Source of the DNA: Gemella sanguinis ATCC 700632
GTDB taxonomy: Bacteria; Bacillota; Bacilli; Staphylococcales; Gemellaceae
NCBI RefSeq assembly: GCF_000701685.1
Contig: NZ_JNJO01000003.1
Span: 1-64,000, forward strand
DNA: 64,000 nt
Direction: 5' to 3'
The position numbers were made by a program, and so were the translations under genes. The notes beneath the pieces were generated by a model, which did no database searches, was not told where the DNA came from, and saw only the letters and a list, made by a program, of their open reading frames with translations. Below, one piece after another: positions 1 through 64,000 of this stretch (its first letter is position 1; each line of letters begins with the position of its first letter).

Positions 1-325
1 CAGGACCAGCTACTCTGAAGAGATTAACCCAGTTACAAATAAGTGATGGATTATTTATACCTTCTTGTAAAGCAATGTCATTGTACGAGAGTTCACTTGT
101 TAAGTATAATTCTACAACAAATATCTTTTTTTCGAAAGAATATTCTTTATTTTTTCTTGAGCGAAGTAAGGCTTCATCTCCATATTTCTTATATTTAGAT
201 ACCCAAACTTTAATATTAGCCTCTGATTTAATACCATACTTTTTCGCTAATGGTATGTATCCAATACCTCCATTTAGGTACTCTAATACTACTTTCTTTT
301 TTAATTCAAATGTATATTTTGACAT
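1..325 (-). CDS. IS3-family transposase OrfA, partial
   Basis: Minus-strand reading from ATG at 325-323 gives a protein starting MSKYTFELKKKVVLEYL and containing YGIKSEANIKVWVSKYKKYG and later INNPSLICNWVNLF. These are two helix-turn-helix modules typical of IS150/IS3 OrfA, which binds the element ends and is normally fused to the DDE integrase OrfB by -1 frameshifting. About 108 codons are visible before the window edge and no internal stop is seen. The ribosome binding site GGAGG lies inside the hairpin at 331-380. The family call is secure from the motifs; the group assignment is by memory of family sequence. Confidence 0.85.
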   Translation of the reverse strand, partial: MSKYTFELKKKVVLEYLNGGIGYIPLAKKYGIKSEANIKVWVSKYKKYGDEALLRSRKNKEYSFEKKIFVVELYLTSELSYNDIALQEGINNPSLICNWVNLFRVAGP

Positions 326-330
326 AAAAA

Positions 331-380
331 TACCGACCTCCAAAAAGTTAGATTTTTGGTCTAACTTTTTGGGGTCGGTA
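331..380 (-). promoter_or_regulatory. IS terminal hairpin sequestering the transposase ribosome binding site
   Basis: On the minus strand, arms of 21 and 22 nucleotides pair completely except for one bulged base, around a loop of about 7 nt. The 3' arm contains GGAGG, the orfA ribosome binding site, so an RNA that starts outside the IS would fold and hide it. This fits the known way insertion sequences block expression from read-through transcription. The hairpin is seen directly; its function here is inference. Confidence 0.65.
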
Positions 381-406
381 CATTTTTTGGGTTGGTTATT
401 TTCCTA

Positions 407-1036
407 TTATTTAGTATAAACTGAAACTCGTTCTTTAATATTAGAGTTTGCTTCGATAATGTCTAATAGTGCACTAGCATAATCTGCATAACTAACATAA
501 CTAACGCCTTCTTCGTTAGTAGTGAAGATTTCACCAGCTATACCATAGTTATTAGTTTTAGGGCCATCTTCAACAAAGTCAGCTGCTGGACTGACAAATG
601 TCCAATTAATATTTTCTTTTGTACGAAGTAAATCAAGTTCATCTGCTTGAGCTTTTGCTAAAGGTTTAAATACCTCAGGAAATTCTGGTGATTCAAATAG
701 TTTAGTAGCTTTTGAACTATCTAAGTATAAACTACCAGCCCCACCAACGATAAGTAAGTGAGTGTTTGTTCCATCTAATATTTCTGAGAAGTGCTCGACT
801 GTTTTAGAATGTAAAGATAATGTATCTGGATTAAATGTCCCAAATGCACTAACTACTACGTCAAAACCTGTTAAATCTGCTTTAGTTAACTCAAATAGAT
901 CTTTGTTAATTACTTTAGATGCTTCTGATTTATTTTCTGAACGTACTACTGCTGTTACATCATGATTTCTTTCAATTGCTTCTTTAACTATTAATTTACC
1001 TGCTTTTCCATTTGCTCCAATTACTGCTATTTTCAT
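407..1036 (-). CDS. NAD(P)-binding oxidoreductase, NmrA/atypical SDR type
   Basis: The 209-residue protein starts MKIAVIGANGKAGKLIVKEA, a Rossmann fold with the GxxGxxG dinucleotide motif near residues 7-13. It has the length and layout of single-domain NmrA-like/SDR_a5 proteins that act as NAD(P)H-dependent redox enzymes or redox sensors in the cytoplasm. The ATG at 1036 is chosen because GGAGGA lies 7 bases upstream; an in-frame TTG 15 bases earlier would overlap that site. Substrate is unknown. In related bacteria such genes are often under HxlR-type quinone-responsive repressors, and a palindrome upstream fits, but no regulator gene is adjacent. Confidence 0.8.
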   Translation of the reverse strand: MKIAVIGANGKAGKLIVKEAIERNHDVTAVVRSENKSEASKVINKDLFELTKADLTGFDVVVSAFGTFNPDTLSLHSKTVEHFSEILDGTNTHLLIVGGAGSLYLDSSKATKLFESPEFPEVFKPLAKAQADELDLLRTKENINWTFVSPAADFVEDGPKTNNYGIAGEIFTTNEEGVSYVSYADYASALLDIIEANSNIKERVSVYTK

Positions 1037-1112
1037 TTTTAATTCCTCCAAAATTGTTTGTTGTTATACTAATATAATAGCATGTATAAAAAATAAGAAA
1101 AGTACGCACTTT

Positions 1113-1151
1113 TTTGTATCATAGTTACTTTAAAGTAACATTTGTATCATA
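1113..1151 (-). promoter_or_regulatory. candidate operator upstream of the oxidoreductase gene
   Basis: A perfect 16-bp palindrome GTTACTTTAAAGTAAC (1124-1139) is flanked by two identical 11-bp direct repeats TTTGTATCATA (1113-1123 and 1141-1151). It lies about 90 bases upstream of the oxidoreductase start. The TACTT/AAGTA half-sites resemble sites bound by HxlR-family repressors such as YodB. The symmetry is seen; the regulator is inferred. Confidence 0.45.
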
Positions 1152-1231
1152 TAGCGTAATTTTTAAAGAAAAAAATAAAAGAAATGTATAACTTGAAAAT
1201 AAGATACATTTCTTTAATGATTAATATTTAA

Positions 1232-1591
1232 CTATCTCTGTTTAGTACTTTTTTTATTTTTACGAAGTTGTCTTACTAGAAAACCAATACCTTGCCCACA
1301 CAAACTAAAGAAAATATATAATAAACCATAAATTAGAATATCAAAATTTAATATAATTAGACAAGATAATAGATAAAAGGCTCCTACGAGAATAGAAAAT
1401 AAGTAGCTAAAATCCTCTTTATTATATGCATATAGAAAAGATATAATGAAATTGACAATTGGATATAAGAAAAGAAGTAACCATATTATCATTCCTGATC
1501 TATTTGATATAAAATAAGAACACAGAGGAAGTATTATAAATAAAAAGAAAGAAAAAATTAAATAGGGTACTTTTTCTAAAAACTTCTTCAT
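1232..1591 (-). CDS. small multi-spanning membrane protein, unknown function
   Basis: 119 residues with about four hydrophobic segments (roughly 8-29, 34-56, 62-82 and 84-105) and a basic tail ending RKNKKSTKQR, so the C-terminus is probably cytoplasmic. A strong AGGAGG precedes ATG at 1591 with normal spacing. I recognise no family motif. It stands alone between the oxidoreductase and the CsbD cluster. Confidence 0.7.
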   Translation of the reverse strand: MKKFLEKVPYLIFSFFLFIILPLCSYFISNRSGMIIWLLLFLYPIVNFIISFLYAYNKEDFSYLFSILVGAFYLLSCLIILNFDILIYGLLYIFFSLCGQGIGFLVRQLRKNKKSTKQR

Positions 1592-1789
1592 TGTCTGCCT
1601 CCTAATATAGTGTTATTCTATCATATATCTTTTTAAAAAACAAATTGTGTGCCGCTTTAAAATAGGTTTCTAGATTTCTAAAAATAGGTAAAGGATATCT
1701 TGAAAAATAGTGAAGTTATATGAGCTAGTTAATTGACTAAAATGAACTTGTAGTATAAAGTGTTATTATTAAAAAATGGAGGTATGACT

Positions 1790-1975
1790 ATGTCATTTGA
1801 AGATAAAATTAATCAAGCTAAAGATTCAATAAAAGAAGGTTTAGAAAAAATTACTGGAGATGAGAATATCGAATTAGAAAATGTAGTATCAAAAGTAAAA
1901 GAAGTAGCTGAAGATTCAAAAGGTAATGTTGAAGGTGCTATTGATACCGTAAAAAACTTATTTAAAAAAGATTAA
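1790..1975 (+). CDS. CsbD-family stress protein, copy 1
   Basis: 61 residues starting [20 protein letters not shown], the CsbD pattern of a short hydrophilic helical protein with the KxGxxKxxTGD segment (here [10 protein letters not shown]). CsbD proteins accumulate in general stress in Bacilli; the molecular role is unknown. ATG at 1790 is taken because GGAGG ends 7 bases before it; ATG at 1784 would be too close. The linker and C-terminal [24 protein letters not shown] closely parallel the copy at 2687, so the two are paralogues. Confidence 0.85.
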
Positions 1976-1989
1976 TTTTTAAAATTATA

Positions 1990-2046
1990 AAAAAGCTCTA
2001 TATTTTTTGTGGTTGTTAAATAACTATAAAGATTATAGAGCTTTTT
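1990..2046 (+). terminator. terminator after CsbD copy 1
   Basis: AAAAAGCTCTATA pairs with TATAGAGCTTTTT across a roughly 30-base AT-rich loop, ending in a T-run. The 3' arm resembles the one after CsbD copy 2, suggesting terminator and gene duplicated together. Confidence 0.65.
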
Positions 2047-2477
2047 ATTGTTGAATGTATAAGAAATAAATAGTTATATATGATAAGTGAAATCAATTAA
2101 CGTTGAAAGTTTTAGAAAAAAAAATTTAAGTTTATTATTAAATTTAATATATTCTATAAATTAGATGTATTTTTTATTATTTGAATATACAAATATATAT
2201 TTATTTTATAAAGGTTTATTAATTAGCAAGAAGAAGCTATAAGTAAATTAAAAAATAATAATATTTAATTGAAATTATTTCTATAACTATTTTAGGAAAT
2301 TTCAAGGATTATAAGATAATATAAGGATATAGAATATTATCACATCAATATTGCGAGCGTTTTCGTTGATTAATACCGTTTATTCATATATAGTAATAAT
2401 TAGATAGATATTTGTATGATATTTAAAAATTGGGACAAACAAAGTAAATATCTAAATAATTATAGGGAGGTGTTATT
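2047..2477. other. AT-rich intergenic stretch upstream of the second CsbD transcription unit
   Basis: No supportable gene. The only GC-rich patch is TTGCGAGCGTTTTCGTTG near 2351-2368. It matches the catabolite-responsive element pattern with about two mismatches and sits inside an imperfect inverted repeat (ATCAA/TTGAT). It may be an operator for the genes at 2478-2890. No clear -35/-10 pair was found. Confidence 0.3.
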
Positions 2478-2651
2478 ATGACATTAGAAGGTGGAGTTAG
2501 TGTACCGGCAGAAGAAAAGATAAATGTATCTAAAGCTGTAGAAGAAGTTGAAGATAAAAAAACAAATGAAGAGATTAATAAAATCGCCGATGAGACTAAG
2601 GAAGTATTAAAAGAGATTGGTGAAAATAAAGAAAATAATTTATTACAATAA
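2478..2651 (+). CDS. 57-residue charged hypothetical protein, probably co-transcribed with CsbD copy 2
   Basis: ATG at 2478 follows GGGAGG with good spacing and the frame runs 57 codons to TAA at 2649. The protein is Lys/Glu-rich (about 40 percent charged), with segments such as [20 protein letters not shown] and [14 protein letters not shown], so it is predicted helical or disordered. It is not CsbD itself but has a similar composition. The next CsbD gene follows after 35 bases with its own AGGAGG, so the two probably share an mRNA. No family recognised. Confidence 0.65.
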
Positions 2652-2686
2652 CCAAGAATAATTTAATTAAATTAGGAGGTAAAATT

Positions 2687-2890
2687 ATGTCATTAGAAGA
2701 AAAATTAGAACAAGTAAAAGGTTCAGTTAAAGAAGGTCTTGGAAAATTAACTGGAGATGAAAAAACAGAAAAAGAAGGAGCTGCAGAAAAAGTAGTTTCT
2801 AAAGTAAAAGAAGTAGCAAAAGATGCGAAAGATGCTGTAGAAGGTGCAGTTGATGGTGTAAAAAAAGCTATAAAAAAAGATGAAGAGTAA
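2687..2890 (+). CDS. CsbD-family stress protein, copy 2
   Basis: 67 residues, [20 protein letters not shown] followed by [11 protein letters not shown], the best match here to the CsbD core. The C-terminal half ([20 protein letters not shown]) is an Ala/Lys amphipathic helix. AGGAGG lies 8 bases before ATG. It is about 6 residues longer than copy 1, mostly through an EGAAEK insert. Cytoplasmic stress-induced protein by family; mechanism unknown. Confidence 0.88.
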
Positions 2891-2930
2891 AATTACTAAA
2901 ATAAATAATTGATTTTCCTTTCATTTAATT

Positions 2931-2986
2931 AAGCTCTATCAATCTTTTAACAAGTAAAGCTGTTATAAAGATTATAGGGCTTTTTT
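2931..2986 (+). terminator. terminator after CsbD copy 2
   Basis: AAGCTCTAT-C-AATCTTT pairs with AAAGATT-ATAGGGCTT, followed by a T-run. Its 3' arm (ATAAAGATTATAGGGC) is nearly the same as that of the first CsbD terminator. Confidence 0.6.
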
Positions 2987-3074
2987 ATTGTTTTGAATTA
3001 GTTTGCAATGAGAATAAGTTCACAAAATACGTAAATTTCTAATGTGTGGGTAAATATGGGACAAAGCGCAAAAT

Positions 3075-3122
3075 AAAAAGCCTTAAACGTAGATACTTTA
3101 AGGCTTTTCTAACTTTATTATT
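3075..3122. repeat. attL: direct copy of the rpmG terminator region
   Basis: Identical to 10517-10564 except C at 3113 versus T at 10555. The first 38 bases are identical, and weaker similarity continues upstream (GCAAAA-AAAAAG). It contains the hairpin AAAAGCCTTAAA...TTTAAGGCTTTT but no rpmG gene, as expected for the distal att site. Confidence 0.85.
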
Positions 3123-3298
3123 AATTATCTTGCACATATCAAAGGGATTAAGGTAATTTATTAATTAAGATATTAATAAGATAGAGTTATATACTAGTTT
3201 TTTTACGTTTTTTAAAAATTCTGTATTATATATGCTGTTATATTGACGATTTTTTTATCTATAGAAAGTAAAAAAGTTTCTTGAAGTATTCTTTTAAG

Positions 3299-3694
3299 TT
3301 AAATGTATTTACTATAAATTAGTGAGTAACTAGGATTAAATTCATTTTTTTCTAAATCTTCATCTTTTTTCTTTTGTTCAATTAAATATAGAATGCAGTT
3401 GAGGTCGTGTCTTATAAAAATTGGAAATGGAATTTTATTAGGTACTGTATATTCAAAGTCGTTAAACTCATTCTTTTCCACCTTCACATTGACATTTAAT
3501 ATAACCTTCTCATTGACATTTAATTTATCATTATTATTTAACTGTTTGGTCGCCTCCAAGTTTATTTTAACATATTTTTTTGATAGTTTTATTACTTTTA
3601 AAGTATAGACTATCTTTGCTTTCCAACGTTGATCTGTATAAGTAAATATTTCATCAGGATAACTTCTTAGTAATTCTTCTTTAGTTATACACAC
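3299..3694 (-). CDS. hypothetical protein in the islet
   Basis: 131 residues from a GTG start at 3694; GGAG lies about 11 bases upstream and no nearer ATG is in frame. The sequence is hydrophilic with a central stretch of alternating hydrophobic residues (KVILNVNVKVEK) suggesting beta strands. No signal peptide or membrane segment, and no family recognised. It lies 89 bases downstream of the GNAT gene on the same strand and could belong to its transcript. Start choice is uncertain. Confidence 0.55.
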   Translation of the reverse strand: MCITKEELLRSYPDEIFTYTDQRWKAKIVYTLKVIKLSKKYVKINLEATKQLNNNDKLNVNEKVILNVNVKVEKNEFNDFEYTVPNKIPFPIFIRHDLNCILYLIEQKKKDEDLEKNEFNPSYSLIYSKYI

Positions 3695-3783
3695 TAAACA
3701 TACATCTCCTTTTTTTAGTAGTTATTGTTTATATTTTTTACTGACTAACAACACAATGCACTTCATATAGTTATGATGAAGGG

Positions 3784-4386
3784 TTATTGTATTTTCATTA
3801 TCAGTACATTTAATTCATTGTCACCACGATAATTTTCTATTAAATTAAATCCAAACTCTTTATAAAAATCCAAAAGTTTTTCACTATCTTCACACTCTAC
3901 CCATACATATTTCACATTTACAACCTTAACAATATCTACTAGCATTTTATATGCTATTGCTAATAATTTATTTCCTGTTACTTCTTGTTTTATGCTATCA
4001 TCTAAATTATAATTTTTTCCAAGCTGTCCAATTAGATAACTATTAATCTCTACGAAATTTTCCTCTCTCCTACCATATTTCAATAATTTTTTCTTTTGAG
4101 TATTTGATAATTTCTCAAAATTCTTTTTAGTCATCTTTAATGGTCTATTTGCAAAAGAAAAATAACCAACAAGTACTGGTTTTTCTAACTCTACAAATGC
4201 CAAGTGCGTGGTTGCCCAAGCCATATTTTCAAAGTTAATAGCTTTATTATGTAAAAAGCACTCCACATCATTTTGTTCGTTTGTTTCATGATTTGGAATG
4301 CTTTTAAATTCTTTTAATATATTTTGTACATCCTCTTCAGAGAATGTATTTAATAAATCTTGAAGTCCGACTACATTAATCTCCAT
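3784..4386 (-). CDS. GNAT-fold N-acetyltransferase, candidate toxin of a two-gene module
   Basis: 200 residues. The C-terminal part has the GNAT order: strand EINSYLIGQLGKNY, a degenerate acetyl-CoA loop QEVTGNKLLAIAY near residues 134-146, strand VKYVWVECED, then the SEKLLDFYKEFGFNLI segment typical of GNAT motif B. The N-terminal 70 residues are not recognised. GNAT toxins such as TacT acetylate aminoacyl-tRNA and pair with a small upstream antitoxin. Here a 60-residue gene lies immediately upstream, overlapping by one base (TAATG), on a mobile islet and behind a strong promoter. GNAT membership is fairly sure; toxin activity is inference, and an ordinary acetyltransferase remains possible. 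Confidence 0.7.
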   Translation of the reverse strand: MEINVVGLQDLLNTFSEEDVQNILKEFKSIPNHETNEQNDVECFLHNKAINFENMAWATTHLAFVELEKPVLVGYFSFANRPLKMTKKNFEKLSNTQKKKLLKYGRREENFVEINSYLIGQLGKNYNLDDSIKQEVTGNKLLAIAYKMLVDIVKVVNVKYVWVECEDSEKLLDFYKEFGFNLIENYRGDNELNVLIMKIQ

Positions 4387-4568
4387 TAATTTTCCTTTCT
4401 AGTAGCTGGTTTTTTAAAAAGATTCACTATATCTTGACTACTTCTTACTATTTTAATATTAGAAATATCCTCTAAGTTTGGTTTTTTAATATTTTCAAGA
4501 GCATTCAAAAGGCTATCAGTAGATTTTCTATTGAATTTTAGAGTAGTATCAAAACTTTTTGTTGCCAT
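4386..4568 (-). CDS. 60-residue protein coupled to the GNAT gene, candidate antitoxin
   Basis: Starts MATKSFDTTLKFNRKSTDSL and ends KKPATRKEN. ATG at 4568 is chosen because AGGAGGTG lies at ideal distance; the longer frame upstream has no ribosome binding site and runs into the promoter. A short strand (SFDTTLKFN) followed by a helix could be a DNA-binding N-terminus, but it does not fit a ribbon-helix-helix pattern well. Its TAA shares a base with the ATG of the acetyltransferase, so translation is coupled. No named family recognised. Confidence 0.65.
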   Translation of the reverse strand: MATKSFDTTLKFNRKSTDSLLNALENIKKPNLEDISNIKIVRSSQDIVNLFKKPATRKEN

Positions 4569-4607
4569 CAGAACGCACCTCCTCTTTCTCTTTTTCTTTC
4601 TATTATT

Positions 4608-4637
4608 ATTATACCTGTTTATCTTGTTATGAGTCAA
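4608..4637 (-). promoter_or_regulatory. strong sigma-A promoter for the GNAT module
   Basis: Minus strand: TTGACT (4637-4632), an 18-base spacer, then a consensus TATAAT (4613-4608), about 40 bases before the ATG at 4568. It is one of the best promoter matches in the window. Confidence 0.7.
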
Positions 4638-4702
4638 TATAAAAATATGTCCCAAGGCAAATTCATTTCCCGGAAATAACCCGATAAAAGGAGTGTTTTT
4701 TT

Positions 4703-4783
4703 ATGAAATATAAAGTTGTTATTGTAATCACTTTGTATATGATATTATTCCTACATTTTCCAACATTTATATGGAGAATTTGA
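4703..4783 (+). CDS. 26-residue hydrophobic peptide
   Basis: ATG at 4703 follows AAAAGGAGTG by about 9 bases and the frame ends at TGA 4781. The peptide starts MKYKVVIVITLYMILFLHF: two lysines, then an unbroken hydrophobic stretch of about 20 residues, enough for one membrane span. It is transcribed opposite to the GNAT module and just upstream of a candidate small RNA. Size and build resemble type I toxins or small membrane regulators, but it lacks the charged C-terminal tail of the Fst family. A chance ORF is possible. Confidence 0.4.
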   Translation: MKYKVVIVITLYMILFLHFPTFIWRI

Positions 4784-4872
4784 CAAGTGCTGACAAATTG
4801 TTAAAGCTATTTTAAGCTTTGAATTTTACTCATAAGGTAATTAGCCTAACACTATATAGAATGCGCTCAGAA

Positions 4873-4901
4873 TTGAAAATACAAGCTAATTCTGGTATAA
4901 T
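4873..4901 (+). promoter_or_regulatory. strong promoter without a downstream gene
   Basis: TTGAAA (4873-4878), 17-base spacer, TATAAT (4896-4901). Transcription would start near 4908, and a strong hairpin terminator follows at 4922-4959. No ORF lies between. Confidence 0.6.
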
Positions 4902-4907
4902 AGATAT

Positions 4908-4960
4908 AGCTTTCTTATAAGAAAAACAAGCCGTGTTTTGTGGTACATGGCTTGTTTTTA
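4908..4960 (+). ncRNA. candidate ~50-nt small RNA
   Basis: Inferred only from a near-consensus promoter immediately followed by a 14-bp-stem terminator. The transcript would be little more than the terminator hairpin with a short 5' tail. It could be a small regulator or a decoy transcript that limits convergent transcription of the gene at 4967-5557. There is no homology evidence. Confidence 0.35.
4922..4959. terminator. bidirectional terminator
   Basis: AAAAACAAGCCGTG pairs with CATGGCTTGTTTTT (one G-T pair), with A/T runs on both sides. It serves the minus-strand gene ending at 4967 and any plus-strand RNA from the promoter at 4873. Confidence 0.75.
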
Positions 4961-4966
4961 ATTTTA

Positions 4967-5557
4967 TTAATTATATTTACAGAATGTTCTAACTAATTCC
5001 TGACATGCTGTTTCTAGTTGCTTCTGAGCATAAGTAAAAGCATAAGGAGAGTAGGGGGCGCATTCACTTTCTATTAGTGGGATACTTTCAATTTCTCCAA
5101 GGTAAGAATTTACTTTCGCTTTAAGTGGCTCGATAGTCTGAGTTTTTTCTTTACCATCTTTCTGAAGTTCAGTTAGCTTCTTGTTTGCATACTTAACTGC
5201 ATGATTAATAACTTCATCCAGGAGTGAAGATTTTCTAGAGAGAAACTCATTTTCTTCTTTTGTAAAGAACTCTCTTAATTTAGACAATTCCATTATTAAT
5301 TTTTTCTTTTGATCATTAAATTCTTTTTGGATATCCTCCTTTGTTGCTCTTAAGGTATTAATCTTAGTTATAGCTTCGGTCTCTTTAGTCTTTAGATCGA
5401 CCTTATCACTAATTGAAAGAGTAGCGCTATTTTTACTTTGAATAGTTTCTAATTCTTTAGCGGCATTATCTATTCTGTTATCTATCTCCTTAATCAATTC
5501 ATCATTGTTAGCTTCTAGCTGTTCTAGTTCTGTAATTTTATTTTGAATTCTTTCCAT
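4967..5557 (-). CDS. coiled-coil protein of unknown function in the islet
   Basis: 196 residues, strongly charged, with heptad-like Leu/Ile spacing through about residues 1-150 (MERIQNKITELEQLEANNDE onward), predicting a long coiled coil. A short Cys-containing C-terminal part ends ELVRTFCKYN. No signal or membrane segment. AGGAGG stands before ATG at 5557 with good spacing. It lies 12 bases downstream of the 66-residue gene and probably shares its mRNA. No family recognised. Confidence 0.65.
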   Translation of the reverse strand: MERIQNKITELEQLEANNDELIKEIDNRIDNAAKELETIQSKNSATLSISDKVDLKTKETEAITKINTLRATKEDIQKEFNDQKKKLIMELSKLREFFTKEENEFLSRKSSLLDEVINHAVKYANKKLTELQKDGKEKTQTIEPLKAKVNSYLGEIESIPLIESECAPYSPYAFTYAQKQLETACQELVRTFCKYN

Positions 5558-5569
5558 AATATAAACCTC

Positions 5570-5770
5570 CTATTTATTTCTAATGTTGTAACTATTTGCT
5601 ATGTCAGTAATACTTTCAGACTTGTTGCTTTGATGTAATGAAGCAATATCATTTCTTAACTCTCTGATTTCTTCTAGAGCAATATCTTTGCTTTTAGAAG
5701 AAAAGTCCTCGTCTTTAAATTCAGAAAGTGTAGCTATTATCTTATCATCTTCAATTCCAACGTCTAGCAT
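5570..5770 (-). CDS. 66-residue hypothetical protein
   Basis: Starts MLDVGIEDDKIIATLSEFKD; acidic N-terminal half, then a helical stretch IALEEIRELRNDIASLHQSN. AGAAGG precedes ATG at 5770 with short spacing. It is the first gene of a minus-strand pair with 4967-5557 and diverges from the decayed XRE regulator at 5983, the position usually taken by genes under such a regulator. Function unknown. Confidence 0.55.
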   Translation of the reverse strand: MLDVGIEDDKIIATLSEFKDEDFSSKSKDIALEEIRELRNDIASLHQSNKSESITDIANSYNIRNK

Positions 5771-5982
5771 CCTTCTTATTAATTTATCTAATATACATTA
5801 TTTTTATTTAGTTATTATATTAATATGATTTTCTTCAACAGTTTTAATTTATTATTATATGCTATGTGTACAGTTAAATTAGTTTATAAAAAATACTTAA
5901 TACTATTTCAAAATTAATTTAATAAATATTGTTTTATAATATGGTTTGTGATATCATTTATTATATAAGGAGAGGAGATTTC

Positions 5983-6584
5983 ATGAGTAATATAAATAAT
6001 TTCGGAAGAAATTTATACAAATAAAGAAAACTAAAAAACTTAAGTAAGATGGATCTAGGTATAGAGTTAGGTTTATATGGTTCTGATATAATCATGTATG
6101 AAACAAACCAGCGATAACCTAAAAAAGATTGTATAGAAGAGATTGCTCTTTTTCAATGTATCAACAGATGTTTTGTTAAAAATAGAAATTTTGAATAATT
6201 GTAAAATTAGAGAATTAAATAATTCTAATAATAATATATTAGAGGAAGAGTTCGCTCTTAATAATAAAGGGGATCATGGAATATTAGATGGTAATATTGG
6301 TAATTTATTAGATGATGATAAGCATACTGCATTTAAAATAGTTGTAAGTTTACTTGGGAAGCCTTACGCTAATATCACGAAATATAGATGAATTACAAGA
6401 AAAAATTACATTTTATCAAAATAAAGAAAAATTAATACAAAAAATTGATAAAATATAAGAAAAGTATAGTTTATCTAATATCGATTCAGATGAATTAAAA
6501 TATGATTTAGATAGATTACAAACATTAATATTAAATAATAACTACATTATTAAAAAATATTTACTAGAGAATTGGGAAATGTAA
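5983..6584 (+). pseudogene. decayed XRE-family (Cro/CI-type) regulator
   Basis: From ATG at 5983 (AGGAG upstream) the frame reads like the start of an XRE helix-turn-helix: NFGRNLYK, stop, then RKLKNLSKMDLGIELGLYG and DIIMYETNQR. In-frame TAA codons fall at 6022 and 6115. After a frame change near 6143 the expected FNVSTDVLLKIEI (end of the HTH domain) appears. A further frame change near 6385 gives DELQEKITFYQNKEKLIQ, a coiled tail, ending at TAA 6582 with one more internal stop. Two nonsense codons in the HTH plus two frame shifts mean the repressor is dead. Identity rests on the pattern R-x-L-(x)n-Y-E followed by F-x-V-S-x-D. Confidence 0.75.
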
Positions 6585-6767
6585 GTTAATATACAAACCA
6601 CATAATATAGCCCCTGTAACAAAGTACGGTAATGTTTATTTTGAATTTAATGAGGGGAGTGGATTATATAGTCACAAAAAAATAATAAATATTTGGAAGT
6701 TAATCCAAATACGAGATTTCCAGATTATTTAAAAAATAAAAATCCAATTAATTTTATTACAGAATAG
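6585..6767 (+). pseudogene. remnant of a second decayed gene
   Basis: Two coding-like pieces in different frames: YKPHNIAPVTKYGNVYFEFN (6592 onward) and YLEVNPNTRFPDYLKNKNPI ending at TAG 6765. They are separated by an A-run where the frame is lost. The stretches have normal amino-acid variety, unlike random AT-rich DNA. The parent family is not recognised; it could also be the tail of the XRE gene. Confidence 0.45.
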
Positions 6768-6795
6768 GGAATTTTATATTGAGAGGAAAAATGAA

Positions 6796-7812
6796 ATGGA
6801 GAATTTAACGGGGAATGATGTACTAATACTTCATTATATAGCAAAACGTAGTAAAGCTTCAGAATTATATCAAACATTTTGGAAAAATGACTACTTTAAT
6901 GATAATGAAAAATCACTTAATAATTTATTAGATAATGGCTATATAGAAATGAGGTATGATGAAAGAATATCATTAAATAAACTTAAAGTTGAAGAATTAA
7001 AGGAAATATTAGTTAAAGGTGAATTAAAAGTAACAGGTAAAAAGAATGATTTGATAGAGAGAATTATTGAGGAATGTGATAAGAAATATTATCAAAGGTA
7101 TCTCGAATTAGAAAGATATATAACTGATAAAGGAGAAAGTCTTCTATCTAGAACAAAATTTGTTTTAGTTGCTCACAGCAACAATATTGCTTATCCTGTG
7201 GATATTTACAACTTTTATCTTAGTAATCAAAACTCAGATGAATTAGATCTTATATGTGACTTTATTGAATGTAAAGTGAGGTTTGATAAAGAGACTAAAG
7301 AAATAAGTGATAATTCTTATTTGTATCACCAATTAAGTCAAGTATCTAATATTTATAATAATCAAGATAAGCAACTGTATTATTTATTAAAATCATGTTA
7401 TGAGTTCTTATCCACGGATACTCCATATCTTCGTTTAATAAACATAAAGGAATTTAAAAACTATGTAAATAGATTAAGTTTCCACACAAAAGATATAAGT
7501 CTTTTATTACAATCAAATCAAGACTTAAAAGAAAATATGGAATCATATATAAACAGTTTAGAAAAAACTTATTATAATAATTACTTTAATAATGATGAAA
7601 TAAAAAACCTGATTATTGCGTTTTGCTTAAAAAATTCCTATGAAGTTGATAGAATTATAGTGAATATTTATAAAAGAAATCAAGCTGAAGGTAAATTTAA
7701 TGGTAGTATAAGTGAGGAAATACAACAAGAGAATGTTAGAATTGAGTTTGAAGAAGATAAAAAAGAAAAAATAGGTTTTATGGATAAGATAAAATCATGG
7801 TTTAATGGCTAA
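6796..7812 (+). CDS. SAP-domain protein of unknown function (islet cargo)
   Basis: 338 residues. Residues about 58-95 carry a SAP motif (LNKLKVEELKEILVKGELKV followed by GKKNDLIERI), a small helix-extended-loop-helix fold usually binding DNA. The N-terminal 55 residues look like a short helical domain; residues about 100-270 are helix-rich with Tyr/Asn-rich stretches; the C-terminus is acidic then basic, ending MDKIKSWFNG, which could be an amphipathic membrane-touching helix. GAGAGG lies 9 bases before the ATG. The next gene starts 28 bases on with its own AAGGAG, so this looks like a two-gene operon. SAP is fairly sure; the function is unknown. Confidence 0.7.
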   Translation: MENLTGNDVLILHYIAKRSKASELYQTFWKNDYFNDNEKSLNNLLDNGYIEMRYDERISLNKLKVEELKEILVKGELKVTGKKNDLIERIIEECDKKYYQRYLELERYITDKGESLLSRTKFVLVAHSNNIAYPVDIYNFYLSNQNSDELDLICDFIECKVRFDKETKEISDNSYLYHQLSQVSNIYNNQDKQLYYLLKSCYEFLSTDTPYLRLINIKEFKNYVNRLSFHTKDISLLLQSNQDLKENMESYINSLEKTYYNNYFNNDEIKNLIIAFCLKNSYEVDRIIVNIYKRNQAEGKFNGSISEEIQQENVRIEFEEDKKEKIGFMDKIKSWFNG

Positions 7813-7840
7813 TAAAATTATACAATAAAGGAGTGATTAA

Positions 7841-8986
7841 ATGGAAAGATTATATAATGTGATTTTAGAAATTATATCTGATCTAATGATGGTTATATTT
7901 GTTTTGGTTAGTATGCTTGTAGTATTACTAGTCGTTAAAAATTTTGTTATAAGAGTATTCGAAAAAATTAAACAATTTAAAAATAAAAATGTGATTATTA
8001 TATTTGTGATAGCTAATATAGTTTTACTTATGCTTTTGTATAGTAAAAAAATATTGAAATTTCTAGGAATGGAAACAGAAAGTTCTATGAAGGAGATTGC
8101 AGAATTTTTGAATTTTCCGTACTTAGAGCAAGTATCATATTTAATTTTTTATTTTATTGAAATAATTTGTATTATTATATATTTTATATTTTGTAAAGTA
8201 ATTGCAGAAATAATATTTAAGAGAATAAATCTTAAATATAAAATATCTGAAAGCAAATCTAGACACTATGTTTTAATCTTTTTTATAGTCTTTTTTATAA
8301 TCTTTTTTATAATCTTGGTTAAAATCTTAGGTATGCTACTAACCAATTACGTTTATAAAAAACTTGCATGGTTATGGTTAATTTTTCTATTTAGGTTTTT
8401 ATTTATTGTTTTATTTAATTTTATATTTTTGTTAATATGTTTATTAGTTACTACTGCAAAAAAAACAAAAAATTATAAAAAAGATGACAAATCATTGTCT
8501 GAAATCAAGAATAAATTTTCAAAAATAATAACTGATGGAGCTAATGGGGCAAGTATCGATAAATTGTGTATTGATCTTGAAAGTATTTCTGATAAAGATA
8601 TATATAAAGTTTTAAAAAGTTTTAATACTCCGTCATTATTAGGTTTAAAATATATTTTGCAACAAGATAAAGAAAGAATAAAATTTAAGATATGGGAAAA
8701 AATGAAATCTATAGTTAAAGTTACAGCAATTGCTCCAGTTCTTAAACTTTTAAAAGATTCAAAGATATTTAATTCTAATGAGTTTATTAATTTTATTGAA
8801 TCCCAAAAAAATAATATTAAAATAATGGTTGCTGTGACAATTATATTAATATGTATGTTGTTAATAGATAATTATATAAGTAAAAATAAAGTACGAAGAA
8901 TTATATCGCCTAATTATTTATTATTGTTGATAGACGACATTCTCGAGTTGAAAAAAAGAGAGAAAAAATTGAAGAAATATATTTAA
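7841..8986 (+). CDS. multi-spanning membrane protein, partner of the SAP protein
   Basis: 381 residues. About five to six hydrophobic segments fall in the first 210 residues (near 10-35, 48-68, 100-128, 145-170, 178-205). A soluble segment of about 110 residues follows (KKDDKSLSEIKNKFSKIITD onward), then one more span near 327-345 and a basic tail. AAGGAG precedes the ATG. The gene is exceptionally AT-rich and contains a 12-bp tandem repeat (8279-8314) within a membrane span. No family recognised. A soluble domain between membrane segments, paired with a putative DNA-binding protein on a mobile islet, is a layout seen in some defence systems, but that is speculation. Confidence 0.65.
   Translation: MERLYNVILEIISDLMMVIFVLVSMLVVLLVVKNFVIRVFEKIKQFKNKNVIIIFVIANIVLLMLLYSKKILKFLGMETESSMKEIAEFLNFPYLEQVSYLIFYFIEIICIIIYFIFCKVIAEIIFKRINLKYKISESKSRHYVLIFFIVFFIIFFIILVKILGMLLTNYVYKKLAWLWLIFLFRFLFIVLFNFIFLLICLLVTTAKKTKNYKKDDKSLSEIKNKFSKIITDGANGASIDKLCIDLESISDKDIYKVLKSFNTPSLLGLKYILQQDKERIKFKIWEKMKSIVKVTAIAPVLKLLKDSKIFNSNEFINFIESQKNNIKIMVAVTIILICMLLIDNYISKNKVRRIISPNYLLLLIDDILELKKREKKLKKYI
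8279..8314 (+). repeat. three in-frame 12-bp tandem units inside the membrane-protein gene
   Basis: TTTTTTATAGTC then two copies of TTTTTTATAATC. The units are four codons long and encode Phe/Ile-rich turns of a membrane helix, so gain or loss keeps the frame. Confidence 0.7.
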
Positions 8987-9322
8987 TAAAAATTATTGAA
9001 AAAATAGGTAAGAGAGAAAAATGACAAGTAAGGGATAGGTGGAAAATAAAAAAGCACCAGTAAAAAATACTAGTACTGAAAAATGATAAACAAGTTTGAT
9101 ATTATAGTAACTCTATTATATCATATAAATGGTGTAATAACAAGGTTTGTAAGCTTACTTAAAATCGATACCCATTTAAACGGTGTATAAGCACGCTGTT
9201 TATCTTGGGGTAATTATATTAAAAATTATTTTAGACGTCTTCACGTTTGAAATACGAGGTGTTTTATAGAATAAATTTATTAATTTCTTTGATATGCGCT
9301 AGATAGAAAGGAAATGATAAAA
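8987..9322. other. leader region of the integrase gene, possibly with decayed coding DNA
   Basis: No supportable gene with a ribosome binding site. A 35-codon frame from 9083 (containing ITRFVSLLKIDTHLNGV) is followed, after one TAA, by ARCLSWGNYIKNYFRRLHV to about 9250. It may be a broken small gene such as an excisionase. The two GGTGTA-AA-AA-like segments near 9131 and 9183 could be integrase arm sites. Confidence 0.3.
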
Positions 9323-10480
9323 ATGATAAAAATGATAAAACAATATACTAAAAAATCTAATGGAAAAAACTATTATATGGTATATATTTATCTTGGAAAA
9401 GATGAGGTTACTAGAAAAGATAGGTATACTACTAGACGTGGCTTTAAAACTAGAAAAGAAGCTTTACTATGTGAAGCAAAAATTAAAACTGAAATAGCTA
9501 ATAATGGCTTACTGAATACTGATGTTACAACATTTAAAGAAATATATGAGTTATGGTATGAAGGATATCAACATACTATAAAAGAAAGTACATTACTTGT
9601 TAATCAACATATATTTAATTTATTACTTGATAAAATGGGAAATATGCAATTGAAAAAGATAACTCTACCTTATTGCCAAAAAGTGATAAATGTGTACAGT
9701 AAAACTTTTTCTCTGGCTGTTCTCAAAAAAATAAAGATCTATGGAAGCATGATTTTAGACTATGCTGTAAAAATGAAGGTTATTTATACTAACCCTATGA
9801 AAGATGTCTTATTACCTAAGAAAAATGATGATATAACTTCAGATGATAAGGATACATACTATTCTAAAGAAGAATTAAGAGAATTCCTTACATTAGTTGA
9901 GAATGAGCAGGATATAAAGCTAACTGCAATGTTTAGGGTGTTGGCTTATACTGGTATTCGTAAGGGTGAATTACAGGCTCTAGAATGGTCTGATATTGAT
10001 TTTACCAACAATATAATTACTGTTAACAAGACTTTAGCATTGAATACAGATAAAAAAGTAGTAGTGCAAACTCCTAAGAGTAAAAGCAGTATTAGAAATA
10101 TTAGTATAGATGAACAAACTGCTAATATTCTGAAACGTTGGAAAATTAAGCAAAAAGAGAAATTCATAATGGTAGGCACACGGGTAAAGAAGTATCAACC
10201 TTGTTTTACTGAAGAGGTATCAAATTCATATTTATATCTTAACTTCATGAATACCAATTCGAAGCGCATATGTAAGAAGAATGATTTTAAACAAATTAAA
10301 GTTCATGGTTTCAGACACACACATTGTAGCTTACTGTTTGAAAGTGGGTTTACCATTCAAGAAGTTCAAGATAGGTTAGGTCATTCTGACTTAAAAACAA
10401 CAATGAGTATTTATGCTCACGCAACTGAAAAACAAAGAGATAATATGGCTGATAAGTTTGCTAAATTTATGGCTTTGTAA
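9323..10480 (+). CDS. int: tyrosine recombinase (islet integrase)
   Basis: About 385 residues, usual for Tn916/phage-type integrases. Order: N-terminal arm-binding segment (KNYYMVYIYLGKDEVTRKDR), core-binding domain around TTFKEIYELWYEGYQHTIKE, then the catalytic domain with the active-site Arg in AYTGIRKGEL, HGFRHTHCSLLFESG (H-x-x-R), LGHSDLKTT (His) and the nucleophile Tyr in MSIYAHAT. All catalytic residues are present, so the enzyme is probably active. Three ATGs are spaced 9 bases apart (9314, 9323, 9332); AAAGGA at 9307-9312 is too close to the first and best placed for 9323. The gene ends 36 bases before the att repeat beside rpmG, as expected for the enzyme that inserted the islet. 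Confidence 0.92.
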   Translation: MIKMIKQYTKKSNGKNYYMVYIYLGKDEVTRKDRYTTRRGFKTRKEALLCEAKIKTEIANNGLLNTDVTTFKEIYELWYEGYQHTIKESTLLVNQHIFNLLLDKMGNMQLKKITLPYCQKVINVYSKTFSLAVLKKIKIYGSMILDYAVKMKVIYTNPMKDVLLPKKNDDITSDDKDTYYSKEELREFLTLVENEQDIKLTAMFRVLAYTGIRKGELQALEWSDIDFTNNIITVNKTLALNTDKKVVVQTPKSKSSIRNISIDEQTANILKRWKIKQKEKFIMVGTRVKKYQPCFTEEVSNSYLYLNFMNTNSKRICKKNDFKQIKVHGFRHTHCSLLFESGFTIQEVQDRLGHSDLKTTMSIYAHATEKQRDNMADKFAKFMAL

Positions 10481-10516
10481 CAGTTACATTGTCAAAACAT
10501 TGTCAAACGGCAAAAC

Positions 10517-10551
10517 AAAAAGCCTTAAACGTAGATACTTTAAGGCTTTTC
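10517..10551 (-). terminator. rpmG terminator within attR
   Basis: AAAAAGCCTTAAA pairs with TTTAAGGCTTTT around a short loop; on the minus strand it ends in a T-run right after rpmG. It may also stop integrase transcription on the plus strand. Confidence 0.75.
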
Positions 10552-10564
10552 TAATTTTATTATT
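10517..10564. repeat. attR: rpmG terminator and stop region
   Basis: Forty-eight bases matching 3075-3122 with one mismatch. It includes the rpmG stop codon (10560-10562) and its hairpin terminator, so integration restores rpmG and duplicates its terminator. Confidence 0.85.
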
Positions 10565-10709
10565 TAGTTTCTCTGTGTAAAGTCACTTTTTTTAATCTTG
10601 GACAGTATTTTTTAAGTTCAATACGGTCTGGATTATTTCTTTTGTTCTTTTTAGTAATGTAGTTTCTATCACCACATTCAGTACAAGCTAATGTTACATT
10701 TACGCGCAT
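10560..10709 (-). CDS. rpmG: 50S ribosomal protein L33
   Basis: 49 residues starting [18 protein letters not shown] and ending VTLHRETK, an unmistakable bacterial L33, a component of the large ribosomal subunit near the E site. Three cysteines (9, 12, 36) are present; the fourth zinc-ribbon position is Leu39. AGGAGG stands before the ATG. A TATAAT with TGG just upstream lies about 60 bases before the start on the minus strand. Its 3' end is the integration site of the islet. Confidence 0.95.
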
Positions 10710-11088
10710 TAATATAACCTCCTATAAAATTTAATCTTAACAACTTTTTCATACAACAAAATATATTATACCACTAGTCAATAGATATTTCCAGTGAAAA
10801 GTTAAAGTTTTTTTACTTTTTTTAATGGTTATTAATAATAGTTTATTTTATAATCAGCAACAATATTTGTAATATATAAGTTAGTAAATAACATAATAAC
10901 AGTTATATAGTTATTTTTAATGTTATGATATGATGTAACTATAGAAGAATATAATAGATATGAAGTAATGTTGCCTATAGAGAAGAAGATAGTAAAAAAA
11001 TAATATAGTTAAAAATATGATAAATGAAAACTTTAATTAAATTATGAGAAATTAGATTGATGTGATATAATGAAGATAGGTGATTATA
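10710..11088. other. AT-rich intergenic region between rpmG and a membrane-protein gene
   Basis: It contains the rpmG leader and promoter (TATAAT on the minus strand near 10770) and a weak extended -10 (TGATATAAT, ending at 11071) on the plus strand. Apart from these I see no gene or RNA structure. Confidence 0.4.
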
Positions 11089-11661
11089 ATGAAGAATCAA
11101 AATAAAAAAATAATAAAAGAAAGAGAGTTAGATAAATTATTTAGAAAAATTTTTGATAATAAAATAATGAAAAATATAAAAGATGATATAACATTTATAT
11201 TATTATCTTTGGGAGTAGGTAGTATAAGTTATTTTTATTTAATAAATTATCTACAAAAAAATATAGTTAATAAGGTTAAAGATTTTATGGATAATATTGA
11301 TACTGTTAGTGCTGTATCCTATAATAATACTGGCTATTTAATAGCAGGATTTATGATTATAATATTATCGATATTATTTTTAAATAAATCAAGAAGAACA
11401 AGATATTTAATTTTATTTTTTATAGCTTCCATATTTTTTGGGGGGATAAGTATATTTGCTATATTAATATTAGGAGAAAAATTATTTTTTTCAATACTTT
11501 GTTTATTATCAATTAGTTTATTAATATATGTATTAATAAACGCTTTAAAAAACATATATGGGTGGTTGAAGATTGATAAAAGTAAAGATAATCAAATAGA
11601 TGTAGCCAAACTTACTTTCATATGGGGAGTTATAATTTTTCTTTATAATTTATTAAAATAA
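11089..11661 (+). CDS. membrane protein of unknown function
   Basis: 190 residues from ATG 11089 (AGG 8 bases upstream; an in-frame GTG at 11080 overlaps that site). A basic N-terminal 35 residues precede a span near 38-58, an extracellular-like loop, then spans near 84-103, 108-126, 130-152 and a last one near 172-188. No family recognised. The next gene starts 4 bases after its stop, so the two are probably co-expressed. Confidence 0.6.
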   Translation: MKNQNKKIIKERELDKLFRKIFDNKIMKNIKDDITFILLSLGVGSISYFYLINYLQKNIVNKVKDFMDNIDTVSAVSYNNTGYLIAGFMIIILSILFLNKSRRTRYLILFFIASIFFGGISIFAILILGEKLFFSILCLLSISLLIYVLINALKNIYGWLKIDKSKDNQIDVAKLTFIWGVIIFLYNLLK

Positions 11662-11665
11662 GAAA

Positions 11666-12049
11666 ATGATAAGAAAAGGATATCAAATAGTAGAAATAAT
11701 ATTAGTGATAATATCCCTAGTGTTTCTATTTAAATTATATAATTACAAACAATATTTAACTGAAAAAATAATAGAGAAAAAATTTGGATTAATAAAAGAG
11801 GCGATTTTAATCGTAAAAGAGCCATATTATTTTCATTATTTAATATGTGGAATAGGAATATTAATAATGCTGATGGGTTTTATTTATTATTGTATAAGAT
11901 ATGAACAAGATAGTGGATTAAGTCTAGTCATTATAGTTATATTTAATATAATATTAACAATAATAGTGTTGTGGGTTTTTTGGAGTCCTATATTGACTAC
12001 ATTGTGTATAATTGGTGTAATAGGGTTACTGGCAATAAAAGGTATATGA
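11666..12049 (+). CDS. small membrane protein of unknown function
   Basis: 127 residues with three predicted spans (near 8-24, 58-78, 87-125, the last perhaps two). The ribosome binding site is poor (AATAAG), consistent with translational coupling to the gene ending 4 bases before. Very AT-rich and not recognised. Confidence 0.55.
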   Translation: MIRKGYQIVEIILVIISLVFLFKLYNYKQYLTEKIIEKKFGLIKEAILIVKEPYYFHYLICGIGILIMLMGFIYYCIRYEQDSGLSLVIIVIFNIILTIIVLWVFWSPILTTLCIIGVIGLLAIKGI

Positions 12050-12548
12050 TAATTCTTGAGAATATGATAAAAATAAATATAACTATATTATAAATAGATT
12101 AGTAATGTTTTTAATGGCGAATTCCCAGTGATATTAGCTAATATATTGTTTTGTGTTAGATTAATAAGATAATCCAATGAAAATAAAAAATTTATAGTGC
12201 TATGAATAAAATATTAAATGAGAAAATTAAGAGTTAATAATAATTAGGGTATGAGTATTATATAGTTAACACTATTGTATATCTATATTCAAATGATGTA
12301 GCAGAATCAACAATAAAAATTATTTGTAGTGCTGTAATGATGCTTAAAATCTTAGAATAAGTGTATTTATTATAAGTAGTTTTAGTGAAGAGATAATGAA
12401 AAGAGACAAGAGGCTATTAGAGTATGGCGACAGAGTAATTAAAATAAAATATTAAATTAAACCTGTTAATATAGTAAAGATAAAAAAATTTCTATATTGA
12501 TAGGTTTTATTTATCATTAGGGATTGAAAAAAACAAAAACAAGAAAAA
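12050..12548. other. decayed AT-rich DNA
   Basis: No intact gene. Short coding-like pieces occur (SNDVAESTIKIICSAVMMLK near 12290-12357; SSFSEEIMKRDKRLLEYGDR to a stop near 12454), separated by stops. They suggest remnants of accessory genes. Nothing ties them to a family. Confidence 0.3.
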
Positions 12549-12595
12549 ACTCATAAAAAATTGATTTAGGCTAATAAAATCAATAATTTATGAGT
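12549..12595. terminator. bidirectional terminator between the membrane-protein region and tal
   Basis: ACTCATAAA-AATTGATTT pairs with AAATCAAT-TTTATGAGT, with A-runs before and after. It terminates the minus-strand transaldolase transcript. Confidence 0.65.
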
Positions 12596-12654
12596 AAAAA
12601 TATTTTAATTATTACATAAATATTTGTTTATGGAGAATTAATATAAATAAAAGA

Positions 12655-13308
12655 TTATTCTCCGAAAACTTTATAGTAGTCTTGTTTAAATTTTTCAATA
12701 CCAATATCAGTAAGTGGATGTTTAATCATTTGTTTAATAACGCTGTAAGGAACTGTAGCTATGTCACATCCCATTTTAGCACATTCAACAACATGAATTG
12801 GATTTCTAACACTAGCTGCGATGATTTCTGTATCAAAATCGTTGTTAGCAAAAATTTCCACGATTTCTTCAATAAGGATTAATCCGTTATGAGAAATATC
12901 ATCTAGTCTACCTAAGAATGGAGATACATAAGTAGCTCCTGCACGAGCAGCCAGTAAAGCTTGGTTAGGGCTGAAAATTAATGTAACATTTGTTTTTATG
13001 CCTTCTTTTTTAAGGACTTTAACAGCACGTAATCCATCTTCTGTCATAGGAATTTTTACAACCATATTAGGGTGGATTTTAGCAATTTCACGAGCTTCAG
13101 AAACCATATCTTCCCAATTAGTAGTAGTAGCTTTAACCTCTCCACTAATAGGTCCATCAACTATTTCTGTGATTTCTTTAATTACCTCTTTAAAGTCTCT
13201 CCCTTCTTTTGCGATTAGTGAAGGATTTGTAGTAACCCCACAAATAACTCCTAAATCATTAGCAAGGCGAATGTCATCAACATTTGCAGTATCTATAAAA
13301 AATTTCAT
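12655..13308 (-). CDS. tal: transaldolase (TalC-type, short form)
   Basis: 217 residues, [18 protein letters not shown] then [13 protein letters not shown]. The Schiff-base Lys lies in [11 protein letters not shown]. The family includes transaldolases and fructose-6-phosphate aldolases; the SPFLGRLDD segment carries Phe where FSA has Tyr (APYVNRID), favouring transaldolase, which transfers dihydroxyacetone between sugar phosphates in the non-oxidative pentose-phosphate pathway. Cytoplasmic. Single gene with its own terminator; AAAGGAG-type ribosome binding site. Confidence 0.92.
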
Positions 13309-13616
13309 TTTTTAACTCCTTTCATTTCTCTCTATAATAGATAATAGCATATAATGAAAACAATTTCAATTATGTATATATCCTAATAAATATGAGTAAG
13401 TAATAATTGTATTTTAAATAGAATTTTTATCAAATATTGTACTAAAAAGGTAAAATTAGAATAAAATCTTTAATCTATTAGAACTTGTAAAAAATAAGGA
13501 TTTATTACAACAAAAATAAATATTATAGGATGGAAAAATTTTCTTAAATATGATAAAATAAAGTATTAAGAAATCAACGAATAAAATTTCTCATGAAAGA
13601 GATTGAAGGAGATTGT
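13309..13616. other. divergent promoter region between tal and korA
   Basis: AT-rich, holding both leaders. A -10-like TGATAAAAT at about 13551-13559 would serve korA. No RNA gene or riboswitch-like fold recognised. Confidence 0.35.
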
Positions 13617-15362
13617 ATGATAAATAAACTAGGATGGAAAATAGGTGGAGAACAAGGTGAAGGACTTGAAAGTACAGCTGAGATTTTCTCTACAGTTATT
13701 AATAAATTAGGATACCATATGTATTCTACTCGTGATTTTGCAAGTAGAATTAAGGGTGGGCATAGTAATAGTAAAATATGTATATCTGAAGAAAAAATTA
13801 ATGTTATTGATTATAAAACAGATATACTTATCGCATTTGATCAATCAACACTAGATAATTATATTAATGAACTAGATGAAAATAGTATAATTATTGCAGA
13901 TGAAAAAATTAAACCGGTAATATCTGAAGAAATAAAAGGACTTGTTGCAGTTTTTCCAATAACTGAGTTAGCTAAAGAAATCTCAACACCTATTATTAAG
14001 AACATAATTACATTAGGTATATGTTCTGCTTTACTAGATATAGATGGAAAGATTTTCTATGAAATGATTGAATCTAAGTTTTCTAGTAAAGGTGAAGAAA
14101 TAGTAAATATGAATATTCAGGCATTTGATAAAGGTCATGAAATAATGACTGATTTTATGAATGAACATAATATTGGTAACAAATATTACTTGAAAAAATT
14201 AGAACCAAAAGAAAAATCGAATATGTGGTTGGTAGGTAACCATGCTGCAGGTCTAGGTGCACTAGTTGCAGGATGTAGACTATATGCAGGGTACCCAATA
14301 ACACCAGCCACTGAGATTATGGAATATTTATTTGATAAATTACCAACAGTAAAAGGTGCGTATATACAAACTGAAGATGAGATTGCTGCATTAGGTGTAG
14401 CTATAGGAGCGAACTTTGCTGGAGTTAGAGCGATGACTGCTACTTCAGGGCCTGGTATTTCACTTATGACTGAATTTTTAGGTATGGGTGTTATGGCGGA
14501 GCAACCAGTTGTTATAGTTGATGTTCAACGTGGTGGACCATCATCAGGACTTCCTACAAAAACAGAACAATCTGATATTTTCCATGCAGTTTATGGAGGA
14601 ACAGGGGATGCTACGCGTGTAGTGCTAGCACCTATATCTGTAGAAGATTGTTTCTACACTATGATTGATGCATTTAATATGGCAGAAAAATATCAGACAC
14701 CTGTAATTGTATTAATGGATTTACAATTAGGGATGAATAAGGAAACTGTTCCTAACTTTGATTTCAGTAAAGTGCAAATAGATCGTGGTCGTTTATTAAA
14801 ACAAGAAGAAATAACAGAAAGTGATATTATTTATTTCAAACGTTATACGACTGGTGTATTAGTTTCTGAAAGAACGATACCTGGACAAAAAGGTGGAATT
14901 CATAATGCGAACAGTTATGAGCACTCTGTAGTTGGATTACCATCAGAGGTTAGACGAAATACAGCACGCCAAAAAGAAAAACGTGCTAATAAGATTGAGA
15001 GTGCTTTAGTTGATAGACCGTTTGTATTACATGAATATAATGACGAGAAAGATATATTACTTGTTGGTGTTAATTCAACATATGGAGTACTAAATAAAGC
15101 AGCTAAACAATTAAAAGAGCAAGGTATGAAAATTGATACAATGCAAATACGTCAAATATACCCAGTAGCTCAAGAAATTCGTGATACATTTGACAAGTAT
15201 AGAAAAGTATATATTGTTGAGCACAATCACAATAAACAATTACGTACGGTTATTGCGAGTAAGTACCATAATTCAGATAAATTAGGAAGCTTACTGAAAT
15301 ATGATGGTGATATTTATTATACTCATCAACTTGTAGCTCAATTATTAGAGGAGGAGAAGTAA
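13617..15362 (+). CDS. korA: 2-oxoacid:ferredoxin oxidoreductase, alpha subunit (gamma-alpha fusion)
   Basis: 581 residues from ATG 13617, chosen for AAGGAG five bases upstream. The N-terminal about 190 residues form the gamma-type domain (GWKIGGEQGEGLESTAEI, FASRIKGGHSN); the rest is the pyrimidine-binding alpha domain (AGYPITPATEIMEYL, TSGPGISLMTEFLGMGV, QRGGPSSGLPTKTEQSD). With KorB it oxidatively decarboxylates a 2-oxoacid, probably 2-oxoglutarate, giving acyl-CoA and reduced ferredoxin. Length matches the two-subunit Kor type of Bacilli. korB starts right after. No ferredoxin gene is adjacent. Substrate assigned by family only. Confidence 0.9.
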   Translation: MINKLGWKIGGEQGEGLESTAEIFSTVINKLGYHMYSTRDFASRIKGGHSNSKICISEEKINVIDYKTDILIAFDQSTLDNYINELDENSIIIADEKIKPVISEEIKGLVAVFPITELAKEISTPIIKNIITLGICSALLDIDGKIFYEMIESKFSSKGEEIVNMNIQAFDKGHEIMTDFMNEHNIGNKYYLKKLEPKEKSNMWLVGNHAAGLGALVAGCRLYAGYPITPATEIMEYLFDKLPTVKGAYIQTEDEIAALGVAIGANFAGVRAMTATSGPGISLMTEFLGMGVMAEQPVVIVDVQRGGPSSGLPTKTEQSDIFHAVYGGTGDATRVVLAPISVEDCFYTMIDAFNMAEKYQTPVIVLMDLQLGMNKETVPNFDFSKVQIDRGRLLKQEEITESDIIYFKRYTTGVLVSERTIPGQKGGIHNANSYEHSVVGLPSEVRRNTARQKEKRANKIESALVDRPFVLHEYNDEKDILLVGVNSTYGVLNKAAKQLKEQGMKIDTMQIRQIYPVAQEIRDTFDKYRKVYIVEHNHNKQLRTVIASKYHNSDKLGSLLKYDGDIYYTHQLVAQLLEEEK

Positions 15363-15363
15363 T

Positions 15364-16236
15364 TTGAAAGTCACATTAAAAGATTATAGAAATGATGTAA
15401 AACCTGATTGGTGTGCTGGTTGCGGAGACTTCTCTGTATTGGCAGGAATAAATAGAGCAGTAGTAAATTTAGGACTTAAGCCGGAAAACGTAGTAATTTC
15501 TGCAGGGATTGGATGTTCTGGTAAAATTAGTGGTTATACTAAAGCGTATGGTGTACAAGGATTACACGGTCGTTCATTACCTGTAGCTCAAGGAATTAAA
15601 CTTGCAAATCAAGATTTAACAGTTTTTGCAATGGGTGGAGATGGTGATGGATATGCCATTGGTATAGGTCATGCAGTTCACGCTATGAAACGTAATGTAA
15701 ATATGACTTATGTAGTAATGGATAACCAACTTTATGCCTTAACAAAAGGTCAAATGTCTCCTAAATCAGATGAAGGTTTAGTAACTACTACAACTTTAGA
15801 TGGAGTAATGGAACAACCTTTATCAGCTATGAAAATTGCACTATCTTGTGAAGTAACATTTTTAGCTCAAGTATTCACAGGTGATATGAAAGAAATGATG
15901 CAAGTTTTTGAAGAAGCTGTTCAACATGATGGCTTTGCACTTGTTAATGTATTTAGTCCATGTAAAACATATAACTACAAAAATACACCGGCATGGTACA
16001 AAGAAAACTTAACTAAATTATCAGATATTGAAGGTTATGATAATACAAATAAACTTGAAGCATACCGTATTTTAGAAGAGTACAATGATTTAGTTACAGG
16101 AGTAATTTATAAAAATACTAATAAAAAGCATTATGAAGACACGTTAAAAAATTATAAACGTGATGAACCTATTGCTCACCAAGACCTAACTTTTGATGAG
16201 GAAATGTTTAATTCATTATGTGATGAATTCAGATAA
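15364..16236 (+). CDS. korB: 2-oxoacid:ferredoxin oxidoreductase, beta subunit
   Basis: 290 residues. The thiamine-diphosphate/Mg motif GGDGDGYAIGIGH...VVMDN is present. Cysteines in PDWCAGCGDF, GIGCSGKI and FSPCKTY fit [4Fe-4S] binding. Translation starts at TTG 15364, one base after the korA stop, with GAGGAG upstream, so the subunits are coupled. The protein pairs with KorA in the cytoplasm. Confidence 0.9.
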   Translation: MKVTLKDYRNDVKPDWCAGCGDFSVLAGINRAVVNLGLKPENVVISAGIGCSGKISGYTKAYGVQGLHGRSLPVAQGIKLANQDLTVFAMGGDGDGYAIGIGHAVHAMKRNVNMTYVVMDNQLYALTKGQMSPKSDEGLVTTTTLDGVMEQPLSAMKIALSCEVTFLAQVFTGDMKEMMQVFEEAVQHDGFALVNVFSPCKTYNYKNTPAWYKENLTKLSDIEGYDNTNKLEAYRILEEYNDLVTGVIYKNTNKKHYEDTLKNYKRDEPIAHQDLTFDEEMFNSLCDEFR

Positions 16237-16247
16237 GAGGTGAACAT

Positions 16248-16517
16248 ATGAAAATCAAAAAAATAGTAGCGCCTTTGGCTGCGGCGGGAATTGGATATTA
16301 TCTTTTTAAAAAATCGGAAGAACAAGAATTAGATAATGATCACATCGATAGATGTCGTAATAAAATTATTGCTGAAGGATATAACGTAAAGGATAGTTAC
16401 ACACTAAACCTAATAGAAAATCCATATTTAATGTTCTATTTCGAAGATGAAGGCGTTGAGTATGAAGTTAAATATATAAAAGAAACTGAAACAATACAAT
16501 ATATAAAAGAGGTATAA
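16248..16517 (+). CDS. small single-span hypothetical protein
   Basis: 89 residues: MKIKKIVAPLAAAGIGYYLF forms one N-terminal membrane span or uncleaved signal, followed by a charged soluble domain with an alternating strand pattern (YNVKDSYTLNLIENPYLMFY). GAGGTG precedes the ATG. It sits 11 bases after korB and 4 bases before the aminopeptidase, so it is in the same operon. No function known. Confidence 0.65.
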   Translation: MKIKKIVAPLAAAGIGYYLFKKSEEQELDNDHIDRCRNKIIAEGYNVKDSYTLNLIENPYLMFYFEDEGVEYEVKYIKETETIQYIKEV

Positions 16518-16521
16518 GAAT

Positions 16522-17583
16522 ATGAGCAAATCAGTAGAAAGATTTAAAGAATTAACTATGTTAGATGGTACATCAGGATTTGAAGGAGAAATTTCTAGCT
16601 ATTTAGAAAAAAATCTATCTCCATATGCTGATGAGATTAAGTATGATAATCTTGGTGGGATTTATGCAATAAAAAAATCTAAAAATCCAAATGCTAAAAC
16701 AGTAATGATAGCGGCACATATGGATGAAGTAGGTTTTGTAGTAACTAAAATTTTACCAAATGGATTTTTAAAATTTGAAACATTAGGTGGATTCAGAGAA
16801 GATGTTCTATTGGCTCAAACTTACACTATTACATCTTATGAAGGTAAAAAATTTACTGGAGTAATTGGTTCAATACCAAAACACTTTACTGCAGGAGTAG
16901 CTCAAAATGTAAAAATTAGTGATATGACTATAGATTTAGGTGCGTCTTCTAGAGAAGAAGTTCTAGCTATGGGAATTCGTGAAGGTGCATTTGTAACACC
17001 TAAAACATCATTTGAACAACTTACTGAACATAGATTTATGACTAAGGCTGTGGATAACAGATATGGTTGTGTTATTATTACAGAAATCTTTGAACAATTT
17101 GCAAATGTAGATTTAGATATTAACTTAGTAGTTTGTGCTACAGTTCAAGAAGAAGTGGGACTAAGAGGAGCAAGTGCAGCAGCAAATATGATTAAACCAG
17201 ATGTATGCTTTGTTGTAGACTGCAGTCCTGCAAATGATATGGATGGATCAAAAACAAGTAACGGACGTTTAGGAGAAGGGTTCTTAGTAAGACTAGTTGA
17301 TAGAACTATGGTATTACGTCCAAATATGAGAGAAAAACTTGTTAACCTTGCTGAAGAAAATGAAATAAAATATCAATATTATACTTCACCAGGAGGAACT
17401 GATGCAGGTAATATTCACCAAGCGGTAAATGGTGTACCAACAGCTGTTATAGGTATTAGTGGTCGTTATATCCACACTCATAATGCTATTTTTGATATTC
17501 GCGATTATTATGCAGCTAAAGCTATTTTAGGAAAATTAATTGAAACTATTGATGAAAAATTCATAGAAGACGTTAGAAAATAA
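16522..17583 (+). CDS. M42-family glutamyl/aminopeptidase
   Basis: 353 residues. M42 metal ligands are visible: AAHMDEVGFVV (His and Asp), TKAVDNRYG (Asp), VQEEVGLRGA (catalytic Glu pair), VDCSPAND (Asp) and the C-terminal RYIHTHN (His). M42 enzymes form dodecameric cytosolic aminopeptidases that trim peptides; PepA of lactococci prefers Glu/Asp. The ATG lies 4 bases after the previous stop with AGAGG upstream. Exact specificity cannot be read from the sequence. Confidence 0.9.
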   Translation: MSKSVERFKELTMLDGTSGFEGEISSYLEKNLSPYADEIKYDNLGGIYAIKKSKNPNAKTVMIAAHMDEVGFVVTKILPNGFLKFETLGGFREDVLLAQTYTITSYEGKKFTGVIGSIPKHFTAGVAQNVKISDMTIDLGASSREEVLAMGIREGAFVTPKTSFEQLTEHRFMTKAVDNRYGCVIITEIFEQFANVDLDINLVVCATVQEEVGLRGASAAANMIKPDVCFVVDCSPANDMDGSKTSNGRLGEGFLVRLVDRTMVLRPNMREKLVNLAEENEIKYQYYTSPGGTDAGNIHQAVNGVPTAVIGISGRYIHTHNAIFDIRDYYAAKAILGKLIETIDEKFIEDVRK

Positions 17584-17591
17584 TAAAGATA

Positions 17592-17624
17592 AGCGAGGAC
17601 AGATAGTCTGATCCTCGCTCTTAA
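17592..17624 (+). terminator. terminator of the kor-aminopeptidase operon
   Basis: AGCGAGGA...TCCTCGCT, 8-bp GC-rich stem with a 12-base loop, then a short T-rich stretch. It also lies at the end of the convergent rodA-like gene. Confidence 0.7.
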
Positions 17625-17641
17625 TTAATTATTGAATTTTT

Positions 17642-18922
17642 TTATCGATAATTGTTTTTACGTTTACTGCGGCGATATCTATTTGGATTATCGTCGTAAT
17701 TATCATTATAATCATAATTTTCACTATAATCGTTAAATTGATTATCATAATTATTATAGTCGTTATTATCGTATTCATAATATTCATCTTCAAGGTATTC
17801 TTCATGGATAGTAGCATTTATTTTTATAATAATACCTAGTAATATACTGTTAGCCATAAGTGAGCTACCACCGTAACTTATAAATGGCATACTAATACCG
17901 ATTACTGGGATTATGCTAAGAGTAGAAAAAATATTGATGAAGAAAGAGAAACAAAAACTACAAATAGCAAGTAGTATAAAGTAATAACTATAATTACCTT
18001 GTTCACATTTTTTAACAATATTAAATAATCTTAGTATAAAAATAAAGAATAGTATCAAGAAGAAAAATGCTCCGATAAATCCAAAGTTTTTAGCAACTAT
18101 TGAGAAGATGAAGTCATTAAACTGCTCATCGATATAAGTTTTATTTTTAACAAATGTTCCAGTTAAACCACCAGTTTTTATTTCGCTTAAAACTTGAGTA
18201 ATTTGATAAGAATAATCTAACGAATAAGCTTCGGGATTTAACCAAGATAAGATACGTTTTAATTGATATCCCTTTAATCCGACTAGTGAAAGTAGACTAG
18301 GGAAATATAATGCTCCTAAAATGATAGTAGCTAGTACGACTAGTACTACGGAATAAATATTAAGTAAAGTTTTTTTATGAGTACTAACAAGAAATACTAA
18401 ACCTAAGAATAAATATATAAAGAATAATCCATTTCCTAAGTCATTTTCTTTTAATACTAAAATGAACGGAATTGAAACTATAAGTAATATTTTTAAAAGT
18501 TTTACAGGATCACTATTATCTCTAAAGCTTTGTTCTTTAATTAATAAACTAATCATAGCAATTGTTGCTACTTTAGCAAACTCTGATGGTTGGATTGTGA
18601 ATAATCCAAAGTTATACCAACTGCGTGCTCCATTAACAATAGGAGCCATGCTATTAGGAACTAAAAATATTCCAACTAGTAAAACTAGAGAAAATAAATA
18701 TATACCTATGGTGAATCTTTCTATAAGATCAACCGGTATTTTTTGTAGTATATATATTATTCCCAAACCAATTAGGTAAAAAATAAATTGCTTTAAGAAT
18801 AAAGTTGGCGTAATACCATTGTTATATTCTGCTAATGCAATAAGAACAAGGCTTGAAAAAGCAAACATAAAATAAAAAATTAGTATTGATAAATTAACTT
18901 TGTTTTTTATAAAATTTAACAT
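17642..18922 (-). CDS. rodA: FtsW/RodA/SpoVE-family peptidoglycan polymerase
   Basis: 426 residues with about ten membrane spans. SEDS landmarks: FTIQPSEFAKVATI, the loop KENDLGNGLFF with the conserved Asp, and the C-terminal GISMPFISYGGSSLM. SEDS proteins are glycosyltransferases polymerising lipid II, working with a class B penicillin-binding protein in elongation or division. The shorter N-terminus favours RodA, but FtsW cannot be excluded. The last 50 residues (about 375-426) form an unusual Asp/Asn/Tyr-rich cytoplasmic tail. Single gene. Confidence 0.85.
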   Translation of the reverse strand: MLNFIKNKVNLSILIFYFMFAFSSLVLIALAEYNNGITPTLFLKQFIFYLIGLGIIYILQKIPVDLIERFTIGIYLFSLVLLVGIFLVPNSMAPIVNGARSWYNFGLFTIQPSEFAKVATIAMISLLIKEQSFRDNSDPVKLLKILLIVSIPFILVLKENDLGNGLFFIYLFLGLVFLVSTHKKTLLNIYSVVLVVLATIILGALYFPSLLSLVGLKGYQLKRILSWLNPEAYSLDYSYQITQVLSEIKTGGLTGTFVKNKTYIDEQFNDFIFSIVAKNFGFIGAFFFLILFFIFILRLFNIVKKCEQGNYSYYFILLAICSFCFSFFINIFSTLSIIPVIGISMPFISYGGSSLMANSILLGIIIKINATIHEEYLEDEYYEYDNNDYNNYDNQFNDYSENYDYNDNYDDNPNRYRRSKRKNNYR

Positions 18923-19073
18923 AATTCAACTCCTTTGCTGTAATTATACAATAACAAATAAAGTTTAGCAAATCTAAATATTGTTAAAGATAATTTTATA
19001 TAATATTTAAATTTCTAATAAAATATTAATACTTAAAGATAAAATTTAATTAAAATAAGAAAGGTTAAAAGAT

Positions 19074-21722
19074 ATGAAATATACTCCAATGATAGAACAG
19101 TATTTGAAAATTAAAAAAGAATATCAAGATATGTTTTTATTTTATCGTTTAGGCGATTTTTATGAAATGTTTTTCGAAGATGCTGTTCGAGCATCAAAAA
19201 TTTTAGAAATTACATTAACTGCTCGTGATGGTGGGGCAGAAAAGATTCCAATGTGTGGAGTACCATTTCATTCATCAGCAGGTTATATAGATACATTAGT
19301 TAATAATGGATATAAAGTTGCAATATGTGAACAAGTATCTGAACCGGGACAAGGAAAGATTGTTGAACGAAAAGTAGTTCAAGTTATAACGCCTGGAACA
19401 TATATGAACTATAAAAACTATGATGAAAATAACTTTCTAGGTAGTGCATATTTAAAAGATAATAATATCTACTTTGCTTTTTGTGATATTATGACAGGAG
19501 ATAGCCGTTGTACAATTTTAAAAACAATGGAAGATCTTCAAGATGAAGTATTAAAAAATAATATAAAAGAAGTTATTAGTATAGAAGGTCAGAAGTTAGA
19601 TATAAGTGCATATATAACTGAAGTACAAGAAAGTGATAATCTTTCAAAAGATAAAACTAATAACTTAAAAGATAAAAATTTAAAATTATGTGCAGATATA
19701 CTACTAGATTATATTGAGAAAACACAAAACAAAGATATCTCTAGCTTAAAAGATTTTGAGGTATACTTTAAAGATAAATTTGTGTATATGACTAACTATT
19801 CTATTCGTAATCTTGAAGTGACGCAAAATATGGCTAATGGTAGCAAAAAGGGTTCTTTACTAAGCATAGTGGATAAAACTTCTACAGCAGCGGGTTCTAG
19901 AAAATTAAAAAATTGGTTAGAAAATCCATTACTTGATATTAATGAAATAAAAAAACGTCAAGAAATAGTAGGAGATTTTGTTAAACATTATTTTGAAAAA
20001 TCAGATGTTAAAACTAGTTTAAAAGAAGTGTATGACCTAGAAAGAATTTCAACTAAGGTGTCATATAATATTGTAAGTCCTAAAGAACTTCTTAATTTAA
20101 AGAAAACATTGAAGCAAATACCGCAAATTAAGAATATTCTAAAAGGCTTTGATTCAGAAAAATTAGTAGATATCGCTAATAATATTGATGAATTAGAAGA
20201 TCTTCATGATTTCCTTGAAAAAACTATTCATGAAGAAGCTGGTCAAACAGTAAAAGATGGAAATGTTATAAAATTAGGATTCAACGAGGAATTAGATAGT
20301 TATAAGAATGCTAGTAAAAATGGAAATAAGGTACTATTAGAAATAGAAGAACGTGAAAAAAATAGAACTGGTATTAAAAACTTAAAAGTAGGTTACAATA
20401 AGATTTTCGGTTACTTTATCGAGATTTCTAAAGTTGGACTTAAGAGTGTAGACCCAACTGAACTAGGGTATCACCGAAAACAAACACTTTCTAATTGTGA
20501 GAGATTTATATCTGAAGAATTAAAACAGGTTGAAGAACATATAGTTAACTCAAAAACAAAGATAGAAGAATTAGAGTTACAACTTTTCCAAGAGGTTAAA
20601 ATTAAAATTCATGAATATATACCACGTCTGCAAAGAGTTGCAAATACTTTAAGTGATATTGATGTTTTTGTTTCATTATCTGATGTGGCAGAAGAATACG
20701 GTTATGTTAAACCTGAATTTAACGATAATAATGTAATAGATATTGTGGATGGTAGACATCCAATAGTAGAACGTAATGTAAGCGCAGATAGCTATATTAG
20801 TAATGATTGTAAGGTTGAAAAAGATGAGAATATTCTTTTAATAACAGGACCAAATATGTCTGGGAAGTCTACATATATGAGACAGCTTGCACTAATAGTT
20901 ATTCTGGCTCAAATAGGATCGTTTGTTCCTGCTTCGTCAGCTAATCTACCAATCTTTGATAAGATTTTCACACGTATTGGTGCTAGTGATGATTTAGCTG
21001 GTGGAAAATCAACCTTTATGGTTGAAATGATTGAAGCAAAAAATGCCTTAGTAGAATCAACAGCTAATTCATTATTAATATTTGATGAAATAGGTCGAGG
21101 AACATCTACATATGATGGTATTGCCTTAGCACAATCAATATTAGAATATATAAACAATACTATTAAATGTAAAACATTATTCTCTACTCACTATCATGAA
21201 CTTACAAAACTTGAAAATATTACCGAGGGAATAAAGAATATTCATGTATCAGCTAAAGAAGATCACGGTAAACTAATATTCTTATACAAGATAAATGAAG
21301 GCCCAATAGAGAAAAGTTATGGTATTCATGTAGCACAGTTAGCTCACTTACCAAATGATGTAATAAATGGAGCTAATAAAATTCTTAAAGAGTTAGAAAA
21401 TGGTAATAAAGGTAGTGAAGATTTAGTAAATAGTGAAAGCTATAATAATGTTCTTACAAATACAAAAGAACTAGAAGAGAAAATACGAAGAGAAGTACAA
21501 GTAGAATTAGAAGAAAAGCTTAAAAAACAAAAGAAAAAAGAAGTAAAAGAAGAAAAAGCAAAACATTATGCAAAACAACAATTGGACTTTGATGGTAACA
21601 ATGAGAAGTTTGATTATATCAAAGAACAAATAGGTAGTGTTAACTTCCTTGAAACGACACCTATGCAGGCATTTAATCTTCTTTATGAGATTCAGCAAAA
21701 ACTAAACGAGGATGTGAAATAA
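19074..21722 (+). CDS. mutS: DNA mismatch repair protein MutS
   Basis: 882 residues, full length. The mismatch-binding motif YRLGDFYEMF (Phe-x-Glu) is near residue 26. The ATPase has Walker A TGPNMSGKSTYMRQ, the ASDDLAGGKSTFMVEM segment, Walker B SLLIFDEIGRGTST, and FSTHYHELT. MutS recognises mismatches after replication and recruits MutL. Residues about 790-840 form a Lys/Glu-rich coiled insert before the C-terminal tetramerisation segment. mutL starts 5 bases after the stop: mutS-mutL-miaA operon. Confidence 0.97.
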   Translation: MKYTPMIEQYLKIKKEYQDMFLFYRLGDFYEMFFEDAVRASKILEITLTARDGGAEKIPMCGVPFHSSAGYIDTLVNNGYKVAICEQVSEPGQGKIVERKVVQVITPGTYMNYKNYDENNFLGSAYLKDNNIYFAFCDIMTGDSRCTILKTMEDLQDEVLKNNIKEVISIEGQKLDISAYITEVQESDNLSKDKTNNLKDKNLKLCADILLDYIEKTQNKDISSLKDFEVYFKDKFVYMTNYSIRNLEVTQNMANGSKKGSLLSIVDKTSTAAGSRKLKNWLENPLLDINEIKKRQEIVGDFVKHYFEKSDVKTSLKEVYDLERISTKVSYNIVSPKELLNLKKTLKQIPQIKNILKGFDSEKLVDIANNIDELEDLHDFLEKTIHEEAGQTVKDGNVIKLGFNEELDSYKNASKNGNKVLLEIEEREKNRTGIKNLKVGYNKIFGYFIEISKVGLKSVDPTELGYHRKQTLSNCERFISEELKQVEEHIVNSKTKIEELELQLFQEVKIKIHEYIPRLQRVANTLSDIDVFVSLSDVAEEYGYVKPEFNDNNVIDIVDGRHPIVERNVSADSYISNDCKVEKDENILLITGPNMSGKSTYMRQLALIVILAQIGSFVPASSANLPIFDKIFTRIGASDDLAGGKSTFMVEMIEAKNALVESTANSLLIFDEIGRGTSTYDGIALAQSILEYINNTIKCKTLFSTHYHELTKLENITEGIKNIHVSAKEDHGKLIFLYKINEGPIEKSYGIHVAQLAHLPNDVINGANKILKELENGNKGSEDLVNSESYNNVLTNTKELEEKIRREVQVELEEKLKKQKKKEVKEEKAKHYAKQQLDFDGNNEKFDYIKEQIGSVNFLETTPMQAFNLLYEIQQKLNEDVK

Positions 21723-21727
21723 ATTAA

Positions 21728-23788
21728 ATGGGAAAAATAAATATATTATCTGCAGAATTATCTAATAAAATTGCAGCTGGAGAAGTAGTAGAGAGACCTT
21801 CATCTGTTGTAAAAGAGTTAGTTGAGAATTCAATCGATGCAGGTAGTACAAATATCAAGATAATAATTCAAGAATTTGGAATTAAACAAATAAGAATAAT
21901 AGATAATGGTAGTGGTATTTCAAATGATGATTTAGAAAGAGCATTTCTTAGACATGCTACTAGTAAAATAAGTGCAGATTATGATTTATTCCATATAGAA
22001 ACACTAGGGTTTAGAGGAGAGGCTCTAGCAAGTATTTCATCAGTGAGTAAAGTTACAATCAAAAGTTGTTCAGGCGAAGCCCAAGGGAAAATGTTAATTT
22101 TAGAAGGTGGCAAGGTAGTACAATCAGAATTTTATGCTCCTATTAAAGGAACAGATCTTAGTGTAGAGAACTTATTCTATAATACTCCTGCAAGATTAAA
22201 ATATTTACGAAATCCACATACAGAACAAGCAAATATAACGAATGTAATTCATAAGTTTGCCTTATCTTATCCAAATATCTCATTTGAACTGCATGTTGAT
22301 GGTAAAATAACCTTTAAAACATATGGAGATGGGGATGTTCATAAAATATTATCAAAAATCTATAATATGGGTGTAGCAAAGAATATGATAGATTTTAGTG
22401 GTAGTAATGATGACTATAAAGTTTATGGATTTATTTCTGTTCCTGAGGAAACTAGAGCAAGTAAAAATTACATTCATATATTTATTAATGGACGTTATAT
22501 AAAGAACTATGTTATACAAAACTCTATTATAGATGCTTATGGAACACTGCTTATGAAAAATAGATATCCACTATGTGTTATAAACATAGAAATGGATCCA
22601 ATCTTACTGGATGTCAATGTTCATCCAACAAAACAAGAAGTAAGATTATCAAAAGAAGCTGAACTAATAAGGCTTATTAAAGAAATAATAGCTGAAAGAC
22701 TTAGTAATTATACATATATTCCACAAGGTATGAATAATGTTCTTACTAAAAAAGAAAAATCGCGTATAGAAAAACTAGACTTCTTATCTGAATTAGATAC
22801 TAAATTTGGTATAGAAGAGGATGTGGACATTTCTAAAAAACAATTAGAAGATAAAATAATAAATGAAGAAAATTTTATTTTCGGTGAAGACAATTTATCT
22901 TCAGAAAAAAATATTTCTGTTAATGATAAAAATGAAAATAATGATAATAGTTATTCTCGTAAGACAAATCGAGTTAAAAGTGACTTACCCAATTTAAGTT
23001 ATAGTCCACATCCAAAGGATAATCGAAATAGATTTGGAGAGAAACCAACTAAAAAAGAAATAGAGAATTTTATGAATTTCTCTAAACGAGATGAAATTGA
23101 ATATACTGAGGACAAAGTAATTTTAGGCTCTGATTCTGAATTAGCTAATAGTCATTTCGATGAAATAAAAAATGCTAAAATAGTTCAAGATGATGAAACT
23201 AAGGTAAGAACATTACCAGACTTAAAAGTTCTTGCTCAAATATTTAAAACATACATCCTCTCAGAAGCGGATAATAAACTATATCTTATTGATCAACATG
23301 CTGCAGCTGAACGTTATAACTATGAAAAGTTACAACGTGAATTTAGCGAAAGGAAAAATTACAAAAAACAAATGTTAATTCCACTTATGTTTGATTTTTC
23401 TGTAGAAGAAGCGGCAGAAGTTCGAAATAATTTAGAAAAATTTAAAGAGCTAGGTATAGTTTTTGAAGAGTTTGGAGATAATTCTTACGTTGTTCGTGAA
23501 TTTCCTGGTTGGATAGAAGAAGACGAAGAAGAGATGATAAAAATCATTGTAGAAAAAGTTTTGAAAAACAATAATATTACATTTAATGAATTAAGAAATG
23601 ATGCAATAGCTATGGCTAGTTGTAAAATGTCTATAAAAGCAAATCAAATACTCAATGAAGTTGAAATGAACAAAGTAATAAGTGATCTTTATGAGTGTAA
23701 GAATCCATTTACGTGTCCACATGGAAGACCTATTATTACAAAAATGGAGAAAAAAGACTTAGAAAAAATGTTTAAGCGAATAGTTTAG
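21728..23788 (+). CDS. mutL: DNA mismatch repair protein MutL with endonuclease motif
   Basis: 686 residues. GHKL ATPase motifs: VKELVENSIDAG, IIDNGSGI, TLGFRGEALASISSVS. A charged, Asn/Ser-rich linker (about 340-480) joins the C-terminal dimer domain. That domain carries DQHAAAERYNYE, the metal-binding endonuclease motif of MutL in bacteria lacking MutH, plus CKMSIKANQ and CPHGRP. It nicks the nascent strand after MutS signalling. Cytoplasmic. Confidence 0.97.
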   Translation: MGKINILSAELSNKIAAGEVVERPSSVVKELVENSIDAGSTNIKIIIQEFGIKQIRIIDNGSGISNDDLERAFLRHATSKISADYDLFHIETLGFRGEALASISSVSKVTIKSCSGEAQGKMLILEGGKVVQSEFYAPIKGTDLSVENLFYNTPARLKYLRNPHTEQANITNVIHKFALSYPNISFELHVDGKITFKTYGDGDVHKILSKIYNMGVAKNMIDFSGSNDDYKVYGFISVPEETRASKNYIHIFINGRYIKNYVIQNSIIDAYGTLLMKNRYPLCVINIEMDPILLDVNVHPTKQEVRLSKEAELIRLIKEIIAERLSNYTYIPQGMNNVLTKKEKSRIEKLDFLSELDTKFGIEEDVDISKKQLEDKIINEENFIFGEDNLSSEKNISVNDKNENNDNSYSRKTNRVKSDLPNLSYSPHPKDNRNRFGEKPTKKEIENFMNFSKRDEIEYTEDKVILGSDSELANSHFDEIKNAKIVQDDETKVRTLPDLKVLAQIFKTYILSEADNKLYLIDQHAAAERYNYEKLQREFSERKNYKKQMLIPLMFDFSVEEAAEVRNNLEKFKELGIVFEEFGDNSYVVREFPGWIEEDEEEMIKIIVEKVLKNNNITFNELRNDAIAMASCKMSIKANQILNEVEMNKVISDLYECKNPFTCPHGRPIITKMEKKDLEKMFKRIV

Positions 23789-23796
23789 GAGACAAT

Positions 23797-24690
23797 ATGG
23801 AAAAAATACCTTTAATTGCAATAGTAGGTCCTACGGCTGTTGGTAAGACAGCCTTAAGTATTGAACTAGCTAAAAAATTCAATTGTGAGATTATTTCTAT
23901 AGATAGTGTTCAAATATATAAAAGATTTGATATAGGTTCTGCAAAAGTAACAACTGAAGAAATGAATGGGGTAGTTCATCATTTAATAGATGAACTTGAA
24001 CCAAATGCTACGTGTTCCGTTTATGATTTTCAAAAATTAGCTCGTGATAAAATTGATGATATTCATAGTAGAGGGAAAATGCCGTTGTTAATTGGTGGAA
24101 CAGGTTTTTATATGAATGCAGTATTAAATAATTATGAGTTCACAAATCTAGAAGAAAAAACTTATGATATAAATGTTGAGAAAGCTAAACAATATTTAAA
24201 AGATAACTATGTTGATACATATAATAATATTGACTTAGATAATCATCGACGTGTAATTAATGCTTATAATTATGTAATGAACGAACAGAAATCTGTAACG
24301 ACAAATAATAATGGAGATACTATTTTAGAAAAATACAATCCTTATTTAATTGTTTTAAATACTGAAAGAGAAGTACTTTATAATCGAATTAATAAGCGAG
24401 TTGAACTTATGTTTGAGCAAGGGCTTGAAGATGAAGTAAAGGGTATTATTAATGATTATGGAACTGAATTACAAGCTTTGGGAGCGATAGGTTATAAAGA
24501 AATGTTACCTTATTTAAAGGGTGATGTATCAAAAGAAGAAACTATTTCAGCAATTTCTCAAAATTCACGTCGTTATGCTAAACGTCAATTAACATGGTTT
24601 AGAAATAAAATGAATGGGGTTTGGTATGATACTAGAAGTGAGTCATTATTAAATGATGTAATAGAAGATATTAAAAATAAATTTAAGTAA
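23797..24690 (+). CDS. miaA: tRNA dimethylallyltransferase MiaA
   Basis: 297 residues with P-loop IVGPTAVGKTALSIELAKKF, SIDSVQIYKRFDIGSAK (substrate Asp) and LIGGTGFYMNAVL. It adds the isopentenyl group to A37 of tRNAs reading UNN codons. AGGAG before the ATG, 8 bases after mutL. The 3' end of the gene lies within a duplicated segment (see 24680-24985). No hfq follows. Confidence 0.96.
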   Translation: MEKIPLIAIVGPTAVGKTALSIELAKKFNCEIISIDSVQIYKRFDIGSAKVTTEEMNGVVHHLIDELEPNATCSVYDFQKLARDKIDDIHSRGKMPLLIGGTGFYMNAVLNNYEFTNLEEKTYDINVEKAKQYLKDNYVDTYNNIDLDNHRRVINAYNYVMNEQKSVTTNNNGDTILEKYNPYLIVLNTEREVLYNRINKRVELMFEQGLEDEVKGIINDYGTELQALGAIGYKEMLPYLKGDVSKEETISAISQNSRRYAKRQLTWFRNKMNGVWYDTRSESLLNDVIEDIKNKFK

Positions 24691-24810
24691 AGTTTAGTTA
24701 TAATTTTAATTTTATGTAAAGTAAAAGGTATATAATAATAACTATAAAACTTAATAATATTTTTTTTCATAATATATGGCTCATCACTTGATGAGTCTTT
24801 CTCCTTTTAA
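24680..24810 (+). repeat. tandem duplication, copy 1: miaA 3' end plus terminator
   Basis: Starts in the last codons of miaA (AATTTAAGTAAA) and runs through the hairpin CTCATCA-CT-TGATGAG and TTTCTCCTTTT. Copy 2 follows 172 bases later. The 3' 55 bases are nearly identical between copies; the 5' part is more diverged. Confidence 0.7.
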
Positions 24811-24851
24811 AAGAGAATAAAAATGTTACTAAATAATAATAAAAAAGTAAA

Positions 24852-24985
24852 AATTTAAGTAAATATTAAGTAAAATTTTAACTTCATATAAAGTAAGAAG
24901 TGTATAATTACTAATATAATATTTAATAATATTTTTTTCATAATATACGGCTCATCACTTGATGAGCTTTTCTCCTTTTTTTAAA
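24852..24985 (+). repeat. tandem duplication, copy 2
   Basis: Repeats copy 1 including a vestige of the miaA stop region (AATTTAAGTAAA) and the same CTCATCACTTGATGAG hairpin with T-run, so miaA has two similar terminators in a row. Confidence 0.7.
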
Positions 24986-25019
24986 ATACAAATAGATACT
25001 TAATAATATAACAGAATTT

Positions 25020-25049
25020 AAAGAGTACATACTATGTGCTCTTTTTTTG
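25020..25049 (+). terminator. third hairpin before the SulP gene
   Basis: AAAGAGTACAT pairs with ATGTGCTCTTT followed by a T7 run. It resembles a further terminator or attenuator about 100 bases upstream of the transporter start. No other feature is seen in the 464-base miaA-sulP gap apart from the duplication. Confidence 0.5.
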
Positions 25050-25154
25050 TATTTTTAAATTTATTTATATATAGTTTTTATTATAACTAGAGTTTTTATT
25101 ATATATATGCTAAAATATTAATACTGTTATATAAGAGAAATTTAGGAGGAAGAG

Positions 25155-26819
25155 ATGAGCTCGTTTAAATATATTAAACCAAAGTTTTTTAGTGTAATGA
25201 AAAATTATACGAGTGCACAATTTATGAAAGACATTGTTGCTGGATTAATTGTAGCTATAATAGCATTACCACTATCAATAGCTTTAGCGATTGCGTCAGG
25301 GGTTAATCCAGAGCAAGGACTTTATACTGCGATTATTGCAGGTTTTTTTATTTCATTTTTAGGAGGGAGTAGGGTACAAATTGGAGGCCCTACGGCCGCT
25401 TTTGTTGTCATTATTTATGGAATTATTGCTGAACATGGATTAGCAGGTCTAATTATTGCTACTTTGATGGCTGGTGTAATGTTAATTGTAATGGGATTAT
25501 TACACTTTGGAGATTTAATTAAATTTATTCCTAAAACTATTACTATAGGTTTTACATTGGGTATTGCTATTGGAATAATAGTAGGACAGATAAAAGATTT
25601 TCTAGGCCTTAATATGGGACCTGTACCTGCTGAATTTTTAGAAAAAATGATTGCCTATGGTCATAATATAGGCAGTATAAGTTATATAACTTTAGGGATA
25701 GGAGCACTAGCGATACTTATTCAAATTTTTTGGCAAAAAATCTCAAAAAAAATACCTGGATCATTGGTTGCAATTTTAGTTACAACACTTTTAGTGGCTT
25801 ACTGTAAATTACCAGTAAAAACAATTGGAGATTTATATACTATTAAATCTGGACTTCCAAGTTTTTCAATGCCATCATTATCATTTTCTTTAGTTCGTGA
25901 GATGATGTTACCAGCTTTTACAATTGCTATACTAGCAGCTATTGAATCTCTACTTTCTGCAGTAGTTTCTGATGGTATGATAGGAAGTAAACACAAATCA
26001 AATGCTGAATTAATTGGGCAAGGTATTGGAAATATTATGTCTGCTCTTTTTGGTGGAATACCTGCAACAGGAGCAATAGCACGAACTGCTGCCAATGTAA
26101 AAAATGGAGGTAGAACACCAGTAGCTGGAATGGTACATGCATTAACACTATTATTAATTTTATTATTTCTAATGCCATATGCCTCTTATATTCCAATGAG
26201 TTGTCTAGCAGGTATTTTAATAATTGTAGGGTATAATATGAGTGGTTGGAGAACCTTTGTTCGAATGGTTAAAACGGCACCTAAAAGTGATATAGTTGTT
26301 TTAATTATTACATTCTTACTAACATTGTTCTTTGATTTAGTTATAGCTATAGAGTTTGGTATGGTATTAGCAGCATTTCTATTCTTGAAACGAATGTCTG
26401 ATATTGCAGAAGTACGTCAATGGACATATAGAGATCCAATGGAAGAAGAAAAATTATCAGAAGAAGTCGATTTGAAATTTGTTCCTAAAAATACTATAGT
26501 CTATGAAATTTTTGGAGCACTTTTCTTTGGGGCAGCAAATGTCTTTACTAAAATAGACCATGGAGAAGGAAAAAATGTTTTAATAATAAGAATGCGTAAT
26601 GTTCCAGTAATGGATATTTCAGGTTTAGAAGCATTAGAGGAAATATTAGAAACTTGTAAAAAACGTGATTTAACATTAATTTTATCTCATGTTAACGAGC
26701 AACCATATCATGTTATGGAAAAAGCAGGATTTATTGAAAAAATCGGGGTTGAAAATATTTGTGAAAATATAGATGCTTCACTAGCCAGAGCAGAGAAGTT
26801 GGCCCCATATGATAAATAA
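25155..26819 (+). CDS. SulP-family anion transporter with STAS domain
   Basis: 554 residues. The transport domain (about 15-415) has SulP signatures: KDIVAGLIVAIIALPLSIAL, ASGVNPEQGLYTAIIAGF, GGSRVQIGGPTAAFVVII and GGIPATGAIARTAANVKNG. A C-terminal STAS domain (about 440-550; IIRMRNVPVMDISGLEALEE) follows. SulP proteins carry sulfate, bicarbonate or other anions by symport or exchange in the cytoplasmic membrane; the substrate cannot be read from sequence. AGGAGG upstream. Monocistronic, with a terminator downstream. Confidence 0.9.
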   Translation: MSSFKYIKPKFFSVMKNYTSAQFMKDIVAGLIVAIIALPLSIALAIASGVNPEQGLYTAIIAGFFISFLGGSRVQIGGPTAAFVVIIYGIIAEHGLAGLIIATLMAGVMLIVMGLLHFGDLIKFIPKTITIGFTLGIAIGIIVGQIKDFLGLNMGPVPAEFLEKMIAYGHNIGSISYITLGIGALAILIQIFWQKISKKIPGSLVAILVTTLLVAYCKLPVKTIGDLYTIKSGLPSFSMPSLSFSLVREMMLPAFTIAILAAIESLLSAVVSDGMIGSKHKSNAELIGQGIGNIMSALFGGIPATGAIARTAANVKNGGRTPVAGMVHALTLLLILLFLMPYASYIPMSCLAGILIIVGYNMSGWRTFVRMVKTAPKSDIVVLIITFLLTLFFDLVIAIEFGMVLAAFLFLKRMSDIAEVRQWTYRDPMEEEKLSEEVDLKFVPKNTIVYEIFGALFFGAANVFTKIDHGEGKNVLIIRMRNVPVMDISGLEALEEILETCKKRDLTLILSHVNEQPYHVMEKAGFIEKIGVENICENIDASLARAEKLAPYDK

Positions 26820-26830
26820 AAAATAATATT

Positions 26831-26866
26831 AAAGATTCTCAAACGAAAGATTTGAGAATCTTTTTT
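26831..26866 (+). terminator. terminator after the SulP gene
   Basis: AAAGATTCTCAAA and TTTGAGAATCTTT form a perfect 13-bp stem followed by T residues. Confidence 0.85.
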
Positions 26867-26950
26867 AAATAAGTTTATTTTTCTACCATTATTTGATAAA
26901 ATTATAGGGATGATTTTGTTTAATAGAAATGTTTGAAAAGAGGAGAGAAC

Positions 26951-27736
26951 ATGCAAGTTACTAATATTACAAAATTAAAAGTAAAGTACAAAATAGAACT
27001 AGATAATGGTAAACATTTTTATGTATCAGAAGATACTATTATTAAATATGGTTTAATTAAAAAAATAGAACTAACAAAAGAACAACTTAAAGAAATTATA
27101 GCTCATGAAAGTGTAGAAAGTGCCTATAGTAAAGCAGTTCACTATCTTCAATATGGATTAAGAACTAAACAAGAAATAAAGGATTATTTAACTAAAAAGG
27201 AAATAGCACCAAAAGTTATTGACGAAGTAATAGAAAAGTTATTAGAAATAGGCTATTTAAATGATGAACACTATGTAGAAGCTGCGGTTACAGATTATTT
27301 CAACTTAAACCTAAAAGGGCCCTATTGGATTAAGAGAAAATTACAAGAAAAAGACCTAGATAAAGATGCTATAGATAAGTATATAGCAAAAATTTGTACT
27401 GAAGAAGCAATGATAGAAATGTTGTATAAAATTATTGAACGAGAGTTTAAAGTAAGACGAGAAGCAAAAAATAAAAAAATTCAAAAAATTACGCAAAAAC
27501 TTTATACAAATGGCTTCACATCTGATATAATAAGAAAGGTGTTTGACATATTTTTCGAGGATTACGAAGAAGAAAATGAAGAGGATATACTAGAAGAACA
27601 TTTTAGACGAGCGTATAGTACATATAGTCGCCGTTATGAAGGATATAACTTAAAACAAAAACTTATTGAAAAGCTGGTAAGAGATGGATTTTCTTATTAC
27701 ACAGCAAAAGATTATATAGAAAAACAAGATTTGTAA
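26951..27736 (+). CDS. recX: regulatory protein RecX
   Basis: 261 residues from ATG 26951 (AGGAG upstream; an earlier in-frame TTG at 26933 lacks a site). RecX landmarks: ALHYLQYGLRTKQEIKDYL-like repeat (here AVHYLQYGLRTKQEIKDYL), LLEIGYLNDEHYVEA and LNLKGPYWIKRKLQEKDLD. Three-helix RecX repeats run to the C-terminus. RecX binds RecA filaments and limits recombinase activity. lepA follows 12 bases later. Confidence 0.9.
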   Translation: MQVTNITKLKVKYKIELDNGKHFYVSEDTIIKYGLIKKIELTKEQLKEIIAHESVESAYSKAVHYLQYGLRTKQEIKDYLTKKEIAPKVIDEVIEKLLEIGYLNDEHYVEAAVTDYFNLNLKGPYWIKRKLQEKDLDKDAIDKYIAKICTEEAMIEMLYKIIEREFKVRREAKNKKIQKITQKLYTNGFTSDIIRKVFDIFFEDYEEENEEDILEEHFRRAYSTYSRRYEGYNLKQKLIEKLVRDGFSYYTAKDYIEKQDL

Positions 27737-27748
27737 AGGAAGAACAAG

Positions 27749-29566
27749 ATGGATAAAAGAAATGAAAGGCAAAAGAAAATAAGAAACTTTTCTATTATTG
27801 CGCATATTGACCACGGGAAATCGACTCTTGCGGATAGAATTTTAGAGAAAACTCGTGCGTTAGAACAACGTGAGATGAAAGCACAACTTCTTGACTCTAT
27901 GGATATTGAAAGAGAAAGAGGTATAACAATTAAACTTAATGCTGTGCAACTACAATATACAGCCAAAAATGGTGAAGAGTATATTTTTCACTTAATAGAC
28001 ACACCGGGACACGTAGACTTTACTTATGAGGTATCTCGTTCATTAGCTGCGTGTGAAGGAGCAATCTTAGTAGTAGATGCTGCTCAAGGTATAGAAGCTC
28101 AAACATTAGCTAACGTATATTTAGCATTAGATAATAATTTAGAAATTATTCCAATAATAAATAAAATAGACTTACCCGCTGCAGATCCTGAGAAGGTAAA
28201 AACTGAGATTGAAGATGTAATTGGTCTTCCTACTGATGATATCGTTCTTGCTTCAGCAAAAGCTGGTATCGGTATTGATGAAATACTAGAACAAATAGTT
28301 GAATATATTCCAGCACCATCAGGAGATGCGGGAGAACCGCTACAAGCATTAATCTTTGACTCTTTATATGATGCTTATCGTGGAGTTATCGTTTCTGTTC
28401 GTATTAAAAATGGTACAGTTAAAGCTGGTGATAAAATTAAGATGATGGCAACTGGAGGAGTATTTGAAGTTACTGAAGTAGGTATTCATACTCCAAAAGA
28501 AAAGATTGTTGATGAACTTACTGCAGGTGATGTAGGATTTATTTGTGCATCTATTAAAAACGTAAGTGAAACACGAGTTGGGGATACTATTACTCTAGCA
28601 AATAACCCAGCAAAAGAAGCATTACCTGGATATAGAAAATTAAATCCAATGGTATTCTGTGGATTATATCCAATCGATTCATCAAAATATAATGATTTAC
28701 GTGAAGCGTTAGAAAAACTAGAACTTAACGACTCAGCACTTCAATATGAAGCTGAAACTTCTCAAGCTCTTGGATTTGGATTTAGATGTGGATTCTTAGG
28801 AATGTTACACATGGAAATAATTCAAGAACGTATCGAACGTGAATTTAATATCGATATTATTGCTACTGCACCATCGGTTATTTATAAAGTTGAAAAAACT
28901 GATGGAACTATGGTAGATGTATCTAATCCATCAGAAATGCCAGATCCACAAAAAATAAACAGAATTACAGAACCATTCGTTAAAGCTAGTATTATGGTAC
29001 CAAATGATTACGTAGGAGCTGTTATGGATCTTTGTCAGAAGAAACGAGGTATTTTCTTAAATATGGAATATATCGATGATACAAGGGTAAATATCACTTA
29101 TGATATACCTTTATCAGAAATCGTATTTGACTTCTTTGACCAATTGAAATCAAATACAAAAGGTTATGCGTCATTTGACTATGAGCTTACTGGATATAAA
29201 GATAGTAACCTAGTTAAGATGGACATACTTCTTAATGGAGAACAAGTCGATGCACTTAGCTTTATCGTTCACCGAGAATTCGCATATCAACGTGGTAAAG
29301 TTATTGTTGAAAAACTTAAAAAGCTTATTCCTAAACAACAATTTGAAATTCCTATCCAAGCGGCAATTGGAAACAAAATTATCTCTCGTGAAACTATTAA
29401 AGCAATGCGTAAAAACGTACTTGCAAAATGTTACGGTGGGGATATTAGTAGGAAACGTAAACTATTAGAGAAACAGAAAAAAGGTAAAGAGAGAATGAAA
29501 GCTGTTGGTAGCGTAGAAGTTCCTCAGGATGCCTTTATGGCTGTTTTAAAAATGGATGAAGAATAA
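27749..29566 (+). CDS. lepA: elongation factor 4 (LepA)
   Basis: 605 residues, the usual length. GTPase motifs: [42 protein letters not shown]. The C-terminal domain [31 protein letters not shown] is specific for LepA. It binds ribosomes and acts in back-translocation or initiation quality. AAGGAAG upstream; its stop overlaps the hemW start (TAATG). Confidence 0.97.
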
Positions 29567-30699
29567 TGAAGAATACACCACGCGGAGTATATATTCATAT
29601 TCCATTTTGTAAGTATATCTGTTCATATTGTGACTTTAATAAATTTTTTATACAAAGACAACCAGTAGATAAATATATAGATTGTTTAATTAAAGAAATA
29701 GAAACAATAGAACAAGTATCAGATATAGAAACTATTTATATTGGTGGTGGAACACCTAGTGCCTTAAATGATGAGCAACTACATCGTCTTTTAACTGCAC
29801 TTAGAAAAAAAATTCCAGGACAACTTCGTGAATTTACATTTGAAGCCAACCCTGAGGATCTTGTTGATTCTAGGGTTGCTTTAGTGAAAGAGTATGGGGT
29901 TGATAGAATTAGCATGGGAGTGCAAACTTTCAACAATGAATTATTAAAAATTCTAGGACGAGGACATGTTGCAAATGATGTTGATATGGCAATCAATAAT
30001 TGTAAAAAACATGGAATTGAAAATATTAATGTAGACCTTATGTTCTCACTTCCAAAGCAAACGATGGAAGATTTATACGATAGTATGAAAAGAGTGGTCT
30101 CTTATGATATTAGCCATGTTTCATGTTATTCACTAATATTAGAACAAAAAACTAAGTTATATAACCAAGTTCGAGATAAAAAGGTAGTATTACCATCAAA
30201 TGAAACTGAAGAACAGATGTATAATGAAGTTATTAATTTTCTAACTGAAAATGGTTATGAACAATATGAAATAAGTAATTTTGCCTGTCCAGGACACGAG
30301 AGTATCCATAATAGTAGCTATTGGAGAAATATTGAGTATTATGGACTTGGAGCAGGTGCTCATGGTTATATAGATGGGATACGTTATGCGAACCAAGGAG
30401 CGTTGAAGTTTTATATAGATAGCATGGAAGAAAAAGGTCATGCTAGACGTGGAGAAAATAAAGTAACGTTGAATGAACAAATAGAAGAAGAAATGTTTTT
30501 AGGACTACGCTTATTAGAAGGAGTAGACTTAGTGGCTTTCGAAGAAAAATATGGTAAGAAAGTTCAGGAAATATTTAAAGATGTTGTTGAAAGAAATATT
30601 AGCGATGGTTATCTAGAAATTGTAGGTAATAAATTACGTTTAACTCGTAAAGGGTTATTTTACGGTAATGATGTATTTTCGGAATTCCTACTGAATTAA
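29566..30699 (+). CDS. hemW: radical SAM heme chaperone HemW
   Basis: 377 residues. GVYIHIPFCKYICSYCDFNK carries the C-x3-C-x2-C cluster followed by Asp-Phe, the pattern of HemW rather than HemN (which has a fourth Cys). IYIGGGTPSAL and GVQTFNNELLKILGRGH follow the family. HemW delivers heme to respiratory enzymes; it is often misnamed coproporphyrinogen oxidase. It is translationally coupled to lepA by a one-base overlap. Confidence 0.92.
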   Translation: MKNTPRGVYIHIPFCKYICSYCDFNKFFIQRQPVDKYIDCLIKEIETIEQVSDIETIYIGGGTPSALNDEQLHRLLTALRKKIPGQLREFTFEANPEDLVDSRVALVKEYGVDRISMGVQTFNNELLKILGRGHVANDVDMAINNCKKHGIENINVDLMFSLPKQTMEDLYDSMKRVVSYDISHVSCYSLILEQKTKLYNQVRDKKVVLPSNETEEQMYNEVINFLTENGYEQYEISNFACPGHESIHNSSYWRNIEYYGLGAGAHGYIDGIRYANQGALKFYIDSMEEKGHARRGENKVTLNEQIEEEMFLGLRLLEGVDLVAFEEKYGKKVQEIFKDVVERNISDGYLEIVGNKLRLTRKGLFYGNDVFSEFLLN

Positions 30700-30769
30700 A
30701 AATTAGGGTGCTCGGAGTAACTAATGCTCCGGGCTTTCCTAGCAAATATATAAGAAAGGAGAATAGATT

Positions 30770-31483
30770 ATGGAGAAAAGATATATTGAAGATTTACTTA
30801 ATAAACTAAATAAAGATTATAATTTTAACCTAAAATATAGTAATAATTTCAGAATGGCATTTTCTCATTCATCATATACTAATGAAAAACGAATTGCTAA
30901 ACATTTGAATTATGAGCGTTTAGAGTTTTTAGGTGATGCTGTTGTTGAATTAACAACAAGTGAATTTTTATTTAAAAAGTTTCCTAACTTAGCGGAAGGT
31001 GAACTAACAAAATTAAGAGCATCGATTGTATGTGAAAAAACATTAGTAAAATATGCATTACAATTAAATCTTGATAAGTGTATTTTCTTAGGTAAAGGTG
31101 AGGAAAAAATGGGTGGTAGAAGTAGAGCCGCTCTTCTTGCAGATATTTTTGAATCATTCACTGGAGCAATGTATTTAGAAGCAGGACTAGAGACTGTAAA
31201 AACATTTTTGAGTAATACTTTATTTACTGAAGTTGATAGTTTTGAGTACTTAAGTTTTGTAGATTATAAAACTATATTACAAGAGTATGTTTCAAAAATA
31301 AAATTAGGTGTAATAGAATATAAAGTTCTTGATTCTAGTGGGCCGTCACACCTTAAAACTTTTACTAGTGCTGTGATTATTGATGGAAAACAATATGGTA
31401 GTGGAACTGCTAAAACGAAAAAAGAATCAGAACAACTTTCGGCTAAAGCTGCTTTAGAAAAGTTAGATTATAAAGAAATATAG
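30770..31483 (+). CDS. rnc: ribonuclease III
   Basis: 237 residues. The signature LNYERLEFLGDAVVELTTSE holds the catalytic acidic residues, and LLADIFESFTGAMYLEAG the second set; a C-terminal double-stranded RNA-binding domain (about 160-233) ends KKESEQLSAKAALEKL. It processes rRNA precursors and structured RNAs. AAGGAG upstream. smc follows 38 bases later, a common Bacilli pair. Confidence 0.97.
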   Translation: MEKRYIEDLLNKLNKDYNFNLKYSNNFRMAFSHSSYTNEKRIAKHLNYERLEFLGDAVVELTTSEFLFKKFPNLAEGELTKLRASIVCEKTLVKYALQLNLDKCIFLGKGEEKMGGRSRAALLADIFESFTGAMYLEAGLETVKTFLSNTLFTEVDSFEYLSFVDYKTILQEYVSKIKLGVIEYKVLDSSGPSHLKTFTSAVIIDGKQYGSGTAKTKKESEQLSAKAALEKLDYKEI

Positions 31484-31521
31484 AAAAGGAATTTGTTATA
31501 GAATTAAGAAAGGAGAGCATG

Positions 31522-34500
31522 ATGAAATTATCAAAAGTAGAAATAACAGGCTTTAAGTCTTTTCAGAAAAAAACAACTTTTGAATTTAAAAATAATTTAA
31601 TCGGTGTTGTAGGGCCAAATGGTTCAGGAAAAAGTAATATAATTGATGCTATTCGCTGGGTTCTAGGTGAACAATCAGCCAAAAACCTTCGTGGTAGTAG
31701 CATGAAAGATGTTATCTTTTCGGGTACTGAAGATGTAAAGAGAAAAAACTTTGCAGAAGTAGCCGTTACTTTTAGTAATGCCGAAAAATCGTGTGAAATA
31801 AAAAGGCGTCTTTATAGAAATGGAGATAGTGAATATTTCTTAGATGATAAGCGTGCAAAATTAAAAGATATAACTAATGTTTATCTTGATTTAGGTATTA
31901 ACAAGGAAAGTTATAGTATTATTACTCAAGGTAAAGTCGAAGACATTATATCTTCAAAGCCTGTTGATCGTCGTGCTATTATTGAAGAAGCATCTGGTGT
32001 TTTAAAATATAAAAACAAAAAGAAAGAAACAAATGCTAAGTTAGAAAAAACTAATGATAATTTAATGAGACTTAATGATATTTTCTCTGAAATTAGTTCT
32101 CGTTATGAAATATTAGAAGAGCAAAAAAATAAAACTCAAAAATATTTAGATTATTCTCGAGAATTAGAAGAAAAAGATATACTAATAAATATCTATAATA
32201 TATCAGAATATCAAAATAAACTAGCTCTATTATTAGATGAGAAGAAAGTAATACAAGCTGAGAAGGAAGCTTTAGAAGCTAAACAAGAAGAATTAATTAA
32301 AGATCTTGAAAATGTTAAAAATAGCTTAGTGTCACTAGATAAAACATATATTAAATACCATGATGAAGAGTTAGAACTTGTTCAGAAAAAAGAGAGTCTT
32401 CAATCTGAACTTAATGTTATAGAAGAGAGAAAAAATAATAGAAATCTTCGTAGTGAAAAACTTGATGAGGACATATCATATCAACTTGAAAGATTAGGGA
32501 ATCTTCAAGATAGATTAAAACAACGAGAACAAATAAAAGATGAAAATAAAAAGAAAATTAAAGAGCTAAATAAAGAAATAATAGATTTAGAAAATGGTGG
32601 AGAGTATAATCTTGAAACTATAGAAAATATAATTGAAGAGCTGAAAGATACATATTATAACCTGATTAATGAAGAAACAAGACTGGAAAATAGTATTGAA
32701 TATGCACGTAAAAATCTAGAAAGTGCTGACGAAAATTACAAGGAATTGTATCAAAATATAGAAAGACAAAAAGAAGAATATAGTAGTAAGGTAAGTGAGT
32801 TAGAAACAGCAACTAATAAACAGAGTTCTTTAAAAGAAGAATTATCAAAAGTTGAATCAGACTTAGCAAAACTAACAGAAAAAAATATATTAATTTCTTC
32901 AACACAAAAAAATATAGATGAACAGTTAAATAAAGGATATAATTTTAAAAATAATCTTGAAAATCGTAAGAAGTTTTTAGAAGATCAAATTAATAATTTA
33001 AGCTTTTATAATATCGGTGTAAAAGAAGTATTGTCAAATAAAGATAATATTGGTGGAGTACATAATAGTGTTGCTAATATTATTAGTTTTGATAATGAGT
33101 ATGCTACAGCACTAGATATAGCGTTAGGTCAAGCTCAACAAAATATAGTAGTTGAAAATGAAAATACGGCTAAAAAGTGCATAGAGCATTTAAAAAAATC
33201 AAATAAAGGTCGAGTTACATTTTTACCACTAAATAATATTAAAGCTAAAGTAATTTCGTCAGATGTATATAGCACATTACTGAAAGAAGAAGGCTTTATT
33301 AATATAGCGGAAAACTTGGTTAGTGTTGAATCAAACTATAAAAACATAGTATCACACCTATTGGGATTAGTAATTATTGTTAATAATATGGATAATGCTA
33401 ACCGCATAGCTAGAAAGATTAACTTTAGAAATAGAATAATAACACTAGATGGACAAGTAATTAATAGCGGTGGTTCTATCACAGGTGGAGCTATAAATAA
33501 AAATAATAATTCATCAATTAAACATAAGGCGGAATTAGATGAATTAAGTAGTAATTTGGAAAAAATTGATAATAAAATAGCTATGTTAAATGATGAAAAG
33601 AACCAAGTTACTTCTCAGCAAAAAGAGTTAATTGAGATTATCACAAAAAATAAAGATATAAAAGAAGAATTAACTTTTAAAGTTAAAGAATTAGAGTTAG
33701 AAATAAACCATAAAAATTCAGAAATAAGAACTCTAACTACTAATATAAAACTAAATGAAAATAAATTATCAGACTATAAAAAAGATGATAATAGTTTTGA
33801 AAGTATTGAAAAATTAACTAAAGATCTAGAGGGAATTAGAAAAGAACTAGTAGTTTTAGATAAAAAAATTAAAGAAGAAAATAATAAAAAACAAAATGCC
33901 CAAAGTGCAGAAGAACTATATTTAGAAAAAATAGCAGAACTAAAAATAGAGAAGTCTAAGCTAGAAGAAAATAATAAACATATCCAAGAAACTATAGAGA
34001 ATTTAACTATAGATATAAAAGATACACAAGAGCAATTAAATAGACTAGAAGCATCTAAAAATGCCGATTCACTAAGTGAAGAGGATGAAAAAGCAATATT
34101 AGAAAATAATTCTAAGTTGATAAGTAAATATAGTGAAAGACTAATAACTCTAAAAACATTGTTATCTGACTTAGATATGGAAAAAACAGGATTGTTTAAA
34201 CGTGAAAAAGAGATAACATCATCTCAACAACGTAATAATGAATCTTTACGTGAGAAAATCGCAGAATTTGAAAAACTGACAGTTGCTCAAACAAAAATAG
34301 AAGTGAAAACAGATGAGTATTTAGAAAATCTAATTGAAAACTATAGTGTGACATATGAAAGTGTAGCGCATAGGTTAACCGAAGAAAATATATCTGAAAT
34401 ACCTTCTTATAAATCAAGAGTAATGAGTTTGCGTCGTGAAATTGCTGATCTAGGAAATGTAAACTTGAATGCTATTGAAGAGTTTGAGGAAACTAAAGAG

Positions 34501-35076
34501 CGCTATGACTTCTATAATGAACAAATTACCGACTTGGTAGAGGCTAAAGAAAAATTAGAAGAAACAATAGCAGAGATTGATAAAGAAGTTAAAGAACGTT
34601 TCTTAGAAACATTTGTTCAAGTAGCTGAGAACTTTAATACTATCTTTAAAGAATTATTCAAGGGCGGTTATGCTGATATAACATTAGAAACACCGAATGA
34701 TATTTTGAATACAGGTATAGTTATTGAAGCATCACCACCAGGGAAGAAACTTCAAAACTTGTCACTTCTTTCAGGTGGGGAAAAATCACTAACAGCGATA
34801 AGCCTACTATTCGCAATATTAAAAGTGAAGAATCCTCCTTTTGTAGTACTTGACGAGGTGGAAGCGGCACTTGATGAAGAGAATGTAAATAGATTTGCTA
34901 AATTCCTTAAGGTATATTCTGTAGATAACCAATTCTTAGTAATAACTCACCGTCGAGGAACTATGGAAGCAATGGATACATTATATGGTGTAACAATGCA
35001 AGAAAAAGGTATTAGTTATATTTTAGAATTAGAGTTAAAAGATGTAATAGAAAACTTTGAGGAGAATATAAAGTAA
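31522..35076 (+). CDS. smc: chromosome partition protein Smc
   Basis: About 1184 residues. Walker A VVGPNGSGKSNIIDAIRWVLGEQS; long coiled coils (about 165-500 and 670-1010) around a hinge (about 510-665, with LDGQVINSGGSITGGA); C-terminal ABC signature LSLLSGGEKSLTAISLLFAI and Walker B PFVVLDEVEAALDEEN. Smc with ScpA and ScpB compacts and segregates the chromosome. Two adjacent ATGs exist; AGGAG spacing favours 31522 over 31519. ftsY does not follow. Confidence 0.97.
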   Translation: MKLSKVEITGFKSFQKKTTFEFKNNLIGVVGPNGSGKSNIIDAIRWVLGEQSAKNLRGSSMKDVIFSGTEDVKRKNFAEVAVTFSNAEKSCEIKRRLYRNGDSEYFLDDKRAKLKDITNVYLDLGINKESYSIITQGKVEDIISSKPVDRRAIIEEASGVLKYKNKKKETNAKLEKTNDNLMRLNDIFSEISSRYEILEEQKNKTQKYLDYSRELEEKDILINIYNISEYQNKLALLLDEKKVIQAEKEALEAKQEELIKDLENVKNSLVSLDKTYIKYHDEELELVQKKESLQSELNVIEERKNNRNLRSEKLDEDISYQLERLGNLQDRLKQREQIKDENKKKIKELNKEIIDLENGGEYNLETIENIIEELKDTYYNLINEETRLENSIEYARKNLESADENYKELYQNIERQKEEYSSKVSELETATNKQSSLKEELSKVESDLAKLTEKNILISSTQKNIDEQLNKGYNFKNNLENRKKFLEDQINNLSFYNIGVKEVLSNKDNIGGVHNSVANIISFDNEYATALDIALGQAQQNIVVENENTAKKCIEHLKKSNKGRVTFLPLNNIKAKVISSDVYSTLLKEEGFINIAENLVSVESNYKNIVSHLLGLVIIVNNMDNANRIARKINFRNRIITLDGQVINSGGSITGGAINKNNNSSIKHKAELDELSSNLEKIDNKIAMLNDEKNQVTSQQKELIEIITKNKDIKEELTFKVKELELEINHKNSEIRTLTTNIKLNENKLSDYKKDDNSFESIEKLTKDLEGIRKELVVLDKKIKEENNKKQNAQSAEELYLEKIAELKIEKSKLEENNKHIQETIENLTIDIKDTQEQLNRLEASKNADSLSEEDEKAILENNSKLISKYSERLITLKTLLSDLDMEKTGLFKREKEITSSQQRNNESLREKIAEFEKLTVAQTKIEVKTDEYLENLIENYSVTYESVAHRLTEENISEIPSYKSRVMSLRREIADLGNVNLNAIEEFEETKERYDFYNEQITDLVEAKEKLEETIAEIDKEVKERFLETFVQVAENFNTIFKELFKGGYADITLETPNDILNTGIVIEASPPGKKLQNLSLLSGGEKSLTAISLLFAILKVKNPPFVVLDEVEAALDEENVNRFAKFLKVYSVDNQFLVITHRRGTMEAMDTLYGVTMQEKGISYILELELKDVIENFEENIK

Positions 35077-35099
35077 TTTAAAGTAAATAATTTAATATA

Positions 35100-35144
35100 A
35101 AAAGAACTAGATATTGAGTAAATCTGAGTATCTAGTTCTTTTAT
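35100..35144. terminator. terminator between smc and the TDT transporter gene
   Basis: AAAGAACTAGATA pairs with TATCTAGTTCTTT, followed by T residues on the plus strand and preceded by an A-run, so it can serve both convergent genes. Confidence 0.8.
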
Positions 35145-35146
35145 AC

Positions 35147-36058
35147 TTAATTTGTTTCAATTGAATCTTTGATAAAACCATACCAAACATATACTACGAT
35201 AATAACAGCTAATAATTCACTAAGATAAATAAGTATAGTTAAAAATGACAGGGTTCCTAATTGATAGTATAATCCAGTCTTTTGAAAAGCTATTGCGCAT
35301 ATAACCAATGGGAAAGTAAATGCAGAAAAGCTAGGATAAAATTTTCTATTTAATAAAAATGGTAGTTGAAGAAGTACAAAAATAAAAAATAATATAGTAA
35401 GTGGAATAAGAACACTTAAAATAAATGTACTTTTATTTGTGATACCAATCATATAACTAGCTAATAACAGTCCACCAGGAGCTGAAAAAACCGTGATAGT
35501 AGGGAAATCCCCTTCACTATAATGTTTATAAATATATACTCTATATAATACAAATGGTATTAGTATAAGGTAATTTATAAAAGAGAAGTAAAAGAAAATC
35601 TTCCCTAAAAATTCAACATTATAATTAATCGCTGTAACTGTTACTACTGCGGGTCCAACAAAAGTTATAAACCAAGTTGGATAAATATTTTTAATATGTC
35701 TTTCTTTAATAATAAAATTGTAAATAGCATAACAAACAACACAAACATCGAGACAAATTCCAATAATCCAAGTAGGTAAACTATATAATCCTATATATTT
35801 TTTAAAAAATGAACTTAAAAGCATTATACTCATTGGATATGTTGCTAAAACTGTGGCTATAACAGGCTTTTTGATTTCTTCGGTTAAACTCTTAAAATTA
35901 TCAATAAATTTAATCGTTAAAAGTACAATTATTATTAAAGATAAAATACTAAAAATAAGTTGAAGAGTAGGGCTGTAAGCTTGTAATAGATTGCCAAGAG
36001 CAACTGAACCAAGAGCAAGTCCTGCGATAGGTGTAGGTAAATTTCTAATTATATTCAT
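35147..36058 (-). CDS. TDT-family (TehA/SLAC1-like) membrane transporter
   Basis: 303 residues and about ten membrane spans. The N-terminus MNIIRNLPTPIAGLALGSVA and the FSAPGGLLLASYM and FPLVICAIAF segments match the tellurite-resistance/dicarboxylate transporter (TDT) group, which includes anion channels and exporters. Actual substrate unknown. It is divergent from the TetR gene at 36194, about 135 bases away, and could be under its control. Confidence 0.8.
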   Translation of the reverse strand: MNIIRNLPTPIAGLALGSVALGNLLQAYSPTLQLIFSILSLIIIVLLTIKFIDNFKSLTEEIKKPVIATVLATYPMSIMLLSSFFKKYIGLYSLPTWIIGICLDVCVVCYAIYNFIIKERHIKNIYPTWFITFVGPAVVTVTAINYNVEFLGKIFFYFSFINYLILIPFVLYRVYIYKHYSEGDFPTITVFSAPGGLLLASYMIGITNKSTFILSVLIPLTILFFIFVLLQLPFLLNRKFYPSFSAFTFPLVICAIAFQKTGLYYQLGTLSFLTILIYLSELLAVIIVVYVWYGFIKDSIETN

Positions 36059-36193
36059 AAATAACTCCTAAATTTTATTTCACTTTATATTGTATACGAT
36101 TTCACATAATAATTCAATAATTTTCCTGTTGACATTATATATATAATAATTTATAATAAGAAACAAGTGTTACCTATTGATGGAGGTTTTAAT

Positions 36194-36769
36194 ATGGCAC
36201 CAAAATTTAAATTTACAAAAGAAGAGGTCCTGGCTGTAACTATAGACTTTATAAGAGAAAATGGAATAGAAGCATTAACTGCAAGAGAGTTGGCAAAAAA
36301 ATTGGACTCATCTACTAAAGTAATATTTAGTTTGTTTTCTAATATGAAAAATTTAGAAGATGAAGCAAAGTTTGCTGCAGAAAATATTTTTTCAGAAAAA
36401 GTTAATTTAGCATTAAAAGATGATAGTCCATTTAAACGATTAGGAGTAGAGTATATATTATTCTCAAAAAATGAACCTAAATTATTTCAATGGCTATTTA
36501 TGAAAAAAGGTATAGAAGTAGAAAGTTTTAAAGATTTTCTTCCAATGCGAGACTACGAATATAAATCAGTAATTGAGTCTATAGATGAAGAGTATAAAAT
36601 TTCAATAGAAAATGCAAAAAAACTTTACGAGCACTTATTTATATATAGTCATGGTATTGCAACATTAACAGTTACGGGAATACATAATTTTACAGCAACT
36701 GAAATTATTGAATATATGACTGAAGTAACTAAAAGTTTAATAATACAATATTTAAAGGAGATTGATTAA
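36194..36769 (+). CDS. TetR-family transcriptional regulator
   Basis: 191 residues from ATG 36194, with GGAGG 7 bases upstream. The N-terminal helix-turn-helix is FTKEEVLAVTIDFIRENGIE, ALTARELAKKLDSSTKVIFS, then LFSNMKNLEDEA. The C-terminal ligand domain is not specific. It is followed without a gap by the ABC ATPase (stop TAA then ATG), so it probably represses its own transporter operon. Confidence 0.88.
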   Translation: MAPKFKFTKEEVLAVTIDFIRENGIEALTARELAKKLDSSTKVIFSLFSNMKNLEDEAKFAAENIFSEKVNLALKDDSPFKRLGVEYILFSKNEPKLFQWLFMKKGIEVESFKDFLPMRDYEYKSVIESIDEEYKISIENAKKLYEHLFIYSHGIATLTVTGIHNFTATEIIEYMTEVTKSLIIQYLKEID

Positions 36770-37450
36770 ATGATTATAGCAAAGGATATTAAGAAAAAAT
36801 ATAATGATCAAGAAGTTTTAAGGGGAATAGATTTAAAAATTGATAAAAATGAATTTGTTGTTATACTTGGAGCTTCAGGTTCAGGGAAATCTACACTATT
36901 AAACATTTTATCTGGTTTAGAAAAGTCTGACTCAGGAGAAGTTGTATATGATAATGAGTCTATAAGTGATTACTCAGAAAAACAATTAACAAAGTTTCGT
37001 AAAGACAAAATAGGATTTGTTTTCCAACAATATTATTTATTAAATAATTTAACAGTAGAGCAAAATGTTAAAGTAGGAGCTAATTTAGCAAATAATAAAG
37101 AGTATGTTGATATTATAAAGGAATTAGGTTTAGAAGATAGATTAAGTAAATATCCTAATGAGTTATCTGGAGGAGAGCAACAGCGTGTTTCAATTGCGAG
37201 AGCATTAGCTAAGAAGCCAACTGTACTATTTTTAGATGAACCAACAGGAGCTTTAGATGAGGAAACTGGAAGAAAAATATTAGAGTACTTATTAAAACTA
37301 AAAGTTAAATCATACTTTACAATGATAATGGTAACTCATAATGAGAATATTGCTGAACTTGCAAATAAGATAATTCATGTAGGTAGTGGTAGAGTAACTT
37401 CGATTGAAGAAAACCGCACACCTAAATCTGTAGAAGAGATAGGGTGGTAA
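36770..37450 (+). CDS. ABC transporter ATP-binding protein (MacB/LolD type)
   Basis: 226 residues: Walker A LGASGSGKSTLLNIL, Q-loop VFQQYYLL, signature LSGGEQQRVSIARAL, Walker B VLFLDEPTGALDEETG, and the switch His in MVTHNENIA. This ATPase type drives FtsX-like permeases in peptide or drug efflux. The permease follows 4 bases later. Confidence 0.92.
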   Translation: MIIAKDIKKKYNDQEVLRGIDLKIDKNEFVVILGASGSGKSTLLNILSGLEKSDSGEVVYDNESISDYSEKQLTKFRKDKIGFVFQQYYLLNNLTVEQNVKVGANLANNKEYVDIIKELGLEDRLSKYPNELSGGEQQRVSIARALAKKPTVLFLDEPTGALDEETGRKILEYLLKLKVKSYFTMIMVTHNENIAELANKIIHVGSGRVTSIEENRTPKSVEEIGW

Positions 37451-37454
37451 TTAT

Positions 37455-38597
37455 ATGATAGTTCAGTTAAAAGATTTAAGAAAAGCAATTGCAGTAGTGA
37501 TAGTAAGTTTTTGTGCGGTATTTATAACTACACTTTTTTCTAACTTATATTTGGATTTGAAAGGCCTAGATATTACGGGATTTAATATAATGCAGAAGAA
37601 GTTTTATGATGCTCAGCTTATTGTTTCTAAATTTGTAGTAATTATAACAGGGACAGTCTTATCAATAAGTGCAGCGGTAATGTTAATATTCTATATAAAA
37701 CAATTTATTGATGATTCTAAACATAAAATTGGAATATTAAAAGCTCAAGGTTATAGCAATAACTTTATAGCATCTAAGTTTTCTATTTTTGGATTCTTAG
37801 TATTTTTAGGTTCATTATTAGGTTATGGTAGTTCGCATTTGTTTATGACGAAATTTTATGAGAGTAGAAATATAGATAATATATTATCTGAACTTACAAT
37901 GAACTTTCATCCCCAACTTTTATTAATAATGGTCATATTACCATCACTATTGTTTTTAGTAATATCAATTGTTTATGTACTGTTTAATTTAAATGTACCA
38001 ACGATTAACTTACTTAAACAAATAAATTCAACAAATAAAAAAATTAGAAAAAGAAGATTTAGACAATATAAAAACTTCCTTAAAGAATTAAGAGCAACAG
38101 TATTATTTAGTAATAAAACCCTATTATTCTTTGTTATTTTTGCTGCATTATCATTTTCTTCAATGATTCAAATGGCATTTGGTATGAGAGATTTTGTCGA
38201 TGGAACAATAAGAATTATGATGATGGTAATAGGTGTGATATTATCGCTATCTATATTATTAATTTCATTAGAAGTAATTGCTAACAGTAATATAAAAAAT
38301 ATATCTATTTTAAATATTATGGGATTTTCGAAAAGTGAATGTTCAAAAATAGTATTATCAGGTTATAGAGTAGTAGCATACATAGGTTTTGTTTTAGGAA
38401 CAGTTTATCAGTATTTTTTAATAAGAACATTACTAAAAGTTTTATCTGAAAAATTAGATAGCGAAACAACATATAACTTTGATTTAATCTCAGTAATTGG
38501 TAGTCTTATAGCATTTGTATTAATATATGAAATTTTTATTTTATACTATAGTAATAAGATAAAAGATTTAAATGTTAAAAAAATTATGTTGGAATAA
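37455..38597 (+). CDS. FtsX-like ABC transporter permease
   Basis: 380 residues with an N-terminal span (about 10-28), three spans near 60-80, 110-130 and 150-175, then a second set near 215-235, 255-275, 305-325 and 345-365. KIGILKAQGYSNNFIASKFS and KNISILNIMGFSKSECSKIV are the paired FtsX-domain signatures. It is short for the family and has little extracytoplasmic domain. With the ATPase it probably exports a peptide, drug or lipid; the TetR regulator suggests induction by a substrate. Confidence 0.82.
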   Translation: MIVQLKDLRKAIAVVIVSFCAVFITTLFSNLYLDLKGLDITGFNIMQKKFYDAQLIVSKFVVIITGTVLSISAAVMLIFYIKQFIDDSKHKIGILKAQGYSNNFIASKFSIFGFLVFLGSLLGYGSSHLFMTKFYESRNIDNILSELTMNFHPQLLLIMVILPSLLFLVISIVYVLFNLNVPTINLLKQINSTNKKIRKRRFRQYKNFLKELRATVLFSNKTLLFFVIFAALSFSSMIQMAFGMRDFVDGTIRIMMMVIGVILSLSILLISLEVIANSNIKNISILNIMGFSKSECSKIVLSGYRVVAYIGFVLGTVYQYFLIRTLLKVLSEKLDSETTYNFDLISVIGSLIAFVLIYEIFILYYSNKIKDLNVKKIMLE

Positions 38598-38601
38598 AAA
38601 T

Positions 38602-38640
38602 AACAACTCCTTGTATACATTTATACAGGGAGTTGTTTGT
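38602..38640. terminator. bidirectional terminator between the permease gene and psaA
   Basis: AACAACTCC-TTGTATA pairs with TATACAG-GGAGTTGTT, then T-rich. It lies between convergent genes. Confidence 0.8.
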
Positions 38641-38648
38641 AGGAGTAA

Positions 38649-39584
38649 TTATTTAGCTAATCCTTCAGCAATTTTATCTAAATTCCATTTCATCATATTG
38701 TAATAGCTATCGCCATTTTGACCTGGTTCTGAAATAGAGTCAGTAAAGATTTTAGCGAAGATAGGGATACCAGTATCTTTTGATACAGTTTGCATTGGAC
38801 GTTCATCAACACTACTTTCTACAAATAGAGAAGGTGTTTTTGTTTTACGAAGTTTTTCAACTAATGTTTTGATTTGATCAGGTGTTCCTTCTTCTTCAGT
38901 ATTGATTTCCCAAATATAAGCTGATGGTACATTGTAAGCTTTAGAGAAGTACTTGAAGCAACCTTCACTTGTTACAATCATTTTTTTATCTGTAGGTATA
39001 TTGTTAAATTTTTCTTTAGCTTCTTTATCTAGTTGAGATAATTTTTCTAAATATGATTTAAGATTTGCCTCATAAAATTCTTTATTTTTTGGATCTTTTT
39101 CACTAAGTTGTTTAGCTATATTTTTAGCATAAATCATACCATTTTCAAGATTTAACCATGCATGAGGATCTTCTTTACCTTTTTCATTCTCTCCTTCAAG
39201 ATAAATCACATCAACACCTTTGCTAACTGCATAGTAGTCTTTATTTTCTTCTTTTTTAGCATTTTGAACTAACTTAGTAAACCATGCATTACCTCCAGTT
39301 TCAAGGTTAATACCATTGTAGAAGATAAGATCAGCTTCTGAAGTTTTCTTAACATCATCTGGTAGTGGTTCATATTCATGTGGATCTTGACCAACTGGAA
39401 CAATACTATGTAATTCTATTTTATCTCCAGCAATATTTTTTGTAATATCGGCAATAATAGAGTTAGTAGTAACAACTTTAAGTTTGCTATTTTCGCTTGA
39501 ATTTGAGTTTTGTTTAGCATTAGAACAAGCGAATAATCCTATAGCTAACATAAATATTAAAGATATAAAACCTAATTTTTTCAT
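38649..39584 (-). CDS. psaA: manganese-binding lipoprotein of an ABC transporter (PsaA-like)
   Basis: 311 residues. Lipoprotein signal [20 protein letters not shown] with lipobox Cys20. Metal ligands as in PsaA/MntC: His in [10 protein letters not shown], His in KEDPHAWLN, Glu in [17 protein letters not shown], Asp in [10 protein letters not shown]; this His-His-Glu-Asp set is typical of Mn2+/Zn2+ binding. The C-terminal half is very close to pneumococcal PsaA as I recall it. It hands Mn2+ to PsaC. Order ATPase-permease-lipoprotein equals psaBCA, but a 203-base gap with its own promoter-like palindrome precedes it. Confidence 0.93.
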
Positions 39585-39623
39585 ATTGAAGGTCTCCTTT
39601 ATTTATTTTTTTAATTTTTTCAT

Positions 39624-39771
39624 ATAAAATACTAAATAAATATAGTTAGATAATAGTAATTATTATCAATTAATATTTTAATATAAAATCTTTAAGAAAA
39701 GATTTTCGGGAGTAAATATGAGCAACTTCTTAAAGAGATTATATAATATTTATATTTATTTAGTATTTTAT
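39624..39771. repeat. 21-bp perfect inverted repeat bracketing the psaC-psaA gap
   Basis: 39624-39644 and 39751-39771 are exact reverse complements separated by 106 bases. The enclosed DNA holds the Fur-like palindrome, a small hairpin (39686-39706) and a 22-codon ORF. It could be a foldback in the psaCA mRNA or a small non-autonomous insertion; no target duplication is evident. Confidence 0.6.
39649..39667. promoter_or_regulatory. Fur-family-like 19-bp palindrome upstream of psaA
   Basis: GATAATAGTAATTATTATC has 7-bp arms and matches the classical 19-bp Fur box (GATAATGATAATCATTATC) at 16 positions. It lies about 65-83 bases before the psaA ATG, between a TTGATA and a TATATT that may form a weak psaA promoter. 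Could equally bind PerR or Zur. Confidence 0.5.
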
Positions 39772-39786
39772 GTTTATGAAACATAA
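39718..39786 (+). CDS. tiny ORF, 22 residues, antisense to the psaC-psaA leader
   Basis: ATG at 39718 follows CGGGAGTAAAT; the peptide begins MSNFLKRLYNIYIYLVF and ends at TAA 39784. It is basic near the N-terminus and then aromatic/hydrophobic. The start context GGGAGTAAATATGA is identical to that of the 18-codon ORF at 41589, and both follow a hairpin. No homologue recognised; may be chance. Confidence 0.35.
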   Translation: MSNFLKRLYNIYIYLVFYVYET

Positions 39787-39787
39787 G

Positions 39788-40624
39788 TTATTTTTGTTTG
39801 TGCCTAATAAAGCGTTGTTTAGGTGCAATGAAAAAGCTAATCACAAAAACAGCAGCTAAAGTTAAGACAATACTAGATCCCGCGGCTATATTGAATGAAT
39901 AACCGATAAATAATCCTAATACAGAACATACAGCTCCGATTGTAGAAGATAAGAATATCATAGTTTTTAGACTATTTGCATAAAGATATGCAGTAGCAGC
40001 AGGAGTAATAAGCATAGCAACTATAAGGATAGTTCCGACACTTTGCATTGCTGTAACTGAGACTAGAGTTAATAATATCATTAGTAAATAATGATAGAAG
40101 TTAACTTTCATGCCCATTGCTTTTGCTAAAAGTTCATCAAATGATGTTAGAAGCAACTCTTTGAAGAATAATCTTATAACTAAAAGAACAAATATTCCAA
40201 CACCTATAGTAATGTACATATCTATATCTTGAACTGCAAGAATATTACCAAAAAGAATATGGAATAGGTCAGTAGAACTTTTTGCAACACCTATAAGAAT
40301 AACTCCAAGAGCTAAGAATGAGCTAAATGTAATACCAATAGCGGTATCACTTTTTATAATGGAATTACCTTTAATAAATGTAATAATAACCGATGCAAGA
40401 ATACCAAATGCAATAGCTCCAATAAAGAAATCAATACCTAGAATATATGAAATTGCAACTCCTGGAAGGACTGCATGAGAAATAGCATCTCCCATTAGGC
40501 TCATTCCTCTAAGAACTATAAAACAACCTACAGCACCCGCAACAATACCAATAACTATCGCTGTGATAAGTGCATTTTGTAAAAAGTGAAAACTATAAAG
40601 TCCATCAATAAATTCCTTAATCAT
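39788..40624 (-). CDS. psaC: manganese ABC transporter permease (PsaC-like)
   Basis: 278 residues and eight to nine spans; the ABC-3 family signature [19 protein letters not shown] is present. ATG at 40624 is chosen because GGAGGTGG precedes it; it overlaps the psaB stop by 8 bases, so translation is coupled. It moves Mn2+ delivered by PsaA across the membrane. Confidence 0.93.
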
Positions 40625-41345
40625 TAGAACCACCTCCCATAAAGAATAAATCTGTACCATAGGCATGAGTTAGATTTTCTCTAGTAAATGTTTCTTTTGT
40701 ATTGCCATAAGAAATAAGCTTTTTATTAAGTAATAAGACTTCATCGAAGTAAGCATGAACTTTTCTTAAGTCATGATGAACTATCAATATAGTATGACCA
40801 TTATCTCTTAATTTTCTAAGTGTATTCATTATGATTTCTTCGCTGACAGAGTCGATTCCTACAAATGGTTCATCTAAGAAAATGTATTTTGCTTCTTGCA
40901 CTAAACATCTAGCGATCAAAACTCTTTGGAACTGACCACCTGAAAGCTCACTTATTTGGCGATTAGAAAATTCTTCTAATCCAACTAATTTTAGTGCCTC
41001 GTCAACTTTTTGCCAGTCAGATTTATTTAAATTTTTAAATAAACCAATTTTGGGATAAATCCCCAAAGAAACACATTCTCTAACTTTAATAGGGAAGTTA
41101 TAGTCTATATTAATTTTTTGTTCTACATAAGCAACTCTATCTAATTGATCTTTAGAAAGTTTATTATCAATTTTTATAATCCCTTTAGAGGGTATTATAT
41201 TTAAAACTGCTTTAATTAGAGTGGATTTTCCTGCTCCGTTCGGGCCTACTATCCCAATAATTTTAGATTTTGATAAAGTAACATTAATATTATCAAGAGC
41301 AGGTGTGTCTTTATATGTAACTGTTAAATTTTTTATCTCTATCAT
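40617..41345 (-). CDS. psaB: manganese ABC transporter ATPase (PsaB-like)
   Basis: 242 residues from ATG 41345 (GAAAGGG 8 bases upstream; in-frame GTG at 41354 is less likely). Walker [18 protein letters not shown], signature [15 protein letters not shown], Walker [13 protein letters not shown], and His in [10 protein letters not shown]. First gene of the psaBCA operon; its promoter carries an MntR-like site. Confidence 0.93.
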
Positions 41346-41378
41346 ATTGTACACCCTTTCGTTCTCTCACTACACAAA

Positions 41379-41407
41379 AGTTTACCTTAGGAAACAAGAA
41401 ATGTCAA
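41379..41407 (-). promoter_or_regulatory. psaB promoter with an overlapping MntR-like operator
   Basis: Minus strand: TTGACA (41407-41402), 17-base spacer, TAAACT (41384-41379). The dyad GTTTACCTTAGGAAAC (41380-41395, plus strand) covers the -10 and spacer. It differs from the Bacillus MntR site TTTGCCTTAAGGAAAC, as I recall it, by one substitution and one missing base. It fits Mn2+-dependent repression by a DtxR-family regulator (MntR/PsaR). Confidence 0.6.
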
Positions 41408-41544
41408 GTGAAAAGTTGGAAAAGGTGAAGAAAATGAGTGAAATCGAAATTATGTAAACATAAATTAATATCTTATAAGAAAGTTAGAATGTGGTGAAAA
41501 AATTAATTATTCTATAAATTTTGTAGATTTAGATATAAAAAAAC

Positions 41545-41572
41545 CTACCTTACAAAAAATATTGTAAGGTAG
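41545..41572 (-). terminator. perfect 11-bp hairpin, terminator-like on the minus strand
   Basis: CTACCTTACAA pairs with TTGTAAGGTAG around a 6-base loop; on the minus strand GTTTTTTT follows, so it reads as an intrinsic terminator. No minus-strand gene directly precedes it except glmM, about 620 bases upstream, which suggests an unrecognised minus-strand transcript. On the plus strand it lies in the leader of the ORF at 41589. Confidence 0.55.
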
Positions 41573-41588
41573 AAATAAGGGAGTAAAT

Positions 41589-41645
41589 ATGAAAAGTCTT
41601 TATTATAAGCTAGGGAGACTTATAATAAAAGAACATATGAAGTAA
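41589..41645 (+). CDS. tiny ORF, 18 residues, same start context as the one at 39718
   Basis: AAGGGAGTAAAT then ATG at 41589; the peptide MKSLYYKLGRLIIKEHMK ends at TAA 41643. It is cationic and amphipathic. It aligns loosely with the N-terminus of the 39718 peptide (basic residue then Leu at positions 7-8, hydrophobic at 11-13). Expression unproven. Confidence 0.35.
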   Translation: MKSLYYKLGRLIIKEHMK

Positions 41646-42088
41646 TATATAATTACTTCACTTATGATTATATCAGAAGTATATACAAAAAACAAGAGAA
41701 AAATAAAAAAAAACTAAAAAAAAATTAATTATTTTTTTGAAAAATATTAATATGGTAATAAATTACATAAAAAGGCAAATATTTTGTGAATAACTCATCT
41801 TTTATTTGTAGTATAAATGTAAAATAAGGCTTTATTTCAGTAAGTTATAAAAAAGTGATTATTACAATAAATATATAAAGAAATTTCTTATTATCAATTT
41901 TTTATGAAAAAAGTAAGAAGTAATTAAAAAAATATTAAGAAAATATTAAGGTTAATAATATATAAAATAATGTATAGAATATATAAAGATTTTGGTTGAA
42001 ATATTATAGTAATAAATACAGTAAAAAATACACTTTTTAGAGTATTATATTATTAGTGTTGCAGGAGATAAAATATAGAAAAAATAAA

Positions 42089-42155
42089 AAAACTAAAGTT
42101 ATATAAAATCACAATATTATTTATAATGTTGATTATTATAGTCTTTAGTCTTTTT
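42089..42155 (-). terminator. extended hairpin after glmM
   Basis: AACTAAAG and CTTTAG arms enclose a further imperfect stem (TCACAATATTAT/ATAATGTTGA). On the minus strand it ends in TTTTTTTATTTT. A probable glmM terminator, imperfect. Confidence 0.5.
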
Positions 42156-42191
42156 ATATTTTTTAATATTTTTTATTATAGTAAAGTATAA

Positions 42192-43535
42192 TTATTTTAC
42201 TTCATATTTTTCACGAACAATTTTTGCAACTTGTTCGCAGTATTTATCTGTTAATTCATTGCTACTTGCTTCTACCATAACTCGAATTAAGTTTTCTGTT
42301 CCTGATGCACGAAGTAAGATACGTCCGTTTCCTTCAAGTTCTTTTTCAACTTTTTCACATTCTTCAAGAATTTCTTTATCTTCCATAGCGATTTTTTTAT
42401 CAGTAACTTTGATGTTTACTAATTTTTGAGGATAAATACTAACTTCATCTGCTAATTCTTTAAGTGATTTTCCAGTTGTTTTGATAATATCAGCTAGTTT
42501 TACTGCTGTTAAAATTCCATCACCGGTAGTTGCATAGTTCATAAGTATTATATGACCTGATTGTTCACCACCAAGAGAGTAGTTATTATTTCTCATCTCT
42601 TCAACTACATATCTATCACCAACAGAAGTTTTAACTGATTGCATACCATGTTCTTCAACTGCTTTATAGAACCCTATATTACTCATTACAGTAGAAACGA
42701 CCATGTTATCTTTTAGTTCACCTTGTTCTTTAAGGTGTTTAGCAAGAATAAACATAATTTTATCTCCGTCAACAACATTACCTTCTGAATCCACTGCAAG
42801 AACTCTATCACCATCACCATCAAATGCAAATCCTAAATCTACATTGTGAACTTTAACAAATTCTGCGATAGTATTGATTTTTGTTGATCCTACATTATCG
42901 TTAATATTAGTTCCACTTGGAGCACATCCAATAGTTTCTATATCTGCTTCTAAGTCTCCAAATAAGAATGGGGCAACGCCAGTTGTAGCACCATGTGCAC
43001 AGTCAAGTGCAATTTTAATACCTGATAAATCATCAGAAATAGATTGTTTTATATGTTGAATATATTTTTGAGAAAGCTCGCTACCACTATATAAATTTCC
43101 AATATGTTCATAGCTAGCTGCTTTAATTTGTTCAACGTTATCTATTAAGTGTTCAATTTCTAATTCTTGTTCATCTGTTAATTTAAATCCATCTGGACCG
43201 AAAATTTTAATTCCGTTATCTTGATATGGATTGTGTGAAGCAGAAATCATGATTCCACTATCAGTTTCTATTGTTTTTGTTAGATAGGCAATTGCTGGAG
43301 TAGGAATAACGCCCACAGTCATAACATCGACACCAACACTAGTTAAACCAGCAGTAAGTGAATATTCAATCATATCACATGAAATTCTAGTGTCTCTTCC
43401 TATTATTACTTTAGGACGATCTTTTTTATCAGTAAGTAATTTACCTAATGCTTTACCTACTTTAAAACTTAAATCAGCGGTAAGTGTTTCGCCAGCGACT
43501 CCACGTATACCATCTGTTCCAAAATATTTTCTCAT
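42192..43535 (-). CDS. glmM: phosphoglucosamine mutase
   Basis: 447 residues. MRKYFGTDGIRGVAGETL is the GlmM N-terminus; ISASHNPYQDNGIK contains the phosphorylated Ser; FDGDGDRVLAVD binds Mg2+; GGEQSGHIIL and RASGTENLIRVMVE complete the family set. It interconverts glucosamine-6- and -1-phosphate for UDP-GlcNAc and cell-wall synthesis. The usual cdaA-cdaR neighbours are absent; it appears monocistronic. Confidence 0.96.
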   Translation of the reverse strand: MRKYFGTDGIRGVAGETLTADLSFKVGKALGKLLTDKKDRPKVIIGRDTRISCDMIEYSLTAGLTSVGVDVMTVGVIPTPAIAYLTKTIETDSGIMISASHNPYQDNGIKIFGPDGFKLTDEQELEIEHLIDNVEQIKAASYEHIGNLYSGSELSQKYIQHIKQSISDDLSGIKIALDCAHGATTGVAPFLFGDLEADIETIGCAPSGTNINDNVGSTKINTIAEFVKVHNVDLGFAFDGDGDRVLAVDSEGNVVDGDKIMFILAKHLKEQGELKDNMVVSTVMSNIGFYKAVEEHGMQSVKTSVGDRYVVEEMRNNNYSLGGEQSGHIILMNYATTGDGILTAVKLADIIKTTGKSLKELADEVSIYPQKLVNIKVTDKKIAMEDKEILEECEKVEKELEGNGRILLRASGTENLIRVMVEASSNELTDKYCEQVAKIVREKYEVK

Positions 43536-43683
43536 GAAAATAACTCCTTAAATTAATTTAAATTATTTTATAATCTAATATGAATATTACTATATAAAGT
43601 GAAATAAGTCAAGGTTTAGAGAGGTTTTGTATCGAATTTGTTAAGAAGTTGAGTAAGAAAAGTCAATAATTATTAAAACTAAC

Positions 43684-43731
43684 AAAAAAATGTGTTATAA
43701 GCTATATTGGAAAATATAATTTATAACACAT
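43684..43731 (-). terminator. terminator of the mrp operon
   Basis: Minus strand: TGTGTTATAA pairs with TTATAACACA around a roughly 20-base loop, followed by TTTTTTT. Confidence 0.75.
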
Positions 43732-43740
43732 TAGTATATA

Positions 43741-44106
43741 TTAATTTAATTTTTCGATGTCATCTAACACCTTTTTAGCTTCATCTTTATTGTTTTTTGA
43801 ATATACTTTTTTATTATATATAATTGCACTTATTGAAATCATATGGGCAGATACTGGTGCAACTAAAAACAAGAATACGATAGCTAAAAGAAGCTTGAAT
43901 TCAAAAACGTGTAAGTATCTATAAAAATAGATAAAACCAGTTATTAGAATTAATTCTACTGCAAATGAACCTGTAACCCCTGCTGCATGAATTTTTGTTA
44001 ATTCATCAGGTAGTCTTACAAATCCAATTACGGTTGCTGCCATAGCAACGATAGAGATAAGAATAAGAAGTATTATTATTATATCTAAAATATTATTTAG
44101 AATCAT
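43741..44106 (-). CDS. mrpG: Mrp-type Na+/H+ antiporter subunit G
   Basis: 121 residues, three spans. RLPDELTKIHAAGVTGSFAV is the MnhG/MrpG signature. Last gene of mrpABCDEFG; its start overlaps mrpF by 14 bases. Small accessory subunit of the multi-subunit antiporter in the membrane. Confidence 0.92.
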   Translation of the reverse strand: MILNNILDIIIILLILISIVAMAATVIGFVRLPDELTKIHAAGVTGSFAVELILITGFIYFYRYLHVFEFKLLLAIVFLFLVAPVSAHMISISAIIYNKKVYSKNNKDEAKKVLDDIEKLN

Positions 44107-44383
44107 CGCTGAATACCTCCTTCTTAGCTAAGAATCTTGCTGTAACAACTGTACCAACTAGACATATAATTGCGATTATTAGAATAAGTGAAATATATGA
44201 AAAAGTTTTATAGTACATACTTACTAAAACTATTAAGCATATAAGTGGCATAGCAAGTAAATCACTCGCTATTAATTTATCGAAAATACTAGGTTTTTTA
44301 ACGATATAAACTAGTAAGTAGAGTATCATTAATATACTAGCAAAAATTCCTAAAACTATTGTGAAGTTCATAATTTTATCCAT
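44093..44383 (-). CDS. mrpF: Mrp-type Na+/H+ antiporter subunit F
   Basis: 96 residues with three spans and the family segment IVKKPSIFDKLIASDLLAMP (elsewhere in the family G-P-x-x-D-R). GGAGG 9 bases before ATG 44383. It overlaps mrpE by 8 and mrpG by 14 bases. Confidence 0.9.
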   Translation of the reverse strand: MDKIMNFTIVLGIFASILMILYLLVYIVKKPSIFDKLIASDLLAMPLICLIVLVSMYYKTFSYISLILIIAIICLVGTVVTARFLAKKEVFSDDSK

Positions 44384-44873
44384 CTAAATCAACCTCCAAT
44401 ATCGCTTTTTCAAAACTATTTTTAATTCCTTCAATTTCTCCTTCGATATCATCAGTATCAAGGCAATGAATAAATAGAGTTGTATTATCATGACCTACAT
44501 TAACTGTAAGTGTTCCTGGAGTTAGTGTAATCATATTAGCTAATAATGTGATTTGCCAGTTTTTCTTTACTTGTAAAGGATATTCGAAAATAACTGGATT
44601 AACATCAAGGTCTTTTCTAAACATCATTTTAAGAACATTGATATCTGCCTTTAATAATTCAATTAAGAACATAATTACAAGTTTTATCCATTTATAGATA
44701 TAAACGTAGTAAAGTTGATCGCCTAAAAAACTTTTGGCGAAAGTTTTTCTTAAGATAAATAGGATAATCATTCCCCAGAAAAATCCTACGGCAAAGTATT
44801 CAGAATTAAAAGTTCCAGAATAGAACATCCATATAACTCCGACAAAAATATTAATTAAAAATTGTAATGCCAT
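44376..44873 (-). CDS. mrpE: Mrp-type Na+/H+ antiporter subunit E
   Basis: 165 residues. MALQFLINIFVGVIWMFYSG and the C-terminal soluble part NMITLTPGTLTVNVGHDNTT with LFIHCLD are typical of MnhE/MrpE. Two to three spans. It follows mrpD after 3 bases. Confidence 0.92.
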   Translation of the reverse strand: MALQFLINIFVGVIWMFYSGTFNSEYFAVGFFWGMIILFILRKTFAKSFLGDQLYYVYIYKWIKLVIMFLIELLKADINVLKMMFRKDLDVNPVIFEYPLQVKKNWQITLLANMITLTPGTLTVNVGHDNTTLFIHCLDTDDIEGEIEGIKNSFEKAILEVDLDG

Positions 44874-44876
44874 ATG

Positions 44877-46358
44877 TTATGCCCCCTTTCCAAGAACTAT
44901 CTCAATATATTTTTTCGGATCTAATATCATTTGGACACCGTTATTAAATAATCCGTCCAATTGATTAGAAAATATACCAATTAAAAATGCAACTGCAACA
45001 ATAGAAACAAGGGGTACTAAGATTCCTTTTGGAAGTGGTCTTAGTTGTAAAGTTTTATTAATATTATCATAGAAAATATTAAGGAATATTCTTACTAGAG
45101 AGTAGAATACAATTAATCCAGAAGCTGCAACAAGTGTAGCTATATATATGTGATTATCTAATACAAGACCTCTAATAATAAGTGCTTTACCATAAAAACC
45201 ACTGAAAGGAGGTACACCAGCAAGTGATAATACAATTATGAAGTAAGTCCAAGCTAGTAATGGATACTTATTAATTAACCCACATTTTTGAAGGAACTTA
45301 ACTCCACTTGTGTAAATAACTAATCCAACTACAATAAATAATGCAGCTTTTAGAAGGATATCATTTACAGCATAGAATAATGCACCTTTGACACCATATG
45401 TATTAAGAGTAGCAGTTCCACATACCATTACACCAAGTGAAATTACAATATTAAAGATTACAATTTGTTTTAAATTACTTTGATATATTGCTCCAATACA
45501 TCCAGCAATAATAGAAATTGCACCTAGAACTAGTAGGTATGATTTAATAAAACTAGATTCATAGTAGAATAACCCATATGTTCTAATAATTGAGTATAAA
45601 CCTACTTTTGTTAATAAAGCACCAAAGATAATTGATACTGATATAGGAGGTGCGGCATATGATCTATTCATCCAAGTGAATAGTGGGAATAGAGCCCCTT
45701 TCATACAGAAGACGAATATCATAACTGCTCCAACTAAGTAAACTCCACGTCTATCTGACATGTTAGAAATAGTTTGTGAGATATATGCCATATTTAAACT
45801 ACCAACAATAGTATATAAATATCCAACACTTATAACAAATAAACTACCTGCAAAAACATTCATTAATACATAACTGATAGATGATTTTAATTGTTCTTTG
45901 TTGATACCTACTAAAAGAAGTAAGTAAGATGCCATTAATAATATTTCATAGAATACAAACAGGTTAAAAATATCGCCTGTTGTGAACGCTCCATTTATTC
46001 CAACCATTATTAATAAGAAACCAGGGTAGAAAAAGCTCAATTCACGAATTTTATCAATAGTTTTATATGAATAGAATAGGGTAGCTAAGAATACTATTCC
46101 TGAAGTTGTTACAAGTATACTATTTAAGCCATCTAATGTAAGGGTAATACCAAATGGTGAAGCCCAATTCCCCATTTCTAAAATTAAAACTTTATGTTTC
46201 GCTACTTTAAATAAATTGTAGATTGAAAATCCTAATGTAAGAGTAGTAGCAAGGAAAGTTAATAATCTTTGCATACCAACTCTTCGTCTAAATAATATTG
46301 TTATTGCAGCGAATAAAAGAGGTATAAAGATCGGTATAACCGGTAAATTACTATGCAT
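44877..46358 (-). CDS. mrpD: Mrp-type Na+/H+ antiporter subunit D (NuoL/M/N-like)
   Basis: 493 residues and about fourteen spans. Proton-antiporter family segments: ILLMASYLLLLVG (Glu in FYEILLMAS), GALFPLFTWMNRSYAAPP (the Lys helix) and LSLAGVPPFSGFYGKALI. Homologous to complex I antiporter-like subunits; works with MrpA in ion exchange. It overlaps mrpC by 8 bases. Confidence 0.94.
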   Translation of the reverse strand: MHSNLPVIPIFIPLLFAAITILFRRRVGMQRLLTFLATTLTLGFSIYNLFKVAKHKVLILEMGNWASPFGITLTLDGLNSILVTTSGIVFLATLFYSYKTIDKIRELSFFYPGFLLIMVGINGAFTTGDIFNLFVFYEILLMASYLLLLVGINKEQLKSSISYVLMNVFAGSLFVISVGYLYTIVGSLNMAYISQTISNMSDRRGVYLVGAVMIFVFCMKGALFPLFTWMNRSYAAPPISVSIIFGALLTKVGLYSIIRTYGLFYYESSFIKSYLLVLGAISIIAGCIGAIYQSNLKQIVIFNIVISLGVMVCGTATLNTYGVKGALFYAVNDILLKAALFIVVGLVIYTSGVKFLQKCGLINKYPLLAWTYFIIVLSLAGVPPFSGFYGKALIIRGLVLDNHIYIATLVAASGLIVFYSLVRIFLNIFYDNINKTLQLRPLPKGILVPLVSIVAVAFLIGIFSNQLDGLFNNGVQMILDPKKYIEIVLGKGA

Positions 46359-46710
46359 TTATCTTTTCCTCCTTCATATGTTCTACATCCTCAAGTTCAA
46401 TTACATTGTCACTACGTTTAAGTTTATAGTTAGCAATATAAATTGAAATTAATAGACAAGTTACTGCAAATCCAATTACGATTGCAGTAAGTATTAATGC
46501 AGCAGGTATAGGATCAATGTAATTTTTTCCAAGTTCTGAGATTATCGGAATATCTCCATCATATAATCCACCTGCAATAAGGATAATTAAGTTAGCGGCG
46601 TGACTAAATAGTCCAACACCAATAATTATACGCATCATACTTTTAGAAAGCATAAGGTAAACTCCGAATCCAACGAGTATACCTGATAATATAATCATAT
46701 AAAATTCCAT
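46351..46710 (-). CDS. mrpC: Mrp-type Na+/H+ antiporter subunit C (NuoK-like)
   Basis: 119 residues, three spans. The family segment MRIIIGVGLFSHAANLIILI and DPIPAALILTAIVIGFAVTC are diagnostic. Acidic C-terminal tail. One-base overlap with mrpB. Confidence 0.94.
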   Translation of the reverse strand: MEFYMIILSGILVGFGVYLMLSKSMMRIIIGVGLFSHAANLIILIAGGLYDGDIPIISELGKNYIDPIPAALILTAIVIGFAVTCLLISIYIANYKLKRSDNVIELEDVEHMKEEKINA

Positions 46711-47135
46711 TATTTACCATCCTTTCCAAAAGCTAAAATTACGGTCATTAAAACGCCGACAACAATTAGGTAAACACCTAAGTCAAAAATGGCTGCTGTG
46801 TGTAGTTCCATTTCACCCATTATAGGAACATGAACATGAGTGAAGTGGTGTTTAAAGAAGTTTTTACCAGCAACAACACCACTGAAGGCTGTACCGATAG
46901 AAAATAATAGTCCAATAGCAGTCACGTAAACATAGTTTATAGGAATTAATTTCATAACTCTATCAATTCCATATGTAAACATTGCTAAAGCTAAAGCCAT
47001 TGTACATAATAGGCCACCAACGAAGCCACCACCAGGAAGGAAGTGACCTCCAAAATACAAACTAAGAGAGAGTAAGAATATGCAACCTGAAATAATTGCA
47101 GACAGTGATTTTAAAATAACATCATTAGTCTTCAT
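46710..47135 (-). CDS. mrpB: Mrp-type Na+/H+ antiporter subunit B
   Basis: 141 residues, four spans. YFGGHFLPGGGFVGGLLCTM is the MnhB signature. GGAGG before ATG 47135, which lies inside the end of mrpA (11-base overlap). Confidence 0.94.
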   Translation of the reverse strand: MKTNDVILKSLSAIISGCIFLLSLSLYFGGHFLPGGGFVGGLLCTMALALAMFTYGIDRVMKLIPINYVYVTAIGLLFSIGTAFSGVVAGKNFFKHHFTHVHVPIMGEMELHTAAIFDLGVYLIVVGVLMTVILAFGKDGK

Positions 47136-49488
47136 CTTTAGATCCTCCTCTTTTTAAAATTCTAAACATAGCATAAATAATTAATGCTACCATTGTCATT
47201 ACAGTTACTTCGAATAGGGTATCAAATCCCCTGAAATCAACGATAATAACATTTACTATGTTACCGCCACCAGAAGCAACTACGTTATCAAAGTAGAATT
47301 GGCTGATTTCTGATGGGTTTTTATATGCATAAGTTACTAAACCGATAAGTGTAAAACTTATACCAGTAATAGTAGCAATAATTGCATTTGTAAGTTTGAA
47401 TGGTTGTTTTTCAATATGTTTTGTTCTATTTGTTAAAAGAATGAATGCAACTAAGAAAATAATAGTTGATATTGATTCAATAACAAATTGTGTCATAGCA
47501 AGGTCTGGTGCTCTAAATGTAACATATAGAGCAGTCATCATAAATCCTATTCCAGAAGATAGAATAATAAGTACAAGTCTATTGTAAGTATATGCTAGAG
47601 CAACACAGCAAATTACTATACAAATTCCAAGTAGTACGTTCATATAATGTACTGTAGAGAACTTATTAATAACAACTGGTCTACCAATAGCAAAGTATCC
47701 ACCAATAATTGTTAGTGATAAAGTACAGAAAATGTAGCTCATATTTCTTCTAAGTTCATTTGTAATAAATGTATTGTGTAATATTCCACTACCTTTATGT
47801 AATTGTTCCCCTAAACTATTGTATAAACCGTGAACTGAAATAATGCTTGGATTATATTTGTAAATAACATTTCTACTTGCATAAAGTTTATAGATAACAG
47901 CTGAAATAATTATTACGATAATTGATGTAATTAATTCGCTTGAAATAAAGCTGTGTTCTACATGGGTAATAGCTTCATTTTTAGTTATATTACTTGCTAA
48001 AGCTGCTTGTTGGGCAGGTACTACGATGTAATCTTTAATAAAAGTATTTATTATAACAAAAAATACTAAAATAGCAGGTGAAATAAAAATTCCAATACTA
48101 GGCAGACGTAATTTTCTATTTCCAAGGATATTCTTATCAAATTTTCCTAAGAAAGGTTTAAATGAAAGAATTAATGAGTAAACTGCAGTACCAATTGCTC
48201 CTATTACAACTAATAGAGCTATTAAAATATAGAATAAGCTTGAGCTTGTTAAACTATATACAGATGTTAGGAAATACTCTTTTGAATAAAATCCACTAAG
48301 TGGTGGAATTCCTGCCATTGAGAATCCTGCAATAATACTAAGAATATAACTTATAGGCATAATATTTTTAATACCACGAAGTTTATCTATATCTCGAGTA
48401 TGGAATGTGTGATCGATAATACCAGTAATCATAAATAAACTTGCTTTAAACGCAGCATGGTTAATTATGTGGAAACAAACTGCATAAAATGCAAATGTAT
48501 AAATGTAATGATTGTTATTATTTAATCCTAAATTAGCAATACCTATCATAAGAGTCATCATACCAAGTTGACTTATAGTAGAATATGCTAATATTCCTTT
48601 TAAGTCTTTTAAGAATACTGCTGAAATAGAACCAATAAGCATAGTTATTGTTCCGAAAATAATAAGCGTATTACCGAAAATTGGTGTGAATGAAAATACA
48701 ATACCAATTCTAAGTAGTAAATATATACCAGCTTTAACCATAGTTGCTGAGTGAAGATAACTACTTATAGGAGTAGGGGCAGCCATTGCATCAGGTAACC
48801 AAATATGGAATGGGAACTGTGCAGATTTAGTAAATGCTCCGAAAAGTATAAGAACCATAGCAATGGAATATTTTGAATTATATCCGCTGTTACGGCTAAA
48901 GTTAATTATTTCACTAATGTTAAAACTTCCAGTAATATTGTTAAGAACGAAAATACCTCCAAGCATAAGGACACCACCAAATACAGTAATAATTAGTGAT
49001 TTAAGTGCGCCTCTTCTTGAAGCATCATTTTCATGCCAATAACTAATAAGTAAGAATGAAGAAACAGAAGTTAACTCCCAAAACATATACATACTTAGTA
49101 AATTATCGGAAAGAACAATCCCTAACATGGCAGACATAAAAATAAGTAAAAATATGTAAAACTTATGTAGTTTTTCATCATTGATACTCATATAATAACA
49201 TGAATATAAAATAACTAATGTTCCAATTCCAGTAATTAGAAGAGCAAACAGAAGTGATAAGCCATCTAGTTTTAGGTTTATATCAAGTCCGATATTAGAT
49301 GCAAATGCTAGAGTTTTATAAATTATTCCACCAGAATAAATATATTTTAAATTAGATAAAAAATATAGAAATAAAATTAATGGAACAATTATAACAAATT
49401 TACCAGTATGTATTTTTTTGAAACTTTTTCTCAAGAAAGGTACAAAAAACATGGCAATTACTGGTAAAAATACAGCTAATTGTAACAT
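47125..49488 (-). CDS. mrpA: Mrp-type Na+/H+ antiporter subunit A (NuoL-like with fused C-terminal domain)
   Basis: 787 residues and about twenty spans, the full MrpA length. NuoL-like part: MYMFWELTSVSSFLLISYWH, AKSAQFPFHIWLPDAMAAPTP-type segment (here TKSAQFPFHIWLPDAMAAP), TISQLGMMTL and AGIPPLSGFYSKE. The C-terminal DUF4040/MbhE part has APDLAMTQFVIESISTIIF and NVIIVDFRGFDTLFEVTVMT. First gene of the seven-gene operon exporting Na+ in exchange for H+. Confidence 0.96.
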   Translation of the reverse strand: MLQLAVFLPVIAMFFVPFLRKSFKKIHTGKFVIIVPLILFLYFLSNLKYIYSGGIIYKTLAFASNIGLDINLKLDGLSLLFALLITGIGTLVILYSCYYMSINDEKLHKFYIFLLIFMSAMLGIVLSDNLLSMYMFWELTSVSSFLLISYWHENDASRRGALKSLIITVFGGVLMLGGIFVLNNITGSFNISEIINFSRNSGYNSKYSIAMVLILFGAFTKSAQFPFHIWLPDAMAAPTPISSYLHSATMVKAGIYLLLRIGIVFSFTPIFGNTLIIFGTITMLIGSISAVFLKDLKGILAYSTISQLGMMTLMIGIANLGLNNNNHYIYTFAFYAVCFHIINHAAFKASLFMITGIIDHTFHTRDIDKLRGIKNIMPISYILSIIAGFSMAGIPPLSGFYSKEYFLTSVYSLTSSSLFYILIALLVVIGAIGTAVYSLILSFKPFLGKFDKNILGNRKLRLPSIGIFISPAILVFFVIINTFIKDYIVVPAQQAALASNITKNEAITHVEHSFISSELITSIIVIIISAVIYKLYASRNVIYKYNPSIISVHGLYNSLGEQLHKGSGILHNTFITNELRRNMSYIFCTLSLTIIGGYFAIGRPVVINKFSTVHYMNVLLGICIVICCVALAYTYNRLVLIILSSGIGFMMTALYVTFRAPDLAMTQFVIESISTIIFLVAFILLTNRTKHIEKQPFKLTNAIIATITGISFTLIGLVTYAYKNPSEISQFYFDNVVASGGGNIVNVIIVDFRGFDTLFEVTVMTMVALIIYAMFRILKRGGSKDED

Positions 49489-49841
49489 AAAAAAACCTCT
49501 TTCTTAAATTTTATTATAACTTCCATTATATAATAAAATGGCTTGAAATACCATAATAATATTGATTTAGTGTAAAAAAAAGTCGATGAAATAGAGAGTT
49601 TAAGAGTATTTATAAATCAAAATAGTAAAGTATTTGAATTATAAATATTGTAATAAAAAATATATTAACAAACTATATATATGTGAATTAACTAACAGCA
49701 AATAGACAATATAAAAAGCGAATTCAATAATATCTACACATAATTAAAATATAGATAATTATTTTTTTAGATATCCCTTGTTTAAGGATAAAAAAAAAGG
49801 TATAATAGTGTTATCAAAAATAATTACAGGGGGACTAACTG
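49489..49841. other. divergent intergenic region mrpA / deoD
   Basis: About 350 bases, very AT-rich. It holds the mrp leader (AGAGG before mrpA) and the deoD promoter near its right end. No RNA structure or sensor element for Na+ or pH is recognised. Confidence 0.4.
49778..49806 (+). promoter_or_regulatory. deoD-pgcA promoter
   Basis: TTGTTT (49778-49783), 17-base spacer, perfect TATAAT (49801-49806), about 35 bases before the deoD ATG; CAGGGGG serves as ribosome binding site. Confidence 0.65.
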
Positions 49842-50552
49842 ATGTCACAAAAACAAACACCACATATTAAACCGAATGGGGTAGAAATAGCTGAAACAAT
49901 TTTACTTCCAGGAGATCCACTTAGAGCTAAATTTATAGCTGAAACATTTTTAGAGGATGCGGTTTGTTTTAATGAAGTGCGTGGAATGCTTGGGTATACA
50001 GGAACTTATAAAGGTAAAAAGATATCTGTAATGGGAACTGGTATGGGGCCAGCTAGTATCGGTATTTATTCTTATGAATTAATTCACACTTTTGGAGTTA
50101 AAAATTTAATTAGAATTGGAACTTGTGGAGCACTACAACCTCAAGTTAAATTATATGATGTAATTTTAGGATTAGGTTCTTCAACTAACTCAAATTACAT
50201 GCACCAATATAACATTCCAGGTAACTTCAGTTTAACAGCTTCATTTGATTTACTTTTAAAAGCTTACAACAAAGCTAAAGAAATGGGGCAACCAGTGCAC
50301 GTTGGGAACATTTTATGTAGTGAAATTTTCTATAATGCAGATGAAAAAGCTATGGAAAACTGGATTAAAATGGGTGTATTAGCTGTTGAAATGGAAAGTA
50401 CAGCACTTTACGCTAACGCAGCAGCAGCTGGAGTAAATGCTTTAACAATTTTAACAGTAAGTGATTCACTAGTTACTGGTGAAGAAACTACTCCAGAAGA
50501 AAGACAAACAGCATTTACAAAAATGATGGAAATAGCTTTAGACTTAGCATAA
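49842..50552 (+). CDS. deoD: purine-nucleoside phosphorylase (DeoD type)
   Basis: 236 residues. [35 protein letters not shown] and [16 protein letters not shown] are DeoD signatures; [19 protein letters not shown] holds the catalytic Asp. It phosphorolyses purine (deoxy)nucleosides to base and (deoxy)ribose-1-phosphate. The following gene is a phosphohexomutase/phosphopentomutase-like enzyme, a sensible partner for the sugar phosphate. Confidence 0.96.
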
Positions 50553-50584
50553 AATAAAAAATAAAATATAAAGAGGTGTAAGAT

Positions 50585-52306
50585 ATGAGCAATTATAAAG
50601 AATTGTATAATAAATGGCTTAATAGCCCTGCATTAACAGAAGAGGAAAAACTTCAATTAAAAAGCGTAGAAAATGATGAAGTAGAGAAAGAAGATAGATT
50701 TTATAAAGAATTAGAATTTGGAACTGCTGGTTTACGTGGAAAAGTAGGGATGGGTTCTAACAGAATGAACCGTTTCATTATTGCGCGTGCAACTAAAGCA
50801 TTAGCTCAAACAATAATTGATAATGGATTACAAGAAAAAGGTATTGCTATTGCGCATGACCCACGTCTATTCTCTAAAGAATTTGCAAAATTAGCTGCCT
50901 TAGTAATGGCAAGTAATGGAGTAAAAGCATACTTATTTGAAGATTTAAGACCAACTCCAGAATTATCATTTGCAGTGCGTTACTTAGGAACTGCTAGTGG
51001 TATTAATATTACAGCTAGTCATAATCCAAAAGAGTACAACGGATACAAAGTATATTGGCAAGAAGGATCACAAATCAAATCGGATATAAGTGATAAAGTT
51101 CTTGAATATATTAATTCAATGGATATCTTCGATGACTATGTAACATTAACAGAAGAAGAAGCATTAGAAAAAGGTCTATTAGAATACATCGGTGAAGAAG
51201 TAGATGAGAAATTCTATGCAGAATCATTAAACTGTGCAATCAATGATGAAAATATTGATAAAGATATTTCAGTAGTTTATACACCTCTTAACGGAGCTGG
51301 ATACAAAGCTGTAACTACAGTATTAGCACGTCGTGGATTTAACAATGTTCATGTTGTAGAGGAACAAAAAGATCCAGATGGAACTTTCCCAACAATTGAA
51401 TATCCAAACCCAGAAGATACAGCAGCTTTCGAATATGGAGAAAGATTAGCTAAAGAAGTTAATGCTGATGTAATTATAGCAACTGATCCTGACTGTGACC
51501 GTCTAGCAGTTGAAGTTATTCATAATGGAGAAGTTGTATCTCTAAATGGTAACCAAGCTGGTGCAGTATTAGTTCAATATGTTATTGAAAATCTTGCTAA
51601 ACAAAATAAATTACCTGAAAATCCAGTTTTAGTTAAATCTATCGTTACTTCTAAAATGGTAGAGCCACTATGTAAAGAATACGGAGTAGAAGTAATTGAC
51701 GTACTTACAGGATTTAAAAACATCTGTGCATTACCTAATGAGTGGGATAATACGGGTGAGAAAAACTATGTTATGGGATATGAAGAAAGTATTGGATATA
51801 ATGTAGGAACATTCTTACGTGATAAAGATGGTGTAACTATTGCTATGTTATTAGTAGAAGCAGCAGCATTCTATAAAAAACAAGGTAAAACATTAGTAGA
51901 TGTATTAGATGCATTCTATGAAAAATATGGATATTACTTAGATAAAACTATTTCAATCGTACTAGAAGGAGCAGCAGGAGCTCAAAGAATTAAACGTATG
52001 ATGGAGAAATATCGTGAAATCTTTGCTCGTGAAATAGCAGGTAGTGAAGTAGTAGCTATCACTGATTATCTAGTACAAAAAGAAAAAAATGTAGCTACTG
52101 GTGAAGAAAAAGCAATTGATATCGAAAAAACGGATGCGGTTAAATTCAGTTATTCTGATGAATCATGGTATACATTACGTCCAAGTGGAACAGAACCAAA
52201 AGTAAAACTTTATATCTATGTTAAAGATGCTGATAAAAAAGTTGCAGAAGAAAAATTAGTTAAATTCGAAGAAAAAGTATTAGAATTACTTTATTCAATC
52301 GACTAA
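50585..52306 (+). CDS. pgcA: alpha-phosphoglucomutase/phosphomannomutase-family enzyme
   Basis: 573 residues, the length of PgcA. FGTAGLRGKVGMGSNRMN at the N-terminus; catalytic Ser in GINITASHNPKEYNGYKVYW; Mg2+ loop ATDPDCDRLAVEV; sugar loop GYEESIGYNVG; phosphate loop RPSGTEPKVKLYIY. It interconverts glucose-1- and -6-phosphate for glycan precursors; some relatives also act on pentose phosphates, which would suit its place behind deoD. AGAGG upstream. Confidence 0.92.
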   Translation: MSNYKELYNKWLNSPALTEEEKLQLKSVENDEVEKEDRFYKELEFGTAGLRGKVGMGSNRMNRFIIARATKALAQTIIDNGLQEKGIAIAHDPRLFSKEFAKLAALVMASNGVKAYLFEDLRPTPELSFAVRYLGTASGINITASHNPKEYNGYKVYWQEGSQIKSDISDKVLEYINSMDIFDDYVTLTEEEALEKGLLEYIGEEVDEKFYAESLNCAINDENIDKDISVVYTPLNGAGYKAVTTVLARRGFNNVHVVEEQKDPDGTFPTIEYPNPEDTAAFEYGERLAKEVNADVIIATDPDCDRLAVEVIHNGEVVSLNGNQAGAVLVQYVIENLAKQNKLPENPVLVKSIVTSKMVEPLCKEYGVEVIDVLTGFKNICALPNEWDNTGEKNYVMGYEESIGYNVGTFLRDKDGVTIAMLLVEAAAFYKKQGKTLVDVLDAFYEKYGYYLDKTISIVLEGAAGAQRIKRMMEKYREIFAREIAGSEVVAITDYLVQKEKNVATGEEKAIDIEKTDAVKFSYSDESWYTLRPSGTEPKVKLYIYVKDADKKVAEEKLVKFEEKVLELLYSID

Positions 52307-52314
52307 TAAATATT

Positions 52315-52346
52315 AAAAGGAGTGAGTTATCGACTCACTCCTTTTT
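52315..52346. terminator. bidirectional terminator
   Basis: AAAAGGAGTGAGT pairs with ACTCACTCCTTTT, 13-bp perfect stem with a short loop and A/T runs on both sides, between convergent genes. Confidence 0.88.
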
Positions 52347-52356
52347 TATAATAAAA

Positions 52357-52857
52357 TTATTTATTATAGTATTTTAAATACTCTTTACAAAATTCTCTAG
52401 CTGTTAACTTACCGCTTTGTCTATCGGCATAGCTACTACTTACAAATTTTGAAATTTCATCAGTATATTCTACTTTTGGTAGAGGTTTTTCTAATATAGT
52501 CTCTCTATTGATGGCAAAAGTTGAGAAACAAATACCTACTAATCTAGTTTGTCTAGTTTCATGATTAAATGCACTTAATTCAGCAAAGATTTCAACGCTT
52601 CGTGTACCAACTCTTGAAATGTAACTATCAATTATAAGAGCTTCGTGACGATGAACTACATCTAAAAATTGGTAAGTATCAATACTTGCAGTAAAGAATG
52701 GTAGGTGAGTGTATCTACGGATAACTAGTCCTTGTACATCATCAAGCCAATACAATGTTTGGCCACCAAATAGTGTATCGTGTCTGTTCATGTGGTTAGG
52801 GTAAATAGTGTGATAGTTTTCAACCCTAGTATCTTTATAATTCATAACTTCTTGCAT
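52357..52857 (-). CDS. acyl-CoA thioesterase, hot-dog fold (YkhA-like)
   Basis: 166 residues. TIYPNHMNRHDTLFGGQTLY and WLDDVQGL contain the N-x-x-G-x-x-FGG-x-LMxxxD-type catalytic region; ISRVGTRSVEIFAEL fits the second strand set. Such enzymes hydrolyse acyl-CoA thioesters in the cytoplasm; chain-length preference unknown. Single gene. Confidence 0.85.
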   Translation of the reverse strand: MQEVMNYKDTRVENYHTIYPNHMNRHDTLFGGQTLYWLDDVQGLVIRRYTHLPFFTASIDTYQFLDVVHRHEALIIDSYISRVGTRSVEIFAELSAFNHETRQTRLVGICFSTFAINRETILEKPLPKVEYTDEISKFVSSSYADRQSGKLTAREFCKEYLKYYNK

Positions 52858-53070
52858 TAAATATTTTCTCCTTAATGGTTTTGTTTACTAATATCTAAAA
52901 ATTTAGAGTACATAGCCCATTGTAACATAAATTAATAGAAAATAATATATTTAAACTAAATATTATTAAAATAGGCTTCAATAATAAATTAAGGATTTAA
53001 CTTTTTTCTATCTTAAAGTTAAATTCTTTATAAAAATTACATTATTAAATGTAATAATGATTACTATATA

Positions 53071-53330
53071 TTAGTCATTATTTGAATTTGCTGCTTTTTG
53101 AGCATTTTAGCAGTCTCTTCAGCGCTCTTTTGAGCGTTTTTAGCCATTTCTTCTCCTGTTTTGGCAGCTTCTTCACCAGCTTTTTGAACATTTTTAGTAG
53201 CTTCATCTGCTACTTTTTGACCACTTTCAGCTGCTTCTTTAGCTTGTTTACTAGCTTCTTCAGTAGTTTTTTTAGTTTCATCAACTTGTTTTTTAGCCTC
53301 TTCAACTCTGTACGTATTAATAGTATAACA
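53071..53330 (-). pseudogene. decayed Lys/Glu/Ala-rich (YtxH/CsbD-like composition) gene
   Basis: The minus strand reads VEEAKKQVDETKKTTEEASK onward with repeating (A/E)-K-x-A units. No ATG, GTG or TTG with a ribosome binding site opens the frame; upstream codons run into AT-rich DNA. Near the end, the reading AQKAANSNND with its stop at 53071 is in another frame, implying one lost base in an A-run near 53100. So the gene lacks its 5' end and carries a frameshift. Family unknown; composition resembles stress-related amphipathic-helix proteins. Confidence 0.6.
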
Positions 53331-53470
53331 AAAAATTAATTAGAAATATATAATATATTTGTAATACTACTCTAAAAAATTAATTTATTATAAAAATTTA
53401 TATACCCCCTTACATTTGTTATAAAAGTGTATTATAATTAATATAAAGTAATTAAATGAGGTGAATAATA

Positions 53471-54697
53471 ATGAAATATGAAACTATGCTAGAGCGTTTT
53501 TTAGGATATGTTAATTTTAAATCTAGATCAGATGCTAGTAGTACAACAATTCCTTCGACTCCAGAACAAAAAGATTTTCTTCGTATGTTAAAAGGACAAT
53601 TAGAAGAATTGAATCTTAAAGATATTGTTCTTAACGAAGAAAATTGGTTTTTAACTGCAACTTTGCCTGCAAATACAGATAAACCATATGATAAAATAGG
53701 TTTCATTTCGCATGTTGATACAGCTGATTTCAATGTAGAAGGAATTAGCCCACGTGTAATTGAAAACTATGATGGTAAAGATATTGTTTTAAATAAAGAA
53801 CAAAATATAGTGATGACTACTGAAGAGTTTCCTAATCTACACAACTATAAAGGTTTAACTCTTATTACAACTGACGGGACAACATTACTAGGAGCGGATG
53901 ATAAAGCTGGTATTACAGAAATAGTTGAAGCTGCAAAATATTTAAGTGAGCATCCTGAAATTGAACATGGAGAAATTAGAATAGCGTTTGGTCCAGATGA
54001 AGAAATTGGACGTGGAGCAGACCACTTTGATGCAAAAGGTTTTGCAACTGACTATGCGTACACTATGGATGGTGGTGTATTAGGAGAACTTCAATATGAA
54101 AGTTTTAATGCTGCTCAAATTACATATAAAATTACAGGTGTTAGTGTTCACCCAGGTACTGCAAAAGGTAAAATGAAAAATGCTAATATGATTGCAGCAG
54201 AATTAGCATCATTATTCCCAGAAAAAGAAGTTCCTGAGCACACAGAAGGATATGAAGGATTCTATTTATTACATAATATGCAAGCTAGAATTGAAGAAGC
54301 TGAAATGGTATATATTATCCGTGATCACGACAAAGAAAAATTCCTTGCTCGTAAAAAATTTGCTGAAGAAGTTGCAGCAAAAATTAATGAAAAATATGGT
54401 AATGTTGTAGAGTATGAACTATTTGACCAATATTACAATATGGGCGATGTTATTAAAGAAGATAAACGCTGTGTTGACGTAGCAGAACAAGCTATTAAAA
54501 ATGCAGGTGTAACTCCTATTATTATTCCTATTCGTGGTGGAACAGATGGTTCTAAAATCTCATATATGGGTATTCCAACTCCAAATATCTTTGTTGGAGG
54601 AGAAAACTTCCATGGGCAATATGAATTTAGTTGTTTAGAACATATGACAAAAGCTGCTGATACAATTGTGGAGATAGCTAAATTAGCAAAAAAGTAG
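53471..54697 (+). CDS. pepT: peptidase T (tripeptide aminopeptidase)
   Basis: 408 residues. M20B motifs: FISHVDTADFN (His, Asp), LLGADDKAGITEIVEA (Asp bridging zinc), AFGPDEEIGRGAD (catalytic Glu), TMDGGVLGELQYESF and PIRGGTDGSKISYMG. It removes the N-terminal residue of tripeptides in the cytoplasm using two zinc ions. GAGGTG before the ATG. Terminators follow. Confidence 0.96.
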   Translation: MKYETMLERFLGYVNFKSRSDASSTTIPSTPEQKDFLRMLKGQLEELNLKDIVLNEENWFLTATLPANTDKPYDKIGFISHVDTADFNVEGISPRVIENYDGKDIVLNKEQNIVMTTEEFPNLHNYKGLTLITTDGTTLLGADDKAGITEIVEAAKYLSEHPEIEHGEIRIAFGPDEEIGRGADHFDAKGFATDYAYTMDGGVLGELQYESFNAAQITYKITGVSVHPGTAKGKMKNANMIAAELASLFPEKEVPEHTEGYEGFYLLHNMQARIEEAEMVYIIRDHDKEKFLARKKFAEEVAAKINEKYGNVVEYELFDQYYNMGDVIKEDKRCVDVAEQAIKNAGVTPIIIPIRGGTDGSKISYMGIPTPNIFVGGENFHGQYEFSCLEHMTKAADTIVEIAKLAKK

Positions 54698-54703
54698 AAA
54701 AAA

Positions 54704-54719
54704 TCACACCTTGGTGTGA
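54704..54719 (+). terminator. small hairpin right after pepT
   Basis: TCACACC-TT-GGTGTGA directly after the stop, without a long T-run; perhaps an mRNA-end hairpin. Confidence 0.4.
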
Positions 54720-54738
54720 AAGATAAAGAAATACAATG

Positions 54739-54803
54739 ACTAGACTAGATTATTTTCTGAAATTAAGTTTTGAGTTTTCAGATGTATATCTAGTCTAGTT
54801 TTA
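54739..54803 (+). terminator. terminator between pepT and metG
   Basis: ACTAGACTAGAT pairs perfectly with ATCTAGTCTAGT across a 37-base loop, followed by TTTTAATTT. There is room for only a short metG leader (about 125 bases) after it. Confidence 0.65.
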
Positions 54804-54911
54804 ATTTGTACTTTAAATTTCTTAAAAATATTAAAAAATATAGAGAAAAACGGTGCAACAAAGCGAAATATATGGTAAAATAGTTACTGTATAAATAATG
54901 AATAAATATAG

Positions 54912-56927
<2,016 letters not shown>

Positions 56928-56939
56928 TAATTAATAAGA

Positions 56940-56971
56940 AATTCCTAGAGAATCACTCTAGGAATTTTTTT
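56940..56971 (+). terminator. metG terminator
   Basis: AATTCCTAGAG pairs with CTCTAGGAATT around a short loop, followed by TTTTTT. Confidence 0.88.
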
Positions 56972-57032
56972 GATATCTATTATAAGATTTTACTGCTTAG
57001 GTGTAGAGATAAAACAAAGTATAAGTATACTG

Positions 57033-57066
57033 AAAAAGACCTTTCTGTTATGAAAGGTCTTTTTAT
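57033..57066. terminator. terminator of the coiled-coil protein gene (bidirectional)
   Basis: AAAAAGACCTTTC pairs with GAAAGGTCTTTTT around a 5-base loop, A/T runs on both sides. It lies directly at the 3' end of the minus-strand gene. Confidence 0.85.
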
Positions 57067-59253
57067 CTAATTATTTTTTTTCTGAGTAGTATTTTGAGTT
57101 GTACTATTTTTTTGGTTATTTGAACTACTATTGTTTTCTTTATTTATATCTTTAGAGTTCGCAGATTCACGGTTTACTTCTGTTATACGTATAGGATTAA
57201 CTGGTACATATGATCCATCAGAAATAAAGTAAATTAATCTATTGTTTTTAGAGATACCATAACCGTTAATATTTAATACTGCTCCATTACTCATAGTAAC
57301 ACGTACTTTACTTAATTCTTCATCTGAATAGATATTTTGTGAAGCTAGCAGTTTAATAGCTACAGGTCTAGAAATTGGGTTAGAAAGTTGATCTTCTTTT
57401 TTATCAACTCTAACAAACTTCTCATTTGCAGTTATATACTTACCAGAATGTTCTCCCGATGAGATACGGTACATCATATAACCTGCAGGAGAAACTAATT
57501 TGTCAACTTTCAGTTTAGTTCCTGCTTCTATAACATCTCCAGTATCAGACCAGTTAGCTGATTTAAATGAATGTATTTTCTTATTAACTGTAACTTCGCG
57601 ATTAACATCAAATGAATATGAAACGAAAGTACCAGCAAGTTTGGCTGTGATTTCTTCATCTTGGGCTTCTGAATCAATACGAGCTGCGTTTGCTTTTTCT
57701 TGTGCCTCTAGTATTTTTGCTTTTTCTTCAGCTTCTTTTTGTTTTTTCATTTCTTCCGTTGAATCTACTTGAGTAGTTTGAAGATCATCAAAACTAACAT
57801 AATGTTCTTGAGCAGAAGAAACAAATTTTAGTGTAATTAAGAAGAAAATAGAAAGCAGAGTAGCTAGTATTAGAGAAGTAGCAATTTTTACTTTTATATT
57901 ACTTCCTGTTTTCTTAATATTATCATAGTTTTCAACATCTTTTTTGAAGACTTTTTTCCAAATAGTTGCTTTAATACCAGTAAAAGCAGCAACGAAAATA
58001 TTTTGCAGTTTGTTGTTAGAATCTTTAACTTTAAATATAGTCTCATCTTCATTTACAACTTCTTTTTTAATACTATTAATTTCTTTTCTGAAACCAGCTA
58101 ATTTTTGTTCTAAATCAAGTTGTTTTTGAATTTTTTCAATTTGTTTTTTCTCTGCAGAAATATCTTTATTAAGTTGTTGTTTTTCAGCTATAAGAGAGTT
58201 TAATTTCTCTTTTACCGGTTGTATTTTTTCTTGTTCTTCATTTCTACGTTTTAGGCGATGAAGTAACATTTTTTGATCTTCTATTTTATCTTCTGTAATT
58301 AGTAATGAATTTTGAAGGTGTAAGAGATTATTTTCGTGTTCTCTTTTTTGATTTTCTTTTTCAAGTAATTCAATTTTCTTTTTCTCATCAGCTAATTTTT
58401 GCGCTTTTTCTCTCTCTTCGAACTCTCTTCTTCTTTTTTCAGCTTGTTCACGTTCAATGCGTTCTTGCTCTAATTTTTTCTCATGGGCAATACGTTCACG
58501 TTCAAGACGTTCTTGTTCACGTTTTTCAGCTTTTTCTTTTTCAATACGTTGGCGTTCAAGTTCTTTTTCACGAGCAATACGCTCACGTTCTAGACGCTCT
58601 TGTTCACGTTTTTCAGCTTTTTCTTTTTCAATACGTTGGCGTTCAAGTTCTTTTTCGCGAGCAATACGTTCACGTTCAAGACGCTCTTGTTCAAGTTTTT
58701 CAGCCTTTTCTTTTTCAATACGTTGACGTTCAAGACGCTCTTCTTCTTCTCTTTCAGCAGCACGACGTTTTTGCTTTTCAGCAATTTTTTGTTGTGTAAG
58801 TTCAAATTGTTTTCTTTCTTCTTCTAGTTGAATAGCACGTTGTTTAGCTTCTTTTTGTTTTTGAATAAGCTCTTCATCTTCTATCTGAACATCATCTTCT
58901 TTGTATACTTCTTTTATTTCGGGTTCATGATTAGTAACTTGTTTATTATTATCAATTTGTTTATCTTCAATTGACTGTTTACCTATATTGATTTCCTTAT
59001 TATCAGTTATATGTTTATTTTCAATAACTTCTTTTTTGTCAGTTGTTTTTTTGACTTCATTATTTAATTCTTCTTCATCTTCATGATTAGCGTCATCATC
59101 TTCAAATTCTTCAAAAGCCAATTTTTCGACTTTAGTTTTTAAATTACTTACTTGAGTTTTTAAACGCCCAAAAAAAGAAGATTTATTCTCTTTTTCTAAG
59201 TCAGAGTTAGATGATTGCTCTTCATTGAACTTTTCTTTTTCTTCGGTTGTCAT
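57067..59253 (-). CDS. membrane-anchored coiled-coil repeat protein with an extracytoplasmic C-terminal domain
   Basis: 728 residues from ATG 59253 (AAAGGA 8 bases upstream; an in-frame GTG 21 bases earlier lacks a site). Residues about 1-125 are acidic and disordered; about 130-395 form a highly charged single helix or coiled coil with three 29-residue repeats of the RIEKEKAEKREQERLERER type; a single span (ATSLILATLLSIFFLITLKF) lies near 470; about 255 residues follow outside. The outer part holds two SH3-like, wall-protein-type modules (one ends GKYITANEKFVRVD) and a Gln/Asn/Thr tail. Type II topology is expected. Possibly a spacer or scaffold linking cytoplasm and wall; no named family. 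Confidence 0.75.
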   Translation of the reverse strand: MTTEEKEKFNEEQSSNSDLEKENKSSFFGRLKTQVSNLKTKVEKLAFEEFEDDDANHEDEEELNNEVKKTTDKKEVIENKHITDNKEINIGKQSIEDKQIDNNKQVTNHEPEIKEVYKEDDVQIEDEELIQKQKEAKQRAIQLEEERKQFELTQQKIAEKQKRRAAEREEEERLERQRIEKEKAEKLEQERLERERIAREKELERQRIEKEKAEKREQERLERERIAREKELERQRIEKEKAEKREQERLERERIAHEKKLEQERIEREQAEKRRREFEEREKAQKLADEKKKIELLEKENQKREHENNLLHLQNSLLITEDKIEDQKMLLHRLKRRNEEQEKIQPVKEKLNSLIAEKQQLNKDISAEKKQIEKIQKQLDLEQKLAGFRKEINSIKKEVVNEDETIFKVKDSNNKLQNIFVAAFTGIKATIWKKVFKKDVENYDNIKKTGSNIKVKIATSLILATLLSIFFLITLKFVSSAQEHYVSFDDLQTTQVDSTEEMKKQKEAEEKAKILEAQEKANAARIDSEAQDEEITAKLAGTFVSYSFDVNREVTVNKKIHSFKSANWSDTGDVIEAGTKLKVDKLVSPAGYMMYRISSGEHSGKYITANEKFVRVDKKEDQLSNPISRPVAIKLLASQNIYSDEELSKVRVTMSNGAVLNINGYGISKNNRLIYFISDGSYVPVNPIRITEVNRESANSKDINKENNSSSNNQKNSTTQNTTQKKNN
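58469..58729 (-). repeat. three 87-bp tandem repeats within the coiled-coil gene
   Basis: Units at about 58469-58555, 58556-58642 and 58643-58729 differ by few substitutions; 87 bp equals 29 codons, so copy-number change keeps the frame. The flanking sequence continues the pattern imperfectly. Confidence 0.8.
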
Positions 59254-59444
59254 GTTAATAATCCTTTCACTCACTAGTAGGATATATTATATCATAAAAT
59301 GATGTTAATACTACATTAAAAGGAATTAAAAACCTAATAAAAAATAAAGAAAAAACTTTGCTACTCTAATTGAAATATGTTATCATTAAGTATATGTATT
59401 TTTATGGAAGGATAATGATTATTTAAATCATAAGGTAATTAATA

Positions 59445-59951
59445 ATGAAAAAAACAATTAGCTTTAAAGGCACTAATATTACAATAGAAGATAAAGTAAA
59501 TGTAGGTGATGTTTTTCCTAATTTCAAGGCAACAAATAAAGATTTATCAGACTTTAATCTTGAAGATTATAGAGGAAAAGTTTTAGTAATTAATGCATTT
59601 CCATCAGTAGATACTGGTGTTTGTGCTGTTCAGACTACTAGATTTAACCAAGAAATCAAGAATTATGATAATGCAGTAGTTATAACTGTTTCTAAAGATT
59701 TACCTTTTGCACTTGGACGTTTTTGTGCAGATAAAGGTGTAGATAATGCAGTTACTGTGTCAGACTACAAATATCGTGATTTTGAAAATCAAGCAGGTCT
59801 TTTAATTGAAGAATTAGGATTATTAGCACGTGCAGTATTTGTAGTTGATACTGAAGGTGTAGTTCGTTACAAAGAATTATGCGAAGAAGTAGGAAATGAA
59901 CCTGATTTTGAGAAAGCATTAGAAGAAGTAAAAAATCTAAGTGCGAGGTAG
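59445..59951 (+). CDS. tpx: thiol peroxidase Tpx
   Basis: 168 residues. The peroxidatic Cys60 lies in PSVDTGVCAVQTTRF and the resolving Cys94 in ALGRFCADKG, the spacing of atypical two-Cys peroxiredoxins. It reduces H2O2 and alkyl peroxides with thioredoxin. In streptococci tpx is psaD, next to psaA; here it is 20 kb away and directly followed (3 bases) by the ECF transporter genes. The start lacks a strong ribosome binding site (AAGGTAATTA). Confidence 0.94.
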   Translation: MKKTISFKGTNITIEDKVNVGDVFPNFKATNKDLSDFNLEDYRGKVLVINAFPSVDTGVCAVQTTRFNQEIKNYDNAVVITVSKDLPFALGRFCADKGVDNAVTVSDYKYRDFENQAGLLIEELGLLARAVFVVDTEGVVRYKELCEEVGNEPDFEKALEEVKNLSAR

Positions 59952-59954
59952 TAA

Positions 59955-60575
59955 ATGACGGAATTAAAATATATTAATAAAGAAGAAAACAAAAATTTGC
60001 AAATTAATGACCTTATCACTTTAGGCCTTTACACTATACTTTTAATTATAGTAATGGGAGCTGGAGTAGGTATAGGAACTCTTTTAACTTCTGTAATTTT
60101 TGGTGGTAAAGTATATTTTGCTACATATACTTCAGTAGTAGTTGCTCTAGTGTGTGGTGGAGTATATAGTTTAATCTTTAATAAAATTAATAAAAACATG
60201 GCGATATTTATTATGACTGCTATAATTGCCTTATTTATGGCACTTTCTGGACATGCGTTTATTGGTTCTATAGCTTTATTTATAGCCGCTATATGCGCAG
60301 AGTTTTTCTTTAGAAAAAATAATGAGTATTTATCATATCTGTTTTTTAATCTTGGAAATATAGGAATAATTTTACCAATGTTTTTTATGAAAGATAACTA
60401 TATTAAACATCTACAAGGAAGAAACTTTCCTCAAGAAAAAATAGATTTGGTTATGCAAAGTTCAGATATGAAAACTTTTATTTTTATAGTAGTATTTACT
60501 ATTATTTTTTCACTAGTAGGTACGTATATCGGAAGAAAAATTTATTTCAAAAACTTTAAAAAAGCAGGATTATAA
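59955..60575 (+). CDS. ECF transporter substrate-binding (S) component, MptD-like
   Basis: 206 residues with about six spans and a basic N-terminus. The build (FIGSIALFIAAICAEFFFRK, YLSYLFFNLGNIGIILPMFF) fits the MptD/Trep_Strep family of ECF S components. It determines vitamin, peptide or metal specificity, which cannot be read here. Its neighbours are the EcfT and ATPase genes, so this is a dedicated (group I) ECF system. Confidence 0.78.
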   Translation: MTELKYINKEENKNLQINDLITLGLYTILLIIVMGAGVGIGTLLTSVIFGGKVYFATYTSVVVALVCGGVYSLIFNKINKNMAIFIMTAIIALFMALSGHAFIGSIALFIAAICAEFFFRKNNEYLSYLFFNLGNIGIILPMFFMKDNYIKHLQGRNFPQEKIDLVMQSSDMKTFIFIVVFTIIFSLVGTYIGRKIYFKNFKKAGL

Positions 60576-60576
60576 T

Positions 60577-61266
60577 ATGTTGAAGTTAGATATAAGAGTG
60601 AAAATTTTAGTTCTTATTCTTGCTAATATCTTAATGTTTAAAATGATGACCTTAAATTTACATCTAGTTATTGCTGTATTATTTACACTATATCTAGGTG
60701 TAAATTCTAATTTTAGAAGAATGATGAACTTATTTTTAATATATATGTTTTTTACGGTTTATGAGATGTATTTTTCTCATACAGTAACACTAAAAGTTAT
60801 TGATAGTTTTTTATTACTAACATCGTTAATGTATAAAACACTATATTTTCCTTTGTGCGCGGGAATAGCATTAGTTAGTAGTTCTAAAGTATCAGAATTA
60901 ATATGCTTTTTAAGACAAATAAGGTTACCTAAAAAAGTGATTATAGTTTTAGCTGTTTTATTCAGATTTTTCCCAGTTCTTTTGACAGACTACAAACTTA
61001 TAAGAAACTCATTAAAAATCAAAGGTATAGGAGTTAATAGAGGATATTATTTACTACATCCAATTAAATTTTTTGAATATGTATTTGTACCATATGTAAT
61101 AATTAGTACGAATATAGCAAATGAATTGTCGGTATCGTGCTTATGTAGAGGGTTAGATAATGAGAATGAGCCTACATCATTTGTGGAATTAAAATTCAAA
61201 ATACAAGATTACATTTTCTCTATTTTGGTAATTATTGGATTTGTTTATATTATGTTTATGAGGTGA
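60577..61266 (+). CDS. ecfT: ECF transporter transmembrane (T) component
   Basis: 229 residues, about five spans. The coupling-helix region IRNSLKIKGIGVNRGYYLLH and SVSCLCRGLDNENEPTSFVE are EcfT features (the usual A-R-G motif is CRG here). It starts one base after the S-component stop and ends 4 bases before the ATPase start. Confidence 0.82.
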   Translation: MLKLDIRVKILVLILANILMFKMMTLNLHLVIAVLFTLYLGVNSNFRRMMNLFLIYMFFTVYEMYFSHTVTLKVIDSFLLLTSLMYKTLYFPLCAGIALVSSSKVSELICFLRQIRLPKKVIIVLAVLFRFFPVLLTDYKLIRNSLKIKGIGVNRGYYLLHPIKFFEYVFVPYVIISTNIANELSVSCLCRGLDNENEPTSFVELKFKIQDYIFSILVIIGFVYIMFMR

Positions 61267-61270
61267 TAAA

Positions 61271-62701
61271 TTGATAGAGTTTAAAAATTTTAATTATAAA
61301 TACATAGGATCTGAAAAATTGAATATTGAAAATTTGTCACTAAATATAAAAAAGGGAGAATGTGTTCTTTTTACTGGAAGAAGTGGATGTGGTAAAACAA
61401 CGATTCTTCGTGTGTTAAATGGTTTAGCTCCAGAGTTTTTTAACGGAGGTTTTAGTGGAGAATTAAAAGTAGCCCATCTTAAGATAGGGGATAGATTAAA
61501 GGAATTCTCTAAGGTTGTAGGTAGTGTTTTCCAAAATCCGAAAAATCAATTTTTTAATTTAGACTCAACTAGTGAATTAGCTTTTAGTATGGAAAATTAT
61601 GGTTATTCCAAGGATGAAATAGCCCAAAGAATGAATAAAATTGTTAAAGATTTTTCAGCGGAACATCTACTAGACAGGAACATACTGGAGTTAAGTGGTG
61701 GAGAAAAGCAGCGCTTAGCATTTATGGCAAGTATGATGCTAGATGCAGATGTCTATGTACTAGATGAAATAACAAGTAATTTAGATTTGAAGGCTATTGA
61801 GCTAATTGCATCTATAATGCAAACACTAAAAGATCAAGGTAAAACAATTATAGTAGCAGAACATAGAATTTATTATTTAAGAGACCTTATTGATAGAATG
61901 TATATAATAAGGGAAGGTCAGATAATTCAGGAAGTAACAAAAGATCAATTACAACATTTCGATGGTAGTCATTGTAAAACTCGTCAAATAGACTTAACGA
62001 AAGTTCAACTTAGAGAAAGATCTAAGAGGGAATATAAACAAAATTATCTCCAAATCGATAATTTAGAGTATAAAGTTAATAAAAACATATTGAAAATAAA
62101 AAACGAAAGTTTTGATTCATCTAAGATTTATACAATAATCGGAGATAATGGTTGTGGAAAAACTACATTTGCTAATGCATTAAGTGGTTTAATTAAATCA
62201 AAAAATTCAGTATTATTAAATAATATTCCATTAAAAAATAAAGATTTAATAAAAAATACGTTCCAGGTAATGCAAGATGTGAACTATCAATTATTTACAA
62301 ATCAGGTAGAAAAAGAAATTAAACTTGGTAGCAATAATCTTGAAAGATTTGATGAAGTAATAGATAAGCTAAGTATTAGACCATTTTTAAAGAGACATCC
62401 TAATACTCTATCTGGTGGGGAAAAACAAAGGGTAGCAATAGCATCAGCATTATTATCAAATAAGAATATTTTAATCTTTGATGAACCTACTAGTGGTTTA
62501 GACTATGTTAATATGATAGAATTAAGTAGTCTGATTGAAGAAATAGCCGAAGAAGATGTAGTAATATTTATTATTACTCATGACTATGAATTTCTATGTA
62601 CGATTTCGGATGAAGTACTTTACTTTGATGAAAATGGTATTAAAGAAAGAATAGAAGTCAACGAAGAAAATAAAGAAAAAATCTTAAATATAATGAGCTA
62701 A
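61271..62701 (+). CDS. ECF transporter double ATPase (two fused ABC domains)
   Basis: 476 residues with two complete ABC domains. First: Walker A FTGRSGCGKTTILRVLNG, signature LSGGEKQRLAFMASM, Walker B VYVLDEITSNLD. Second (from about 260): IGDNGCGKTTFANALSG, LSGGEKQRVAIASAL, LIFDEPTSGLD. A single protein replaces EcfA1 and EcfA2. Start is TTG 61271 after AGGTGAT. It ends in a terminator hairpin overlapping its stop. Confidence 0.92.
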   Translation: MIEFKNFNYKYIGSEKLNIENLSLNIKKGECVLFTGRSGCGKTTILRVLNGLAPEFFNGGFSGELKVAHLKIGDRLKEFSKVVGSVFQNPKNQFFNLDSTSELAFSMENYGYSKDEIAQRMNKIVKDFSAEHLLDRNILELSGGEKQRLAFMASMMLDADVYVLDEITSNLDLKAIELIASIMQTLKDQGKTIIVAEHRIYYLRDLIDRMYIIREGQIIQEVTKDQLQHFDGSHCKTRQIDLTKVQLRERSKREYKQNYLQIDNLEYKVNKNILKIKNESFDSSKIYTIIGDNGCGKTTFANALSGLIKSKNSVLLNNIPLKNKDLIKNTFQVMQDVNYQLFTNQVEKEIKLGSNNLERFDEVIDKLSIRPFLKRHPNTLSGGEKQRVAIASALLSNKNILIFDEPTSGLDYVNMIELSSLIEEIAEEDVVIFIITHDYEFLCTISDEVLYFDENGIKERIEVNEENKEKILNIMS

Positions 62702-62726
62702 TATGATTAACATATTAGCTTTTTTT
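62697..62726 (+). terminator. terminator overlapping the ATPase stop codon
   Basis: GCTAATATG-ATTAA-CATATTAGC followed by TTTTTT; the stem starts with the last codon and stop of the ATPase gene. Confidence 0.85.
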
Positions 62727-62826
62727 AGTCTGAAAAACATAAAGTAGTACCTATCAAAAAACTTGTCTAAATAGGTGTATCATGATAAAATAAATAGGTT
62801 ATATTATTAAGATAGGAGGGGTAAAA

Positions 62827-63777
62827 TTGTCTTACGCTTCGGATATGAAAAAGGAATTAACCTTAATAGAAATTACGAAAGATAGAGAATTTCTCTCGGA
62901 ATTATCAGCGTTAATAAAGATGAATGGTATTTTGACAATAGCAAATGGTAGGTTAAGTCTTAGCTTTCAAACAGAAAATGCTTCAATAGCTAGAAGGATG
63001 TATTCTCTTATAAAATATTTTTATAAGGTACATATCAATATTTCTGTTAGAAAAAAATTGAAATTAAAAAAGAATAATGTATATATATGTCGTTTAGATC
63101 AAGATGTTAAAGCAATATTAACAGATTTATATATATTAAATGATGATTACACTATGAGATTAGATATTGCAGAAGAACTAATTGATACAGAAGAGAAGAA
63201 AAAAGCTTATTTAAGAGGAGCTTTTTTAGCTGGTGGTTCAATTAATAATCCACGAACTTCAAGTTATCATATGGAGATTTTCTCTTACTATGAAGAACAT
63301 AATAAAGAATTAATGGAACTTTTAAATTCATTTAATTTAAATGCAAGAAGTTTAGAAAGAAAAAAAGGTTTTATAGTATATATAAAAGAATCGGAAAAAA
63401 TTGCAGAATTTATAAACTTAGTTGGAGCATATCAAGCATTGTTCCAATTTGAGGATGAACGTATTGTACGTGATATAAACAACTCTGTAAATAGAATGCA
63501 AAACTGCGATATGGCAAATATGAATAAAACAGTTAATGCATCTGCAAAGCAGGTTGAGGATATAAATATAATCGAAGAACGATTAGGGTTAGATAACCTT
63601 GATGATAAACTTAGAGTAGTTGCAGAAGCTAGATTAAAGTATCCTGAATATCCTCTAAAAGAAATTGCAGAAATGATAGAAGATGGAAAATTATCTAAAT
63701 CAGGATTAAATCATAGATTTAGAAAAATAGCTAAAATAGCTAAAGAATTAAAAGAAGGAACTTATCAACCAAAATAA
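62827..63777 (+). CDS. whiA: WhiA-family sporulation/cell-division regulator
   Basis: 316 residues. MSYASDMKKELTLIEI and KKAYLRGAFLAGGSINNP are WhiA hallmarks; the LAGLIDADG-like N-terminal domains are followed by a C-terminal helix-turn-helix (LKEIAEMIEDGKLSKSGLNH). Start is TTG 62827, right after AGGAGGGG. In non-sporulating Firmicutes it affects cell division and segregation. The usual rapZ-yvcK neighbours are not upstream here. Confidence 0.95.
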   Translation: MSYASDMKKELTLIEITKDREFLSELSALIKMNGILTIANGRLSLSFQTENASIARRMYSLIKYFYKVHINISVRKKLKLKKNNVYICRLDQDVKAILTDLYILNDDYTMRLDIAEELIDTEEKKKAYLRGAFLAGGSINNPRTSSYHMEIFSYYEEHNKELMELLNSFNLNARSLERKKGFIVYIKESEKIAEFINLVGAYQALFQFEDERIVRDINNSVNRMQNCDMANMNKTVNASAKQVEDINIIEERLGLDNLDDKLRVVAEARLKYPEYPLKEIAEMIEDGKLSKSGLNHRFRKIAKIAKELKEGTYQPK

Positions 63778-63790
63778 AAGGAGAAGAACA

Positions 63791-64000
63791 ATGAGTAAAT
63801 GGGATGAACAAATTTTAGTAGTAAATAGAAAAGATCTTTTTAACAATGAAGAAAATCATTTTTATGGATTTTTACCTAGAGAAGATGAAAAAGTAAAAAA
63901 AATAGTTGATACATTCACTTCGTATGAAGTAAAACGTCGTGGTGATATGGAGGAAGATAACAGTTATAAACAACTTATAGGTTATGCTGTTATTAAAGAT
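63791..64000 (+). CDS. MutT/NUDIX-related predicted phosphoesterase, N-terminal part
   Basis: 70 codons are visible from ATG 63791 (AAGGAG upstream); the gene continues beyond the window. MSKWDEQILVVNRKDLFNNE and YEVKRRGDMEEDNSYKQLIG match the N-terminus of the MutT-type predicted phosphoesterase (COG4112-like) as I recall it. The NUDIX box itself would lie outside the window, so the call is provisional. It is 13 bases after whiA and probably co-transcribed. Confidence 0.65.
   Translation, partial: MSKWDEQILVVNRKDLFNNEENHFYGFLPREDEKVKKIVDTFTSYEVKRRGDMEEDNSYKQLIGYAVIKD

Follow-up and report, generated by a model that had tools for sequence, protein, structure and literature searches.

The 64,000-nucleotide stretch of Gemella sanguinis DNA analysed here (hereafter the window) carries an islet of 7,442 bp (positions 3075-10516), which is foreign DNA placed exactly at the terminator of rpmG. 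We consider it rather likely that this islet is a decayed, PICI-like phage satellite, which was inserted at the rpmG terminator by an integrase and is now probably immobile with its accessory cargo. The site, the boundaries, the relatives and the marks of decay are apparent from sequence comparison; the satellite ancestry, the loss of mobility and the function of the cargo are what we infer. The target, the integrase type, the element class and the serial mode of insertion are all of known kinds. In the literature that was searched, nothing on Gemella with phage-inducible islands was found other than one incidental paper on Macrococcus.

The islet and its attachment site

As had been claimed in an earlier note on this DNA, the islet is bracketed by a 48-bp direct repeat with a single mismatch (3075-3122 and 10517-10564), which corresponds to the stop codon and terminator of rpmG. 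An identical hairpin followed by a T-run is folded on the rpmG strand from each copy. The copy on the rpmG side is the functional terminator including the stop codon, while the left copy is its duplicate; when the repeat pair is extended, the similarity covers 69 nt at 90%. Since the runner-up match to the 48-mer in the 64-kb window has 18 mismatches, a chance origin of the repeat is excluded. The target gene (10560-10709, minus strand; PF00471, 4.5e-25) encodes the 50S ribosomal protein L33 and was left intact, as the same note had proposed: the 49-aa protein is 100% identical to the copies of relatives. The 8 other genomes of the genus all retain the terminator 3' of rpmG. A tRNA gene as integration target was ruled out, with none in the window, and a plasmid origin was ruled out as well, with no match. 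A search of Rfam with the islet and its surroundings gave no structured RNA match, and a strong hairpin at 4922-4959, considered as a special structured RNA, was taken as an ordinary terminator instead.

Occupied and empty sites in related genomes

The comparison set comprised 60 relatives, including the 8 other genomes of the same genus. Comparing the rpmG 3' region in related genomes, as had been advised, yielded an occupied and an empty site for a sister element. In one genome of the same genus (G003), a second terminator copy is located ~9.1 kb from the rpmG-adjacent one. The element at this site (L066, about 3741-12805) encodes an integrase, a DUF3800 protein, CI-like and Cro-like HTH proteins, an HTH_17 excisionase/AlpA-like protein and a D5-type primase of 816 aa; the genes scanned included no virion gene. 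Its sister genome G008, with nearly identical flanks, contains a single terminator copy. On the rpmG side, G003 3401-3749 corresponds to G008 1473-1821 at 100% (349 bp); beyond the far repeat, G003 12740-12929 corresponds to G008 1748-1949 at 92% (202 bp), and the obgE neighbourhood comes next in both genomes. G003 and G008 thus display the site with and without the sister element, in another species than that of the window genome, and this cross-species comparison supports site-specific insertion at the rpmG terminator. Among the 60 relatives, a second terminator copy was found only in G003, together with an intact integrase at the rpmG site; both repeats enclosing the same genes without the integrase, a pattern that the earlier note had set against its own reading, was seen in none of them.

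The islet and the G003 element share the attachment site, the second terminator copy, an integrase on the rpmG side (84% identical) and arm repeats with an 11-bp period. In contrast to the islet, the G003 element displays an intact CI, a Cro, an HTH_17 gene, a D5-type primase and both arm pairs. Their cargo also differs, since the G003 element carries DUF3800 and is devoid of the SAP, membrane and GNAT genes.

The left flank of the islet is not plain chromosome, as an older integrase stub abuts the left repeat. In this relic (3010-3074, plus strand), which is outside the islet, the residues ENKFTKYVNF followed by a stop represent the last codons of a G003-type integrase (3010-3042) and are prolonged by decayed arm repeats (3043-3074). 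When the stub is aligned to the G003 element, at the integrase end of the latter, the score is 37.5, and none of 1000 shuffles exceeded 26.5. The islet thus went in between rpmG and an older element that is now almost erased. Comparable traces are found in other genomes: broken integrase fragments adjoin rpmG in G004, G006 and G010, the degraded integrase of G010 being followed by genes of prophage-like look, the last ~17 codons of an integrase remain next to rpmG in G005, and only arm-like direct repeats are present there in G002, G007 and G008. In the genus tally (8 other genomes), one genome has an intact element and five have an integrase stub, a fragment or arm-like repeats. On this comparative basis, the rpmG terminator is a site that is hit repeatedly by such elements. 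As a site, it is not unreported, contrary to what had been suspected, since rpmG is a described target of ICEs and IMEs in streptococci (PMC4701971, PMC7563491). Moreover, in the tandem ICE/IME/CIME islands reported from S. salivarius, at rpmG as well as at further genes, decay is most advanced in the elements most distant from the target (PMC7563491).

Integrase and arm repeats

The tyrosine integrase beside rpmG (9314-10480, plus strand; 388 aa) is open, in line with its initial description as intact, and includes arm-binding (PF14657), SAM-like (PF14659) and catalytic (PF00589) domains. The R (TGIRKGE), HxxR (HGFRHTH), H and Y (LGHSDLKTTMSIY) motifs expected for it were identified by eye. 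A search of genome contigs with the integrase gave no close hit, only one to Clostridium at 28%. It is the sole tyrosine integrase match of its type in the genome, and neither another copy of the islet nor a related integrase was found elsewhere in its own genome. Related integrases come with a pair of direct repeats, 11 bp in period, immediately inside the end where the integrase lies. In the islet, the pair TTTGACAATG (10487-10507, minus strand) shows this period, and its position, its period and the PF14657 domain designate it as putative arm sites of the integrase. A matching pair is also present near the far end in five related elements (G003 at rpmG, G009, G004-C14, G002 and G003-C15). 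At the far end of the islet, relaxed matching gave no arm repeats better than those of shuffled sequence, although these repeats could have diverged instead of being lost.

Gene content of the islet

From the rpmG side, the integrase is followed on the same strand by the genes of a membrane protein and a SAP protein and by a CI-like repressor pseudogene, and then by genes on the opposite strand, an arm that ends in a small ORF and a GNAT gene. The view that most of the cargo belongs to no recognised family proved correct for the 381-aa membrane protein (7841-8986, plus strand; ~7 predicted membrane segments), a predicted coiled-coil protein of 196 aa (4967-5557, minus strand; weak coiled-coil matches only) and a 131-aa ORF at the far end (3299-3694, minus strand; no family or phage match), but not for the SAP protein, the GNAT with its partner ORF and the CI-like repressor, which are recognisable. 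No relative of the membrane protein was found in the 60 genomes, phages and viral contigs, and none of the coiled-coil protein in family genomes, phages and viral contigs. Likewise, searching IMG/VR with protein patterns of the integrase, SAP, membrane and coiled-coil proteins gave no relatives. A small, possibly truncated ORF (5570-5770, minus strand) has no firm family.

The accessory SAP-domain protein (6796-7812, plus strand; 338 aa; PF02037, 1.3e-8) is of DNA-binding type. Its relative in G006 adjoins the integrase relic at rpmG, while the one in the satellite of G012 is placed between integrase and repressor. The structural model is all-helical (mean pLDDT of 83), with a winged-helix-like N-terminus, the SAP motif and a helical domain. 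This model has no significant match in the PDB, and among viral proteins it matches best unnamed ones or phage proteins with a SAP domain, which gives no hint of an enzymatic function. The SAP proteins related to it, from phages and chromosomes, show no enzymatic fold. The adjacent CI-like repressor gene (5983 to ~6585, plus strand) is a pseudogene with in-frame stops and frameshifts, whose HTH was recognised in a read-through piece (HTH_19, 2.7e-6).

On the opposite strand, the GNAT-type acetyltransferase gene (3784-4386, minus strand; 200 aa; phrog_1758, 2e-38) overlaps its small partner ORF (4386-4568, minus strand, open from 4655; conserved part of ~60 aa; phrog_6339, 1.1e-10). The two genes (3784-4568) are conserved together and have no Pfam match. 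The acetyltransferase is 49% identical to a protein of the satellite Javan54 and is encoded right at, or close to, one end of numerous phages and satellites, whereas in G011 the pair sits among toxin-antitoxin-like genes.

Finally, family profile searches detected no relaxase, replication or virion family in the islet ORFs, which agrees with the first description of the islet, and no excisionase gene was recognised.

Discussion

The reading of the islet as a satellite is based on a frame similar to that of the G003 and G012 satellites, combined with an end GNAT pair as in Javan54 and Javan652. In the G012 satellite, the order is integrase, a PDC-S19 candidate defence gene, the SAP relative, CI, HTH_17, primase and small terminase subunit. 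The Streptococcus satellites Javan652 (MK448600) and Javan54 (MK448526) resemble the islet by an integrase and the small ORF and GNAT genes at opposite ends of the record, by a CI repressor (a pseudogene in the islet) and by the absence of annotated structural genes. They differ by their replication and regulatory genes, their host and their attachment site, and their homology to the islet is confined to the type of integrase and the GNAT pair. Since no replication or packaging gene remains in the islet, its satellite ancestry is argued from the sister element, the order of the genes and the homology of two cargo modules.

Phage satellites are recognised as ~7-20 kb between att repeats with no virion structural genes (PMC13376191), a definition that covers the islet with its 7,442 bp between att repeats and no virion genes. 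Concerning the other modules expected for a PICI, the repressor/regulatory one is reduced to the CI-like pseudogene, and the replication one (primase/rep) is missing in the islet while present in the sister element of G003. Gram-positive PICIs (PMC6092414) and StCI of S. thermophilus (PMC13376191) share with the islet att repeats, a tyrosine integrase, the position of the repressor, accessory genes, the lack of virion genes and the size class of 7-20 kb. Compared to them, the islet is without replication module and has a dead repressor, and any helper phage or packaging of it would be hypothetical. More generally, direct repeats of the target, an open integrase at one end and the empty site of the sister element are those of an integrative element.

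How the islet may have reached its present state can be proposed as follows. Its own tyrosine integrase of Tn916/phage type would have recombined a short attP core with the rpmG terminator, between rpmG and the stub of a like element that had been inserted before. As this insertion would have duplicated the terminator, rpmG retains both its stop codon and its terminator. Later on, the block for replication and excision and the far arm repeats would have been lost and the repressor inactivated. The remaining cargo occupies two usual slots, with the SAP and membrane protein genes between integrase and repressor and the GNAT pair at the far end. The islet has probably lost the ability to excise or to spread on its own, in view of its broken repressor, the lack of recognised replication or excision genes, the absence of far arm repeats and the absence of an evident resident helper. 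Indeed, searches of the genome revealed neither a terminase large subunit (phrog_2) nor a DUF5906/D5-type primase (PF19263), which leaves no sign of a resident helper or of a satellite that could complement the islet. The earlier suggestion of a movement by helper functions is supported, if the islet moves at all.

The main rival to a decayed satellite is a prophage remnant, i.e., a full-length prophage at the rpmG terminator that was cut down to its two ends by one large internal deletion. This origin would account for an integrase matching phrog_1, common to many phages, for a GNAT gene that, in full phages of Streptococcus, Staphylococcus and Clostridioides, is found near the genome ends, and for the prophage-like genes behind the degraded rpmG-site integrase of G010. 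The presence of the GNAT pair in full phages also weighs against the satellite reading. Nevertheless, we regard a prophage remnant as rather unlikely: the closest relative of the integrase (84%) drives a satellite-like element of ~9.1 kb at the same site, the islet contains no virion gene or fragment, and the genome has no terminase large subunit.

It is quite improbable that the islet is small by design, i.e., a minimal genomic island or a defence islet that has remained mobile and active, moved in trans by ICEs, phages or the excision factor of another element. The open integrase, the nearly identical att cores and the accessory genes placed where G012 has a candidate defence gene would fit with this proposal, as would the combination of an integrase and cargo without relaxase, which is that of MGIs at streptococcal sites (PMC7563491). 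However, the minimal design put forward in the earlier note does not agree with a repressor pseudogene, a lost replication/excision block and missing far arm repeats, to which are added the absence of a recognised excisionase gene and of any other copy or related integrase in the genome.

The islet also resembles the streptococcal rpmG ICEs, IMEs, CIMEs and MGIs (PMC4701971, PMC7563491) by target gene, tyrosine integrase and serial order, and differs by its lack of relaxase, coupling protein and conjugation genes and by an att core within the terminator and stop codon. Its open integrase sets it apart from a CIME, in which no functional integrase lies between the att sites. A decayed conjugation-type element (IME or ICE) at rpmG, as in Streptococcus salivarius, is very improbable: the rpmG 3' end hosts such elements, which frequently form tandem arrays whose most decayed member is farthest from the target, as here (PMC7563491), but no relaxase family was found in any islet ORF, no relic of a coupling protein or of conjugation was seen, and the recognisable relics (CI and GNAT pair) are of phage/satellite type. 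The G003 element is already a longer relative that has satellite genes and lacks a relaxase, which speaks against this origin.

Within the decayed satellite that we favour, the cargo is most likely of phage-defence, superinfection or toxin-antitoxin type. The SAP and membrane protein genes are co-directional and located in the satellite defence slot between integrase and repressor, and a role of their products in defence or exclusion seems plausible. A bolder proposal, to which we would give a small chance, is that they form an undescribed two-gene module (6796-8986) for phage defence or superinfection exclusion, for which the host would keep the islet after its loss of mobility. In such a module, the SAP protein with its winged-helix-like, SAP and helical domains might act as DNA-binding sensor and the membrane protein as effector.

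To conclude, the rpmG terminator, a site of ICEs and IMEs in streptococci, would also serve satellite-type elements in the genus of the window genome. Besides, paired arm repeats with an 11-bp period may offer a simple marker to distinguish complete elements, which bear them at both ends, from dead ones, which bear them at one end. The cargo of the islet also provides two candidate modules, the SAP and membrane proteins on the one hand and the GNAT with its small ORF on the other.

Gene order around rpmG

The neighbourhood of rpmG (50S ribosomal protein L33) is rearranged in the window (1149-3075 and 12652-13327) compared with the relatives. Most of these share the order X, fsa, rpmG, terminator and obgE, X being a membrane ORF of 119-120 aa, whereas in the window X is followed by the CsbD genes, the islet, rpmG and fsa, with obgE lying ∼122 kb away (contig C3 132219 of genome G000). 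A third arrangement, distinct from both, is found around rpmG in genome G001. The spacing between rpmG and fsa reaches ∼1.8 kb in the window (10826-12651) and includes two small multi-membrane ORFs (11080-11661 and 11666-12049); in relatives, fsa adjoins rpmG and both ORFs are missing at that place. On the other side of the islet, two CsbD-like stress genes and a small ORF of related look (1760-2890) border the stub of the older integrase (3010-3074) on its left side. A CsbD array with a similarity of up to 68% is present in G002 (locus L104, about 1300-2650).

Promoter-like site and hairpin within the islet

Next to the gene for a predicted coiled-coil protein (4967-5557), a strong promoter-like site with an extended -10 is directed at a very stable hairpin (z = -5.0) ∼20 bases away (4873-4965). 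This hairpin, seen from the opposite side, probably serves the 4967-5557 gene as its terminator. Less probably, a short RNA may be encoded here.

Related integrases and their neighbours

Related integrases also border other ribosomal-protein genes at their 3' ends; judged by eye from flanking sequence, these genes look like rpsO in G005 (L102 3274) and rpsI in G038 (L110) and G049 (L112). At three further loci (L106, L107 and L108), a selD-like gene adjoins related elements and is seen in the 300 bases that follow the integrase on its downstream side. Since its frame, read by eye, contains a TGA (MIVCGG-TGA-NSKIGPG), the sequence suggests that its product is a selenophosphate synthetase containing selenocysteine.

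Follow-up and report, generated by a model that had tools for sequence, protein, structure and literature searches.

A gene in a mobile-element remnant of Gemella sanguinis ATCC 700632 encodes a 338-residue protein that, as judged from profile comparisons, belongs to a large, uncharacterised family. The protein has a SAP domain, which appears to be built into the wing of a winged helix, and in many family members carried by mobile elements the gene lies between a CI/XRE repressor and an integrase. The best reading of this SAP protein is that of an exclusion or regulatory protein of a lysogeny module. The membrane protein encoded directly downstream would be an addition specific to this lineage and not a partner that the SAP protein always requires, and a conserved two-gene system need no longer be claimed. 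What had been an isolated gene pair becomes a testable family, distinguished by the SAP-in-wing arrangement and often found in the superinfection-exclusion slot of Gram-positive phages. The stretch analysed (the window) comprises the first 64,000 nucleotides of one contig, and its relevant features are collected in Table 1.

Table 1. Features of the element remnant and its integration site (window positions; residue numbers refer to the encoded protein)
Feature	Position	Strand	Evidence or description
Left copy of direct repeat, probable att, 69 bp	3062-3130	.	90% identical to 10504-10572
ORF in element	3299-3694	-	No family matches
Acetyltransferase-like phage/satellite gene	3784-4386	-	phrog_1758, E=2e-38
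Small phage-type ORF	4386-4655	-	phrog_6339, E=1e-10
ORF	4967-5557	-	Weak matches of coiled-coil type alone
Small ORF	5570-5770	-	No assigned function
Decayed stretch	5983-6600	+	Many stops; possible Cro/CI-type repressor remnant (tentative)
SAP protein, 338 aa	6796-7812	+	Predicted winged helix with SAP in wing, TPR-like body, disordered linker, C-terminal helix
SAP domain, residues 60-92	6973-7071	+	PF02037, E=1.3e-8; 34.7 bits (Pfam threshold 23.9)
Orphan polytopic membrane protein, 381 aa	7841-8986	+	Six hydrophobic stretches; soluble part 200-327
Tyrosine integrase of element	9314-10480	+	PF00589, E=7e-26
Right repeat copy	10504-10572	.	rpmG end and terminator-like hairpin
rpmG (ribosomal protein L33), integration target	10560-10709	-	Translation

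The element remnant, about 7.5 kb in size, occupies the 3' terminus of rpmG. The region encoding L33 (10500-10825) is matched in all nine genomes of the genus, own included. The rpmG 3' end is known to serve the tyrosine integrases of streptococcal ICEs and IMEs as a target (PMC4701971, PMC5357655). A tRNA or tmRNA gene was considered as an integration target, and none was found within the window. Several PICI hallmarks are present, namely terminal direct repeats within a conserved gene and an integrase at one end, abutting the right repeat copy. Neither an intact primase/D5 gene nor a divergent repressor ORF was detected in 3062-10572; because the replication module and the divergent repressor are absent, the element is at most a remnant and not an intact PICI. 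No structural genes were recognised in it either. With no primase or structural gene and a stop-filled stretch upstream of the SAP gene, the islet is therefore best described, from its sequence, as a decayed satellite- or prophage-like remnant. A six-frame comparison of the stop-filled stretch with an XRE profile gave a best domain i-E of 8e-4, which is weak. The product of the acetyltransferase-like gene is 49% identical (tblastn) to that of the gene ending the record of Streptococcus satellite phage Javan54.

The left end of the element rests on the repeat. Similarity to att-side DNA of other Gemella covers 3013-3130 and extends beyond the left repeat, which suggests accretion onto the end of an older element. 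Rearrangement of the left flank in comparison with other Gemella leaves the left copy without confirmation from an empty site, and with the similarity already starting at 3013 this end may reflect accretion. Genes at 396-1648 of the left flank (1-3062) are found beyond the transaldolase-like gene in other Gemella. On the right, two small polytopic membrane ORFs (11080-12049) separate rpmG from that transaldolase-like gene. The two genes are nearly adjacent in six other Gemella loci (L113, L114, L116-L119), so the 11080-12049 segment looks like an insertion outside the element.

A fuller phage-satellite-like element occupies the same rpmG site in another Gemella genome (G005; locus L128, 1269-10313). 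It carries an integrase, a DUF3800 cargo gene, an HTH regulator and a D5/DUF5906 primase, with an att repeat at 10240-10313. It shares 81% DNA identity with the window over the integrase and rpmG, and the two integrase translations are 86% identical.

Both reading frames of the pair, which lie on the same strand, are far longer than expected by chance. When 5800-9313 was shuffled 1000 times at first order, the longest ORFs had a median length of 60, a 99th percentile of 115 and a maximum of 135 codons, compared to 338 and 381 codons here; both genes are thus considered real. Shine-Dalgarno-like sequences (GAGAGG and AAAGGAG) precede the SAP gene and the membrane gene, respectively. The initial annotation, which described two genes 28 bases apart with strong ribosome binding sites, is confirmed in both respects, and the pair, which it called the largest cargo of the islet, is indeed the largest intact cargo by length. 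Co-transcription of the two genes in the window strain is likely, given the 28-base gap. Promoter-like sites in the region show no excess (47, compared to a shuffle mean of 42).

The AlphaFold model of the SAP protein, computed with 16 sequences, has a mean pLDDT of 75.7, with block means of 91-98 across residues 41-120 and 93-98 across residues 51-100. The modelled head consists of helices 6-17, 23-32 and 37-46, strand 50-54, the SAP helices, strand 105-109 and helix 111-119. The SAP domain appears to be inserted into the wing of the winged helix, as strands 50-54 and 105-109 are the sole confident strands of the model. The SAP domain claimed earlier scores above the Pfam cut-off, and together with the predicted winged helix it supports the earlier reading of a putative DNA-binding protein. 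The head is followed by a helical body up to residue 297, TPR-like by profile matches to designed TPRs, then by a disordered linker and a low-confidence helix (residues 319-336). An amphipathic C-terminus had also been proposed; a helix is modelled there, but its amphipathicity is not significant against same-letter shuffles (p=0.15, and p=0.44 for the tail of the Gemella bergeri homologue). The window SAP protein has no transmembrane (TM) segment within its own chain.

A fold search of the PDB with the SAP model gave no Foldseek match at E<=0.001. The SAP-bearing region of FAN1 aligns with model residues 1-122 with a Z-score of 5.9 and an rmsd of 4.1 over 117 residues, where a Z-score below 8 may reflect a common arrangement; we treat this model-based resemblance as a lead. 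FAN1 carries a VRR-NUC nuclease domain. Unlike FAN1, the 338-residue protein has no detectable nuclease domain at E<=1.

The second protein had been described as a membrane protein with a soluble domain, in agreement with its six hydrophobic stretches and a 128-residue, Lys/Arg-rich soluble part. By the positive-inside rule, this part is probably on the cytoplasmic side; the basic C-terminal tail would then be on the opposite side, contrary to that rule. The protein has no match at E<=0.1 in Pfam, NCBIfam, PHROGs or PADLOC, nothing at E<=1 among PDB sequences, and no relative among viral contigs, phages and plasmids. In scans of 157 genomes from the order and 398 from the class, its only credible match is in its own genome. 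Matches in four other genomes (G059, G178, G209 and G481; E-values from 1e-5 to 3e-3) were rejected as relatives, because they are partial (98-142 query residues) at 20-31% identity and the best contains two internal stops. Modelled alone, the membrane protein reached a mean pLDDT of 58; the fold search used the SAP model. The earlier phrase "two unrecognised genes" is not confirmed, since the SAP protein sits in a large family.

The nearest relative of the SAP protein (48% identity) is encoded by Gemella bergeri ATCC 700627, and the second (33%) by a Gemella MAG. The G. bergeri gene is open and occupies the same rpmG site; an integrase fragment of 99 codons is 194 bases away, and no membrane gene separates the two. 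These observations bear on the idea that the pair consists of ordinary cargo genes that are in decay and no longer functional. The decay of the element (5983-6600) and the lack of a replication module would fit such an idea; however, both long frames are intact in the window and the G. bergeri homologue is intact as well, beside a broken integrase. Differences in the SAP gene by codon position (0.41/0.31/0.53) were also counted for retention, and we consider loss of function improbable.

To place the SAP protein in its family, we built a profile from nine relatives, which matches 37 of the order's 157 genomes, the source genome of the window counted, with short or stop-containing matches among them. 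Relatives are encoded at 31 IMG/VR loci, on plasmids of Staphylococcus and Apilactobacillus, and by Streptococcus phage Javan617, where the gene order is repressor, ORF, SAP gene, integrase. Single SAP proteins used as queries found no relative in the viral-contig set, nor did a single query in the genome-contig set; the three-row alignment A3 recovered two SAP relatives, both already found. Proteins named "SAP domain-containing" from prophages, from satellites and from plasmids of staphylococci, some of them in phrog_10777, are homologous across the winged-helix/SAP head and, in closer members, across the body too. Some of these contain TM stretches in the same chain, and none has the membrane neighbour of the window. 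The window SAP protein itself gave no match to phrog_10777 at E<=1e-3. No paper on this family was found in the open-licence PMC literature; one SAP gene is mentioned in a staphylococcal island (PMC6400870).

To examine gene neighbourhoods, 74 SAP loci were clustered at 80%, yielding 52 representatives. Loci L015 and L046-L074 were left out of the 74, because the same places are already present as L006, L012-L013/L075-L101. A polytopic gene (at least three TM stretches) is next downstream on the same strand in the window alone among the 52 representatives. A conserved pair of SAP and membrane genes was therefore rejected: the two genes are apart in most genomes, the SAP family being matched in 37 of 157 genomes and the membrane protein credibly in its own only, and G. 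bergeri has the SAP gene without the membrane gene. The two-gene system proposed in the initial annotation, which had itself named separation of the genes in most genomes as grounds for giving it up, is not supported.

The following counts come from mechanically chosen ORFs and two small custom-built profiles (int and xre), with some loci cut by contig ends. An XRE/CI gene is present within four ORFs upstream in 14 of the 52 representatives, and an integrase within four ORFs downstream in 11, a count that leaves serine integrases, such as that after L044, outside. One or the other is present in 18 representatives and both in seven. TM stretches inside the SAP protein occur in 8 of these 18 slot-type representatives, compared to 4 of the other 34 (Fisher p=0.014, obtained with a crude predictor on related sequences). 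They form an N-terminal pair in L016, L017, L028 and L081 and are C-terminal in L013 and L019; L011 and L022 each have one stretch in mid-chain. These in-chain TM segments of several relatives make it plausible that the family is coupled to the membrane. Long homologues without a nearby XRE gene or integrase also exist, for example L083-L092; such settings, together with the plasmid copies, indicate that the family is not exclusively linked to lysogeny.

The interval between integrase and repressor also houses superinfection-exclusion genes in phages of streptococci and lactococci. PMC3952083 gives the gene order of phage TP-J34 as integrase, ltp (superinfection exclusion) and a metalloproteinase/cI-like gene. 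PMC7693887 reports that some genes of this interval in lactococcal P335 phages protect against other phages, and that in Dub35A all genes of the interval are expressed and none confers resistance. By analogy, anti-phage action of the SAP protein, which had been suggested earlier, would be plausible from its position. We tentatively favour, at somewhat less than an even chance, a role as lysogeny-module cargo directed against competing phage or plasmid DNA, with a DNA-binding head, a partner-docking body and a membrane-proximal location. The winged-helix/SAP head would bind DNA and the helical body would dock a partner, while the protein would work at or near the membrane, for which the six-TM protein encoded 28 bases downstream may supply an anchor or effector. 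The likely outcome would be superinfection exclusion or abortive infection. Several points stand against this proposal. There was no match for either protein in PADLOC-DB 2.0.0 at E<=1, nor any family there for the 16 members of alignment A2 at E<=0.01; copies exist on plasmids and in settings lacking a nearby XRE gene or integrase; the genes in this interval of lactococcal phage Dub35A gave no resistance; and the protein has neither a TM segment of its own nor a significantly amphipathic tail.

The chief rival is a regulator of the element, in which a DNA-binding and helical sensor protein would control repressor, integrase or cargo by a logic like that of RRNPP/arbitrium systems, the membrane gene being unrelated cargo. 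RRNPP/arbitrium regulators combine an HTH and TPRs with a cognate peptide, and the predicted winged helix and TPR-like body of the window protein, encoded in a lysogeny module, could fit this layout. Foldseek matches to AimR and PrgX point the same way very weakly; at E-values of 0.2-1.1, among many TPR-type proteins, they are insignificant. The 28-base gap is too small for a peptide ORF, a number of relatives have TM stretches, and plasmid copies L007-L010 show no XRE match within four ORFs upstream. Overall, we regard a regulator of this kind as rather unlikely.

Ranked third is a DNA-membrane tether that anchors element or plasmid DNA for maintenance or segregation. The TM stretches in part of the family, combined with a DNA-binding head, would suit such a function, as would the occurrence of family members on staphylococcal plasmids. 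Of six records of plasmids or plasmid-like DNA, two have a ParA gene no more than about 5 kb away. However, an integrated element would presumably need no partition of its own, and the copy in the window sits on the chromosome without any TM segment; we consider a tether quite unlikely. Least probable of all is a cofactor for integration or excision by the adjoining integrase: the 11 representatives with an integrase downstream suggest such a link, but most plasmid and chromosomal copies lack a neighbouring integrase, and the adjoining integrases are of both tyrosine and serine types (L044).

With respect to known exclusion systems, the favoured role in excluding competing DNA can be compared with two groups of proteins. 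PdpSau of an S. aureus prophage and AbiP of Lactococcus are described in PMC10127798 as membrane-anchored phage-resistance proteins with a proposed nucleic-acid-binding part. They have an OB-fold and an N-terminal TM helix, whereas the window protein has a predicted winged helix/SAP head and helices, with no N-terminal TM stretch. The pdpSau gene sits in a lysis module, and our results contain no homology or common fold between either PdpSau or AbiP and the SAP protein. The second group, Ltp, Sie2009 and SieF7/2AB, is membrane-linked and encoded between the integrase and repressor genes of the lysogeny module (PMC3952083, PMC7693887). Ltp and Sie2009 are small membrane-associated proteins, while SieF7/2AB is a two-gene set of a membrane protein and a metalloprotease-like protein (PMC7693887). 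The passages of the two papers that describe Ltp and the Sie proteins mention no SAP or winged-helix domain.

A broader and more doubtful proposal is that SAP-in-wing proteins constitute an unnamed phage-exclusion family of Firmicute prophages, satellites and plasmids, which would hold DNA at the membrane and to which an anchor would have been added repeatedly. The anchor would be an N-terminal TM pair, a C-terminal segment or, in the window, a separate six-TM partner gene. If true, phage exclusion would explain many genes of prophages, satellites and plasmids of staphylococci that are annotated only as "SAP domain-containing".

Two further groups of loci are of interest. Short SAP-profile matches of 188-192 residues (L102 at 4738-5310, without a Pfam match, L103-L106 and L108) share a similar chromosomal setting, where genes of roughly 180 and 860-890 codons precede most of them. 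In the Gemella MAG (L013), the repressor-integrase slot contains, together with the SAP relative, a DUF3644 protein with an EC042_2821-like restriction-endonuclease domain (3760-4740), a possible defence gene.
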